From the NCBI GenBank assembly GCA_039566865.1, contig CM076952.1, forward strand, positions 12,916,501 through 12,980,500: a stretch of 64,000 nt of DNA, in the 5' to 3' direction. The position numbers and the translations under genes are program-made. The stretch is from Aurelia coerulea (lineage: Eukaryota > Cnidaria > Scyphozoa > Semaeostomeae > Ulmaridae). The notes beneath the pieces were generated by a model. It was not told where the DNA came from. It saw nothing but the letters and a program-made list of their open reading frames with translations, and did no database searches. Every line of letters begins with the position of its first letter. Position 1 is the stretch's first letter. Positions 1 to 64,000 of this stretch are shown piece by piece.

Positions 1-1054
1 CAGGAACGCTACAAATAAGATATAGCTTTCAAAATTTCACATGTTACGTGAATTATGTCTAGAAATAACATGAAAATATTTGTTTGTGTGATTTTCGAAA
101 ATCGTAGACGAATTAAAGCTATTTTCTGCGAAGAAAGCTAATGGGCCTACCTTCACCAGCAGCAAAATCCCAGTAATCGGCATTAAATCACTCTTTTTCG
201 CAACAATAACCAGCGGATACATTAACGAATAACTTCACCACAAATCCAATTTCTTTCCACCATTCTATCATCGATAATTTCGATAAAATGTGACAAGATT
301 TTACAGCGTCTGCAGCAAACCGTCTAACTACCGTCAATTCAAAGTTTTCTTGTTGCAAACGCGTTGGAAGTCTTGCAAGACTTCATAAAACAAAAAGGTT
401 TTGCAAGACTTAGGTCTCCCATATGACACAGCAAAATGACACCTTTGAGAATAGATTGCACACAGCACACTCCTGGAGGCATTCTATCGTTGCAAAATAA
501 AGAGAAATTAAAACATTTCTCAAAGATTGCAAATTTCTTTGTCACATCGGAATAGTACATACTTTTTGTAAAGAAATTTCCCCTGCAATCTATTCTCGAA
601 GGTGTATAATCTATTATCAAAGGTAACAATTTGCTGTGTCATATGGGAGACCTGAGCCTTGCACAACCTTTTGTTTTATGCAAGCTTTCCTGGTGTTTGC
701 AACAAGAAAACTTTGAATCGACGGTAGTTGGACGGTTTGCTGCAGAGGCTGTAAAGTCTTGTCACATTTTATCGAAATTATCGATGATAAAATGGTGGAA
801 AGAAATTGGATTTGTGGTGAAGTTATTCGTTATTGTATCCGCTGGTTATTATTGCGAAAAAGAGTGATTTAATGCCGATTACTGGGATTTTGCTGCGGGT
901 GAAGGTAGGCCCATTAGCTTTCTTCGCAGCAAATAGCTTTAATTCGTCTAGGATTTCCGAAAATCACACAAACAAATATTTTCATGTTATTCCTGGACAT
1001 AATTCACGTAACCTGTGAAATTTTGAAAGCTATATCATATTTGTAGCGTTCCTG
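1..1054. mobile_element. Foldback element, near-perfect 1.05-kb palindrome
   Basis: The first ~440 bases are the reverse complement of the last ~430. The left tip CAGGAACGCTACAAAT returns inverted as ATTTGTAGCGTTCCTG at 1039-1054. The arms converge on a ~190-base unpaired centre near 440-627, bounded by GGTCTCCCATATGACACAG and its complement. Short ORFs inside are products of the palindrome and show no recognised domain. The left edge coincides with the window start, so the true end and any target duplication cannot be seen. This is a hairpin-type non-autonomous element; the superfamily is unknown. Confidence 0.85.
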
Positions 1055-1360
1055 AAGAATTCTTGAACAAAGGCCAATTTCGAAGGAATTAAATTCGATG
1101 TAACGCCGATCCCTGACGAGATTTTAACCAAATGCAAAAAAACAAATGTGGAGCGAGGCCTCTCGAATCGACTCATGGTAAAACAAGCTCTGTATCTTTA
1201 TTACTCGAATATCCATATTCATTTTCGTGAAGGTACTCGAAAATTTATCTCGAAAGCGTTATTTTCAGTCATGTGATCGGAATACGACGATATAATTGGC
1301 TTATTAGCGTGAAATTGGAAGATTTGCGGGTTTCCCTGTGCCCTATTGAAAGATTTGACT
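1055..1360. other. Unannotated spacer
   Basis: AT-rich sequence with no convincing ORF, repeat or RNA. The last ~100 bases may be decayed upstream Penelope reverse-transcriptase sequence. Confidence 0.5.
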
Positions 1361-1705
1361 CATATGCTGGTGCAGGATAAACTGTCGGTATGGTGGAGGT
1401 AAATAGATGACGTTTTTATAATTTGGCATCATGGGGAGGAAAAACTCAGGGAATTTGTGAACTTTTTAAATGGAGCGCATGAATCGATAAAGTTCACAGC
1501 AGAATGGCCCACAGAAAAGGTGAATTTTCTTGATGTTCAAGTCATCAGACAGGGTAACAAACTTATAACGGATTTGTTTACAAAGCCTACTGATACCCAT
1601 CAACTCTTGCATCGAGCTTCATGTCATCCTAACCACACCAAAAAGGGAATTCCATATAGCCAGGCCCTTCGAATTCGTCGTATTTGCTCAGAGGACAAGG
1701 CATTG
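1361..1705 (+). pseudogene. Penelope-like element reverse transcriptase fragment
   Basis: The frame starting near 1370 reads LVQDKLSVWWR-stop-IDDVFIIWHHGEEKL, then FTAEWP, NFLDVQV, DLFTKPTDTHQLLHRASCHP and IPYSQALRIRRICS. These are the hallmark C-terminal blocks of Penelope-type (GIY-YIG class) retroelement polymerases. The catalytic block is normally RYIDD. Here its tyrosine codon is TAA at 1400-1402, so the copy is dead. The open part begins near 1457 and runs on into the neighbouring satellite, which adds about 28 unrelated residues. The N-terminal RT and endonuclease are missing. Family assignment is confident from several conserved blocks. Confidence 0.85.
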
Positions 1706-1956
1706 TACAGCGGTTTTTGCTGCGAGTATTTTGTAAATCCGTACAGCAGTTTAGCACTTTTGCTGCGGAGTTTTAGGAAATAGCCTTGAATTCTATAGCT
1801 CTTCCAGCAGTTTTTATTTTTGCTGCGAGAATCCGTACAGCAGTTTGTATTTTTGCTGCGAGAATCCGTACAGCAGTTTGTATTTTTGCTGCGGAATTTT
1901 TACGAAATAGCCTTGATCTTTTTATCTCGTCCAGCGGTTTTTGCTGCGAGTATTTG

Positions 1957-2119
1957 TTAATTTTGTAATTTATTTTAGACTTTATTTATTTGAATTTATT
2001 TTTAGATTAGACTTGTAAATTTTGTAAATAAGTAGGCCTTAATTAGCTGTATTTTTAGCTATGGTTTCGCTTCATCCTACTTTGTAAATAAATAAATGAT
2101 GATGATGATGATGATGATA
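1957..2119 (+). repeat. LINE 3' tail, copy 1 inside satellite
   Basis: Contains the 3' hairpin of the local CR1-like LINEs: arms AAGTAGGC and CCTACTTT flank TTAATTAGCTGTA, followed by an (ATG)n run. No ORF precedes it, only the satellite. Confidence 0.7.
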
Positions 2120-2310
2120 AATCCGTACAGTCAGTTTAGCACTTTTTGCTGCGGAGTTTTAGGAAATAGCCTTGAATTCTTTAGCTCGTCCAGCAGTTTT
2201 ATTTTTTGCTGCGAGAATTCGTACAGCAGTTTATATTTTTGCTGCGGAGTTTTTACGAAATAGCCTTGATCTTTTTATCTTTTTCCAGCGGTTTTTGCTG
2301 CTAGTATTTT

Positions 2311-2471
2311 GTAAATTTTGTAATTTATTTTAGACTTTATTTATTTGAATTTATTTTTAGATTAGACTTGTAATTTTTGTAAATAAGTAGGCCTTAATTA
2401 GCTGTAATTTTAGCTATGGTTTCATTTCAGCCTACTTTGTAAATAAATAAATGATGATGACGATGATGATG
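2311..2471 (+). repeat. LINE 3' tail, copy 2 inside satellite
   Basis: Second copy of the hairpin and (ATG)n tail, nearly identical to the copy at 1957. It arose with the satellite's higher-order unit rather than by independent insertion. Confidence 0.7.
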
Positions 2472-2841
2472 TTAACTCCGTACAGCAGTTTAGCACTTTT
2501 GCTATGGAGTTTTAGGAAATAGCCTTGAATTATATAGCTTATTTTTTGCTGCGAGAATCCGTACAGCAGTTTATATTTTTGCTGCGGGATTTTTACGAAA
2601 CAGCATTGATCTTTTTATCTCGTCCAGCGGTTTTTTGTTGCGAGTATTTTGTAAATCCATACAGCAGTTTAGCATTTTTGCTGTGGAGTTTTAAGAAATA
2701 GCCTTGAATTCTATAGCTCGTGCAGCAGTTTTATTTTTTGCTGCGAGAATCCGTACAGCAGTTTGTATTTTTGCTGCGGAATTTTTTACGAATTAGCCTT
2801 GATCTTTTTATCTCGTCCAGCGGCTTTTGCTGTGAGTATTT

Positions 2842-3006
2842 TGTTAATTTTGTAATTTATTTCAGAATTTATTTATTCGAATTTAATTTTAGATTAGACT
2901 TGTAAATTTTGTAAATAAGTAGGCCTTAATTAGCTGTAATTTTGGCTATGGTTTCGTTTCAGCCTACTTTGTGAATAAATAAATGATGATGATGATGATA
3001 ATGATA
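2842..3006 (+). repeat. LINE 3' tail, copy 3 inside satellite
   Basis: Third copy of the hairpin and (ATG)n tail, ending the last well-conserved higher-order unit. Confidence 0.7.
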
Positions 3007-4130
3007 AATCCGTACATCCGTTTAGCAATTTTGCTGCGGAATTTTATGAAATAGCCTAGACCTTTTTAACTCATCCAGCGGTTTTTTGCTGCGAGGATTT
3101 TGTGGCTGTAAATCCATTCAGCAGTTTGTATTTTTTGCTGCGGCATTTTTACGAAATAGCCTTGATCTTTTTAACTGTCCAGTGGTTGTTTGCTGCGAGA
3201 ATGTTGTCGTTGTAAATCCGTATAGCAGTTAACATTTATGCTGCGGGAATGGTTTGGAAATAGCCTTGAGAATTTTGTTGTGAATCCGTACAGCAGTTTG
3301 CGTTTTGCTGCCGAATTTCTAGAACTCGTCCAACGGTTTTTTTGCCGCGATCATTTGTTGTTGTAAATCCGTACGGCTTTTAGCATTTTTGCTGCGGAAT
3401 TTTACGAGATACCCTTGAATTTTACAGTTCGTCCATCAGAATTATTTTGCTGCGAGAATCTCATTGTTGCAAATCCGTACAGCAGTTAGCATTTTTTGTT
3501 GTGGAAGTTTTTTAGGAAAGTATATGATTTTGTAGCTTGTCCAGCAGTTTTCTTTTTGCTGGGAGAATTTTCATTTCTTGTAAATCCGCAGAAGGATTAG
3601 CATTTTTGATGCAAAGTTTTTAGGGAATAGCCTTGAATGTTTAGCTCGTCCAGCAGTTTTACTTTTGCTGCTAGAATTTCGTTGTAATTTATCCGTACAG
3701 CAGTTAGCATATTTTTGCTGAGGAATATTTAAGGGACAGTTTTGAATATTCAGCAGCTGTAACCTTTGCAGTAGGGTGTTGTGATGGCCTTAGACATGTC
3801 CAGCAGATTTGTCTTTTGCTGTGGGAATTTTCTGATAAGTCAAACCCATCCAATAGTTTTGTATTTTGCTGCGGGACATTGAGATATTTTAAGGCCTTTC
3901 CAGCAGCTTTGTTTATTTGATTAAGACCTTTGCCAGATTTCAGATTTGTTCATCAATTGCTAATTTTGCTGTAAAGTATTTTGAAAATTTTAAGACCTAT
4001 TTAGCTGGTATATTTGCTGCGGGACGTTGTAAATTTTAAAGCCTGTTCAGCTGATTACTTCGCTGTGAGTTGTGCGTCATTTCATAAACCTGTTCAGCCG
4101 TCAGATTTTTGTGGTGATATGGTTTTTACA

Positions 4131-4504
4131 GTTTAATATGTTGGCTGGGGAATTTTTTAGAAAGGTTTTCATAAGTAATGTTCTCTGTCCAATGTTTTAT
4201 TGTCCATTGACTTCACTACTGAATTAGTTAAACCTCTTAATGGAACTAAACAAATCATAACGGTGAAGAAATACAGAAATTCTTGTATCCAAGTGATATT
4301 TAGGTGCTAAGTTTCTCTCCTCGCTTCGACCTGCCGGGGGCTCAACTAAGAACCTTTACACTCGGCTAATGCTGCTGGGCTCCGAATGGTCGAAGCTAGG
4401 GGGCATCCCGGTCTTTTGTTTTGACCCTATTAATTTCTCTAATTTGTTCATTTGCTATTTTTCAAGTAACATGACATCTTTAGGTAGTAAACTTAGATAA
4501 CCAT
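4131..4504. other. Spacer with a stem-loop
   Basis: No gene seen. GCTTCGACC at 4323-4331 pairs with GGTCGAAGC at 4388-4396 around a 56-base loop. It could be a small structured repeat, but nothing identifies it. Confidence 0.35.
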
Positions 4505-4546
4505 GAGACTTTTTACTTCAGAAAAATTTGTCAAAATGGTACTTTA

Positions 4547-6370
4547 GACTCAAAATTATTTTGGAAAAAGATAAAACCATACTTGTTTGGGAAAAATCAT
4601 GGTGATTCAGACATCTGTCTGTCAGAGAATGATTCGCTAATCACTGACCCAAAAAACATCGCTGAAATCATGAACAAATACTTCATTAGTGTTGGCCTGA
4701 ACACAGATCAAATCAACACAAAAGAGGATCCCAATCCATCTCTGCACCAAATCATTAAGATGTTTGAAAAACATACCAGCATAATCGGAATAAAAAACAA
4801 CTTGAAACACAAGATGCCTTTTGAATTCCAACCTATTACTAAAGAAAGGTTGAAAGAAATTATCCTAAATCTTGACCACAAAAAAGCTTGTGGCCATGAT
4901 ATGATAAGTGCTAAATTCTTAAAGCTCTCACTGGACATCATTTCAGGGCCTTTGGTAAATATTTTAAACAAATGCATCGTTCAAGGAACATTTCCCAGTT
5001 TGATGAAAATGGCAGTTGTTTCTCCTGTGTACAAAAAGAAAGATCCTTTCAACAAAGAAAATTATCGACCAATTAGTGTTCTAACAGCTCTCTCTAAAGT
5101 CTTTGAAAAGGCAATAGAACGCCAACTATCTCCATTTCTCAACAGGAACTTCTCCAATTTCTTATGTGCCTACAGAAAACATTTTTCATCCCTGCATGCT
5201 TTAATAAGATTAATAGAAGAATGGAAAACTAGTCTGGAAGCTAACAAACTCATTGCAGCTGTACTCATGGATTTATCCAAAGCCTTTGACAGCCTCCCCA
5301 TAAATCTACGAATTGCCAAATTGGATGCTTATGGAGTTGGTATAAATTCAGTCAAATTATTAAGAAGCTATTTCAAAAACAGAAAACAAATGGTGAAGGT
5401 AAATGGGTACTTTAGTTCATGGGGGCCACTTAGTCAAAGAGTACCTCAAGGTTTAATACTTGGGCCATTGCTCTTCAACCTCTTTATTAATGATATCTTT
5501 CTGTTCATCCAGGAGGGTTCCCTATGTAATTTCGCAGATGATAACACAATTTCGATTTCTGCTGAGAATGCTGATGATCTCTATAGACTAGTGCAACTTA
5601 ACACCAATAAATGCATTGACTGGTTCAATTCAAATCATATGACAGCCAACCCATCTAAATGTCAGTCAATGATTGTTGGCAAAAATGATAACCAAATTAA
5701 AGAATTTCAAATAAACAATAATTTCAAAATAAACGTGAGTAATGAAGTAACTCTACTTGGAATTCAAATTGACCAACAACTAAAATTTGACTCACATATC
5801 GATAATATCTGTAAAAAAGCTGCCATGCAGCTAAACGCAATCAAAAGACTAGCTAGATTCATGGGTAACAAAGAGAGACAAGTAATCGTGAATTCTTTCA
5901 TTCTTTGTCACTTCAATTACTGTCCCCTTATCTGGTTATTTTGCAGTAATTCAAGCCAAAAGAAAATCGAGAAAGTCAACGAGAGGGCCCTACGATTAGC
6001 ACTCTCAGATTATGCTTCATCATATAGTAATCTCCTAATCAAGGCCGAATCTAATACAATTCATATTCATTCTATTAGGCTATTGGCACTTGAAATTTAC
6101 TAAACTTTGCACAACTTAAATCCAGCATTTATGAAAGATTATTTTCTCCCAAAATCAACCAGCTATAATCTTCGAAGAAATGACATTCTAGTTGTTCCTA
6201 AAGTCAAAAGTACAAATTATGGCATAAAATTGATTAGCTTTTTGGGTCCAAAGGTTTGGAATTCTCTTCCAAATGAAATAAAGTCATCCAAAAATGCATA
6301 TCAATTCAAAATTCTCATAAAAGATTGGTTTTTCAACAATCAATGCGCCTGCAACGCTTGCAGTCAATAA
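4547..6370 (+). pseudogene. LINE reverse transcriptase, one nonsense codon
   Basis: Residues are numbered from 4583. This non-LTR RT copies LINE RNA into DNA at the target site. Visible blocks: NYRPISVLTALSKVFEKAIE (160-179), motif A VLMDLSKAFDSLP with Asp 230, motif B VPQGLILGPLLFNLFIND (288-305) and motif C FADD (317-320). The C-terminal thumb ends in a Cys cluster (CACNAC), shared with two other LINE copies here. The frame is open from about 4547. The only break is TAA at 6101-6103, in LEIY-stop-TLHNLNP, where relatives have a Lys codon (AAA). The Ser usual after VPQG is Leu. No EN domain remains, so the copy is not autonomous. Confidence 0.85.
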
Positions 6371-6412
6371 GTTCCATAATGCAATCTCTAAAATTGCTTC
6401 ATGTTAGTGTAT

Positions 6413-6441
6413 ATTAGTGCTCACACTATCGTAAAACTAAC
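6413..6441 (+). repeat. LINE 3' UTR hairpin
   Basis: GTTAGT...ACTAAC stem 43 bases past the stop codon. The equivalent stem is seen at 10448-10494 and, inverted, at 56215-56263. It probably serves as the RT recognition structure of this LINE group. Confidence 0.6.
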
Positions 6442-6526
6442 ATTAAATAAGGTAAATTAAACTAAAAGCACCATCAAAAAACAACAGAAAATAAAATATA
6501 TGAAAAACACTGTTATTTTAAAAAAC

Positions 6527-6549
6527 GTTTCGATTAAAATCTTCATCAG
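6527..6549 (-). ncRNA. Hammerhead ribozyme core (Penelope type)
   Basis: On the minus strand CTGATGA is followed by a 4-bp stem (GATT/AATC) and then GAAAC, the invariant hammerhead core. Cnidarian Penelope elements are known to carry such minimal ribozymes in their pseudo-LTRs. The flanking 6550-6790 sequence, with an internal duplication, fits a Penelope end. I did not establish stems I and III or the cleavage site. Confidence 0.55.
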
Positions 6550-6582
6550 TTTACTTTACAACTCCGGACAGCCAGGTTTATA

Positions 6583-6776
6583 TACAATGTAAATAAAATT
6601 ATATTAACATAAGATTTACATAAAATCAAAATTACGATACCCTTGATACATTCCAAACTATAGACTTACAATAATACAGACGTTTTACAGCGTAAACAAA
6701 ATTAACATAAACTTATTTAGATAAAAGCAAAAATACCCTAGACACATTCCAAACCATAAAATTACAATCATACAGC
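6583..6776. repeat. Two-copy imperfect tandem repeat, ~100 bp
   Basis: 6583-6681 and 6685-6776 share the order (A)TGTAAA..AAAATTA, ACATAA, AAAATACC, GACACATTCCAAAC and ACAATCATACAG, with about 20% divergence. The repeat abuts the hammerhead core and may be the rest of a Penelope end. Confidence 0.55.
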
Positions 6777-6789
6777 CCATCTTTTAACC

Positions 6790-7130
6790 TTTTACCCACA
6801 TGGGATTGAGAGTGTCAGCCGAAATATAAATGTTTACAAGGAAACAGGAAAACAGACGCCAGCCAGTAACCCTCCAAGGATTTGCTTAAGTTGCTAAATC
6901 CCGAATGGCCCGATGGGGAATTCCACCCCAACACCACGTGCAAATTGCACGAAGTTAACCAGCCAGCATCTCCTCCCCCCCCCTGAGATCTAAGTGCAAT
7001 GGTAGAAGGATTAAGCGCTCCCGCAGGCAAACAAGTCCAACTCGACATCCGCTACCCTTTCATTTAGGCCCTGTGGAGAAAATAGACCCAATTTATACTG
7101 CCAAAATAGCTCCTTAGCATTAAATAAGGT
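6790..7130. other. Unannotated spacer
   Basis: Slightly GC-richer unique sequence with a run of C at 6974-6983. No gene or element recognised. Confidence 0.5.
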
Positions 7131-7150
7131 ATTATTATTATTATTATTAT
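7131..7150. repeat. (TTA)n microsatellite at LINE 3' junction
   Basis: Six TTA/ATT units exactly at the 3' side of the minus-strand LINE whose ORF ends at 7253. A matching array lies on its 5' side. Confidence 0.85.
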
Positions 7151-7252
7151 CTTTTATAAAAGCTACTTCAAGCCACTAATTAAGACTACCAAAGTTTGTT
7201 AGCCTATTGATTTTACAGTGTGCACGACATATACAGTCTGAGTTCCAAATGT

Positions 7253-8431
7253 TCATTCCGGTTGCACCACTCCCGACAGTACTTTCCTCATAATTGATTC
7301 ACTGTCAATTAGCATTGTCTTCTGCATTTCCTTCACTATTCTTTCAGTCTCGGTTTCAGCTTCTATCATTTTTTGAACATTCTTCCACAATTTTCCAATT
7401 CCTCCACCCAAACATCCAACGACTAATGGGACAACTTCCACTTTGTACCCTACACGATTTTCCCTTGTTTCAAAGGCTAGCTGCTGATATTTATCCAATT
7501 TCTCCTTCACCTTTGCTTCGATGTTATTTTCTTGTGGGCATGCCATGTCACAAATCCATATTCTTTTTGTCACCTTATCTTCAAGTGTTAGGTCTGGCCT
7601 CCTTGCCGAACTGCTTTGTCTCAGTTTGTACTCAAAGTCCCATACTAATTTCCCTTTCATATTCTCAAATACTTTTCCTTTCTCCCACTTCTCTTTGTAC
7701 CACACTATGTTTTCATCGATTATTTCATACCTCTTTGCCCATGCAACAGCTAGAACCATCAACGCTTTGTTGTGACGTTGTAAATACTCTTTGCCAGCTA
7801 ACATTTGGCACCCGGCTAACAAGTGATGAACTGTCTCTCTAAACGACCCACATAGTCTGCACATGTCTCCTCCATCTGCTATTCCCCTTGAAACTTTCCA
7901 TGATTTCGTTTCAACCATCTGTTCTTGTAAGTTCACTATTGCTGCCGTTTTCCTAGGATCCAAGTTACATTCTAACCACATATGACACTCTGTTTCCTGC
8001 TTGCTGTGCGTCTCGCTTTGAAATTGCTTTCGTTTATATTTCTCAATTAACAACATTTCGTTTCCTTTCCTCAAAACATCCTTGATCTTCTTCCAACTTT
8101 TCCTCCAGTTTCCAATTTGCAGTTCTCCATCTAGTTCTATACCTTCATCTTTAAACTTCAATGCGTGTCCAATCTCATTTATCATTTCCTCGGCTGCAGT
8201 TTTCAGCGAGTTGTATTCTTTCGACTTTTCCTGCTTCCATGCAACTTTTATCCATCTGCTTTCTGATGCCGCCATATAGCAAGCTACCCTGATCTTAGTT
8301 TCTGTGTATACAACTCTTAGAGATTTTAATCCTCGTCCTCCGACTTTTCTTTTTAGATATAATCTCTCTTCACTTGACTGTCTTCCTAACATGTTGTTAC
8401 TTCTGAGCTCTCGTTTTATTATTATTATCAC
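7253..8431 (-). pseudogene. R2/R4-type LINE C-terminus: zinc knuckle plus REL-like endonuclease
   Basis: The 392-codon open frame is the C-terminal part of an early-branching LINE polyprotein. GGRGLKSLRVVYTETK (about 32-47) resembles the linker after the RT. CRLCGSFRETVHHLLAGC (about 191-208) is a CCHC zinc knuckle. RRPDLTLED...RIWICDMACPQENN followed by KYQQL and VVPLVVGCLGGG has the order of the PD-(D/E)xK restriction-like endonuclease of R2/R4 elements. The enzyme would nick the target and prime reverse transcription. The RT core is missing: the frame begins inside a TTA array, which encodes the leading IIII residues. I infer a 5'-truncated insertion. An R4/Dong relative is likely because that clade targets TAA repeats, but I cannot place it firmly without an alignment. 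Confidence 0.75.
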
Positions 8432-8483
8432 TATTATTATTATTATTATTATTATTAATATTATTATTATTATTATTATTATT
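8418..8483. repeat. (ATT)n microsatellite at LINE 5' junction
   Basis: About 20 ATT units with a few interruptions, abutting the 5' end of the REL-type LINE fragment. Together with 7131-7150 it brackets the insertion. Confidence 0.85.
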
Positions 8484-8499
8484 GTTATTATTAAGGTTT

Positions 8500-9524
8500 A
8501 TATACATACTGTGGGAGGAATCAAGCAAAGTATAAAAACAGCGATTATTGCCATAGAAATTTCGACGGAGAGCCCCCTAGCTCGACTCTTCGGAATTCAG
8601 CGTTCAAAAGTATTGGAGCATGGCTTGATGGTATTATTTTAAAAGCTATGGACAATTTTGTGGAAGGTGTATAAGGTTTTATTTCTACATTCTCAGCGAA
8701 TATTATACGTATCTACAGTTTAACTATGTACTATATATCGGGAGCGCATTATTGCTACTTTAATGAATTGCAATTTTCAATACATCACTACGGAGTATAC
8801 GATAAAATATCATTGCCCCGTGCTATACAAACCTAAAAGGGATACCGCTTTAAGATTTATTATGTATCAAATGTGAATTTCGCAACTTTGCTTTTGTGGG
8901 TCTGATGAAACTAAGCAGCCCGAATTATTGCAAAAGTGGGTTGATCTGCATGCCTGTCGCTCAGAAAAAGCGACTATTCTCACGGAATGTTATGAGATAT
9001 CGTCTAATAGATCATATGGCTGTTAAGTTCGCGCCATAACAGTTAAATAGGTTACAGTTGGCGTGAGCACAAAGAATGAATTTGCATCATCTACAAGGTA
9101 TGGAAAAATCTAAACAAATCTTTATGGAATTCTATTAGGTGTTCACGGAAGAATATTTTCTTTTTTGAAATTTTAGTTGCAGATATTATCATTGTAAGTA
9201 AGGGTTTTCTGTATTAGCACCTGGAAATTGCGGGACATTCTAGGAGTGTCGTTTTGTAAATTTGTACTTTGAATGATTCATTGTCAATTTTTCAACCGTT
9301 GCATTTATCTATTTTTTGTATTTGCTATCTGTTTGCTGCTCGTTTTCTGAATCAAACTTTAACAACAGTGTATTTTCAAAAACGACAAAGATTTAGACAA
9401 GACCTGCTTAATACCACTTATTTCCTAGTTTCTGAGTGTTGGAGAGGGTATTTCCTAGCATATTTCTCCCTTCTATGAGCATTATGTTTCCTTTGGGAAT
9501 TCTTGCTTCATGTTAACTACAAGT
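8500..9524. other. Unannotated unique sequence
   Basis: No convincing gene, repeat or structural RNA. The longest ORFs are under 70 codons and lack recognisable composition. Confidence 0.5.
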
Positions 9525-9909
9525 AGTCTCCGAAGCACTCCCCATATCTAAATATTTGGTAAGGAGAGCATAAGGTCTGTGAGAATATAACACTAGTCTC
9601 ACAGGACCGAATGCTCGGAAATTTTAATATTTTAGTCCCACGGGCCTAGCTTTTGCAAAATCGCCTCTCTTGGGACTACTTATAGTCCCCCACAGTCTAA
9701 GGGTCATCTTTAAACCTTTGTAGCAGTCAGTTTCAGCCCTCTTCAAGAAACAATGAACATCGGTGAACTCGAAATCGACCCACCCTCCTCCCTCAGTGGC
9801 AGCGCACGTTTAAAACCACTCTCCTTACCACAACAGCGAAGTCTCCTTCGCACTCCCCATATCTAAATATTTGGTAAGGAGAGCATAAGGTCTGTGAGAA
9901 TATAACACT
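9525..9909. mobile_element. 385-bp unit with 70-bp terminal direct repeats
   Basis: 9525-9594 and 9840-9909 are nearly identical direct repeats, both containing CACTCCCCATATCTAAATAT. The 245 bases between them have no ORF. The arrangement could be a miniature LTR-like unit or a simple tandem duplication. The right repeat directly abuts a LINE fragment. No target duplication was found. Confidence 0.5.
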
Positions 9910-10530
9910 GTACAACTCATTCATAATGTCTCAGTTTAATTATTGTCCGTTGATATGGATGTTTTGCGGAAAGGTTGCGAATAATGATCTCAATCGCACC
10001 CATAAGAGAGCGCTTCGAATTCTCTTCAACGATTTTATATCTTTTTTGATGAGTTGTTACAGAGAGGAAAGGAGTGCACTATCCATCAAAAGAACTTGCA
10101 AAAGTTAATGCTCGAGGTTTATAGCAGTTTAACACAACAAAACCCTTCTTTTTTGTGGGATATGTTCCATGAAAAGGACAATAATTACAATATACGATCA
10201 AAGAATCTGTTGATGTTGCCTCAAACTAAAACAGCTACTTATGGCAACGATAGTTTATCTTTTCGTGGTAGCATATTATGGAATTCCCTGCCCAATGATA
10301 CAAAAATTGCCACCTCCGTCTGTTCTTTTAAGTCATGCATAAAAAAATGGATTGAAGAGACTTGCCGTTGCAAAATTTGTAAATAGGGTATTTTAGGGTA
10401 TTTTCGTTTCTTATCATGAACTGTAATTTATTTTGTTTTTGTAAATAGTTGGTCTTTATTAGTTCTTGAAGTAGAGCTATTTTTAATAACCAACTTTAAA
10501 GAATGTTATAATAATAGTAATAATAAAAAT
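9910..10530 (+). pseudogene. LINE RT C-terminal fragment with 3' tail
   Basis: Starts mid-protein at NSFIMSQFNYCPLIWMFC, continues RALRILFNDF, then shifts frame in a T-run near 10036-10046. It resumes as ECTIHQKNLQKLMLEVYSS and ends ..WIEETCRCKICK-stop at 10386. The terminal CxCxxC cluster matches the other CR1-like copies here. The 3' UTR has the GTTGGT (10448-10453) / ACCAAC (10489-10494) hairpin and an ATAATA-rich tail. A severely 5'-truncated, frameshifted copy of the same group as the element at 4505. Confidence 0.8.
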
Positions 10531-10539
10531 AATATATTA

Positions 10540-10850
10540 ATAGAAGCGGTCCTAAAACGGAGCCTTGTGACACACCTGATGTGACACCGAGCCATGAGCT
10601 ATAAGTGGAGTTAATTTTGACACGCTGTCTTCTCGCCGTTAGGTAACTAACTGTGCAGCAGTCGTAGACTGTTCATCCCAAAGCCATACACTTCAAGTTT
10701 TGCGATAAGGAGATCATGTGGCAAGCAATCATATGCTTTTGAAAGATCCATAAGCACCATGCCCACTATATCATCTAGTCCTGCACGACAGTTTTCGACC
10801 AGCTTTATCAATGCATAAAACAGCTTTATCAATGCAAAAAACTATAACGG
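10540..10850 (-). pseudogene. LINE RT fragment (motifs A to B)
   Basis: Minus-strand frame from 10832: VGMVLMDLSKAYDCLPHDLL (motif A), YGFGMNSLRLLHS. A four-base AGTT duplication near 10650 then shifts the frame to SYLTARRQRVKINSTYSSW and GVSQGSVLGPL (motif B). It lies tail-to-tail against the fragment ending at 10530. No EN, thumb or 3' end is present. Confidence 0.75.
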
Positions 10851-11284
10851 TCTTCTTATTCTCGGGACAGTAAGGGAACACCAAAGAGCAGTTGTGATCG
10901 CATAGCCTCGTTCGAAGGGGTGAATCACTCCTAAAAATCTCGTACACCTTTCACAAATTACCAAAAAAAATCTCTGAAATCTCTAAGAAATTGTTGAAAT
11001 ACCAAAATCTTTAGAAAAAAGTCATAAAATCTAAGAAATCTTATAAAAATCTCGAAATCTTTCAAAAAATCCTGGAATCTTGAAAAGACCTTGAAATCTC
11101 AAAATCTTTCGCAATAACCAAAAGAGTTCGCGCAATTTCGGAAAATTCAAAGCCTTGAAGGAATCAAATTTCAATCAATTGCCAATCGAACTATTCTTGC
11201 ATTTTTTTCTTGCTTTTATGAGCACTGCAAATGAGGTAGATCGACTCTACGTAGATTTCTTGTTTTCAAAAAGGAACCCTTTAC

Positions 11285-11732
11285 CATGAGCAATAGGACA
11301 CCAAGTGTGTGAAAGATTTATTAGTAGCGAGCCACCTTAACGTTTTATTGGTAGCGAGCCACCTTAACCAATTGTTTTTGTGTGTTTTTACCTATTTTTA
11401 GTTGGTAGTGAGCCACCTTATCGCTGTTTCGTCATTTTGAAATTTTCGGCAGTAAGCCATCTTAAGTGCAGATCCACCTTAACCTTAAAACCTCCACGGA
11501 GCCACCTATTTTTGTGCTGTTGCCTATTTTTGCTTAAGGTGAATCTGCACTTAAGGTGGCTCACTGCCAAAAAATTCAAAAATGACGAAACAGCGATAAG
11601 GTGGCTCACTACCAAGTACAAATAGGTAAAAACTCTCAAAAACAATTGCTTAAGGTGGCTCGCTACCAATGAAAAGTTAAGGTGGCTGGCTACCAATAAA
11701 ACTTTCACACACTTTGGTGTCCTATCGCTCAT
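11285..11732. mobile_element. Foldback built from a GAGCCACCTTAA motif
   Basis: Arms of ~215 bases meet near 11508. CATGAGCAATAGGACACC at the left tip returns as GGTGTCCTATCGCTCATG at 11715-11732. Each arm contains several copies of the 12-mer GAGCCACCTTAA (or its complement), about ten in all. ORFs inside are shadow translations of this repeat. Confidence 0.8.
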
Positions 11733-11769
11733 GCCCTCACATTGAACAAGACCCAATGGTGTTTCTATC

Positions 11770-11995
11770 TCTCCCGAGATTTAAGGGAGATGGATGAAGC
11801 ATCTGTCTGGATATGTCTCTAGAGATGTTCTAATCCAACTCTATAGACTTTATGTTAGGCCTCATCTTGACTATAGCAATATAATTTATCACAAATACCA
11901 TACTATACCAGTATGCGCCTTTATTTCAAGAACAAACTCGAACAAACTCTGTATGCTGCTGCTGTAGCTGCTAAATGTTCCAAATATCCCAAAAT
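11770..11995 (+). pseudogene. Reverse-transcriptase thumb fragment, frameshifted
   Basis: SRDVLIQLYRLYVRPHLDY, then SNIIYHKYHT. A frameshift near 11905 precedes KNKLEQTLYAAAVAAKC. The LYxxYVRPHLDY ... YAAALA pattern is typical of the region after the RT core in CR1/Jockey-like LINEs. No flanking motifs remain. Confidence 0.55.
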
Positions 11996-12154
11996 CCTTA
12001 GGTTCCTACCTTTATCGGAATGAAAAGTCAAACCTCATAAAGATTTTTAAAAATCTTGAAATCTCATGAAAAATCCCGAAAAATCTCAAAATCTCTCATT
12101 TGATCATGGGATTTCTCAAAATCTCGTACACCCTTTTCAGGAGTGAATCACCCC

Positions 12155-12844
12155 TCGGTCTTGTTGGCAACTGGTTTTCAAATATGCTTTCTGTATTTCT
12201 TTGTGTATAATTGAAAAATTGTTGAACTAATTGATATGGACCCAGGTCCTGTCCTGAAAAGGCCCTCTCCATGTGAAACGGATGTGCCTCCAGACTAATA
12301 CACACCAAAATCAGTAAGACTCCGGGAGACCATAACAAGAACAACGTGTCTTCTTCTGGTTTGAAGGGGTTTTGGTCAATAGTAAATTGTTGCGAACACT
12401 AAGATAGGTGTAACATCGGCAGAGGCCCGGCAGATGTTATTTGGAATGCAAGCACAACTGCTTTTTAACTGGAAATAGATGGAATGGAATTAATTTTCGT
12501 TAAATTGGCGGTGAAAGCAACTCTAAAGAATCTTAGGCTCAGCTTCCAATAAGCTGCTCCAACAAATTTATAAAATGATAAAGTAGTAAAGTAATGAATA
12601 CATATCTTTCTTCTGAATTCAGACAGAGCATATTCTCGTCGCCTCCTTCTAACTTTACTTTTGCTTCCAACCCACACTCAACGAACTCAACACGACAACG
12701 AATTTGAATTTCGAACATTTTCTTTCATTGTTGCACACAATAAACCATGTTCCCAGGATGATAATGTGAGGGTGATAATGTGTGAATGTCGCTAGTATTT
12801 TAGACGAATGTTAACACGCTTTTGACAAAAGAGGGAAATCGCCG
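12155..12844. other. Unannotated unique sequence
   Basis: No gene or element recognised. ORFs of 70-82 codons on the minus strand show no domain or splice context I can support. Confidence 0.45.
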
Positions 12845-13423
12845 GCTATCTTTAAAACATGGAATCTGGAAACTGGAATCTGAAATCTGGAATCTGGAAA
12901 CTGGAATCTGGAATCTGGAAACTGGAATCTGGAATCTTGAAACTAGAATCTGGAAACTGGAAACTGGAATCTGGAATCTGGAAACTGGAATCTGGAAACT
13001 GGAATCTGGAATCTGGAATCTTTAAAATGATCGAAAATATTTAAAGGAAATAATCCTAATTGATCGTAAACAAGTAAACAATGGGATCAGTTTGGAAAGT
13101 GATTTGAAGCTTTTCAATGTGGATGATGGCGAATTTTGAATCACGGGGAGAGTTCTTATAGTAAATGAACATGGGGATGTGCCGCGAGCAAGGGTATACT
13201 GCTTTGAACTGCACTAATCTTTCCTTTTGTTCCCCGAAATAGAGGAAGTGAGATCGCTATCATTATTCAGAATTTCATATCAAAACAATGTGTGCTAAGG
13301 CAGCTAATTTGTTCTAGCCTGTTAACCAGACCCTATTCTATTTCAAAGCAAGTAATGAGCTGGATAGCACTCTTTCTAAGACTCGGCACTTCAAAGCAGC
13401 TCTCCATTTTCGTTCACCTTAGG
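12845..13423 (+). mobile_element. GGAATCT-minisatellite element, copy 1 (partial)
   Basis: Shares TCGAAAATATTTAAAGGAAA, TAATCCTAATTGATCGTA and AACTGCACTAATCTTT with copies at 49.9-50.5 kb and, inverted, 51.6-52.0 kb. The core at 12858-13020 alternates the 7-mers GGAATCT and GGAAACT. At 13142-13199 it carries the tip of a G-tipped MITE (CACGGGG...GCAAGGGTATAC). Confidence 0.7.
12858..13020 (+). repeat. 7-bp minisatellite GGAATCT / GGAAACT
   Basis: About 23 tandem heptamers of two alternating types. ORFs across it (LESGIWNLETG repeats) are repeat translations. Confidence 0.95.
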
Positions 13424-13893
13424 TATGAAGCGTGATTTAGGCCAAAATTAAACTGTAAAATGAAAAGCCATTCATGTCGATTCTAATTAGGATATTTAAA
13501 CGAAAAGACAAAATGAAATGACATTCTTAAAGCCAATTTGATAGTTTTCTTAGCAGTTTACATGAATGGCATTTAATTTAACGTTTCAGTTTGCCTATTG
13601 ATTTTGCTGTATCAAAATGTCTATTCGTTTTGTCTATTCGAAATGCCTTATCAGTTTACTGTATCAAAATGTCCTTTCGTTTTAATGTACCAGAACGTCT
13701 ATTCGTTTTGTCTTTTCGTTTTACTGTACCAGAACGTCTATTCGTTTTGTCTATTCATTTTGCTGTACCAGGACGTCTATTCGTTTTGTCCATTCAGTTT
13801 GCGTATTCAGAATGTCTTTTAGTTTACATATCCTGATTTGAATCGACATGAATGGCTATTCGTTTTACAGTTCAATTTTGGCCTAAATAACGC
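13424..13893. mobile_element. Minisatellite-bearing foldback, GATTTAGGCCAAAATT tips (copy A)
   Basis: The left arm, with ATTTAGGCCAAAATTAAACT and GCCATTCATGTCGATT, reappears inverted at the right end (13835-13885). Between the arms, 13600-13830 is a ~27/54-bp minisatellite of TATTCGTTTTGTC and GTACCAGAACGTC. An inverted copy lies at 48360-48816, where two other elements have inserted. This copy shows the unoccupied sites. Confidence 0.8.
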
Positions 13894-14001
13894 GTCAGTT
13901 AAGAAGCGTAATTTAGGCCAAAATTAAACTTTCAATGTTGTTGATTCAGTGCAAGTTACTAATCGTTCTCAGTCCACCACAAGCGAATGTTGTTATTAAA
14001 A
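13894..14001 (+). repeat. Second tip of the same family
   Basis: AAGCGTAATTTAGGCCAAAA at ~13903 repeats the family tip, then matches the inverse of 47709-47797 up to AAGCGAATG. Its single TTAA at ~13898 is the unoccupied target of the piggyBac-like element at 47798. Confidence 0.7.
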
Positions 14002-14268
14002 TGTCATTACCGCAAAAAGCGCGCCTGGATGTTTGCTGGAGGATCTCTGCCCCCAGTGGAACGCACACACACACTATCGCTGGTTGCTGTAATTTCCTGT
14101 TGATCACCCGGGGGTGGCTCTCAGAAAGCTACTGAAAACGATTCCAAACTCCAAAGTTTACAGTACTTGAACCAAATAGTTTGCTGTGAAACTGCCATTC
14201 TATTAGAAAATACAGTACTGCAAACTAGTCACCATTGAAAAGAACTAACAAAGTGGAACTTGAATTTA

Positions 14269-14684
14269 CACGTCTTTTTTATAAGAAACTTGGATCAGCA
14301 CTTCGTACTAAAAGTTTCTTAATTTCGCATGAAAATTTCGGTGTTTTAGTAGTAAAAGTTTCTTAATTAGTTTCTTATCTTTTGGGCCTAAAATTGCGGT
14401 ATTGTTCGAAGTTGAGCCTTCTTCTCGAGAAAGGGCCTCCATTTTGCATTGACATTGTCATCAAGAAGAAGCCATGCACATCAAGGCAAACATTTACGAA
14501 TTTTGCAGTTAAAAGTCAGGAAAAGACGAATGTACCTTTGTTAGAGAGACAGAATAAGAGAGACATACAGAAATGAAGTTTCAGAGTTTCTTAACTGTTC
14601 TTGAGCATAGTACTAGAGTTTCTTAAATTTTTGGTCATCGTAGTACTAGTTTCTTATAAACCAGTTTCTTATAAAAAAAACGTG
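14269..14684. mobile_element. TA-flanked MITE, TTTTTTATAAGAAAC tips (copy 1)
   Basis: Left tip CACGTCTTTTTTATAAGAAA and right tip inverted (TTTCTTATAAAAAAAACGTG), flanked by TA at 14267-14268 and 14685-14686. A ~95% identical copy lies at 34131-34550 and a foldback with the same tips at 61992-62892. TA duplication suggests the Tc1/mariner superfamily. No transposase is present. Confidence 0.85.
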
Positions 14685-14686
14685 TA

Positions 14687-15659
14687 GTGTCGTAGCGATG
14701 GTTGTGAAGTTTTGCGATTAAAGGGGGGCTTTTTCCCCTAGAGATTTTTGGAATTTTTTGCAAGATACATCTTTTTGAACCCCTGTAATTACTGGTCTTT
14801 GTAAATAGTAATGGAACTTGCGGTACCTTTAGCATATTCAAGCCGCTGCATGCCAAAGATTGGAAAATAAAAGTGTGCAAAATAAAAAATTGTGATTAAT
14901 ATTGACAGAAAGAAACTTGACCAGGGTCTATTCCGGAGATTCCGGAGCACATCACGAGGAACTATTCTTGGGCTATTCTTATTCTTGGAACTATCCCTGG
15001 ACAAAATGGAGCAGTAATCCATCAATTGTTTTCAAAGCTCCGATTTTCACGAATCTGTCTCGTTGTATCAATCTTCCAGTATTTAATAACAAGTTTCGTT
15101 TCCTCAGCTTAACAATGCCAATGTCCCTTGCTCCCAAAAACTCCTCGGGGTCCGATGAGAACTAGATACAATGAGTAAAACACCGAGCACAGCCAAGTCT
15201 CAGGAAAATTCCCGTTTCGGCACTATGGTTTCACGAGAAAGATGTCCTGTGTCCACTAAATCTTTTTATAAGAAACTGCTTATAAGAAACGGTAGGCTCA
15301 ATTTTTAAAAAGTTAACAAACAATACACGGCAAGAAAAAGGATAATTTCAACACAATTTCTACTATGTGACATATTGAAATCTCCTTTAGTTTCCAAAGT
15401 GGAAATTTGATTTCACTAATTTCACAACAGTTTCCTATCTTGGGGATTTACACTCTTAATCTGCTAAGCGTCTACCGTGCATAAATCAACACGCATAGTC
15501 TCCTTCTATGAAGATTTCCCATTTCCATTTAATTTCCAAACTACCCATCCCCACAAAATCTAACTACATTTAATCTGATATTTGTATGTAAAATTTTAGT
15601 ATGAACGGGATACAATCAATGAAGAAATTGTTTCTATATTGGATTTACTATGATGTAAC
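14687..15659. other. Unannotated; partial MITE tip at 15262-15300
   Basis: Mostly unique AT-rich sequence. TTTTTATAAGAAACTGCTTA at ~15264 matches the left tip of the element at 61992. The following GGTAGGCTCAA matches, inverted, 63638-63690. No right end was found. Confidence 0.45.
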
Positions 15660-16119
15660 CAGGGCATGAAAAAATATTTTCCTTCCTGCGACCAGACAGA
15701 AATCATCCTCAAAAATCCTGCAAGCATAGAATAATTAAAGTGTCCAGCTTTCTCGAAAAGAAGTCAAGTTTCAAAGGTTCCAAACGATCTATTTTTGAAT
15801 CCCCATGCCCATAGCATTTATCAAATATTGGATTTGAATTCAGTTTGAACTCAGTCACAGAAACTATCATGATTGGCATTGGGTTCAGTTTCTTTCTTTA
15901 CTGATCTCATATTTGTTATCACTATGAACATAAATGGTACTGACATATCTCGATCAGTCAATTTTGCCTGAATTTATGATAACTGTTTCATTTTTATGAA
16001 AAAATGGATATCAGAGCATGAATGAACAGGAAATATTTGAAAATTTCCTGCAGGACATTAGTAATTGGAAGTTTCCTGCGACCGCCCGGTCGCATGGTCG
16101 GGTGGGTTTTCATGCCCTG
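15660..16119. mobile_element. Non-autonomous hAT element, 460 bp
   Basis: TIRs CAGGGCATGAAAA (left) and TTTTCATGCCCTG (right) are perfect over 13 bases. The 8-bp target duplication GATGTAAC is exact at 15652-15659 and 16120-16127. CAGGG tips with 8-bp duplications are diagnostic of hAT. The interior is AT-rich without ORFs, with GC-rich CGGTCGCATGGTCGG near the right end. Confidence 0.92.
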
Positions 16120-17980
16120 GATGTAACATATCTATTAAAATTGCTGTGCTGGCTGTTACCTCAGATATAGCCGTGAAGTAACAGAGACATTTGTTACATA
16201 ATTGCCTCTAAAACTGGTCACAATAATTCGTCAGCTAAGGTCGAAAAAAGGGAGAACGAAAACAAGAATTTTCTCTCGGATCTTTTCCTTCATCTGTGGT
16301 CAGCTGGGGACGAAAGTACTTAGCAAATGGTTTAGCTATTTTTAGCTAATCAAGTTTTGTACAAAAAAGAAATATGAACTTTTGAACTTCAATCAGGTCA
16401 TCCTGCTCTTGTAACCAAGTCAAATTTTTAAGTTACTAAGGAGAGTTCTCCAAAGGCTGGTTCCCAATTGCTCGAGAAACTACAATCGCTTTTCTCATCA
16501 TCAATTTCGAAATGGTCAAATTGAAAACGAAATGCATTCGGATAATAGATTCATTATTAGAATTGACCAGGCATAATAAACTTTTTCCTAAAGGCAATAG
16601 AAAAGCTGACGTTGAATGCGTCGTGGTAAATTTTGTGGCATTAATCCGCGGCTTTAATTAAGCATGATGGAAGGGTGACATAAAGATCAAAAGCGTTATG
16701 CACATGCCTCAGGAAAACGTGTTGGCCTTTTCATCCATTTGGCAAATACGAATTTCGAACTGAATGGATGATGTCACGAGTATTCAATTGGGCGCCAAAA
16801 GTCAGTCTTTCAACTTGTATCAGCAAGCCAACAACATCTCGGTCACCCAAGAGAAATATTGCTCATAAAAACTGAAGAAACAATGGCTTCGAAATATCCT
16901 GTCAAGGCTTTTATGGACGCGCAAAAGACACGTAAGTTAAACTTCTTTCATTCCTACGGAGAATCATTTTAGAAAAGCACATTGGCATGAGAAAATCTTT
17001 AGGAAAATGCGAAGCCTAATGTCTAGAAATAGGCTCCAGTCCTGCATACCTTTAAGGTATGTGATGTCGTTCTGCGTGAAAATGCAAGTAACCGCACAAG
17101 AGGACGGAGAAACTAGTCTGATATTAGGAATTCTTATATCTACAATAACATATGTCTCCCATGTCTTTATCAAAGAATGATACCTTTTTACAACTTGAAA
17201 TCTTAGCATTCCCTCTCCTTCTTGTCTAAGCTCAAGAAAAGCCAAGATTCAAGAGAAAGGAAAACAGGTAAGAAATTCATGATTTTTATTTGATGCCATA
17301 ATCAATTCTTTCCTTTATTAACTATCCTTTCGGCAATCTTTAAACACAGAGACCATCAAGGAGGAGCAATATTTGACCCAAAAACTTCGGCCTATTTCTT
17401 GTTGTTTTCACTCCTGCCTTTTTGCCTTTCTTATAACATTAAAAAGTATTAACGGTCACAACTGTGATCAAGTACATTACAGCGTACATAAAAGAGTCAG
17501 TCCATTTTATTTTAGTATCTTGATTCACGCATTTCTGATGTAGATAAACTCATTATCTATATATAAAGGGCCTGGGTACTAGATTAAATTCTTCTACTAT
17601 ATTCAGGGCCGAAGCCAGTTGGGGGGGGGGGGGGGAGGATACATTTTGCTCTATTGTCAGATTTTTGTGTGTTAAATGTCTATCTTTAGAAGATTTTTAA
17701 GAGAAATGATTCAAAAAAGCATGAATTCATGACCGTTTAAAGATAAATTCTGACAGGAATCATTGAATTTATGGCATATTTTGATAAATGGTTACTAATT
17801 GTGTGGATTGCAAGTTTAGATTGCAAAATATGGCTAAATTCTAGTTACTGAGGAATGAGTTCACTCATGTTTCTACAACTGTTGTTGTTACTGTTGTTGT
17901 TGATAGTTTTATAGACAGAAAATTTGGGTTCTTTCTCCCCTATGCAGTCATGGCTGGTATCTACGGTGGCCAACAAGTCA
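16120..17980. other. Unannotated unique sequence, 15-bp poly-G
   Basis: No supported gene. A G15 tract lies at 17621-17635 after CAGGGCCGAAGCCAGTT, which resembles a hAT tip, but no matching right end was found. Confidence 0.45.
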
Positions 17981-17984
17981 AACC

Positions 17985-18295
17985 AAATCTTTCTTTTTCA
18001 AAACCAAATCTTTCTTTTTCAAAACCGAGTCTTTCTTTTCACAACCAAAACTTTCTTTTCAAAGCCAAACATTTCTTTTCAAAACCACTCTTTTCTTTTC
18101 AAAATCAAATCTTTCTTTTCAAAATCAAATCTTTCTCTTCAAAGGCAAATCTTTCTTTTCAAAATCAAATTTTTCCTTTAGAAACCAAACTTCTTTTTTA
18201 AGAAACCAAAATAATTGTTTTAGAAGCCAAAATTCTTCTTCAAAAATAAAAAAAACCATATCTTTCTTTCTGAAACCAAATCTTTCTTTTCCGGA
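17985..18295. repeat. ~18-bp minisatellite TCTTTCTTTTCAAAA
   Basis: About 16 pyrimidine-rich units, each AAATCTTTCTTTTCAAAACC with drift. Overlapping ORFs on both strands (SFSKPNL repeats) are translations of the period. Confidence 0.9.
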
Positions 18296-18906
18296 ATGCG
18301 AAGGCGCGTGCATGCCATGTGAATATTTGGCTAATAATATACTAAAGTTTCTTAGAATTTTTGCCATTTTAGTGTCAGACATAAAAAACTGTGTGTTTGA
18401 TCAAGAATTGTTTAGACATTGTTTAGATATTTTTTTGATTTTTCTATACTTGCTAAAGATAAAACTGTATGTAACGGGGTTCTCAGGCACAGTACTAGGA
18501 TAGTTAAAATTAGTGCACCAGGGCAACAAAAAAGCCTGAACAAGCAAGTCGCCTATTTTACGATTATTCACTGGTAATTCTAGAAAACTACTGTTTTGAC
18601 TAGAACGTACAACACTGCATCTTGGGTACATCTTAGGCGCATCCTTCACTACTACTATATCCATTAAAATGTTCAGAAAAGCTTTGCTTTCATAGATATT
18701 TATATATCGGCACCATACTTTGAATATCTGGTAAGTAAGACACGCTTCCATGCATTGGGCTAGAGAAACTAAGTCTACTATTTAAAACCTTCGATTAATG
18801 CAAATTTAGGCCCATTTTTTCTTTTTCTATCCTTCAAAAAATGGTTTTAACCCAAGAGTTATACATTTCCCATTGACCTTGAAAAAACTGGTTTGGTTTA
18901 TTTCTG
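18296..18906. other. Unannotated unique sequence
   Basis: No gene or repeat recognised. Confidence 0.45.
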
Positions 18907-18915
18907 CTCCAAGGA

Positions 18916-18967
18916 TACCCTGGGTACCAGACTCTCTAACATGTTAGAGAGTCTGGTACCCAGGGTA
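18916..18967. mobile_element. 52-bp palindromic mobile element, copy 1
   Basis: A perfect hairpin from tip to tip: TACCCTGGGTACCAG at the left, its complement at the right, centre AACATGTT. It is bounded by an exact 9-bp duplication CTCCAAGGA (18907-18915 and 18968-18976), so it moved as a unit. Confidence 0.9.
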
Positions 18968-19105
18968 CTCCAAGGACAAAGAGGGGTCAAACTATCTACA
19001 TTGCTTGACCGCCCCTGGCATGTACTATGGCCTAGTCTAGATTCGAGGAGAGAATTCATTGCAAAATTTTGTTCACTGTTGTCTGTTGATATGCAGTTTT
19101 TCGAG

Positions 19106-19170
19106 TACCCCGGGTACCAGAGCCAACAAAAATAACAGTATTAAAAAAGAAGGCTCTAGAACCCAGGGTA
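19106..19170. mobile_element. 65-bp palindromic element, older relative
   Basis: Tips TACCCCGGGTACCAGAGCC and GGCTCTAGAACCCAGGGTA around a 27-base loop. The flanks TTTTTCGAG and TTATTCCAG match at 7 of 9 positions, as expected for a decayed 9-bp duplication. Confidence 0.65.
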
Positions 19171-19179
19171 TTATTCCAG

Positions 19180-19664
19180 CTATTCAGATAAAATGCCTCC
19201 ATCAAATGTGACTGTGCTCAGTACAATATCAATTGTGTTTGACCCTCAAAAAGTTAAGAAATCTGACTTTCTCAACCATGAGAAATGCTATAATGAAGGA
19301 TGGTAAATGGGGTATAAAGGGCCAAAAAATTTACGATTGCCATGGTTTCTAAAGCACTGTGGTTTAAACACTTCCTATTGGTGTGTCTTATTGCAAGCCA
19401 ATCAAACTTTTGCTGGAGCCCATAATCTCTCATATTTGTTTGTAAGTTCTAGCTGTCAGTCAGCAAACAGTAAGCCAGTTGATCAAATATGCTCTGTTGC
19501 AAATATTCTCCCCAAATGCCAAATTTTCAAAAAGCCTAGTCTGGATAGGGTTAACTTACTCAAGTCATCAAACGGATAAAATTAGGACTGACAAATTATC
19601 AGTGCTCTCCATCAGTAAGTGAGGATGAATCTATGGCATTTGCCCTATTATTTTCAGTTAATAC
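19180..19664. other. Unannotated unique sequence
   Basis: One 90-codon ORF at 19307-19579, unrecognised. No repeat seen. Confidence 0.4.
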
Positions 19665-22450
19665 CAGGGTTGCCAGATTTGGATGATGGGAAATATGCCA
19701 AATTTTGCAAAAAACAAGCCAAATTGGTCAGAAATAAGCCAAACTCAATTTCCTCCGCAGAGGTAGCTAGTGGCTGCGCAGGAGGCTATTGAAAACAATG
19801 GATTTACATATTATTGTAAGTATAAGTTTGGTTTCAAAGTAGAAATCATGGTAAAAGTCCTCAACAGTCTTTTTCGTACCTAAATCAAATTAATATTTTC
19901 TGTTGCATTGCATGGGAAATTGGGAACCATCAGTATGGCAATATGGACAATCTTTTAACCTGGCATGTAGGCATCAAGTTTTCAAAAATATGGTGTGAAT
20001 AAATCATTATTACTGTGTTGGTTCGATTGAATGGTTTGAAAGGAACCTAAATTCTTCCATTTCTTATTCATGCTAGCATATAAGATTCCTTTCAAGCCAT
20101 CTAATCAAAACAAAGATTTGATAACAATTTACACTATAACTTTTAAAATGTTGATGCCTATTATGTGTATTTCCGTTAATGTAAAGGTGATCTAAAGCCA
20201 CCATAGACCTTTAATTAGGCATGAAATAGTTTTTATGATGGAGTAAAAAAAAAACACTAAGTGCATATTTGAAAAATAAATCTCCCAAGTCATTTCATAA
20301 CATATTAAATCTCGGAAAAACACTTGAGTCACTGTCTACACAAAATCTACAAGAGCAATTTCATCTCCTTCGTCATTGTTGGACACAGCACTTGAAGTTG
20401 GATACATGATATCTGAGCTAAACAAGGAAAGCATTCTTTGGCTTGGTACAAAGTATTTGCAACATTTGTCACCAAAGTGCAAGTGAGTGCGAATGCGAAC
20501 GAGGGACTCCAGCATTGTGACACCCATTCGGTTTCGCTGCTTTGTCTTTACATTCGTAACATAGGAGAGGATCCTCTCAACAACAGCATTGCTTGTAGGG
20601 GTGGTAAGGCAGGCAAGAGCATATGCTGCTAGGTCTGCAAAGGGGAATTCTTGCACTGAATTCTGATAATGGAGAACACCAGACCAGAATGGTACAGCTT
20701 CTTGGGGTATTCCATCCTTGAAGACTGGTTCCTCTCTCCAGTTGACAAGGAAAATGTTTCGGTACTGGTTGTCAATTTCGGAAAGCTTATCAGCCATCAA
20801 GTGCTGCATTGGAAGCTTTGCAAGAGGCACTCTACCAATTTTGACTAAGCACTCTTGATGGATGCAAATAGCTTAAAGCCTGAAATACATCCCTTGATGG
20901 TGGAAGACGTTTGCTCACTTGGCTTGTTGCTTCTAGAAGCATTTTGTGGCACCTTCCCTTGGCCTCCATAACCTTTAGCAACACGGAGTTGTCTCCTTTG
21001 TTTCTGTCTACCAGTGCATTAGCTTCAAATAGAAACTTAGCACCGAAATCTACCTCTGCAAGGGGCAGCTGGGCTCCATTTACATCAACCACACGGCTTT
21101 TGAGGCTGTCGAAGAAAAGACTGAGCTCCTTGATCATGTCATGAGGATCAATATCTGTTGCTTGAAAAAATGCATTCATCCTCTCAAACTCTGCTACAAT
21201 GGGAGACAAGAAATGAAAGTATAGGAGATTTAAGGGATCTCGTAGCATATCTGCAATCAAGCGGGCTTTATAACGCACTTGAGCATCCCCTTCAAGCTCT
21301 GCAACGGAGAAGTAGGCCCTCAACTCATGCCAGTTGACCAAGATGTTGAAAATGACCTTCCCTCTAACCAACCAACGTGTTTGCGAGAACTTCTGGAAGG
21401 GACGGGGAAGGCTCGCACTCTCACTGTTCTCATTGATGATGTCAAATAACTTCTTGCATGCTTCCCGACGCAAGATGCTCTTTGAAAACCATTTTGGAAT
21501 TTCACTCAAAAGGAAGCCAAGATGAGATGGCATCTGCTCGAATGCATGCTTGATGCAAAGGGCCAAGGAATGGCATATGCATTTCATTATGGTGCAGTTG
21601 GGCGATTCATTTCTGACCCTGGACCAAACTGAGTCATGCTCACCAACCATAGCTGATGCTCCGTCACTGCCAAACCCAACACAGTCACTCATCTTCAACC
21701 CGGCAGCCTCCACAGAGGCTTTCATGGCATCAAACAAATCCTTTCCAGTTGCACTGACCACTGGTATCAAACCAACAAAGGCAGTGACAATCTTCTTCTC
21801 CACTTTGCTGTAAAACCTCACTGCTACGCAAAGGTACTTCAAGCAGGCAACATCTGTGGACTCATCAATCATGACACAAAACTTTCCACCGGCCATATCT
21901 TTGCACAAATCTTCGTGTAAAGCTAGTGAAACAACGTTCTTTATCAGACTGGCACACTTGGTGCGATGCAGCTTCATTTTCTCTAATTTTGAACCTGTTC
22001 CACCACGTACTATTATTTCTCCAAGATGGTCTATGGACATGATTGCACTATGGCAGGCTATGGCAACAGAAAATTGAATTTCCAATTTCTTGGTTTCTTC
22101 GTCATCTTTTGGTTTTTGAGCAAAAAGTTTGTGGCTGCTTGAAACTGAACTTGTGATCTTGACGTGTTTTGAAGTCTCTTCATGCTGCTTGAGATTTGAG
22201 GCTCTAGGCTGGATGTTTATTCGACAAAAAGAACAGTAAGCCATGTCAGATCCATCCACTGCCTTTTTAACCCAAGGATATTTTCTCTGCCATTCAGGCT
22301 TGAATCTTCTAGATTCATCGTAATGACCTTTCCACTTTGTACCTTTAGATGGCTTGCTGAGACTCATTTTTACCTTGCTTGAAAATGTTACCGTAACACA
22401 AATAAGAATTTCACTGCGGTATGTTCGGATTTAGTTTATGAGATTTTTGA
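19665..22450 (-). mobile_element. Autonomous-type hAT transposon, 5' end not located
   Basis: The 3' tip CAGGGTTGCCAGATTTGG begins at 19665 and is followed by subterminal GCCAAAT repeats, both typical of hAT elements. The transposase lies on the minus strand. I could not find the matching inverted tip beyond 22450, so that end is lost or diverged. Confidence 0.75.
20336..22367 (-). pseudogene. hAT transposase, single frameshift
   Basis: Cut-and-paste DNA transposase of the RNase H-fold hAT superfamily, read 22367 to 20336 and about 677 residues in all. A BED/TTF-like zinc finger (CSFCRIN...LKQHEETSKH, about 45-68) would bind DNA. DESTDVACLKYLCVAVRFY holds the first catalytic Asp (about 169-172). 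GFGSDGASAMVG (about 231-242) holds the second. KCICHSLALC is the conserved C-H block. After the insertion domain, TTPTSNAVVERILSYVTN provides the catalytic Glu and the dimerisation region. The frame breaks once, in an A-run near 20848 (LSQ / KIGRVPLAKLP). Otherwise it is open from MSLSKPSKG to the TAG at 20336, so the copy is young or this is a homopolymer error. The start has A at -3. Confidence 0.9.
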
Positions 22451-22644
22451 TCAAGGACTCTTAAATAGAGAGCTCGTGCTTTCTAAATCGGGAAAAATGC
22501 AATTAAAAAAGGGTGTTGCTATTCTACGGCATGATTTTTGAAAGAAGGAAAGCCAAAAATGGGTGCCATACATTCGAAACAACCAAATATGGATTACCTG
22601 GCCATTGTGATTCATTGCCGAAAACGTCATGTAGTCATACGTCA

Positions 22645-22737
22645 CAGAAGGCTATTAGCAATCACCGACCCCGGCCCCCCGGCCCCGGCCCTATGGCGCT
22701 CGGCCCCGACCCCAGAATTTTTATGATTCAAAGTACA
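22645..22737. repeat. CCCCGGCC-rich short repeat, copy 1
   Basis: GGCTATTAGCAATCACCG followed by CCCCGGCCCC blocks and ATGGCGCTCGGCC. The same string lies at 37105-37172. Confidence 0.6.
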
Positions 22738-24016
22738 AATTTTTATCCCAGTCTGTTTGTTAGGCTAAGTTATAGTGACAGACAAATGCTCAACTGAAGA
22801 GTGATAATTGTCGAAGAGAAACAACGAAAAGAATGCAATGTTTACTTGCTTTGCGTAAAATCCTGGGGCCGTAGTTTTGCAACCTTGTCTTGGCGCGCAT
22901 TTTTCTCTGCAGTACAATTCTGTATTGTTTTCATGAATTCATATTCTTCACAAAGGTAATTATCATCACATTGCCCAAAAGGCGGAATGATATTTGAAGA
23001 AAGAGTGTCGTATACCTTACTGCTGATTTTGCATCCTTGTGCTCCAAGGGTAGATGATAATTGTTGCATCATGAGGTTGCTAGCTATTTTTCAACAATCA
23101 TTGCAGTATTAACATGTCTCTAAAATGTTTTATGCAAAACAGCTCTTGCGAATAGCATTTTAAGAAAGGCTTCAGCTTTTAAAGATAATTTGGTTAGCAC
23201 TAAAATTTTAATTTGGGAAATGCCATTTATCTCAAAAATTGATCTTTGCTGTAGCTCTGAGACTGTCACTTTTCAAGAAACTTTTCTTGCTTGAGTAGTC
23301 TTGAGCAACAGGAGGGATGGTGTTTCCCAAAATAACATTCGAAAACACGTCCGAAGGCAACTCGCAGAGAGGAAACTAACATAATGCTAACCAAAGTTTA
23401 TAAACTGCAGCCTTTCTTAAAATTCTATTCACACAAACCTGTTTTGCATAAAACATTTTAAAGACATGTTATTACTGCAATGATTGTTGAAAAATACATA
23501 GGCGTAGGAGACAGGGGGCTGGGGGGCTGCAGCCGCCCCAACGTCGAAAATTTTTGCAAAAATCTGCCATAATCGGGCAGAAATCCGCGTTAAATCGGGC
23601 AAAATTTTCTTAGGCAATGGACTTTTTATCGGGCAGCCCCCCCCAAATTTTATCTCCCCCTACGCCGATGGAAAAATAGCTATCACCCTCATGGTGCAAC
23701 AATTATCATTTACCCTTGGAGCACAAGGATGCAAAATCAGTGGTAAGGGATATGACACTCTTTCTTCAAATAAGATTCCGCCTTTTGGGCAATGTGATAA
23801 TAATTACCTTTGTCAAGAATAGAATTCATGAAAACAATACAGTATTGTACTGCAGAGAAAAATGCGCGCCAAGACAAGTTGCAAAACTACGGCCCCAGGA
23901 TTTTACGCAAAGCAAGTAAACTTTGCATTCTTTTCGTTGTTTCTCTTCGACAATTATCACTCTTCAGTTGAGCATTTGTCTGTCACTATAACTTAGACTA
24001 ACAAACAGACTGGGAT
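22738..24016. mobile_element. 1.28-kb foldback palindrome
   Basis: The left arm (22738 to ~23190) returns inverted as ~23400-24016. ATCCCAGTCTGTTTGTTAG pairs with CTAACAAACAGACTGGGAT at the tips, and GGGGCCGTAGTTTTGCAA with its complement. The right arm is longer because a 174-bp MITE sits at 23497-23670, so the left arm gives the unoccupied site. No coding capacity. Confidence 0.88.
23497..23670. mobile_element. 174-bp MITE, GGCGTAGG tips (copy 1)
   Basis: Starts CATAGGCGTAGGAGACAGGG and ends CCCCCTACGCCGATG. The exact 8-bp duplication GAAAAATA lies at 23489-23496 and 23671-23678. The other arm of the host palindrome shows the empty site with one GAAAAATA. An 8-bp duplication suggests hAT, although the tip is CAT rather than CAG. 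Confidence 0.92.
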
Positions 24017-25152
24017 CAGTGGCGGACTGGCTCTGATTTTTGCACCGGCCATGAACGAGTTAAGGGGGCCCTAAGTGGGTGTGGCCTCGATGACGAGTGT
24101 GTGGTCAGGGGCAAAATTCATCGCAATTCCTCGATTCCTTACCAATAGCCAAACTCACTTTCTTTGAAAATGAGGCATATATTTCACGATATATCTACTT
24201 ATGGCATGATTAAAATCTTTACATTGTCTCTACTTTATAAAATTAATTTTGCCTTTTTTTGTATTGTGGGCCAGACGATCTATGATGTTTTCATTTCTCA
24301 AACTGTTGAGGAACCCTTTCCTGCCCCCCCCAGCAGTGTGGTCAGGGCAAACTAACTGACGGAGTATCAAAATGAGGGGTCTGGGGGCAAAGTCCCCAGG
24401 AAAATTTCTGAGGACACGCCCCCTACTTTGGCTTAGAACGCTTCTCCCAATCCCAGGTTTGCCGATGCTAAAATTGAATTTTTAATCATTTGAACAGTAT
24501 TTTTATGAATAAGCATCCACAGGGAAATTTTCTGAGTAAACATCTGTCCTTTGGCTTAGAATGCCTATCGCCATCCCATCTTACCAGAGCAGAATTGGAA
24601 ACATTGAAATTCTCAAAACTATTTTTGCAGTTTTCTATCAATGAACACTCTCCTGAAAATGATCGGGCAAAAGCTTTCAGTTTTTCACAATCCAATGTTT
24701 GCGTGCCCCCAAAGTGGAGCAGTTGACAAAGTGCGTCCCGGAAATTTTTTGAAACTTGCAGCCTTTACTTTGGCTTAGAGTGACTCTCCCAGTCATTTCT
24801 TTACCCTACACTACCTATAACAACTATTTTCTGTGAAGGAATCTCGAGAACCATCTTTTGGCAGAAGTGGAGGGGGCCTTTACTTTTTCTGCAACGGTGC
24901 TCTATGGTGCTCCCTTCTTCGCCATCCGTATCTTCGCTCTCGACTGTATTCATTTCTTTGAGCAAGTTCAATATAACACTGAAGGATTCAAATGTGAAGT
25001 GAGATGTCCATTATTCAAACATTCAACTCTACCAAAAATTTCCTTAATTTTGCAAAAGGGGCCCTTTTCCAGGAAAAGGGGGCCCTTTTTGCAAGATTTT
25101 GAGGGGGCCCACCGGCCACGGGCCGGTGGGCCGGTGGGCCAGTCCGCCACTG
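24017..25152. mobile_element. Element with CAGTGGCGGACTGG tips
   Basis: CAGTGGCGGACTGG at 24017-24030 is matched inverted by CCAGTCCGCCACTG ending at 25152. Both ends continue GC-rich (GGGGGCCC, CACCGGCC). The interior has diverged ~115-220-base repeats each containing CTTTGGCTTAGA. No target duplication survives and no transposase is present. Tip style resembles hAT-like MITEs. Confidence 0.7.
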
Positions 25153-25534
25153 TCAAGGGCTTTCATAAAACATGATCTGAAGTCTGCGAATCTACCTTTT
25201 TCGGTAGAATGGCACCAAAGGAATGGGATTTTAGCTTCTACCAACTCTACCGCTTTCAGAAGATGCCCGAAAGAATGTGTCCTTGATTCCTATGCTGTAT
25301 ACCCTAACGCATCGCTTTTCAACCTCGCTGCAACTCTTGAGATGTGCATCAACAAGAAAAATAATTTAATTACATAGCCTCCTGCTGACAGGCAATCAAA
25401 AGCTCATTATATCAAATATTGGCTACTTCATTTTAAGAGTATGATAGGCTAAATACATTGATACTAATACTTCAACTTGGGAATTAATGACCCTCTTATT
25501 ATCATCAATATTTAGTAGCAGTATGCAAGCAGGG
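25153..25534. other. Spacer downstream of the peptide gene
   Basis: Likely 3' UTR and flank of the minus-strand gene at 25535. Minus-strand AATTAAATT near 25370 may serve in polyadenylation; no canonical AATAAA was seen close to the stop. Confidence 0.4.
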
Positions 25535-26964
25535 TTAGTTATTGATCTCCTCTTCAAGCTCATTCTCTACTGGTTGGTCATTAAAATCCTCCAGTTCGTT
25601 TTCTGCGGCTTCTTCCGTAAAGGATTCTTCTGGTTCTTCTTCCTGAGTTTCAAGCGCTTCTTGATCCACGAGTTGATCTTTTGCTAAAAATGATATTTCG
25701 TTAACCACTGCTGAACAAAGCAAAAACCAAGCAAAAACAAAGCAAATTACGGGCCTTTCAAAATATGTACCATAAAATTGTGACAAAATTCCTACCAATA
25801 TATCAAATTTAATACCCCCAAACAGTTATTCTTCTAAAATTTCACCTTTAAGTTTATGTCTATATGCGATCCTACCAAAAATGACACGGTAAAATCAATT
25901 TTCTGAATGAAAAAGGCACCGAAAAAAATGGCACATCCCGTGCTGGTATATATGGTAGTTACCCCACTCTCCCCGGGAGAAAACGGCATACCTTCGTCTT
26001 TCTTTTCAACTTTTTCATATCTGCGTTTAATCACATCTGGAAAAAAAAGGATAACCGAGTAAATAACTCGTACGAGCAAAAAGTTCGTAAATGGGTCAAT
26101 AAATACACGTTCAACCGAAATTATTAATTTCTGCAAAGTTCTCGTCACGCTCAAATCGTCTACCTAATTGTACTCGTGATTTCCTCCAGAAACAGGCGTT
26201 ACCATCATGGAGGCGAGCTGGAGCGTTTCCATAACAACTCGGCGAAAATTTCTCGAGCTTTTCTCTGCTATAGAATATATGCATCATGCACAAATCATCT
26301 TTGGCGAACTATTCATAGAAAGCTTTGAACTAGCAGAATTTGATTTCGTGAATATAGCGAGGTTCAAGAACGATTAATTATTCTTTCGGGAAGTCCAGCT
26401 ATCTCTGAATTATCAAAGCTCCAACACTTGTATATTTCTGCGGAGCAAAAGTGCTGGAATGACTTCGTTAAACAAGATCGCCACGTCAGAAATTGGTCCT
26501 GCAAACCCAATATGATAAATGACGCTATACATTCTTTGTTAAAATCTGATCTAAATGCAAAAGTTCACACATTATTCCAAGGTGTTATCAAGTGCTGCAG
26601 CTACAGGAAAATCAAATCAATGAGAATAACGAGTAATGAGATAATGTCGTACTTGTTTCCAAGGATGCCTTTCACGGACGTTTTCTTCCGGTCGAATTTT
26701 GAAATGTTTGATTTGAAATTTCCATCGTCAGTTTAGCGGTTTAGAATAAATCTAAGGACCAAGGCTACTTGTTAGATTTTTTTAAGAATTTCCCAGCCTA
26801 GTTTCCTAAGCAAACAGATTTAATTTACTTTGAATTTGAAACATTTGCAGTATTTGCAGTTTGATATCATTCTCACCTCCACTTCGGCGTCGCCAGCAGT
26901 CGCCATCATTTATCAAGAGTAATAAAAGCACTGACACAAGAAGGATGCATGTGAACAACTTCAT
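25535..26964 (-). CDS. Secreted basic/acidic peptide precursor, three exons
   Basis: Join 26964..26877, 26036..25992, 25710..25535; 309 nt, 102 residues plus stop. Exon 1 starts MKLFTCILLVSVLLLLLI, a classic signal peptide (Lys 2, long Leu-rich core, likely cleavage near DGDC). It ends at the donor G|GTGAGA. Exon 2 (45 nt) follows TTTTTTTTCCAG and ends at GAAG|GTATG. Exon 3 follows TTTGTTCAG. All junctions are phase 1 and the frame stays open. After the signal peptide come a strongly basic stretch (WRRRSG, IKRRYEKVEKK) and a 58-residue acidic tail rich in Glu (EEEPEE, EELEEEINN-like). There is one Cys, at the likely cleavage site. I do not recognise the family. The layout fits a precursor whose acidic part balances a cationic peptide cut at dibasic sites, or an acidic extracellular-matrix protein. 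The gene model is inferred from sequence only. Confidence 0.72.
26207..26736 (+). CDS. ORF pair antisense within intron 1 of the peptide gene
   Basis: ATG at 26207 sits in a strong context (ATCATGG, A at -3). It encodes 56 residues (MEASWSVSITTRRKFLELF ... FDFVNIARFKND) to TAA at 26375. A second frame, open from 26344 to the TAG at 26734-26736, overlaps it and reads ILSGSPAISELSKLQ, KCWNDFVKQDRHVRNW, SLLKSDLNAKVHTLFQ, FPRMPFTDVFF. The codon-like composition and abutting frames suggest one gene with a frameshift, or two parts joined by an intron I could not define. The protein is not recognised. The locus lies entirely within the 840-base first intron of the minus-strand gene. Confidence 0.35.
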
Positions 26965-28160
26965 GTTTAGAACTGTCGAATCTTCTTTCGATTAATCTCA
27001 AAGAAAAACAACAAGCTACACAACTGCGACAACCTCCTTCCACAACTAGCAATCAGCATTGGTGAAGCAAACGGCCACTTAATGAGTTATTCTGTGGTGA
27101 GAGTCACCCCGGTCTTGGCTCTGAATGTAATAAGTAATAAGTCACGGTTTTCATTGTTCTTTTCATTTGCAAAAATGTTTGAAAAGAACTTAAAACAATC
27201 GTAATTTCTAAAATATTTGATGAGACAAAACTAAACCACAGTTTATGAATGTCTACAGCACATGAAATAATTCTAAAGAAAACCACAGTTTATGAATGTC
27301 TACAGTGTGATATGAAGCAAATATCTTTCTCTCCTCCATGCTTCACGAGTTAGAAATCTTATGACATCACATCCTCAGATGAGTTGAAATAAAAATTGAA
27401 AAGTCCAACGGTAGAAATATAGGAAAGTAGCCCAAGCCAAGCTTCAATTAACAGAAATAGGTGCTAAGAACTTTACAACCAGGGCTTGAAAATGTCCGGC
27501 ATTTTGCAAAAGAATTTTCAATTTTGACCTTCAGTTTTTATTTTTGAAAAGATTTATACCTTGAACTGCTTCAATTGTGCTATTTTGCAGGAAATTTCTG
27601 CATATTCCGGCGTATTCCTAATTATTAAAGTTATTTTCTTATTCTATATTCCATTAATATGCAAATAAATTTTCGCGACAGTCATTGTTTGAATGACGTC
27701 TTTCTACTTGTTCATACTATTTGTACCATACAAATACCGGGTGACCTCAAAAAAACTTCAAAAGCTAGATCATAGGTAGCTTCCTAAAAAAAAGTTATTG
27801 AAATGGTTTGTACCACCATTTAGTTAAAAGGTTTAGTTTTCTTTTGAGTTGCCGCATAGGCACTCCAAGGCATGATTACTGTTCGAAAAACGAGAACGAA
27901 AGAGATTTCGAATCCATTCTTTCTCATTATTGCAACCAGACTTCTTTCCAGTCAACATTTTGTGAAAACTTAACGTAAGAGGTGGACTTGAAATCATCTG
28001 GGGGAAATTTGTTGTTTGAAAAACGATCGATATCTGTTCCTTATTCAAAAATTATGCTAGCATTCAAAATTTGGAATTCGGCTTCGTTCCCTCTTGCAAA
28101 ACATGAACGAGAGAAGGAGGAAAGATTCCATGAAATGACTGATAGAATTATCATATTTTA
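26965..28160. other. Upstream flank and unannotated sequence
   Basis: The first ~100 bases should hold the promoter of the peptide gene; no TATA box was recognised. A 22-base direct repeat (core CACAGTTTATGAATGTCTAC) occurs at ~27236 and ~27283. ACCGGGTGACCTCAAAAAAA near 27738 resembles a transposon tip also seen near 61274. Confidence 0.4.
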
Positions 28161-28165
28161 GCATG

Positions 28166-28207
28166 GGTATTGTGGACACAATTTGTGTCAATCGTGTCCA
28201 CAATACC
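28166..28207. repeat. 14-bp perfect stem-loop
   Basis: GGTATTGTGGACAC pairs perfectly with GTGTCCACAATACC across a 14-base loop. Function unknown; possibly a small MITE. Confidence 0.7.
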
Positions 28208-28755
28208 TGGCCTAAATGTTACTAAATGAATGAATGTATTTCGTTACCTTGCTCGTCTTCATTCCATGAGTATCTCTGCGCTTTTGCCTCGGCATTCATT
28301 CTTGCTTTAATCTTTGCAAACAAAAAGATTTTAACTACGATTTGCGAAACCATGATTGACGGAAACATTGCGATTTAAACATCTTTCGATTGCCTAGATT
28401 GTACAGAACAACATCCTTTTTACCGCTTTTCGATAGACCGAATAATATTGGAGAAATTAACTGTTTTCTGAAGAGAGTGGTTTTGCGAAACGGCATCTCG
28501 CTGTGCACTAGAGCGGAAAGCAGAGTTACCTTAATGCTAATGCACAATTGTCTTCTATTCTCCTAGTGCTGTTCTAATTTAGTTGTTTACTCCCTTTTGC
28601 TGTTGCTACCCCTCCACCGGATTTTGGTTTCCTTTCTTTTACCCCTTGATAAACATTTTCCCCCAACCCATTTGGTGTTTTTGCACGGTTTTGTCCTTTT
28701 TTGGTACCCTTTGCTACTGCCTTATTTAATGGCGATTACGCCCACTTGTAACACG
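28208..28755. other. Unannotated sequence before ribozyme core
   Basis: No gene supported. The last ~190 bases, pyrimidine-rich, are probably the remainder of a Penelope end. Confidence 0.4.
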
Positions 28756-28788
28756 CTGATGATGGATCTTGGAAAATTGATCCGAAAC
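28756..28788 (+). ncRNA. Hammerhead ribozyme core, second copy
   Basis: CTGATGA at 28756-28762, a perfect 5-bp stem II (GGATC / GATCC) with a 10-base loop, then GAAAC at 28784-28788. This is the invariant hammerhead core and is better formed than the one at 6527. Penelope elements are the expected carriers in this type of genome. Stems I and III were not resolved. Confidence 0.65.
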
Positions 28789-28983
28789 GTTCTATATCAA
28801 TATGGTTAAGCCACTCGTTTATGTCTCTTGTATTTGTCAACTGGATTTGTTTATTACTATTGGACTTGTCATCCGTTAAAATGGAAATGCTGAAATAATT
28901 ATCTAATTCTATACAACATGATTTTATTTGTCGTCGTTTTTGCCCTCCAATTTATTGTGAGACTGCGTTTTCCGCCTGATATT

Positions 28984-29923
28984 TCAATATTGAAAGTGCT
29001 ATCACAACATTAGCGAGCGATGCCCTTACGATTGCAGAATGGTTTCAAAACTATTGTATCAAGTTGAATGAGGACAAATGTCACCTAATGGTATTTGGAG
29101 ACAAAAGTAATGATGTTTTATTAAATATCGGAAGGATAACGATAAAGGAGAGTAAAGAAGAAAAGTTGCTTGGCGTGATTCTTGATACAAAATTATGCGT
29201 TAAACAGCAAGTAAAGTTCATGTGCAAAAAGGCTGCTCAAAAGCTTCATGCACTCTCAAGAATTTCTTACTTTCTTAATACTGATCAACTAAAACAAATA
29301 ACGAAGGCATTTATCTTATCCCAGTTCAACTACTTTCCTCTTGTTTAGATGTTCTGCAGGGACGCCGGAGCGATGGTAGGGCAAGGGGGGCGACTAGGAA
29401 CGTGAGGGCAATCGAGACCGAAGGCGAGCGAAGCGAGCCGAAAAATGGGGGGTCCAGGGGTACTCCCCCGGGAAATTTTTGTGGCCACGCCCTTTAGATT
29501 GGCTTAAAATGCTATCAAAATGTTTCAACGAATATTAATCATGTTCTTTCATGAATTTTGTTCGGCTATTTCTCCACATGTTCTCTTTTCGAATCACATA
29601 AAATCGTATATTTTATTTTGAAGTTGCAATTGCCAGACATTTTTCGTTTCTGATATGGGAACGAAGCTATAACGGCTCTTCTATCAAGTTTCAAAGTAAA
29701 TTATTGTTTTTCATTGAAAGGGCACCTTTGCCCCCCTTGCCCCTCTTAGGAAAGGGCAGGAGGAGCGCTTGACCCCCCGCGCCCCCCCTCTCCGGCGTTC
29801 CTGATGTTCTGTGATAGAACACTGAACAATAAAATCAATCTTATTCACGAACGGGCATTACGGATAACCTACAAAGATATGAGATCAGATTATGATACAA
29901 TGTTACTCAGAGACAATGCGGTC
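28984..29923 (+). pseudogene. LINE RT fragment interrupted by a hAT MITE
   Basis: Frame: ALTIAEWFQNYCIKLNEDKC, then MVFGDKSND, KLLGVILDTKLCVKQQVKF, CKKAAQKLHALSRISYF and FILSQFNYFPLV, followed by TAG at 29346-29348 where relatives have the Trp of PLVWMF. The next codons (MFC) are split by a 447-bp insertion at 29357-29803. The frame resumes as MFCDRTLNNKINLIHERALR and ITYKDMRSDYDTMLLRDNAV, then ends at a palindromic element at 29925. The piece covers only the region after motif C, from the CR1-like group with the SQFNYCPLVWMF block. Nonfunctional. Confidence 0.85.
29357..29803. mobile_element. Non-autonomous hAT element in a LINE, 447 bp
   Basis: Tips CAGGGACGCCGGAG and CTCCGGCGTTCCTG (13/14 inverted). 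The exact 8-bp duplication ATGTTCTG (29349-29356, 29804-29811) duplicates the LINE's own MFC codons. Inside, GGGGGTCC..ACTCCCCCGGGAAA and GGCCACGCCC recur at 24.4 kb and 60.4 kb. Confidence 0.93.
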
Positions 29924-29924
29924 C

Positions 29925-29973
29925 TACCCTGGGTACCAGCCTCTCTAACGTAAATAGAGAGGCTGGTACCCAG
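29925..29973. mobile_element. Palindromic mini-element, right tip lost
   Basis: TACCCTGGGTACCAGCCTCT and its inverted partner GGCTGGTACCCAG, truncated before the terminal GGTA. Same family as 18916 and 43673. No duplication is preserved. It marks the end of the LINE fragment. Confidence 0.75.
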
Positions 29974-30308
29974 TAGAACGAATTATGAAAGAGTACAATG
30001 AGCACAATGAGCATGTTTCGAGATCCTTTGAATTCTTCTGCAAAGATTTAATGTCTTATCATATGGTATGAATGTGATCATCATCGTCATCGCAAAAGAA
30101 TACAATTGCACGCCTATTTTCCCTCTCATTCTCTAGCGTTGGAATGGATTATGTCAAAAACAGCGATCGTTACTTTTGTTGTCAATCAAATCGTTTCTGC
30201 CTGCGAAATAACTGGTGGTCTCATAGGTAAGATGTGGCTCAAACCCTTTACTGCTTGCTAGACCATGCAGAAATAATTCAATTTCATACTAATCAGCTTA
30301 CCTCTTTC
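29974..30308. other. Unannotated spacer
   Basis: No gene or element recognised. Confidence 0.45.
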
Positions 30309-30310
30309 CA

Positions 30311-30346
<36 letters not shown>

Positions 30347-30511
30347 CTTCAATAGTGGTTGGTCTAGCGAATGATCACGATATTATATTTGGTAAAGAGT
30401 TGACAAACTGGTCCAGGAAATGGTCAAAATGGTCTAGCCAAGGGTACCATTTTCAAAGAAATCAGACCACTGCCCAAAATTTGGCCAAGAACCCCCCCCC
30501 CCCCCACCGTG
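30309..30511. mobile_element. G-tipped MITE CACGGGGG...CCGTG (copy 1), 203 bp
   Basis: CACG followed by a ~34-base G run and GGTTCTT at the left; AAGAACCCC, poly-C and CACCGTG at the right. The exact 8-bp duplication CCTCTTTC lies at 30301-30308 and 30512-30519. Inside, TGGTCTAGCCAAGGGTACCA recurs in the copies at 31961 and 50638. This is an internally deleted copy. Confidence 0.9.
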
Positions 30512-30519
30512 CCTCTTTC

Positions 30520-31103
30520 TAACCTAGACTTATTACCTGGAGTATCTCATTTCCCTGTGCTCTTTGACTCGATGATGGCGCTTCTGTCAACAGAGAGACT
30601 CATTCCCCAACCCTTGTAGAAACTGAATATCTCCGTACTGATTCTTCTACACAAAGGTTCAATTATGTGGCGTTGGAGCTTCTATCACTATTGTATACAT
30701 TCGAACATTCTACAAATATATCAAGCTATCGTTCGACTCGGATTCTTTTTCGAATCTTAGCGAAAAGATCTATTGGGCCTAAATCATCTGCTACTATTTT
30801 CTCAAAACCACTGATCTTAAAACGCCACAAAAACAGTTTTGCAGAACTGCTTTACCATAAAATTTGCTACCAGAACCTCAATAAATATTCATTCTAGCTA
30901 TCAATGCAAAAAGCGCCTTCCTCTAAGCCATACTCTAATCAGCACATGACTTTGCGACAAAACTTGTCGCAGATTGACATTTTTGTCCGGTTTTACATCT
31001 CTATGGTTTTAAGGCCCTCAGTGGAGCGACAACAACAACAATTGAACTTAATAAGATGAACGTAACTAGAGGGTCCTTATGTAGTGAGGCTATTTCTATC
31101 CCC
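30520..31103. other. Unannotated spacer
   Basis: A 76-codon ORF at 30667-30897 is unrecognised. Nothing else seen. Confidence 0.4.
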
Positions 31104-31542
31104 TTTAGAGAAAACCGGTCGTTTCAATAACCTTCATGCGTAACATTAATACAGAGATAAAGGTGACACGCAATGTAAAAAAGAATGGTATCAACCAAAA
31201 CCTATTACATTTGGGTTCATAGTCATACCAATACCCAACCGCCACTTTCTATCGAATCTCGAATAGGATTAACATCAATCATGATTTTTTGCTATATCAA
31301 CATTCCATTATTCTCACCGGAGAGTTCACCTTTAGAGAAAACCGGTCGTTCATGCGTAACATTAATACAGAGATAAAGGTGACACGCAATGTAAAAAAGA
31401 ATGGTATCAACCAAAACCTATTACATTTGGGTACATAGCCATACCCATACCCAACCGCCACTTTCTATCGAGTCTCGAATAGGATTAACATCAACCATGA
31501 GTTTTTGCTATATCAACATTCCATTATTCTCACCGGAGAGTT
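31104..31542. repeat. Two-copy tandem duplication, ~225 bp
   Basis: 31104-31327 and 31331-31542 are direct copies (~96% identical), both starting TTTAGAGAAAACCGGTCGTT. The second lacks an 11-base stretch (TCAATAACCTT). No coding content recognised; a recent local duplication. Confidence 0.9.
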
Positions 31543-31960
31543 CTCACGAAATCTCAAGACTCCAGGTGTGAGGTTCTACACACCCGAGATTGCTTGAGAG
31601 GCCGGGGGTGAGCAGTTTCGGCAGTTTTGTAGCATCTACGGAACAGGTCAGTATATGGGAAATTTCCGAGCTCTTTGCTGCTTTCTTTGTGAGGAACAAG
31701 CAGTACTTACAGTAACAAAATTTTTATCAAAACAAATGTTGCTCCCGTCGCTGACATGCCCTCAGGCAAGCAGACGCAGGCAGATGCACAAAGGGAAGTC
31801 TCCAGTACTTGAAAGGAAATAAAATGTAATGTACACTTCTGCTGCCGCGCCTGCTGCGATCCATCCTGTAAGTTATTATTGTTATTCACATTTAGAAGTA
31901 AGAAAACATTTGTACTGTTCTTTAGGCCAAATTCGAATTCAACTTTCAGTTTCTTCGGTA
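31543..31960. other. Unannotated spacer
   Basis: No gene or element recognised. Confidence 0.4.
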
Positions 31961-32302
31961 CACGGGGGAGGGGGGGGGGGGAGTGGGTTCTTGGCTAAAT
32001 TTTGGTAGGGGTCTGCCACGAGCATATTCAAAATGGTACCGTTGGCAAGACTAATTTTTACGAAAATGGTACCCTTGGCTAGAACAATTTTGACCATTCC
32101 CCGCACCAATATTGTCAAATTTGTACCAAATATGATATCATGACCGTTCGCTATACCAATATTGTCAACAATGATACCCATGGCTAGACCGTTGCTGGGC
32201 CAAAATTAAAAGAAAAGTATATCCTTGGCTAGACTAGAAGTCCGAAAAAGTATACCCTTCGTTGTGGCGCATCCCCATATGGAAGAACCCCCCCCCCCCG
32301 TG
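31961..32302. mobile_element. G-tipped MITE (copy 2), inverted
   Basis: Begins CACGGGGGAGGGGG and ends AAGAACC, poly-C, CGTG. Shares TTCTTGGCTAAATTTTGG, GTCTGCCACGAGCATATTC and CCAAATATGATATCATGACC, inverted, with the copy at 50638. The flanks CTTCGGTA and CTTAGGCA match at 6/8, a decayed duplication. Confidence 0.85.
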
Positions 32303-33219
32303 CTTAGGCATGACAAGTAAGCTTTTATGTTGTGAACACTTAGCAAGGCTACGATGGGTCCAAAGGTCAACTCCCTCAAGAGACCAGGGACCGCGCAGCC
32401 ATTGGGCTAGGGGGGGCTAAAGCCCCCCCACTTTTTTCAAAGATAGGTCTAAAAACTTTCACAAATATGGAATTTTCAATATTACGCAACTGCTGCATTT
32501 GCTGGGAGACCTTCTCGATGGCTAGATGTCTCAAAACCTGACTTCATTCAAATATGAAGCAAGCAAATTTCGACAATCTAGCGATATTGAACTTAACACG
32601 ATGTCCCTCTTAGAAATTGCAAACGATTTCCTTAAAAATCAGAATAGGCATCCAACTGTTTACTTTGGCAGGTTTGCTCTGACAGATCTTCAGTGGTAAT
32701 AACTTTTATGAGAAGAAATGCTTTGCTGTTAATTTTGTTGGTTTGTAACGATATGTCTCTTTTCATAGTAATTGAAATCTTTTTTGAACCAAACTGTATA
32801 CAGTATAAATATGGACGTATTAAGAGGCAAGTCTTTTATTGAAAAGGGCGTTTTCCGACGTTCTAAATTGCATGCCATCTAGATGGTTATTAAAGCCAAG
32901 CTCCCTCTAAATGACCGAATGTAGAGAGTGAGCATTGTCTTCCAACGGTGACAAATCCGAGAAGACATGGTTTGGTTTGTAGATTTGGTTTGATTAGTAT
33001 CGGCAGTCAAGATTATCTGCCTTTGGACATTACTCGGACAATTCTAATGAGTTTATTTTTAGAAATTGTATCTTTTAACGAAATGCACTACGTGGAGGTG
33101 GGGTCCCAAATTCATGGGTCCCCTCTTGCAAATACTTAAAAAACTATGAAACAGGATGCCTCGTCAAAACAATGTGCTTGTTGAAATTTAAAAATTGGGT
33201 AGTATGGGAACCAAAAGGC
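32303..33219. other. Unannotated spacer
   Basis: A GGGGGGGCTAAAGCCCCCCC palindrome lies near 32410. Otherwise no gene or repeat recognised. Confidence 0.4.
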
Positions 33220-33620
33220 AGAAAGAAACTCGATGCATTGGAAATCATTTATCTCTAACAGGCATGTTTTTCATGTCTGGGCTAAAAATAAACACATTTT
33301 CGACTGGGCATATAGAGAGCACTCTATGCCGAGGCAATTTCTTTTATCTCTAACAGGCATACTGCGCCTTGCCTGGGAAAAAACTTTCATATCTTACAGG
33401 CACGTCGAGAGCCCTCCGTGCCTGGAAAAACTTTTTGGATTTTAGCATGTAGAGAGCACTCCATGCCTTGGCCACTTTTATCTCTAACAGGCATACTGGT
33501 CATGCCTGGGCTAAAAAACTTTTAGACACGTTGAGAGCCCTCCGTGTCCGGCCTAAACAGATTTTAGGCACGTTGAGAGCCCTCCGTGCCTGGGCTATCC
33601 CCATTTTCATACTGGCATGT
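33220..33620. repeat. Degenerate ~50-bp tandem repeat
   Basis: Alternating blocks TCTCTAACAGGCAT, CATGCCTGGGCTAAAAA and CACGTTGAGAGCCCTCCGTG in about 6-7 units. Each block pairs a GGCA(C/T)G with its complement, so the array is rich in small hairpins. Confidence 0.7.
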
Positions 33621-34130
33621 TGCTCATGTCTATGCAAAAATTCTTTCTGCCTACCCCCTTTGTTCCCTTTGTTTTTAAAAAACTTTTATAGGGCACCCTA
33701 CCACACGTATGCATTTCCTTTACCCCATTACTTATATATTGTAGGAAGTTTCGTACAACGCTTCGTAAAGGGCAGCCTCCGCAACCGATAAAATGGCTCC
33801 ATCCGCATGTTATTGTTCATGATTTGCATTGCAAAATCAACGTCTTTTTATTATCTATTCTACACAAGCCTTGAGAAAGACTTCGTTACGACACAGTCCG
33901 CGTTATTACAAGATGCTCTCGTTCCAGCGCTTCCTAAGAAGGCAAAACATTCCAAAATATTTTTGCACGTTTCACCATGGTAAAAAAGGGAAAATAGACC
34001 AGAATATAAAAAAAAATTAAAATCCAGGAAGCGCGGACGGGGAGCAACTGGTAAGAGTCTTCATTATACCGAAGAGAAGAAAATTAACAATCTAATTAAA
34101 CACACAAGCAAACAAATTAATCACGAAATA
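33621..34130. other. Unannotated spacer
   Basis: No supported gene or repeat. Confidence 0.4.
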
Positions 34131-34550
34131 CACGTTTTTTTATTATAAGAAACTTGGATCAGCACTTAGTACTAAAAGTTTCTTAATTTCGCATGAAAAT
34201 TTCGGTGTTTTAGTAGTAAAAGTTTCTTAATTAGTTTCTTTTTTTTTGGGCCTAAAATTGCGGTATTGTTCGAAGTTGAGCCTTCTTCTCGAGAAAGGGC
34301 TTCCATTTTGCATTGACATTGTCATCAAGAAGAAGCCATGCACATCAAGGCAAAAATTTACCAATTTTGCAGTTAAAAGTCAAGAAAAGACGAAGGCACC
34401 TTTGTTAGAGAGACATAGAATAAGAGAGACATACAGATATAACGTTTTAGAGTTTCTTAACTGTTCTTGAGCGTAGTACTAGAGTTTCTTAAATTTTTGG
34501 TCATCGTAGTACTAGTTTCTTATAAACCAGTTTCTTATAAAAAAAAAGTG
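34131..34550. mobile_element. TA-flanked MITE (copy 2)
   Basis: About 95% identical to 14269-14684 across the full length. Tips CACGTTTTTTTATTATAAG and TATAAAAAAAAAGTG, flanked by TA at 34129-34130 and 34551-34552. The high identity suggests recent activity. Confidence 0.88.
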
Positions 34551-34781
34551 TAATCCGTTTTCAGCATGATTAAACAGTGCTATTGTTAATAAGAAACTCT
34601 TTTCAAGAATTCAACTGAGAACTAAACCAGTAAGAACCTCGACTGAGAACTTGGATATTGCTCAAGAAACTTGTTTATTTTGTCTGAGAAGGTAATTCGC
34701 ATACTGGCGCTGTATTCTGGTAAAACTCACGAAATGCTTGGGAAGTTACCTATCAATGGGCCAGGCCGAAAACACGGAGAC

Positions 34782-34962
34782 GTCGGAGATGTCGGAGATG
34801 TCGGAGTTGTCGGAGATGTCGGAGAAAATATCGGAGTAGTCGGAGATGTCGGAGAAAATATCAGAGTTGTCGGAGATGTCGGAGAAAATATTGGAGATGT
34901 CGGAGAAAATATTGGAGAAAATCTCGGAGATGTCGGAGACGTCAGGATTGTCTCAGAGTTGT
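34782..34962 (+). repeat. 9-bp minisatellite GTCGGAGAT
   Basis: Units GTCGGAGAT, GTCGGAGTT and GTCGGAGAAAATATC in mixed order. The same nonamer occurs in the ends of the element at 45941-47597. ORFs on both strands (VGDVGENIG repeats) are repeat translations. Confidence 0.92.
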
Positions 34963-36417
34963 TAGAGCTGTTGAAGAAAATCACGGAGTTCTCAGAGATT
35001 TATAGTTGTAAGCTTTTGGCCTGCATGTAAATTATCGTATATTTCATATTCATTTCATATTTCATCCTTTCTATTTTCTTGCTTTTTTTAATTATTCTTT
35101 TAGTAAATTGTCAGATTTTGTGTACTTGGAGTTTCTGGAGTTTCTTACGCATTTCTTAAAGGTTCTATAGCAATCTTTCGTCATGGATACTTCCTGTGCC
35201 ATCCTAAATATTTCAAAATAAAATTTCCACTATTTAAACATAACTAAAGTACCTTCAGAGCATTATAACACAGGAAAGAAGTGAAAAGAAAGTAAGAAAT
35301 GTGGCAAGGATTTCCTTTATTAAAATAAATAGTATCTTTAGTTATATTTTCCCAGCAATCTGAGAGCTGCGTTTCTCATAAAAAATACGTGTACGTGCAT
35401 GTCTAGGACAGAAAGTAGCAAAACTTCTCTAAATTAAAGAAACTGCCAACCCTTGCCTCAACACCTCATGGACGCCTACCTACACGTTTGCCTTTCCCAT
35501 CTTTCAAGGGCTTATAAGAAGAATCAGGGTCAGAAAAGCGTATAATCAGAGGTATGGCTTTAATATGCAGACTTTAGTTGTTTCCAAACTTCAGTTTTAT
35601 TTATTTGTCCTCTCCAAAATCTCTGAGATGCTTTCTCAAGACGTCAGAGAGTTGGACCCTCATTTTAAGAATTGCGATGTGTTACCATTCGTTGAGTATT
35701 TTTCTTTGAAGCCCCCTATCCGAAAAACGTCCTCTTCCAAGTTTCCATCGACTAGAGCCATGTAGACCTACAACAAACAGTTGCCACTCTTAAAGCAGTC
35801 TCTGCAGGCTGACGAGGCTACTGTGGTTAAACAATGGAAAATGAAATGAAAAAATGGGAATAACTAATCACTTGCAGTTTTCTGTTTTGTTTACCGAGAA
35901 TGGTTCACAAAGAAATTTACAAAGACAGTCTTTCTTGGCTTTTTTCCCGATGAATATATTGGTAACTAACATGGAAAAATCTTGAAGGGAATATCTTTAA
36001 CAAAAGATATACATAGAATAGAAATCTATCTAACAATATGAATCTAACAATAGATATACATAGAAATGTCTCGAATTTAATCAAAAGAAAAATAAAAGGA
36101 AAACCAAAACCCTCTGTAGTCCCAGAGGCAACTCCCCAATATTTAGACCTATATTTTCAGAATTGTACGATTTCCAGAAGTTTATTATTCACAATTTAGC
36201 GCAAAACCTCAAGATCAATGTGCTATGCACAAGTCAACTTAGAGGTCTAGTCCGAACAAAACATTGAATTCAGACTATTGCTGAACAAATTAAAAGTTTA
36301 GGCCTACTTTTGAAGCAAAATCGGCTATGATTCAAATAAAATGCACAGAAAGTTAAAAAATGCAAGGCTTGAAAATTGATTTTAAGCAGCTACGATGATC
36401 AAAGATGAGAGACGTAC
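34963..36417. other. Unannotated; solo MITE tip at 35375-35391
   Basis: TTTCTCATAAAAAATACGTG before TA at 35392 matches the right tip of the TA-flanked family, but its left tip is not found. The remainder is unique AT-rich sequence that may be intron of the minus-strand exon at 36418. Confidence 0.4.
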
Positions 36418-36644
36418 CTTTCTTTGCACGTTGAATCTGTTGAATGCAGTTTTTCATCCAGCATTTTGAGCGCGCAGGCTCCGCGACCATGATTCGTTCT
36501 TTCCGTAGAGTGGCCGCGCGTGCTCAAACCGCTGGAGCGTTTGACCTTTGAGATGTCATACACCTCAGGAGGGCCTCCGCTGAACGACCAGCTTTGACCT
36601 CGCGTTGATGCAAGGCTTGATGTGGACTTCATCACGTCCTTCAC
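36418..36644 (-). CDS. Candidate 5' coding exon of a host gene
   Basis: Minus-strand open frame with gene-like composition, GC-richer than its surroundings: GQSWSFSGGPPEVYDISKV, STRGHSTERTNHGRGACAL, MLDEKLHSTDSTCKE. It ends at a consensus splice donor AAG|GTACGT (GT at 36417-36416). The likely start is ATG at 36630-36628 (MKSTSSLASTRG). The frame is also open for about 20 codons upstream, so the start is uncertain. I could not find the acceptor or next exon, and the protein is not recognised. Support is limited to the open frame, composition and the donor. Confidence 0.4.
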
Positions 36645-37104
36645 CCCATGACATAAAGGATTTTGTAAACAGGAAAATGCCCACCACCCCTATGACTTTA
36701 CTACCGTGCGTCAAAAATACGTCATAGAATACCGGCCTACTGCTACGCAATGAACACGTACAATGGAAACTACTGTGAAATTGCAAGAAAAATTATGCAT
36801 TTAAATTTGCGAAACGCTTAATCTCCTAAAAATGTCCTCTTTACACGTGCGGTGTACAATGAAAACATTAAAGATCTCACAACAGTTTCACGTTGAAACT
36901 TGCAGTTTATCACGGGTTTCCTTCATTGGTAACGCCGAGTTTGCAACTTGATAAAACATTGGAAATGGAAACGTTCCTTTAACCATAATTTCTCAAGTTG
37001 AAAACTAATGCGTAAACCTCATGTTTCCTGTTTGTGTGATTTAGAGAAACTACAGGAAACTGGACCTTTAACAGCAGATTACGTCTTAAAAAACACGATG
37101 AAAT
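36645..37104. other. Unannotated spacer
   Basis: No gene or repeat recognised. Confidence 0.4.
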
Positions 37105-37172
37105 TTGGCTATTAGAAATCACCGGCCCCGGCCCCCCGGCCCCGGCCCTCGGCACCATGGCGCTCGGCCCCC
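37105..37172. repeat. CCCCGGCC-rich short repeat, copy 2
   Basis: GGCTATTAGAAATCACCG then CCCCGGCC blocks, matching 22645-22712. Confidence 0.6.
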
Positions 37173-37224
37173 ACAAATACAGATATTTCTTCGTTTCATA
37201 GCTGTCTGGCTGTTCCCGCATCCC

Positions 37225-37297
37225 AACGGTGCCGTTCAATCGAAAAATCGCAATGTTCGAAGCCTCCAAGAGCTTAAGAAAGTCCTTTCAAGTAAAG
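37225..37297. repeat. Outer inverted repeat, left arm
   Basis: ACGGTGCCGTTCAATCGAAA through CTTTCAAGTAA recurs inverted at 40766-40837, enclosing ~3.5 kb that includes the giant palindrome. Confidence 0.75.
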
Positions 37298-37638
37298 TGA
37301 AAGAACTTTGAGGGGCCGGGCAGTTATCTGAGTCTCGCAAAACAAGTTGAGTATGATTTCCTAAATAAACCACAAATGTACACACACCACACGCTCCTTC
37401 GCATACAATTCATGCGCCTTCGTAGTTGTTCTGGCTAACTGTCGCCCTGAAAACCCCTCTTTCCCCTGTTTCGAAATTACGCAGAATAAATTGTTTGTCA
37501 GTAACTCTTTCTAAGAAACTAAACGCACCAATGGCGAGATGACCATTACCAAGAAGTTAGGAAACTCTAAAGACTTTGTTGAGAAAGAAATTAATTCATC
37601 TTTCCACTTTCTTCTCATAACCTGTGCTTGCCTGTGTC

Positions 37639-37950
37639 CAGTGGCAGATTTAGGGGGGGGGCAAGTGGGGGCAATTGCCCCCTTCACGATGAAAACTCAG
37701 CTTGGCGCCCCTCTTTTGGCGAGAAAAGCGCCCCTCTTCCTGACTCTAACGCGTAATTTTTCAACTGTTTCGATTTGAATATGGGGGAAACATATAAATC
37801 AAGGCGTTATTTAGCAGTAAATCAAAGAATTTTCTTTGAAAAGCGTCCAAAAATTTTCGCGCGCCTTCGGCGCGCTCAATTTCTATCGTATATTTGGCGC
37901 CCACTTTGCAAGTTGCCCCCCCCTTCAACTTCGGGCTGGATCCGCCCCTG
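37639..37950. mobile_element. MITE with CAG-GGC-GAT tips
   Basis: CAGTGGCAGATTTAG at the left and CTGGATCCGCCCCTG at the right are inverted with four mismatches. Poly-G and poly-C tracts lie just inside (AGGGGGGGGGC; TTGCCCCCCCC). No surviving target duplication. It abuts the giant palindrome. Confidence 0.6.
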
Positions 37951-38345
37951 GGCTTATTGTAATTTGCGAAAATTTTCGCATCATGCGAAAAATGCGAAAA
38001 TTCGCAAAATACAAAAAAGGTGCTTGAAATTGTAAAATGCGAAAATTCTTAAATTCCTGTTAAATCGAAAACTTAACGCTTCTTTCTCCTCAATGATCAA
38101 AATAAAATAAGCCAAGGACAACGGGGACAAGGTTACACAACCACCTGGTCTTGTCTTGCTTTGCTGCTGTCGTCCATGCATGCTCCATGGCCTAAAAAAG
38201 TTCTGATTCCAATCGAGATCCAAAACATAATCAATTGATTCTTCAAAGTCAGCATTTGCCAGTCATGATCACCCTTGAAACCAAATCCACGCCTATAAAC
38301 CTCAACATGTTGTTACAAAAGCTCAGAATGGGCAATGGAAAATGT

Positions 38346-39227
38346 TTTCGCAAATTACAAAATAACATCAACTTTTTGTAATTTGCGAAAAATATCCAAA
38401 GTGGCCTATAATCACAAATTCCGTTGAGTTTATGGTGTTCAGAAGAGTCTTTCTGATTTAGAGTAAACATTAGAGGCATTCAAAAGATACGAGAAGTCTT
38501 TTTAGGGACCGTTTGTTGATTTTTCGCAAATTACAAAATACCATCAACTTTTTGTAATTTGCGAAAAATATCCAAAGTGGCCTATAATCACAAATTCAGT
38601 TGAGTTTATGGTGTTCAGAAGAGTCTTTCTGATTTAGAGTAAACATTAGAGGCATTCAAAAGATACGAGAAGTCTTTTTAGGGACCGTTTGTTGATTTTT
38701 CGCAAATTACAAAATACCATCAACTTTTTGTAATTTGCGAAAAATATCCAAAAGTCGCCTATAATCACAAATTCAGTTGAGTTTATGGTGTTCAGAAGAG
38801 TCTTTCTGATTTAGAGTAAACATTAGAGGCATTCAAAAGATACGAGAAGTCTTTTTAGGGACCGTTTGTTGATTTTTCGCAAATTACAAAATACCATCAA
38901 CTTTTTGTAATTTGCGAAAAATATCCAAAAGTCGCCTATAATCACAAATTCAGTTGAGTTTATGGTGTTCAGAAGAGTCTTTCTGATTTAGAGTAAACAT
39001 TAGAGGCATTCAAAAGATACGAGAAGTCTTTTTAGGGACCGTTTGTTGATTTTTCGCAAATTACAAAATACCATCAACTTTTTGTAATTTGCGAAAAATA
39101 TCCAAAAGTCGCCTATAATCACAAATTCAGTTGAGTTTATGGTGTTCAGAAGAGTCTTTCTGATTTAGAGTAAACATTAGAGGCATTCAAAAGATACGAG
39201 AAGTCTTTTTAGGGACCGTTTGTTGAT
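38346..39227 (-). repeat. 177-bp satellite, left arm, five units
   Basis: Unit starts (TTTTCGCAAATTACAAAA) at 38346, 38521, 38697, 38874 and 39051: spacing 175-177. Units differ by only a few bases. Each junction is an inverted repeat of TTTTCGCAAATTACAAAA with its complement. Confidence 0.93.
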
Positions 39228-39780
39228 TTTTCGCAAATTACAAAAAGTTGATGGTATTTTGTAATTTGCGAAAAATCAACAAACGGTCCCTAAAAAGACT
39301 TCTCGTATCTTTTGAATGCCTCTAATGTTTACTCTAAATCAGAAAGACTCTTCTGAACACCATAAACTCAACGGAATTTGTGATTATAGGCCACTTTGGA
39401 TATTTTTCGCAAATTACAAAAAGTTGATGGTATTTTGTAATTTGCGAAAAATCAACAAACGGTCCCTAAAAAGACTTCTCGTATCTTTTGAATGCCTCTA
39501 ATGTTTACTCTAAATCAGAAAGACTCTTCTGAACACCATAAACTCAACGGAATTTGTGATTATAGGCCACTTTGGATATTTTTCGCAAATTACAAAAAGT
39601 TGATGGTATTTTGTAATTTGCGAAAAATCAACAAACGGTCCCTAAAAAGACTTCTCGTATCTTTTGAATGCCTCTAATGTTTACTCTAAATCAGAAAGAC
39701 TCTTCTGAACACCATAAACTCAACTGAATTTGTGATTATAGGCCACTTTGGATATTTTTCGCAAATTACAAAAAGTTGAT
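39228..39780 (+). repeat. 177-bp satellite, right arm, three units
   Basis: The same unit in the opposite orientation, starting at 39228, 39404 and 39580, with the next junction at 39756. The arms therefore differ by two units. Confidence 0.93.
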
Positions 39781-40196
39781 GTTATTTTGTAATTTGCGAA
39801 AACATTTTCCATTGCCCATTCTGAGCTTTTGTAACAACATGTTGAGGTTTATAGGCGTGGATTTGGTTTCAAGGGTGATCATGACTGGCAAATGCTGACT
39901 TTGAAGAATCAATTGATTATGTTTTGGATCTCGATTGGAATCAGAACTTTTTTAGGCCATGGAGCATGCATGGACGACAGCAGCAAAGCAAGACAAGACC
40001 AGGTGGTTGTGTAACCTTGTCCCCGTTGTCCTTGGCTTATTTTGTTTTGATCATTGAGAAGAAAGAAGCGTTAAGTTTTCGATTTAACAGGAATTTAAGA
40101 ATTTTCGCATTTTACAATTTCAAGCACCTTTTTTGTATTTTGCGAATTTTCGCATTTTTCGCATGATGCGAAAATTTTCGCAAATTACAATAAGCC

Positions 40197-40765
40197 CGCA
40201 GCATCACCGAAGGTAGAAGGATCCCCCTCCTACACAGCTACAGAAAGGTGCAGAATCCCAGCAAACAATGGCACCATTGACTGGGGGAAGGCACGAGATC
40301 ACACTGTACCAAAACATCTTCATGCATATCATTCTGCACAGAGAGGTTATCTTCGTGACTGCTTGTCTCAAATTAGATGCCCGCGAATAGCAACAATTGA
40401 AACGTTCTGTAGGGTTCTGCATAAGTAATTTTGCGTTATCGTAAATCTCACATGACATCTCATTTGACACAGATGCACCAATAGTTTCGTGCACGAACTA
40501 AGCAAACTAGGGGTAATGACTTTTGATTTTTGCACATCATTCTCGTTTGACATAAAGACCAAAATATTGCCTTTGAGGCGATTCTTGTCCTTATACAAGG
40601 CGCTTGATTTTCCTTTGAAGGCGACTAGCAGCAACACTCATCTCTCTAACTGTAGCTAGAAACAGCATCTACGATCATTTGGGGTTATGAAGAAATCAAT
40701 ATTCAGACATTCTTATGCTTGTTTAGCTCAGGACAGACTTTGTAATCATCCAAAAGGATCTTATG
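40197..40765. other. Unannotated spacer
   Basis: No gene supported; ORFs of 89-96 codons on the minus strand are unrecognised. Confidence 0.4.
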
Positions 40766-40837
40766 TTACTTGAAAGGAGTTTCTTAAGCTCTTGGAGGCT
40801 TCGAACATTGCGATTTTTCGATTGAACGGCACCGTTC
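40766..40837. repeat. Outer inverted repeat, right arm
   Basis: Inverted copy of 37225-37297. A G17 tract follows at 40846-40862. Confidence 0.75.
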
Positions 40838-40879
40838 GGATCCCCGGGGGGGGGGGGGGGGGTACTTCACATATTTTGG

Positions 40880-42880
40880 GTTCATTTCATTTCATTTCAT
40901 TTTCATTTTATTCTTATTTAGACACAATACCCTATCAGCACTTCAAAGTAAATATGAATATTAATCTAAACAAAAAAAATAAAGCTGCTCTTCCAAGGGG
41001 TTGTGTTTGCGTCGCTCTACCTCAAGAACTCCCTTAATCTTACTTTAAAGGAGCTCAATGTTGCAGAGTCTCGTATATGCTTCGGGATATCGTTCCAGGT
41101 ACTTGCTCCCTGGTATCCAAAAGACTTTTTGCAGTATTCAAGACGAAGCCGAGGAATTTCGAAATCATCAATTTTTCTTGTGTTATATCTCGAAATATTC
41201 GACCTAGGAGTGAATTTATTTTTGAGGTTCTCTGGGCAGAGTCCATTGTTAATTTTGTATGTAGTAATTAGCCTGTCATATTTTATTAGATTGCGTACAT
41301 CGAGCCAATCACATACCCAGCCATCTTTGTGCCTTGCGCATTCGATTAGTCTGCGTGCCCTGTTTTGCAACCTCTGTAGGGATTCCAGTTTTGTGTTTGA
41401 CAGACATCCCCAAATGACACTGCAATATCTCAGATGGCTTTCAATTAATGCTCGATAAACAGTTGCCAATTGTTTCTGGGAAAGGATGTTTTTGAGTTTA
41501 AACATCGCCCCTAAACCGTTTTTTATCTTTCGCTTTACGGTTTTGAGTTGTTCTTCCCAATTCATGCTTTCGTCTATTATGACACCTAGATATTTTGTTT
41601 TTTGAACTCTGCATAATTTTTGATCTTCTACTTCGAGGTCAGGGAAATCTTTGCCTCTGTTCAATTGTTTTGGATGCCCTATCAACATAAATTCGCTTTT
41701 TTCAGCATTTAGGCTAAGTTTGTTTTGCCTCATCCAGGATGATACAAGATCAAGTTCGCCCTTTATGTCATTAAAGAGCTCGTTGATCTCCATGGAGGCA
41801 TAAGAAATGCTCGTGTCATCCGCGTACATATTTGGTTTAGATTTTTTCAAACATTTTTCAAAATCATTCATATAAATGATGAAAAGTAAGGGACCCAAAC
41901 ACGACCCCTGTGGTATTCCACACTGTACTAAACGCTTGTTTGACGATTTACCTTCTACATAACAATACTGCTCTCTCCCGGCAAGGTATGAAGTGAACCA
42001 ACCGTGTGCAAGATCAGTGACTCCATAGGCTGATAACTTCGATAACAGAACATCATGGTCGACGGTATCAAAGGCTTTTTTTAGATCTAAAAATACGCTT
42101 ACATTCGTTTTTTGCTCATTGATGTTCCTGAACCAAGTCTCTGTTATGTTCAGTATCGATGTTTGCGTGTTATGTAATTTACGGAATGCGAATTGGTTGT
42201 CTGAAAGAAGACCACAATCTTTCATATGAGAAAAGAGTTGATCATGGGCCACCTTTTCCAGCAATCTTGACAGTATCGAAACGACAGAGATTGGTCTGTA
42301 ATTTGTTAGCTCTGATTTTTGACCTGCCTTATAGATTGGTGCCACTCTTGCCAGTTTCCAAAGGTCTGGAAAAATGCCAGTGTCGAGGGATCTATTAAAG
42401 ATTGTTGTCAAAGGCCCGCTTACAATCTCCACAGCGTCTTTTAGTATTTTAATAGGTATTTTATCTGGACCTGGCGATTTTGAGGTCTTCAGTTTGTTTA
42501 TCTCTTGCTTGACATAAGATACTTCAACATGTTTGAACAAGAATTTCGGGAGACATTTGTCTTTCACCACATCTCGCACGTAAGCAATTGGGTCGGCATC
42601 AGTAGGTGCCTCAATTTTGCTTGCAAGCTTAGGCCCAATGGTCACAAAATGCTCATTGAAGGCTTCAGCTATTTCATCTGGACGAACATACTCTCGACCG
42701 TTCAGTGTGACTGAATTTAAGGGAGCGGAAGTTTTACATTTGTTTAACACTTTATTTATCGTTTTCCACATCGCTTTTGGATTACCTGAGTTTTCTTCGA
42801 TTAAATTGTGATAGTAATCTTGCACACTGTTTCGTAGCTCACTTGTTACCTTATTCCTCAGTTTCTTATACCTACGGGGA
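40880..42880 (-). mobile_element. LINE 5: CR1/Jockey-group element with CATTT tail
   Basis: The 3' tail is the pentamer (ATGAA)n on the minus strand (TCATTTCATTTCATTT at ~40885). The element is truncated 5' at ~42880, before the endonuclease, where a MITE-like repeat begins. Its RT resembles the LINE at 57505 (CLGPLLF, MYADDTSISYAS), defining a second LINE group distinct from the hairpin-tailed one. Confidence 0.85.
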
Positions 42881-43149
42881 CGTACGGGGACGTGCCATCG
42901 GGAAGGGTATCGATTTTCACGATTTTGGTATAAGGAACGGTATCGATTTTCACGATTTTGGTATAAGGAACGGTATCGATTTTCGCAATTTTGGTTTAAA
43001 GAACGATTTTGGTATACTTTTTCGGAAAATTGGTATAAGGTCGGGTATACTTTTTCGGAAAATTGGTATAAAGTCGGGTATACTTTTTCGCAAAATTGGT
43101 ATAAGGAACGGGTATGTTTTTGAAGCTTCGATGGCACGTCCCCGACCAA
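41017..43149 (-). CDS. LINE reverse transcriptase, intact RT frame fused to repeat-encoded N-terminus
   Basis: 710 codons without a stop. Residues ~1-90 (LYQFSEKVYPT and SLYQNRENRYR repeats) are translated from the adjacent minisatellite element, not from the LINE. The true LINE part starts at ~RRYKKLRNKV (92). Linker motifs AMWKTINKVLNK and EAFNEHFVTIGP follow. RT: NYRPISVVSILSRLLEK (283-299), motif A VFLDLKKAFDTVDH with Asp 355, motif B GIPQGSCLGPLLFIIYMND (411-429), motif C YADD (442-445), then YLGVIIDE and the thumb LIESHLRYCSVIWG. All catalytic Asp codons are intact. The endonuclease is missing, so retrotransposition would need help in trans. Confidence 0.85.
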   Translation of the reverse strand: MVGDVPSKLQKHTRSLYQFCEKVYPTLYQFSEKVYPTLYQFSEKVYQNRSLNQNCENRYRSLYQNRENRYRSLYQNRENRYPSRWHVPVRPRRYKKLRNKVTSELRNSVQDYYHNLIEENSGNPKAMWKTINKVLNKCKTSAPLNSVTLNGREYVRPDEIAEAFNEHFVTIGPKLASKIEAPTDADPIAYVRDVVKDKCLPKFLFKHVEVSYVKQEINKLKTSKSPGPDKIPIKILKDAVEIVSGPLTTIFNRSLDTGIFPDLWKLARVAPIYKAGQKSELTNYRPISVVSILSRLLEKVAHDQLFSHMKDCGLLSDNQFAFRKLHNTQTSILNITETWFRNINEQKTNVSVFLDLKKAFDTVDHDVLLSKLSAYGVTDLAHGWFTSYLAGREQYCYVEGKSSNKRLVQCGIPQGSCLGPLLFIIYMNDFEKCLKKSKPNMYADDTSISYASMEINELFNDIKGELDLVSSWMRQNKLSLNAEKSEFMLIGHPKQLNRGKDFPDLEVEDQKLCRVQKTKYLGVIIDESMNWEEQLKTVKRKIKNGLGAMFKLKNILSQKQLATVYRALIESHLRYCSVIWGCLSNTKLESLQRLQNRARRLIECARHKDGWVCDWLDVRNLIKYDRLITTYKINNGLCPENLKNKFTPRSNISRYNTRKIDDFEIPRLRLEYCKKSFGYQGASTWNDIPKHIRDSATLSSFKVRLREFLR
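42885..43144. mobile_element. Small element with minisatellite interior
   Basis: CGGGGACGTGCCATCG at 42885-42900 and CGATGGCACGTCCCCG at 43129-43144 are perfect 16-base TIRs. Inside are tandem units TATCGATTTTCACGATTTTG and TATACTTTTTCGGAAAATTG. It supplies the N-terminus of the neighbouring LINE frame. No clear target duplication. Confidence 0.75.
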
Positions 43150-43193
43150 AACCTGGTCAAGTACCCCCCCCGGGTTCGGATCATTTTAAATGC

Positions 43194-45357
43194 GGGTATG
43201 GAGCGTGATTAAGGCCAAAACTAAATCATCAAATAAAACCCACATTTGGAAATTAAATCCGACAAAATGAAATAATAATCTCTTACAAATACTCATTTCG
43301 AAAAAGCAAAATGCATTTCAAAATCGCGAGACAATATTAAATGCAGAAAACAACACGAAATGAAATCGAAATCAAAATAAAAGCATAATCTTAAATGAAT
43401 TTACAAGACGAAATCAAAATGCAAACACAAAATCCAATCCACAAGATGCGCTAAGTGAAATCAGTCATGCCCTAAGTGAAATCGCTCATGCGCTAAGTGA
43501 AATCGCTCATGCGCTAAGTGAAAAACAAATCGAGCGCGCTTTGTAGCGCGCTTATAAGAATAGCAGTAGGCCCAGAGTCGCGCTAAGCGTTCGGCTCGGT
43601 TCCCAACGACAGCAGGCGTGCTTTTGTCACAAGCACGTGTCAAGAGGAAAGTTTTGAAGTTTGCACCTTTGATACCCTGGGTACCAGCCTCTCTTAACGT
43701 TAGAGAGGCTGGTGCCCAGGGTACACCTTTGACTTCCCTCAAGAAATGTTTAGACTCTGTCTTTAAGGGAAGAAACTTTCGCAGGAAGAAACTTTCAGGA
43801 GTTATGGGAAGTTTATAGGGAATAAACTTGCGGGGATAAGGTTCTTATCAAATTTTGAATGTCTCAAATTCAGTTCGGTTCAGTATTAGAAACGCTACAA
43901 AACAAGTACCCAAAAAATGTCAAAACAGTTGCTCTTTGAACAATTTTCAACTTAGGAAGTGTAGTTTCTGAAGTTTTGAAAAGTTGGGGCAACTATTCCT
44001 TGTAAGATTTTTCTTATAAAAAATTGGGTGCACTCTACTTCCTCTTTATTCCTCTCAAAGCTTTTTGAAAAAAATCAGGTCCGGGCTGGCAGATAGTTTC
44101 TTGAAATTTGGGGCTAGTTTGATACCAAAAGTTTCTTATGTGTTAATGCAAAAAGACCAATTCTTTTATGTCCCGAAGGTGCCTATATTTAGAACATGTA
44201 TCGACAAAATGTGTAGTAAAAAAATAAGTTGATTTGAAGTTCATGACCATATCCTTCTTTCCTTCTTTCTGAAGTTGAAGTCAAATTTGTCAATGGAAAC
44301 TTTTTGGAGTTTGCTGAAATGAATGCAATCTTTACTTTAGTTTTCAAGTTGTGAGCCAGGAAAAATAAAAACTGCAAATTACAAAAATTTCTCAACTTTT
44401 CAAATTCAGGTTGAGCTTTTTCCGAAATTTAACAAAATTGAATCTACCATCATCATAGTAATAATCATAATCATGATCATGAACATCATTATCAAAGCAA
44501 TGCCCGATGCGATGCTCTCCTTGAATTAGCCACCAACCTAGCCTGCGCGCAGACTCTAACACCAACCGAGCTGAAGACTCAGCAGTGCGACTGTGGGCCT
44601 ACTGCTATTCTTATAAGCGCGCTCGATTTGTTTTTCACTTAGCGCATGAGCGATTTCACTTAGCGCATGAGCGATTTCACTTAGGGCATGACTGATTTCG
44701 CTCTGCAAATGGCCATTTGAACATGGAAACGAGACTTTTCTTTCAAATATGTACTGTGCGCACGAGGGGCTCCCAACATAGCATCCACCAAGATTTGAAG
44801 CAGACAGTTTTCGCCTTACATTTATGATTTAACTTTTCATTTCATTTTAGATTTTGATTTCGTCTTGCACATTTTAATTTTTTATTTATTTCGTATTGGG
44901 ATTTCTGTTTACATTTGGATTTCATCTTGCTTTAGATTTGGTGTTGGGTGTCACATTCCCATTTCGAATTAGGATTTCCGTTTGTCATTTTGTTTAAGCT
45001 TTCGTCTCGGCTTTCAATCTATGATTTGATTTCATCTTGTCTTTTTTATTTATGATTCAAATAAGGATTAGGATTTCGTTTCATATTTCGATTTAGTCTT
45101 GCATATTTCCTTGTGGATTGGATTTTGTGTTTGCATTTTGATTTCGTCTTGTAAATTATTATGCTTTTTATTTTTATTTTTATTTGGATTTCATTTTGTG
45201 TTTTTTTCTGCATTTAATATTGTCTCGCGATTTCGAAATGCATTTTTTTTCGAAATGAGTATTTGTAGGAGATTATTATTTCATTTTGTCGGATTTAATT
45301 TCCAAATGTGGGTTTTATTTGACGATTTAGTTTTGGCCTTAATCACGCTCCATACCC
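43194..45357. mobile_element. 2.16-kb foldback, GGGTATGGAGCGTGATTAAG tips
   Basis: GGGTATGGAGCGTGATTAAG returns inverted at 45338-45357. The arms remain paired through GACAAAATGAAATAATAATC, the triplicated GCGCTAAGTGAAATCGCTCA and GCGCGCTTATAAGAATAGCA, i.e. to ~43580 on the left and ~44600 on the right. The right arm is longer because of variable TTTCGTCTTG/ATTTTGATTTCG repeats. The tips resemble the family at 13424. A 51-bp palindromic element sits in the loop. No transposase. Confidence 0.85.
43673..43723. mobile_element. 51-bp palindromic mobile element, copy 2
   Basis: TACCCTGGGTACCAGCCTCT, centre TTAACGTTA, then the inverted half (one mismatch, GGTGCCC for GGTACCC). The exact 9-bp duplication CACCTTTGA lies at 43664-43672 and 43724-43732. 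Confidence 0.92.
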
Positions 45358-45930
45358 TTTAGACAAAACAAAAAAGAAACTTTTGGTAGCTAAATGGCCC
45401 AATAATTTAAGAAACTGCATACCAGCACCAGACCTTAGTTTCTAATAAAACAAATTTAGTGTCTTCTTGAATTCGGCTTTGACAAGTAAATCCCCCACCC
45501 CCGTCCCGCTATTAGACACCGAATTTGTGTTAAAATCAAAGTTTACATGCTTATGAGAGCATCAACTCATTAAGTTGCCAAAGTATGTGAGCTTTTTCGG
45601 CTATTTCAACGAGGTAAATCTTGGAACGTAAAAATTGGAATCCTGGAACGGTAGAAACAAATTCTTTATAACGTTTATCATGTGTTCGGTAATGGAAACT
45701 TCATGGCAATATAGATGTACAGTATCTACTGATTTTAGTTGAAATAGGAAATTTCTGGAAAAGGGCATCACGACTTTCTTCACAAAAAGGGTTGTTCCAT
45801 CAAAAGCAAATGGGCTCAAAAGCCCGCTCTTTCCTGTGTCTCGGGTCTCAGGAGATACCATACCCAGTGAATATTCGCAGCCAATATGGCTATGAGTGAA
45901 AATCCTTTCTGAATAAAATACTAAATAAAC
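45358..45930. other. Unannotated spacer
   Basis: Contains GTTTCTTAAATT-type phrases shared with TA-flanked MITEs, without clear ends. No gene recognised. Confidence 0.4.
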
Positions 45931-45940
45931 GATCCTTGTC

Positions 45941-47597
45941 GGTAAGGCTGAAAAGTCGGAGATGTCGGAGATGTCGGAGCAATTTCTCAAACTTTTTCAT
46001 CTCTGACTTTTCGTTTTTCCCCTATATGCTATAAACGAAAGTCGGAGATGTCGGAGCAGGAATTTTTCTCCTCTAATTAAAAAAATTCTGATTGTAAAAT
46101 GTTGTCCTTTTAAGGCAGTTTCCCATGCTTTGTAGCATTGTTGTTCGAAAATAGCCTCGGAGATTTTTCTCCGACTTTTCATTTTTCCCCTATATGCTTT
46201 CGTTTTTCCCCTATATGCTTTCGTTTTTACCCTATATGCTTTCGTTTTTCCCCTATATGCTTTCGTTTTTCCCATCATAACTTTCGATCAATCACTTTCT
46301 TTCAAACAACATGTCAAGGCTCTTTGCAAAAAGGCTGGCCAAAAACTCCATGCTCTCGCCAGAATATCACGTTACATGGACACTAAAAAACTACAGCAGT
46401 TAATGAGGGCGTTTGTGTTATCTCAATTTAGTTACTGTCCACTTGTTTGGATGTTTTATGATATAACTTTGGAGCATAGAATAAATCGCACACAAGGAAG
46501 GGCATTACGCATAGCATATAAAGATTACGGAAATGATTTTGGCTCTCTCTTGGAACAGACCAAATCGGTACCAATCCATGTAAGAAACCTACAGTTGTTA
46601 ATGACAGAAATGTATAAAACCAAATTCGATCTAAACCCACCTTTCATGAAGGATATTTTCACGGAACGAAATATTAGCTACAATCTAAGGCGTGGCAATG
46701 ATGCTCAACTTCCAAAGGTACGGACTACGTCATTTGGAATTGAGAGCATAGCCTACCTTAGAAATAAACTGTGGCAACTATTACCGCTAGAAATAAAACA
46801 ATCCAATACCCTTCCTATATGCTATAAACGAAAAGTCGGAGACGTCGGAGCAGGGGTTTTTCTCCCTTAATTAAAAAAATTCTGATTGTAAAATGTTGTC
46901 CTTTTAAGGCAGTTTCCCATGCTTTGTAGCATCGTTGCTCGAAAATAGCCTCGGAGATTTTCCTCCGACTTTTCGTTTTTCCCCTATATGCTATAAACGA
47001 AAAGTCGGAGGAAAATCTCCGAGGCTATTTTCGAGCAACACTGCTACTAAGCATGGGAAACTGCCTTAGAAGAAGGACATTTTACAATCAGAATTTATTG
47101 AATTACGGGAGAAAGATCCCTGCTCCGACGGGCTCCGACGTCTCCGACTTTTCGTTTATAGCATATAATGGAAAAACGAAAAGTCGGAGGAAAATCTCCG
47201 AGGCTATTTTCAAACAACAATGCTACAAAGCATGGGAAACTGCCTTAAAAGGACAACATTTTACAATCAGAATTTTTCCAATTAAGGGAGAAAAATCCCT
47301 GCTCCGACATCTCCGACTTTTCGTTTATAGCATAGAGGGGAAAAACGAAAAGTCGGAGGAAAATCTCCGAGGCTATTTTCTAACAACACTGTTACAAAGC
47401 GTAGGAAACTTCCTTAGAAGAAGGGCATTTTACAATCAGAATTTACAGATTTAAAGGGAGAAAAATCCCTGCTCCGACATCTCCGACTTTTCGTTTATAG
47501 CATATGGGGGAAAAACGAAAAGTCGGAGATGAAAAAGTTTGAGAAATTGCTCCAACATCTCCGACATCTCCGACATCTCCGACTTTTCGGCCTTACC
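45941..47597. mobile_element. 1.66-kb MULE-like foldback with inverted ~175-bp array
   Basis: TIR GGTAAGGCTGAAAAGTCGGA and its inverted partner ending CCTTACC. The exact 10-bp duplication GATCCTTGTC lies at 45931-45940 and 47598-47607. Inside are at least five ~175-bp units (GAAAAGTCGGAG... GGCTATTTTCGA... TCTGATTGTAAAATG), two in one orientation and three in the other, switching at ~46990. A LINE fragment interrupts the left units. TSDs of 9-10 bp suggest a Mutator-like element. No transposase. Confidence 0.92.
46276..46810 (+). pseudogene. LINE RT fragment captured inside a foldback
   Basis: In frame: IITFDQSLSFKQHVKALCKK, AGQKLHALARISRYMD, FVLSQFSYCPLVWMFYD, RALRIAYKDYGNDF, NLQLLMTEMYKTKFDLNPPF, LRNKLWQLLPLEIKQSNTL. 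The frame is open with no stop, but the piece begins and ends mid-protein. It has neither an RT core nor a 3' UTR tail, so it did not arrive by retrotransposition as it stands. Both edges join the element's CCTATATGCT repeat. I infer capture by the enclosing DNA element. Belongs to the hairpin-tailed LINE group. Confidence 0.85.
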
Positions 47598-47708
47598 GAT
47601 CCTTGTCTTACTAAAATACGGCTTGTTGATAAAATTCGAAACGAGCGTCCTTCTCTTGCAACAAGGGAGATGGTCCGCATTGTATAGTGTCTCTTTAGTA
47701 AGTAAGCA

Positions 47709-48816
47709 TTCGCTTGTGGTGGACTGAGAACGATTAGTAACTTGAACTGAATCAACAACATTGAAAGTTTAATTTTGGCCTAAATTACGCTTCTTAACCC
47801 TATCTGACCTGGGGGGGGGCGGATTCCGCCCCCCTAGTACATTTTTGTTTACACCGTTTTCCACACATGCAGCAGGCCTCTGATACTTCGTAAGTTTAAC
47901 TTTGTATCATAGAGCAATAAAATTGCAACAATTTGGACATTCTATTTTTAGCCTTGTTTCCATGGTTACCAATTTTTCATACTGCACTCTGTGAAAAACA
48001 TACTTTGTATCTCTTTTAATCATGTTTAATTGGTCCAATTAAGTCTAAATTAAGAATTTATACATATTTTGATCTATATCTTTCGTTTCTTTATGAAAAA
48101 TAAAGTTTCATGACCTTTTAGCAACCTTTCATTTATATGACGTCATATGACATCATAATGATCATCATGCTCTAGCAACAACAACAACATCGCTAATTGG
48201 ATTATGATTTCAAATTTTCATTGTTTACATAATGAACTACCTTTGTGCCAAGTTTGGCTGCCATATCTCTTATGACAACAGAGATAAACAGGGGGGGGGC
48301 GGAATCCGCCCCCCCCCAGGCATTGAGTGTTTCAAATCACCCAGGTCAGATAGGGTTAACTGACGCGTTATTTAGGCCAAAATTGAACTGTAAAACGAAT
48401 AGCCATTCATGTCGATTCAAATCAGGATATGTAAACTAAAAGACATTCTGAATACGCAAACTGAATGGACAAAACGAATAGACGTTCTGGTACAGCAAAA
48501 CGAAAAGACAAAACGAATAGACGTTCTGGTACAGTAAAACGAAAAGACAAAACGAATAGACGTTCTGGTACATTAAAACGAAAGGACATTTTGATACAGT
48601 AAACTGATAAGGCATTTCGAATAGACAAAACGAATAGACGTTTTGATACAGCAAAATCAATAGGCAAACTGAAACGTTAAATTAAAAGCCATTCATGTAA
48701 ACTGCTAAGAAAACTATCAAATTGGCTTTAAGAATGTCATTTCATTTTGTCTTTTTGTTTAAATATCCTAATTAGAATCGACATGAATGGCTTTTCATTT
48801 TACAGTTTAATTTTGG
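47709..48816 (-). mobile_element. Copy B of the GATTTAGGCCAAAATT foldback, inverted and interrupted
   Basis: Reverse complement of 13424-14001, including the TTCGTTTTGTC minisatellite (48440-48660). It is split by a TTAA element at 47798-48355 and by another element at 48817-49742. The remaining tip CCTAAATCACGCTTCATAC follows at 49753-49771. Confidence 0.85.
47798..48355. mobile_element. piggyBac-like non-autonomous element, 558 bp
   Basis: TIRs CCCTATCTGACCTGGG and CCCAGGTCAGATAGGG, perfect over 16 bases, flanked by TTAA (47794-47797, 48356-48359). The unoccupied site with a single TTAA is at ~13898. TTAA and CCC tips are the piggyBac signature. Just inside are GGGGGGCGGATTCCGCCCCC hairpins at both ends. 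No transposase ORF. Confidence 0.93.
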
Positions 48817-49742
48817 GGTTTTACCAATCAATGGCCCTGGCCCTATGGCCCTATGGCCCTATGGCCCAATGGCACTATGGCCCTATGGCCCTATGGCCCT
48901 ATGGCACTTTGGTCTTGTATCTTTTATTACGAATACCTTGAGTATGAGTTCGACAGTGTATTCGACTAGAATTCGTATAAATATTGCTTCAAATGATCCC
49001 CAAATTGATGCACAAAGTTCTCGTTCAGCGAGTGAGAATTTCCCGAAGTGATGTGGGGGATTCCCCTTTGAAATCATCGAATACCTTAAAGATTACCAAA
49101 AGGGTAAGAAATATGACCATATGAAATATGAAATATGTCCATTGGACCAGGTTTGTGTTCATATGCGTAGGAGACAGGGGTCAAAGGGGGGCTGCAGCCC
49201 CCTCAGCGTCGGAAAATTGTGCAAAAATCAGCCATAATCGGGCAGAAATCCGCCTTAAGTCGGGCAAAATTTTCTTAAACAATGGATTTTTTATCGGGCA
49301 GCCCCCCCAAATTTTATTTCCCCCTACGCCGATGTTTGTGTTGGGGATGGACTAAGGTACTATGGGAGTGCTAAAATGTAAAGATTTGCCAAACCCCTTC
49401 CTCTACTTTATCTCGCAACAGAAGCGAGATAAGAAGCACGGTTTTGACAACTGCTGGGCCTTTTGTCGTGTTTCCTACAGCAACAAAGCAATGAAAGTTA
49501 CAGCTGGTGATTCCCTGCATCGGCACTTCGGAGAATTCTCGCTCGCTGAACGAGAACTTTGTGCATCAATTTGGGGATCATTTGAAGCAATATTTATACG
49601 AATTCTAGTCGAATACACTGTCGAACTCATACTCAAGGTATTCGTGATAAAAGATACAAGACCACAGTGCCATAGGGCCATAGGGCCATAGTGCCATTGG
49701 GCCATAGGGCCATAGGGGCAGGGCCATTGATTGGTAAAATCC
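48817..49742. mobile_element. 926-bp MULE-like foldback with CCCTATGG arrays
   Basis: TIR GGTTTTACCAATCAATGGCC (inverted at the right with one mismatch). The exact 10-bp duplication TTAATTTTGG lies at 48807-48816 and 49743-49752; the unoccupied site is at ~13440. Both arms contain an 8-bp CCCTATGG array (48838-48905; inverted 49660-49730), then ~150 paired bases ending near TGAGAATTTCCCGAAGTG. A nested MITE lies at 49160. Confidence 0.93.
49160..49334. mobile_element. 175-bp MITE, GCGTAGG tips (copy 2)
   Basis: Same family as 23497. Starts CATATGCGTAGGAGACAGGG and ends CCCCCTACGCCGATG. The exact 8-bp duplication TTTGTGTT lies at 49152-49159 and 49335-49342. Nested in the loop of the foldback at 48817. 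Confidence 0.93.
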
Positions 49743-49984
49743 TTAATTTTGGCCTAAATCACGCTTCATACTTAGTGATAGTGAGTGCGATGAACTCGTT
49801 AACCTTAGTTCAACTTATACTCTTGCCAATAAACAAATATTGACACACACGTGAACCTTCGAGCGACAATTTTCATTCTGTGGTATCTGCTAAGGGCCTG
49901 ATGGGGAAAACACCTCACCTGCTGCGTTTATATGACAAACCCGACACAACCGGTATTGTGAAACATCGCCTCACCACAGGTGGT

Positions 49985-50108
49985 GGAAACTGGAAACTGG
50001 AATCTGGAATCTGGAATCTGGAAACTGGAAACTGGAATCTGGAAACTGGAATCTGGAATCTGGAATCTGGAATCTGGAAACTGGAAACTGGAAACTGGAA
50101 ACTGGAAT
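49985..50108 (+). repeat. 7-bp minisatellite GGAATCT / GGAAACT, copy 2
   Basis: About 17 heptamers. The order of the two types differs from 12858-13020, showing independent turnover. Confidence 0.93.
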
Positions 50109-50637
50109 CTTTAAGATGATCGAAATATTAAAAGGAAATAATCCTAATTGATCGTAGATCGTAGACAATGGGATCATCAAATTTGCCGTCATCCACATTG
50201 AAAAGCCTCAAATCACTTCCCAAACTGATTACTTCTCAAACTGATTTGGGAAGTGATTTGAGGCTTTTCAATGTGGATGACGTAAAATTTTGAACTGCAC
50301 TAATCTTTTCTTTTTTCCCCCAAATAGAGGAAGTCAGATCGCTTTCATTATTGGGAATTTCATATCAAAACAATGTGTGTTTAGCTTGCTAATTTGTTCT
50401 GGCCTGTTGACCAGACCCTATTCTATTTCAAAGCAAATAATAAGCTGGATACCATGCTCATTTGTTTGCGATGATTAAAGGTAGATTCCTGTTTTTACTA
50501 GATTAATAAAGGGTTCCCTTCCCATGAAAAATATTGTTTTTTTGTAATGAGAATGAAATTGTTGAACTGAGGATCATGAAATTGGAGACTTAGGGCCTGT
50601 TTATATGAGGAAAACACCTCACCTGCCAGACCCAGGC

Positions 50638-50991
50638 CACGGGGGGGGGGGGTTCTTCCATAGTAAAGGTACCTGGGGATGTGCCGCGAGCAAGGGTATA
50701 CTTTTTCGGACTTCTGGTCTAGCCAAGGGTATTCCTTTTTTGCAATTTTGGCCTAGCAACGGTCTAGCCAAGGGTATCATTTTTGAAAATATTGGTCTAG
50801 CGAACTGTCATGATATCATATTTGGTACAAATTTGACAAATTGGTCCAGAAAATGGTCAAAATTGGTCAAAATTGGTCTAGTCAAGGGTACCATTTTCGT
50901 AAAAATTAGTCTAGCCTACGGTACCATTTTGAATATGCTCGTGGCAGACCCCTGCCCAAAATTTGGCTAAGAACCCCCCCCCCCCCTTGTG
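50638..50991. mobile_element. G-tipped MITE (copy 3), 354 bp
   Basis: CACGGGGG... to ..CCCCTTGTG, the fullest copy: GGGGATGTGCCGCGAGCAAG, GGTCTAGCCAAGGGTATCA and GCTCGTGGCAGACCCCTGCC. The flanks ACCCAGGC and CCCGGTGC match only partly, so the insertion is older. Confidence 0.85.
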
Positions 50992-51250
50992 CCCGGTGCT
51001 TACAGGCGAGATTCCACCTCTGGTGAGGCGATGTCTCACTATACCGGTGGTGTCGGGTTTGTCATATAAACGCAAAGTGAAAAAACAATGGGATTCTATA
51101 GGAAGGAAGAATCTTGCCTGTTAGGCCCGGATCTAGCACATGATGTGTTTTCCCCATACAAACAGGCCCTTAGCAGACACCACAGAATGAAAATTGTCGC
51201 TCGAACGTTCACGTGTGTGTCAATATTTGTTTATTGTTAGGAGTATTAGT

Positions 51251-51585
51251 TAATCGCCCTCTTAGGTGAACGATCCCTACCTCTCCAGAACGTAGAAGTG
51301 AAAATGGAGAGTTTTTTCAAGGTGCCAAGTCTAAAAAAAAAGAACTTTAAATGAAGATTTTGGCCTACCACAATTTAGGTTTGAAGAGATCGTAATTGCT
51401 TTGTCTACTACTACCCCTTAAATTTTCACTGAGTGAACAGGGTCAGGGCCGCAGGGAGCAGCTTCTGATCGGGGGCTTTCATTCTTAAAACAATAGGGGA
51501 ACAATAAATCTAATTAATGCCTGTGTTGAACATAGTTATTTTCAAAGTTATTTGTTGTTTTCAAAATTATAGGGTTCAGTGACGA
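51251..51585. other. Unannotated spacer between element copies
   Basis: No gene. GAAAATGGAGAG near 51300 matches, inverted, the edge of copy 1 at ~13400, so part belongs to the same family. Confidence 0.4.
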
Positions 51586-52004
51586 TTATGCTAAGGGCAG
51601 GCTTGAAAAGAAATGCAGTTCAAATAATGGTGAAGCAGACATCGTTTTGATATGAAATCCCGAATAATGATAGCGATCTGACTTCCTCTCTTTGGGGGAA
51701 GAAAAGGAAAGATTAGTGCAGTTCAAAGTTCGCCGCCATCCACATTGAAAAGCTTCAAATCGCTTCACAAACTGATCCCCTTGTTTACGATCTACGATCA
51801 ATCAGGATTATTTCCTTTTAATATTTTCGATCATTTTAAAGATTCCAAATTCCAGTTTCCAGTTTCCAGATTCCAGATTCCAGTTTCCAGATTCCAGTTT
51901 CCACCACCTGTGGTGAGGCGATGTCTCACTATACCGGTGGTGTCGGGTTTGTCATATAAACGCAGCAGGTGAGGTGTTTTCCCCATCAGGCCCTTAGCAG
52001 ATAC

Positions 52005-52905
52005 TAGACTGATTACGAGTCATTTCATTTCATTTCATTTCATTTTAAATTATTTATACAGGGTAAAAACATTCAGTTCATACGGAAAAAAAAACTGCTT
52101 TACAATGTGCCCTGTTAAAACAGAAAAGAAAACAAAAAGAAAAAATTAATTACTCAATAAACTCCAAATTCTACTTAATACATTGTCAGATAAATTCCCT
52201 AAAAAAACCTAATTTGAGTTTCGCTCCTCCGCCAAACTGATATACCCCGCTACAACTACGACTCATAAACGAAAAGTGAATTTTCCGGCCTATTCGGGGG
52301 AGCCCATGGGAGCCTCTATTTAGAAATCTATATTCCGCTTAATACATCAACACAAACGCAAAGCGAATGCAATAATGATCTGCCGCTATGATATGTGTTT
52401 TGCGTTGGATAGGCCCCCAGAGGAAACAAATGTTTGCTACGGAGATTTGGATATCGAATTGTGAATATAGATGCAAGTCTCATGGCCTTTTCTACCTTTT
52501 TCATTGTCACTTGCATTCAATTCAGCACACAGAACTGCGCTGAATTCTAAATTCAATAGAAAATGAAAATGAATATGAAAAAGACCATGGGAATAGCCTC
52601 TATGCTTACCATTCGATATCTAAATCTCCGTAGTAAACATTTTTTCCTCCGGGAGCCTATTCTGTTGTTTCATGAATGCAATGGCAGCTATTGTTTACGT
52701 TCAGGTTGAAATAACAGATCGGCTTCTTTGTAAACAGATTGCAAGAATAAAACAATCATATTTATGCATTTTGCTTCCTGCAAGATGATTGGTCCTCCTG
52801 GAACTGGGAGTGAACAGGCCGGTTTTTTCGCTGCTTGTTTATGAGTCCCAGTTTGAGCTGTCTCGTTTTGGTGAGCGATAACTGGGACTCACTGTCATCA
52901 GTCTA
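52005..52905. mobile_element. 901-bp element with 9-bp target duplication
   Basis: TIR TAGACTGAT and ATCAGTCTA. The exact 9-bp duplication AGCAGATAC lies at 51996-52004 and 52906-52914; unoccupied sites are at ~49890 (inverted) and ~51172. Inside are a LINE 3' tail and a ~120-base inverted repeat (52405-52530 / 52545-52665). GCGATAACTGGGACT near the right end recurs at 63195. A 9-bp duplication suggests a Mutator-like element. Confidence 0.88.
52020..52320 (-). repeat. LINE 3' end with CATTT tail, truncated
   Basis: TCATTTCATTTCATTTCATT followed by AATTATTTATACAGGGTAA and CTGCTTTACAATGTGCC, matching the 3' UTR of the LINE at 57505. No coding part. Confidence 0.7.
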
Positions 52906-52959
52906 AGCAGATACCACAGAATGAAAATTGTCGCTCGAAGGTTCACGTGTATCCCTCGA

Positions 52960-53160
52960 TGTATCAGGTACGAAATGAGACATGGGTAGTAGCACATAGT
53001 GCTATTATTTCGCACCAGGTACGAAATGTAACACGATTGGGAACCAGGTACGAAACATGACTAAGTGGCAGCCCATAATGTTGATACTGAGTAGGTAGTG
53101 GTAGTGGCTAATGTGGAGAACGTCGATAGTGTGGAAAAGGTGGAAGAGCATGGAGCAATG
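52960..53160. other. Unannotated with AGGTACGAAATG repeats
   Basis: Three copies of CAGGTACGAAATG near 52965, 53018 and 53047. Otherwise nothing recognised. Confidence 0.5.
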
Positions 53161-53164
53161 AGGA

Positions 53165-53561
<397 letters not shown>

Positions 53562-53930
53562 CCATTAATTTATATGGTCTATGAATTAATTTATATGGTC
53601 TATGAATTAATTTATATGGTCTATGAATTAATTTATATGGTCTATGAATTAATTTATATGGTCATTTAATTAATTTATATGGTCATTAGATTAATTTATA
53701 TGGTCATTAGATTAATTTATATGGTCATTAGATTGATTTATATGGTCATTCGATTTCGTCAGTTTATATGGTCATTTGATTAATTTGTATGGTCATTTAA
53801 TTAATTTATATGGTCATTAGATTAATTTATATGGTCATTAGATTAATTTATATGGTCATTAGATTAATTTATATGGTCATTCGATTTCGTCAGTTTATAT
53901 GGTCATTTGATTAATTTGTATGGTAATTTC
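53562..53930. repeat. 21-bp minisatellite with higher-order structure
   Basis: Basic unit TATGGTCTATGAATTAATTT (five units), then TCATTAGATTAATTTATATG variants. A five-part higher-order block ending TTCGATTTCGTCAG plus TCATTTGATTAATTTGTATG occurs twice (ending ~53790 and ~53920). Confidence 0.9.
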
Positions 53931-53964
53931 ATGTTTGCTCGATATTGACTCGGCATACTTCTTC

Positions 53965-54100
53965 CTGGCATGTTCTATCTACCGGACCATCTGGACCATT
54001 GGACCATTGGACCATTGGACCATTGGACCATTGGACCATTGGACCATTGGACCATTGGACCATTTGGACCTTGCCGTAGACCCCTGGCCGCAATTTTTGC
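53965..54100 (+). repeat. Element piece with 8-bp array TTGGACCA
   Basis: GGCATGTTCTATCTACCGGA, then nine TTGGACCA units, then CCGTAGACCCCTGGCCGC. An inverted, diverged copy lies at 59475-59580. Confidence 0.8.
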
Positions 54101-55264
54101 ATCGCACTGTTTCTCTTGCTGTGAATCTTATTCCCAGGGACGCCTTTGACGCTTCTTTTGTATTATTAATTGCACCTTTCCTGATAGAATGAATGAATTT
54201 CGCCATTCTGATTGTTGTCTGCTGGATTCAACATTCTCAGTCACGCATGATCTACTGGTCAGAAATCTTTTGCTTTCAGAAAGACCTTTACAGCCTTATG
54301 ATATCAGATGGTCTGCGGCATGTAGAATTGCACAGGAAGCACATTGAAAATGCTTTGTCTCATTTTGCAATCATGTTCTATTGTTGTAAACCTTAACCCA
54401 TGGCTGCCCATACTTTGGCTCAGAAGGCATCCCTTACCCGACTTATACCCAGCCATTTTCTCTACGGTTTTAAAGGGATCTTGAGGATTTCTTAGAGGCC
54501 CTTTACATGAGACCCGACATGAAATTCATGCCGGCACGAGTTTTCATATCGGGTGCTGGTCTGAGCTTCTGTTGTGTTTACATGATGTCGGGGCTACATG
54601 AACTTTCATTTCGGGGTGACATGGAAATTTCATGTCGCTTTTTAATGCCGGTGTACTATGCGTCTCTGCATGGCATGCGTCTCTGCATGCACCAGGTGGG
54701 TGCAGTGCAATGTTAATGAAGATATGATATCACGCTTATTCATAATTTTGCTGAAAAAGGGGTACATTTGAAACCACGTCTTATGACTTAGAATCTCAAA
54801 AATGGGGTTTTCTATTGTTTTATTCAAACTTTTCCTCCTGCTGAAAGTTGGAGCGACTCTGACTCTGTACCCTCTCATAGTAAATTGCCACACAGTTGAT
54901 GATATCGTATTTCATGGCCTGGGCTGACTTCATTTTCCATGCGTCTTCTCACTAGACTTATGACCTGGAGTCCTTTGTTTCCATGTGGGCCTATTTTAGT
55001 TGCTAAAAGAGAGATTTTATTTGAAATATTTAACTGCCTTTGTCAGAGCTGAGATTTTTTCCAAGAAAGGAGAAGCACTGAATGTCAATTCAACGAGATT
55101 TTTTAAATATTTTGCATTTTAGTCTCGTTTTACCAGCTATCCATTTTGAGACTTGGTTCATTTTTGACCCACATTACCCCCACTCTTCCCTATTTATGGA
55201 GTATTCGACTTAAGGGTATCAGAAATGTAACCAAGCTTCGCGTATAATTCAGCGATCTAATTGC
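54101..55264. other. Unannotated sequence
   Basis: Near 54500-54720 CGACATGAAATTCATG and GCGTCTCTGCATG are duplicated locally. No gene recognised. CTTTGGCTCAGAAGGC at 54413 echoes the repeat inside 24017-25152. Confidence 0.4.
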
Positions 55265-55560
55265 ACGCAAATTTCATCATAATTTTGAGTGTCTTAGGCC
55301 TATATGTAATTGTGGTGCAGCTAACGAGGACAACGAACATTATCTCCTGCACTGCGGACTGCCTCCGCTTTAATCAACTACGAGTGGATCTCTTTGGCAC
55401 TGTCACAGAAGTGCCGGGTATTGATATCGCAAACCTGGATTCAAAAAGCTTGTGCAACTTGCTTCTTTACGGCAGTTCTAATATGAATATGATTGACAAC
55501 AGGATAATTACAGAAGAAACAATCTTTTCCATTTCAAGTTTGACATGTTTCTTATAAAAT
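55265..55560 (+). pseudogene. LINE C-terminal zinc-knuckle fragment, frameshifted
   Basis: One frame reads ECLRPICNCGAANEDNEHYL LHC (a C-x-C...H-x4-C knuckle). After a one-base shift near 55360 another reads RFNQLRVDLFGTV, SLCNLLLYGSSNMNMIDNR and IITEETIFSI. The order (knuckle, then RxxLF, then NLLLYG) matches the extreme C-terminus of certain LINE polyproteins, from a group different from the two RT groups here. No RT remains. Confidence 0.6.
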
Positions 55561-56164
55561 GAGGTAAAGTTCAAATCAGGGTAAAGTTCCTTATAAGAAA
55601 ATTCATGCACTATCGAGACACAAAATTTGTGATTGTGATAAAAAAACATATTATTTTGAATGACATTTGTAAATTTTCACTTCCAGTAAATTATTCTAGG
55701 AAGGTGTTTTTTGCTTAGTCTTGTTAAATAAGAAACAATGTTTTTTTCAGATTGAAAAAACAAACAGGTTCAATTGACCGTGGGTGCTGGAGTGCTGCCT
55801 GGGCGAGGGGGTGAGGTTTCTTCGTCTTTTCCCTTGGGGGGCACGTTAGTATCCGTGGATCTATATAAAATCAATTTGAAATAACGCGATGATCTAGCAG
55901 CTCTCCTTCCTTTCTTCCACACAATTCAGCACCAATACAAACCACCCAAAGTTTCCCATAGTGCTTGACTTCCCCGTCATTGTACCCTCCAGTTGCTATG
56001 TGATGGTACAAAGATGATGGAAGTTCTACAATATAAAAGGGCTGGACCCATTGCATGGTTTGGTGTGCCAGTCTCTTTCTTTCCTTTTGATTATTTGTGT
56101 GTTGTTTTCTTGTTTTGTTTTGTCCCTCGTATTGCTGTAATTTTTCTTTTTCTTATTTATATGC
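55561..56164. other. Unannotated spacer
   Basis: TTTCTTATAAAA near 55550 and TTCCTTATAAGAAAA near 55590 echo MITE tips. No gene recognised. Confidence 0.4.
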
Positions 56165-57419
56165 TGAAGTTGCATTTGCAAATTGTAAGTATTATTATTA
56201 TCGATTTATTTAAAGTTGGCTTTATAATTCAAATAGCTAAAATAACAGCTAATTAAGGCCAACTAGAACTAAAAGAAATACATTATAATTTACAAAGAAA
56301 AACAATACCCAGAAATGACAAAATTAATTAATCTAAAAACCCTAAATATTTGATAAAAACTTTACACAATCTGCAGGTGCATGAATCGCAATTCCACTGT
56401 TTTATTTTTCTTTTAAATTCTTGAATTGTGCTACAGTCTTTCAAAAAACTTGGAAGTGAGGACCATAAAAGGCAGCCTCTATACTGAATATTTTCTGTAC
56501 CATATATTGTCGTCCTTACTTTCGGCAGTTGCAAATGATTTACATTACGCAGACTATAATAGCTGTCTCTTTCTGCAAAGATATCTTTCATAAAAGTTGG
56601 GTTGAGATCGTTCTTTGTTTTGAAAATCTCTATCATAAGCAACTGCAGATTGCGTTTGTGCGTGGTTACAGAACTATTTACATTATTTACAAAATCATTT
56701 CCACTATCTTTGCATACAATTCGCAATGCTCTTTCACGAATTTTGTTTACCTTAGAATTGGTCGTCCTGTCATGGAACATCCATACAAGGGGACAGTAAT
56801 TGAACTGCGAGTTAATGAATGCATCCATCAGCAATTTTAATTTGACAGGGTCCGTATAATTAGAGAGGCGAGCAAGTGCGTGCAATTTTTGATTTGCCTT
56901 TTTGCATAAATCTTCGACATGTTTTGTGAAACTTAATTTTTTATCAAAAGTAACTCCCAAAAGCTTTTCATAATCACTTTCTTTAATTATGGAGTTACCA
57001 ATAGTGACTAGTGAGTCTTTACATTTGTTACCAAATATCATAAGGTGACATTTGTCTTCGTTAAGTTTCATGTAATTCTCTGAAAACCATTTTGCAAGTA
57101 CAGCACTGTCTATTTCTAATCTATTAATTATAGTATTGAGATCTGAATTGCATGCATAGATAGTGGTGTCGTCAGCATAATTACAAATATTTGTATTATT
57201 TACAAAGAAGAAAATGTCATTTATGAAGATATTGAATAAAAGAGGCCCTAGAACTGATCCTTGCGGTACCCCTATCGTAACATCTCTCCAACTACTATAT
57301 GAGCTGTTTATTTTGACTCTTTGTTTCCTCTTTGATAAATAGCTTTTGATTAGCTTGAGAGCATCCCAGCTTAGACCATAAGTACCGTTCTTGGTGTAGG
57401 CCAGATGACCTTGTGTCAT
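56165..57419 (-). mobile_element. LINE 6: hairpin-tailed CR1-like element, 5'-truncated
   Basis: 3' UTR hairpin GTTGGC...GCCAAC (56258-56263 / 56215-56220), with TTAATTAGCTGT between the arms and an ATAATA tail (~56190-56200). It starts just before RT motif B. Same group as the LINE at 4505. Confidence 0.85.
56328..57419 (-). CDS. LINE reverse transcriptase, C-terminal two thirds
   Basis: 363 uninterrupted codons: YGLSWDALKLIKSYLSKRKQ, motif B GVPQGSVLGPLLFNIFIND (50-68), motif C YADD (81-84), KLLGVTFDKKLSF, SQFNYCPLVWMFHD, and a C-terminal Cys cluster CDSCTCRLC. The fingers and motif A (the first catalytic Asp) are missing, so the product cannot be an active polymerase. The first residues (MTQGHLAYTKNGT) are poorly conserved and mark the truncation point. 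The absence of internal stops suggests a fairly recent insertion. Confidence 0.85.
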   Translation of the reverse strand: MTQGHLAYTKNGTYGLSWDALKLIKSYLSKRKQRVKINSSYSSWRDVTIGVPQGSVLGPLLFNIFINDIFFFVNNTNICNYADDTTIYACNSDLNTIINRLEIDSAVLAKWFSENYMKLNEDKCHLMIFGNKCKDSLVTIGNSIIKESDYEKLLGVTFDKKLSFTKHVEDLCKKANQKLHALARLSNYTDPVKLKLLMDAFINSQFNYCPLVWMFHDRTTNSKVNKIRERALRIVCKDSGNDFVNNVNSSVTTHKRNLQLLMIEIFKTKNDLNPTFMKDIFAERDSYYSLRNVNHLQLPKVRTTIYGTENIQYRGCLLWSSLPSFLKDCSTIQEFKRKIKQWNCDSCTCRLCKVFIKYLGFLD

Positions 57420-57504
57420 GAATAGAAAAAAAGCAAAGACATGGGCGTTTTCACCATGTTCTCACAGTGCTGTAAGGCATGTTGTTGTTGTCGTTGTTGT
57501 TGTC
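57420..57504. repeat. (GTT)n microsatellite
   Basis: GTTGTTGTTGTCGTTGTTG at ~57481-57511 separates the two minus-strand LINEs. Confidence 0.8.
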
Positions 57505-59035
57505 GTTGTTTCATTTCATTTCATTTTTAATTATTTATACACGGTGGCCCCATCAATCAACGACTGCTTTACAGGGTGCCGTGTTAAAAAGCTTACAAAA
57601 TTAACAATACTTTTCTAAAATAACCTAATTACAAGTGATAAAATCTAAAAAATCTAACTAGAATACTTATGATAAAAAATTAAAAAGAGTAAAATTAAAA
57701 CTGGTGAATGGAACGAAAAATCACAATCAAATGTTCATGCAGAAGGCTGCAGATGATTTTCTAGTTGGAATTTAAACGAATTAAGCGAATTTGCTTGTTT
57801 TATATCCAACGGAAGCTGATTCCAAGTTCTAGCGCCACGAAAAGATATCGCTTTTTGTCCTTTGCAGGTTGTCATCCTTGGGATATAGAGATCAGTGGCT
57901 GCATTTCGCAAGCTAATATCAATATTTCGGTCAGAATTTTTTGTGAACAAATCAGAAAGATAGCTAGGTGCAAGGCCAGTTATTGCTTTATACGTAACCG
58001 TAGCTGTTTCACTTTTAATCATATCACTGACAGTAAGCCATTTAAGGTTCTTAATCAAAAGGGTCGCAGATGTTTCATAACTGCTATTTGAGACAATCCT
58101 TGCAGCTCGATTTTGTAATTTTTGCAGAGCTTGCAATCTAGCTTCGCCACAGCTTCCCCATACAGAGCAACAGTAGCGAAAGTGTGGCTCGACAATGCCT
58201 CTATACATTTGTATCAGAGTAGGTTTCGGTTCGAATTTCTTAGCATACTGGAGAAAAGCTAAAGCACGAGATACTTTGCCACATAAGACTTTCATGTGCT
58301 GATTCCAGTCAAGATTACTGTCAAGTTGAACACCTGAATATTTCACATTGTTAACTAGATTTATGTCAGAGCCTCCAATAGAAAAAGTTGGAGAATCTAC
58401 TTTCTTTTCAGCAATCTTCTTCAGGTTTGGTTGGGAACCTATAACCATCGCTTGCGTCTTTACAAAATTTAACGACAGTTTGTTACCCTGCAACCATTTG
58501 TTTAGACAATCGAGATCCCTATTTAGTGTAGTATTAAGCTCTTCGATGTTTTTAGAGGCATATGAGATGCTAGTATCGCCAGCATACATTGTCAGATTAC
58601 ATTTATTGAGTGCCAAAGGAAGATCATTAATGTAGATTAGAAAAAGGAGTGGTCCTAAGCACGATCCTTGAGGAACACCACAATCAATATCGTGCAAATC
58701 AGAACATGCACCATTAACTTTACAGAACTGCCATCTGTTTTCTAAGTAAGATTGGAACCATAAATATTCGAGGCCATCAATGCCATATTTCTTCAGTTTC
58801 GCGAGAAGAATTTGATGATTGACCGTGTCAAATGCTTTCTTAAGGTCGATGAAGACCATAGCAGTGTATTTTCCATTATCTATATTGACGTACCAATCAT
58901 TGGTATTGTTTAAAAGGGATGTAACTACAGAGTGCAAACTCCTAAAACCGGATTGATGCAAAAAAAGATGCTTATTTCCGTTCATATACTCATAAAGCTG
59001 ATTGTAAACCAACTTTTCAAACACCCTTGATAAGT
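57505..59035 (-). mobile_element. LINE 7: CATTT-tailed CR1/Jockey element with inverted 5' end
   Basis: Tail TTTCATTTCATTTCATTTTT at 57508. It runs to ~59035, where the first coding bases are followed by the same sequence inverted. Truncated before the endonuclease. Confidence 0.85.
57735..59024 (-). CDS. LINE reverse transcriptase with YAGD at the active site
   Basis: 429 open codons. FEKLVYNQLYEYMNGN, motif A VFIDLKKAFDTVNH (Asp 60), motif B GVPQGSCLGPLLFLIYIND (116-134), then MYAGDTSISYAS at 146-157 in place of MYADD. The first Asp of motif C is Gly (GGC for GAC, near 58583), which should abolish polymerase activity. The thumb (GIVEPHFRYCCSVWG) and a long C-terminal region are intact up to ENHLQPSA. 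Closest local relative is the RT at 41017-42880. The open frame with a dead site indicates recent loss. Confidence 0.88.
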   Translation of the reverse strand: MFEKLVYNQLYEYMNGNKHLFLHQSGFRSLHSVVTSLLNNTNDWYVNIDNGKYTAMVFIDLKKAFDTVNHQILLAKLKKYGIDGLEYLWFQSYLENRWQFCKVNGACSDLHDIDCGVPQGSCLGPLLFLIYINDLPLALNKCNLTMYAGDTSISYASKNIEELNTTLNRDLDCLNKWLQGNKLSLNFVKTQAMVIGSQPNLKKIAEKKVDSPTFSIGGSDINLVNNVKYSGVQLDSNLDWNQHMKVLCGKVSRALAFLQYAKKFEPKPTLIQMYRGIVEPHFRYCCSVWGSCGEARLQALQKLQNRAARIVSNSSYETSATLLIKNLKWLTVSDMIKSETATVTYKAITGLAPSYLSDLFTKNSDRNIDISLRNAATDLYIPRMTTCKGQKAISFRGARTWNQLPLDIKQANSLNSFKFQLENHLQPSA

Positions 59036-59471
59036 TGGTTTACAATCAGCTTTATGAGTATTTGGACGGAAATAAGCATGTTGTTGTTGTTGTTGCTGTT
59101 GTTGTTGTTGATATTGTTTGGTTTTCCATTCAAAATATTCCATCTTACCAAACAAACTTACCCGATTGAATCCTGTATATAAAGCTGCTGAGACATAAAT
59201 GATAAATAAAACCGGATTGATGCAAAAAAAGATGCTTATTTCCGTTCATATACTCATAAAGCTGATTGTAAACCAACTTTTCAAACACCCTTGATAAGTT
59301 GGTTTACAATCAGCTTTATGAGTATTTGGACGGAAATAAGCATGTTGTTGTTGTTGTTGCTGTTGTTGTTGTTGATATTGTTTGGTTTTCCATTCAAAAT
59401 ATTCCATCTTACCAAACAAACTTACCCGATTGAATCCTGTATATAAAGCTGCTGAGACATAAATGATAAAT
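58944..59471. repeat. 264-bp tandem duplication spanning an inverted LINE 5' end
   Basis: 58944-59207 and 59208-59471 are direct copies. Each contains CATAAAGCTGATTGTAAACC and, ~40 bases on, its inverse GGTTTACAATCAGCTTTATG, then a GTTGTTGTTGCTG run and GAATCCTGTATATAAAGCTG. Confidence 0.92.
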
Positions 59472-59474
59472 GAT

Positions 59475-59580
59475 AATTGGCGGCTAGCGGGCCGGGGTCT
59501 ACGCCATGGTCCAATGGTCCGGCGCTCCCTGGATCCAATGGTCCAATGATCCAAAGGGTCCGGTAGATAGAACGTGCCGC
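59475..59580 (-). repeat. Inverted copy of the TTGGACCA element piece
   Basis: GGTCTACGCCATGGTCCAAT to GGTCCGGTAGATAGAACGTG, matching 53965-54100 inverted with fewer, diverged 8-mers. Confidence 0.75.
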
Positions 59581-59681
59581 CTCTCCCTCGTGTGTTTTGA
59601 ACCAGGAAGCAAGCCTATGATTTAACTTCACGTTGTGCACATTTCTTCGAGAATGTCTCGTGGCAGTAACAGAGAGCCAGC

Positions 59682-60764
59682 CAGTGGCGTCGTGGCCGGG
59701 GGGGCCAGGGGGGGCCATGGCCCCCCCCTGTGAAAATGTTGTCGGAAAATTCGTCAGTTTTCCATTCTTGTCGGAAAAATCGAAAAAATTGCATTAATCC
59801 ATTTTCCTCTCATAGCTACTTTATGGCAATCCAAATGTGTACATGAAATATCACTTTTTCGATCGCAAAACGTAGTTTTTGATGAAAAAGTAGGTTTTTC
59901 GGCAAAAAACTAGGTTTTTCGTTCGTTTTTCTGCAAAAATTCCTTTTTCAATCGAAAGAAAAGTGTGTTTTCTGTTGGAAAAATAGACACATTGGCGCAA
60001 AAAGTTTCGGACGAATAAATTTCAGACAAATGCTTTCGACCATAACATTCTTGGACTTTTCCCCGAAAATTTGGTCGTTTTACCAACATTTTAGTGACTA
60101 AAAACGATAAATTTACAATCTATTTTGCACGTTTCATACTTAAAAAATGTCATGCATTTATGGTTTGTGCATTAAGCTTTCAATGAGTTGCTCGTCAGAA
60201 TTTGCACAAGTGAATATTGTTGAGGAAGATGGAAGTGAAAACTAAGATGGGATTACTTTCAGTTTCTGTAAACGGATGCTTATAGAAATGAAGATTTATA
60301 TCAAGCTATCACGTTGTTATCTAAAATTTCAAAACGATCTATTTTTCAGTGCTTTTGAGGTCCTTTTTTCGAAATTTCTCATGAAAAACAAATAGTAGAT
60401 TCTTCAAAATAGGGGCGTTTTGCAACGATCTAAAGGGCGTGGTCACAAAAAATTTTCCCGGGGGCAAGCCCCCGGACCCCCAGTTTTCCTCCCTCCTTGC
60501 GCATCTAGCTTCAGCCTCACCTCCAACACCAATCAAGTCTCGACAACAGCCTCACCTCCAACAAGAATCGCCTCTTAACAGGACTGCTGTGTCCCTTTGA
60601 AAAATTCTTCGCTATTATGGAACTTTTATATGACAAAAGTTCTGAGACATTTTGCCACTTTTTATACGTTATATTCCTGCTTAATTTTTGTCGGAAAAAT
60701 GTCTCTTTGTCGGAAAATTCTGACCCTTGGCCCCCCCTAAAATCATGCTCCCACGACGCCACTG
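59682..60764. mobile_element. 1.08-kb element with CAGTGGCGTCGTGG tips
   Basis: CAGTGGCGTCGTGG and inverted CCACGACGCCACTG are perfect over 14 bases. GGGGGCCATGGCCCCCCC and TGTCGGAAAATTC lie inside both ends. The flanks GAGCCAGC and GAGCTTAC match at 5/8. The interior holds ATTTTCCCGGGGGCAAGCCC, shared with 29357 and 24017. No transposase. Confidence 0.75.
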
Positions 60765-60767
60765 GAG

Positions 60768-60955
60768 CTTACCACCGACCAAGAAAACCACTTACCACTT
60801 ACCACCGACCAAGAAAACCACTTACCACTTGCCACTTACCACCGACCAAGAAAACCACTTACCACCAACCACCGACCACCGACCAAGAAAACCACTTACC
60901 ACTTACCACCGACCACCGACCAAGAAAACCACTTACCACCGACCACCGACCAAAA
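60768..60955 (+). repeat. Minisatellite CACCGACCAAGAAAACCACT
   Basis: Mixed units of CTTACCACCGACC and AAGAAAACCA. The inverse array lies at 63727-64000, so the two may be arms of one ≥3.2-kb element cut by the window edge. Confidence 0.9.
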
Positions 60956-61989
60956 TTTTATAGAGTAAAATTTTAAAAATAAGTTTAATGAGTTTCTTCT
61001 TATAAAGTTGTAGGCTGCCCTGAAAATCCCGTATACCCTATCCAATATCTAATATTTGTCTGTTCTAGTTGATATCAATACTTTTTGTTTTAATTGATTT
61101 TCTGATTAAATAGATTTTCATTTTATGAAGTGATGCGTTTGGAGTATATAGACTAGGAAGAGTTTATCTTCGTTTGACGTGAAGTAAATATAATTTTCTG
61201 TTCATCCGTTGGTTTACAATTGAAATTGGAGATTGATAATTAAAATTGGGGCAGAGATTTTGTTTTTTATCTACCGGGTGTCTCAAAAAAATACCCACTT
61301 AAATTGGGTATAGTAACAAAACGATAAGATATCGGGACTTTCCGAAGACAAAGCTACATTTGTTTATCTTCAACTTGAATGCACATACCTTGCATTTTAG
61401 AATCGTCTACCAAAGCTCGCCAAGTCGAAATTTAGAGTACACCTAAAACGACCTAACAATATTTGAGAAACGGCCTAGCCATATGATCAGATATCACCGG
61501 CAATGTGAAAAAGGATTTGAAATTGTGTTCAAATTTCGATTTTTAGGTTTTACTTTTGAAAAGAATTATACTTTGAGATGCTTCAATTGTTTATGATATT
61601 GTTTTTCTTTTGAGGAATCGATCCTTGCGTTGCATTCCATTGAACACGCTATTCTTATCAAAGAAAAATAAAAGGGGTACATGTACGCTTATTTTGGAGA
61701 TGTGGCACGAGTTTATCATTCATATCACATTTCTATTCTATTCTCTTAGTTAGAGTCGTGGTCATGCGTCCATAATTTTTTTCAAAATAAAGACTGAAAA
61801 AATAAAGTTTGCAGGTGCTTTGCAAAATGCCCATGATATCAAATCATGGCTAGGCCCTTTTTCGAAACTTCACGCAGTCATACGGCCGGTTTTTTATGTG
61901 TCTGTTTTGTGTCTCAATGCTTACATTTGATTTTTAAACATATGATTTGTATCACATTTTATCATTGGCGGAAACCATGGAATGTTCAC
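60956..61989. other. Unannotated sequence
   Basis: ACCGGGTGTCTCAAAAAAAT near 61275 and TTTTGAAAAGAATTATAC near 61555 recur in altered order at 27.5-27.8 kb. No gene recognised. Confidence 0.4.
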
Positions 61990-61991
61990 TA

Positions 61992-62892
61992 CACGTATTT
62001 TTTATAAGAAACTGCTTATAAGAAACTCAACTCTCAGATCGCCAAAAAATTAAGAAACTCCAGTACTGGGAGCATAGGGCTCAAATCTTAAAAGAGGTCG
62101 GTGTAAAATTCGATTACGGTTTCCCTCGAATTAAATGGGTTGGAAGGAACTTAGCGTTTTTTACTGTAAATCTGCCGTGGCAATTTGTTGATATCTTGAT
62201 TAGTTTCAAAATGGCAGCATGTATCAAATTTGAGGCAATGACGTCATCAAATTTCTAAATCCTAAACCTGAAAAGATACTGATTTCTGCTTTTCACCGTA
62301 TTGTAGGCCTTCATAAACTATGGTTTTCTTGGAAGTTATATGATTTTTCCTCCTTTGGTTTAGGATTTACGATGATTTAGATGTTTTCAAAATTTTCCAT
62401 CAATTTTTTCAAAAATCATTAAATTGCCGTCATTTTGAAAAAAATCAAGATATCAACAAATTTCCGCGGCAGATTTACAGCGAAGTACTATAAGTTCCTT
62501 TCAAACCGTTCAATTCAAAGAAAAATGGAATAGAATTTTACACCCACCTTTTGAAAGATTTTAAAGATTTGAGCCCTATGCTAGTACTGGGAGAATATAA
62601 GTTAAGAATCTATTTACTTTGATGAAGGAAATCCTTGACCTTTTTCACTTTACTTTCATTTGTTTCCAGTATCATATTACTCGTCGTTAAGGTACTTCAG
62701 TAATGTCTAAACATTAGAAAGACTCAAACAATATTGTTTTGATGTGTTCACGAGGGCACGGGTAGTGAACATGAAGATTGTTATGGTACCTCTAAGAAAC
62801 TCGTAAGAAACTCTGAGTACTCAAAATCTGATAATTTTAAGAAACTTTCAGTGCTGGTCCAAATTCTTAGTTTCTTATGAAAGAAATACGTG
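61992..62892. mobile_element. 901-bp TA-flanked foldback, TATAAGAAAC tips
   Basis: CACGTATTTTTTATAAGAAA at the left and TTTCTTATGAAAGAAATACG at the right, flanked by TA (61990-61991, 62893-62894). Paired arms of ~160 bases lie at 62060-62220 and 62425-62595 (e.g. AGCATAGGGCTCAAATCTT, CTGCCGTGGCAATTTGTTGA). Tips belong to the family at 14269 and 34131. Confidence 0.85.
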
Positions 62893-62894
62893 TA

Positions 62895-63726
62895 CATGTT
62901 CAGTTATGCGCGCTTTGTCAATGTTCGTTCACCGAGCCCATTTTAAGGATTTGCAGCTGCAATGCAACGTAAATGAACAAAACTTCATCCAGGAGTTCTG
63001 CATTTAGAAGGCTACATATAGCTCCAAGCAGCTCCCAGCGCAAAGCTTCCTGCGCCTATGCCTGTGTCAGAACACATAAATCTGTGCCATTTTATTCCCA
63101 TTCCTTTATCGGAAAGTCTATACGTCCCGGTTTGGGTAAAATTATGTCGTTGTTGTTGTTGCTGTTATTGTTGTTATTGTTGCTGTTGTGATGCGATAAC
63201 TGGGACTATCATCATAGAGTCTATTAAAACGGAGTAATGATGGTGCGGCAGATAAAAGCAAGTTCTTAGGGGAACAGTGAAAAATAACAAAAAATTGTAT
63301 GAAGATCACCCAAATTTAGATGCAGGTATTACCATATGACTTCCCGTGAAGTACGTAGTTAATGCAACAGATGTGGATTAAGTGAATTGAAAGGGGGAAA
63401 GAGATTGGTTTATTATTTCATTACAGGATCAGAGCCTTGCCACAAACCACCACCGGAAAAAGATCATTGAAAACGGGAGAAACCAAAATGCAGATTATGC
63501 GTTATTTTTATTAGGCTGGTAGGCAGTTTCTTAAATTTTTGGGCCATTACTTTCAGAGTTAATTTGAAACTATAATTCAGCTTTAACAAAAATGTCAAAA
63601 CAAAAATTTTGCTTTTTAAATTCAGTTTTCGAAAGATTGAGCCTACTATTTCTTATAAGCGGTTTCTTATGCAACTGGAAAATTTTTCAAAAAAAGGTCA
63701 CAATGTCCACAAGATAATCGGTTGTT
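62895..63726. other. Unannotated; element tips at 63190-63230 and 63638-63690
   Basis: GCGATAACTGGGACTATCAT near 63195 matches the right end of the element at 52005. A (GTT)n run ends at 63188. TTTCTTATAAGCGGTTTC near 63650 mirrors 15264-15300. No gene recognised. Confidence 0.45.
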
Positions 63727-64000
63727 TGCTGGTCGGTGGTAAGTGGTTTCCTTGGTCGGTGGTCGGTGGTCGGTGGTAAGTGGTTTTCTTGGTCGGTGGT
63801 AAGTGGTAAGTGGTTTTCTTGGTCGGTGGTAAGTGGTAAGTGGTTTTCTTGGTCGGTGGTAAGTGGTAAGTGGTAAGTGGTAAGTGGTTTTCTTGGTCGG
63901 TGGTAAGTGGTAAGTGGTTTTCTTGGTCGGTGGTAAGTGGTAAGTGGATTGTTGGTCGGTGGTCGGTGATAAGTATGGTCGGTGGTAAGTGGTTTGTTGG
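63727..64000 (-). repeat. Minisatellite GGTCGGTGGTAAGTGG, continues past window
   Basis: Units GGTCGGTGGTAAGTGG and TTTTCTTGG in variable order, inverse of 60768-60955, running off the window end. Confidence 0.92.

Follow-up and report, generated by a model that had tools for sequence, protein, structure and literature searches.

The window analysed comprises 64,000 nucleotides of the Aurelia coerulea genome (GCA_039566865.1, contig CM076952.1, forward-strand positions 12,916,501 to 12,980,500), and window coordinates are counted from its first letter. At 18916..18967 lies a 52-bp perfect palindrome, composed of a 15-bp tip, an 11-bp arm, a second 11-bp arm and the inverted 15-bp tip. All 52 of its 52 positions are self-complementary, so that the first-pass annotation was right in describing the whole element as one hairpin. 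The palindrome is flanked by the 9-bp target duplication CTCCAAGGA, with the left copy at 18907..18915 (+) and the right copy at 18968..18976 (+); both were assigned from the sequence, and the left one also from the nine-base overlap of the halves in 32 filled host copies. A 51-bp element, identified as a young insertion by empty host copies, was located at 43673..43723, and its 29-base centre has a single exact occurrence in 574 Mb (an exact-match search, which altered siblings would escape). It is bordered by a different exact duplication, CACCTTTGA, at 43664..43672 and 43724..43732 (both +, from the sequence and the empty host copies), as had been annotated before. Comparison of tips and flanks placed an older 65-bp relative at 19106..19170, with the tip followed by AGCC and with flanks agreeing at 7/9 positions, the same count as previously given. 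The 49-bp copy at 29925..29973, formerly called truncated, indeed misses the last four, outermost bases of one tip, and carries no target duplication; it stands directly after a reading frame that appears, by eye, reverse-transcriptase-like. On the minus strand at 20336-22367 a hAT-type transposase reading frame was noted, broken into two neighbouring ORFs; among named proteins, the closest relative of its product is from the octocoral Paramuricea clavata (60% identity), followed by crustacean and Hydra proteins. Matches to the tip with up to 3 mismatches numbered 10 in the window, versus 0.46 expected and a maximum of 3 in 100 shuffles, and random pairs of 9-mers from within the window matched at 9/9 in 141 of 300000 draws.

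A genome-wide search was made for the host repeat of the 52-bp copy, with 40 of 61 candidates scored. This gave at least 32 filled copies, the halves of which overlap by exactly the nine duplicated bases, at a mean flank identity of 98.5%. Insert lengths, taken from the spacing, were 52 bp in 31 of them and 63 bp in one, and the insert sequence itself was read in two copies (window and L098). Five relatives at 88–92% identity are without the insert, and one more host-repeat copy, at 83% identity, aligns through with 48 extra bases. Because the host copies share both the nine-base overlap and the insert, the 52-bp copy represents one insertion event, which a larger repeat has carried along in 32 or more of its copies. 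For the same reason it was rejected as an independent case of a 52-bp unit on the move. The hAT element of the window may belong to this repeat; clear ends of the element were looked for near the 52-bp copy and none were found. For the host repeat of the 51-bp copy, 20 full-length copies at 98–100% identity (242 bases each against the 241-base query) have no insert, two partial copies (96 and 99%) also span the insertion join without it, and among the 40 of 237 candidates scored only the window copy was seen split by the insert. The 51-bp insertion is young, because host copies at 98–100% identity lack it. Distant relatives of this repeat, full or partial, stand at 71–85% identity, and several have 30–50 extra bases somewhere along the alignment.

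The exact 15-bp tip, TACCCTGGGTACCAG, occurs 3910 times (1940 + 1970) in the 574-Mb genome, and the reversed-letter control of the tip has 0 exact occurrences in the whole 574 Mb. Inverted tip pairs were sought genome-wide, as the first-pass annotation had proposed, and hundreds of short copies were obtained: exact-tip pairs numbered 341 at 30–60 bp, 319 at 61–91 bp and 73 at 92–122 bp, counts that are inflated by copies of host repeats. The samples that were read come from the window and from contigs C1 and C2, with exact tips as the criterion of choice, and thus include no copies with two altered tips. From the 30–60 bp class, 40 of the 50 places listed among the 341 were fetched (6 others had already been read and 4 were one repeated locus); in the 61–91 bp class the sequence was viewed for 12 of 50 places listed. 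Two arm types dominate, with [AC]CTCTCTAACAT... in 18 of 39 pairs and AGCC... in 14 of 39. As in MITEs, the exact-tip pairs of 30–122 bp are short, non-coding and present in high copy number, with terminal inverted repeats; the size homogeneity of MITEs, as stated in PMC2872659, is not seen, small copies ranging from 33 to 221 bp with 53 interiors among 56 entries. As in Foldback elements, the arms fold into one long hairpin, both in the 52-bp palindrome (52/52) and in a long unit, L060, with 1738-bp arms. Some copies are clustered. Six identical 48-bp copies are spread over 1.2 Mb at C1:42591302-43752836, and the two that were read have common flanks; they are likely a duplicated segment. Five 105-bp copies, each with one tip followed by AT, lie within 1.4 Mb at C10:5770756-7149571, and at C1:20748717-20748966 two identical 47-bp copies, separated by 203 bp, resemble a tandem duplication.

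Target duplications were scored in two samples. In the first, 45 unique pairs in which one or both tips are exact (loci L001–L070 and the window), flanks agreed at 9/9 in 27, at 8/9 in 7, at 7/9 in 5 and at 4/9 or fewer in 6. In the second, 40 copies of 33–60 bp with two exact tips, five of which (L086, L088, L098, L111, L113) repeat an insertion already in the set, the counts were 27 at 9/9, 6 at 8/9, 4 at 7/9 and 3 with fewer. Agreement of at least 8/9 was reached by 34 of 45 and 33 of 40, respectively, versus a control with flanks swapped between copies, in which 7/9 was seen in 0.065% of 20000 draws and 8/9 or above never. The 50 distinct perfect duplications, taken on both strands, are A+T-rich at the centre (80% at position 5) and 38% A+T at the ends, with no fixed sequence. 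When 41 joined-flank queries were compared with the fetched DNA, relatives of L028, L036, L049 and L056 aligned gap-free through the join with a single 9-mer, exact in L036, L049 and L056 and with one base changed in L028; the alignments of L035, L037 and L066 were unclear, and the remaining queries gave none. The mobile family with 9-bp duplications put forward in the first-pass annotation is therefore supported, both by the flanks of the two samples and by six insertions for which empty paralogous sites exist. Two observations had been named there as speaking against it, a majority of copies lacking matching 9-mers and orthologous sites in related strains that are never empty. Neither refutes it here: duplications are perfect in 27 of 45 and 27 of 40 copies, and empty sites were found, although these are paralogous, within the same genome.

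Long elements with the same ends were located by an inner-end pattern, which has 152 matches in the genome (77 + 75). The 100 ends listed gave 34 convergent pairs under 12 kb and 32 unpaired ends; the 34 are the long elements whose arms fit this one pattern. Twelve of the pairs measure 3548–3620 bp, 21 measure 4167–10809 bp, 16 of which do not exceed 5654 bp, and one measures 2040 bp, which puts the bulk of the long elements at 3.5–5.7 kb. The terminal inverted repeats of the long members agree in sequence with the arms that the commonest small copies have. Three long elements were read at both ends and have exact tips throughout; two have 9/9 duplications, GGGTTTTTA and CCCTCCTTG, and the third agrees at 2/9 in the 9-bp register and has, by eye, the 8-bp duplication CCGCAGAC. 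The L060 unit (L060:973-9089; C1:7586572-7594688) measures 8117 bp; its outer ends carry exact tips and are bordered by the perfect 9-bp duplication AAGATGTTG. Within it, a 3.6-kb element adjoins a 4.5-kb fold-back, the 1738-bp arms of which are 99% identical. The composite has the appearance of two elements that had moved as one. Pfam searches with 10 ORFs of L060 gave three matches, all far below the cut-off, and no accepted domain; six-frame searches of the 3.6-kb part, of most of the 4.5-kb part (the last 1.7 kb of the fold-back being scanned only via its mirror arm) and of the L039 end also gave no accepted domain. The longest L039 ORF, used as a protein query, had one match, an unnamed protein identical across the whole query. 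By coordinates, a 108-bp copy at C3:27228380-27228487, itself unread, covers one of the inner-end matches of the long elements. In sum, this is a real and abundant fold-back DNA-transposon family with 15-bp tips, mostly 9-bp duplications, empty sites and long members. A literature search, with Repbase and Dfam outside its scope, found no description of a palindrome family with the tip TACCCTGGGTACCAG.

A 9-bp target duplication is typical of Mutator-like elements, and duplications of about this length are present in small and long members alike (8 bp in one long element). Mutator-like transposase domains are plentiful in the genome: PF10551 has at least 105 matches (150 of 224 candidates scored), PF20700 at least 114 (114 of 556 candidates scored), many in open frames of 600–670 codons, and PF21056 at least 98. 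PF20700 matches are visibly many, by eye, on contigs C5, C9, C17, C21 and C22. Of 142 transposase places among the PF10551, PF20700 and PF21056 matches listed on contigs C1–C12, none lies in the 34 long pairs and none within 15 kb of the listed inner ends of long elements. The 8-kb stretches round eight PF10551 loci contain no tip pair enclosing the gene; small copies occur near two of the eight, one in L073 and a heavily altered one in L075. At 138 places the tip is followed by A and then by A or T, and a by-eye comparison of the 100 listed with the transposase places gave nothing. The PF20700 match at C1:806150 was considered as the family transposase and rejected, the tip 3 kb off (L008) being one-armed, with similarity that ends after ~39 bases. 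Mutator-like mobilisation, which the first-pass annotation had suggested, is likely by the duplication length only; it also fits the many Mutator-like transposases of the genome, although none was found between family tips. A search for a longer, transposase-bearing element with the same tips had been proposed there as a check; long members with these tips were found but no transposase was found in them. The target duplication of piggyBac is the 4-bp TTAA, and the TTAA duplication of the piggyBac-linked CMITEs is not what is seen here, the duplications being 9 bp.

Our preferred reading, in which we have about even confidence, is a non-autonomous, fold-back, cut-and-paste DNA transposon family whose small copies are what remains when repair after excision stops short. 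A Mutator-like transposase supplied from another locus of the genome would recognise the 15-bp tip, cut at the border between tip and duplication, and move the element. The gap left behind would be refilled from the sister or homologue, often incompletely; copying would proceed inward from both ends for some distance, and the two copied stretches would be joined at a few matching bases. What would remain between the two intact 9-bp duplications is either a short palindrome or just one arm. Both the 52-bp and the 51-bp window copies would be such remnants, the former later carried to at least 32 places by its larger host repeat. What bears on gap repair are end states, excision itself being unseen.

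Small copies are read as remnants because their centres are private and longer elements share their ends. Among the 56 small entries, which still include L085/L086 and L112/L113 (each pair being one insertion), 53 different interiors were counted; three interiors occur twice, one of those as a local duplicate, and two recur at independent sites. L085/L086, L087/L088, L110/L111 and L112/L113 have the same or nearly the same centre and also a common duplication or common flanks. Copies with a common centre thus mostly share flanks, and are therefore duplicates of one insertion. The joints were examined in 52 distinct CTC-type sequences, of which 25 resolve exactly into one left and one right segment of known arms and 27 are not exact two-piece joins. 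Overlaps of at least 2 bases were present in 10 of the 25, versus 13% expected (P = 8e-4); a cruder joint count explained 30 of 59. In 7 of 23 single-tip copies the flanking 9-mer recurs within 70 bases with at least 8/9 agreement, versus 0.4% of 504 comparisons in the control. Five of them (L009, L018, L023, L034, L038) are clear one-armed copies ending at the duplication, with 22 element bases followed directly by the exact 9-mer in L023; L029/L045, a single insertion within repetitive sequence, are ambiguous as one-armed copies. The border between tip and duplication, at which the one-armed breaks lie, is where a transposase would cut. Insert length was stable in ordinary copying (31 of 32), and length change therefore seems tied to movement.

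A possible though doubtful alternative is that the small palindromes themselves transpose, as ultra-short MITEs of 33–80 bp moved in trans via the 15-bp tips only, the centres differing as each lineage changed and cut-and-paste leaving no sibling. The shortest copies (33, 38, 39 and 44 bp) all have perfect 9/9 duplications, as this would predict; the young 51-bp insertion requires one event only, and two interiors do occur at independent sites. The size distribution also speaks against random remnants of multi-kb elements, since exact-tip pairs fall from 319 (61–91 bp) to 73 (92–122 bp), a drop that fits a mobile 80-bp palindrome as source. The drop above ~90 bp therefore suggests that the source was a palindrome of ~80 bp, such as L010, rather than the multi-kb elements directly; if many small copies derive from it, the remnant argument applies to that source. 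Set against ultra-short MITEs, 53 interiors among 56 entries and the single exact genomic occurrence of the young 51-bp copy's centre are not what a family multiplying at such a size would show, the 32 places with the 52-bp insert go back to one and the same insertion, and the four further common-centre groups also share a duplication or flanks. That the 15-base tips alone make DNA mobile, and that palindromes of 33–52 bp transpose and are among the smallest transposable units known, we hold to be unlikely. The 51–52 bp form had been annotated as a transposing unit near the minimum size; this is not established, and the private centres, the lack of an exact sibling and the longer elements lean against it. 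The unique 51-bp centre is compatible with movement at 51 bp, because cut-and-paste need leave no sibling.

Rather improbable, in our judgement, is that larger palindromes or MITEs shrank in place, by replication slippage or by nuclease cleavage of the hairpin, with no transposase involved. In-place deletion does occur, because L028 and L030, one insertion with the same duplication, differ in length (221 and 202 bp). Shrinkage would also account for the short overlaps at joints and for the one host-borne insert of 32 that measures 63 bp instead of 52. A further case may be L083 and L090 (45 and 49 bp), which share the duplication TGTTTTGGT and have different centres; beyond the duplication their outer flanks agree only partly, in 12 of 14 left-flank bases and in few right-flank bases, and they could be one insertion changed in place, or chance. 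However, 31 of 32 host-borne inserts kept their 52 bp, the 51-bp copy, young as it is, has a private centre, and one-armed copies ending at the duplication are unexpected from hairpin-centred deletions. That the palindromes are not transposon-derived at all, being structural repeats or assembly artefacts, is almost certainly wrong and is refuted by the controlled target duplications, the empty sites and the many dispersed copies.

If the remnant reading is true, the genome holds hundreds of datable excision scars, in each of which the duplication, the left arm, the right arm and the joint can be read, and which together would form a natural catalogue of how far gap repair progressed before it failed. 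If instead the 33–52 bp forms move, they would mark how small a transposable unit can be, with the tip alone being enough. Either way, annotators can place short perfect palindromes with 9-bp flanking repeats.

Among known systems, maize MuDR reportedly undergoes internal deletion by interrupted gap repair, studied in one autonomous element. The route from long to short proposed for the Aurelia family is similar, with ends and duplications intact and the pieces joined at short matches; it differs in being inferred here from end states, where the MuDR work concerned one autonomous element. Foldback (FB/NOF) elements of Drosophila have long inverted arms, and their arm structure changes fast. 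By structure only, the Aurelia family resembles these elements and Galileo, the latter as described in PMC3573991, in long inverted arms, as in the 4.5-kb unit with its 1738-bp arms, and in fast arm change; Galileo differs in its 7-bp duplications and is classed there with the P element (PMC3573991). CMITE of Acropora corals is likewise a set of short, non-coding inverted-repeat elements in a cnidarian genome, and is described as piggyBac-linked with a conserved interior (PMC2872659), whereas the present family has 9-bp duplications and interiors that vary by copy. Tm1, a Mutator/Foldback family of root-knot nematodes, has duplications of 8–10 bp in 45 of 53 cases, mostly 9 bp (PMC3169594). 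As that paper describes it, Tm1 shares with the Aurelia family the inverted repeats, the mostly 9-bp duplications, the MITE-like forms beside longer members and a target with no clear consensus (PMC3169594). Some Tm1 members encode a putative transposase, whereas none was found here between tips, and the Tm1 inverted repeats are reported to contain tandem units of 13–15 bp (PMC3169594), whereas the Aurelia family has a different tip and members down to 33 bp.
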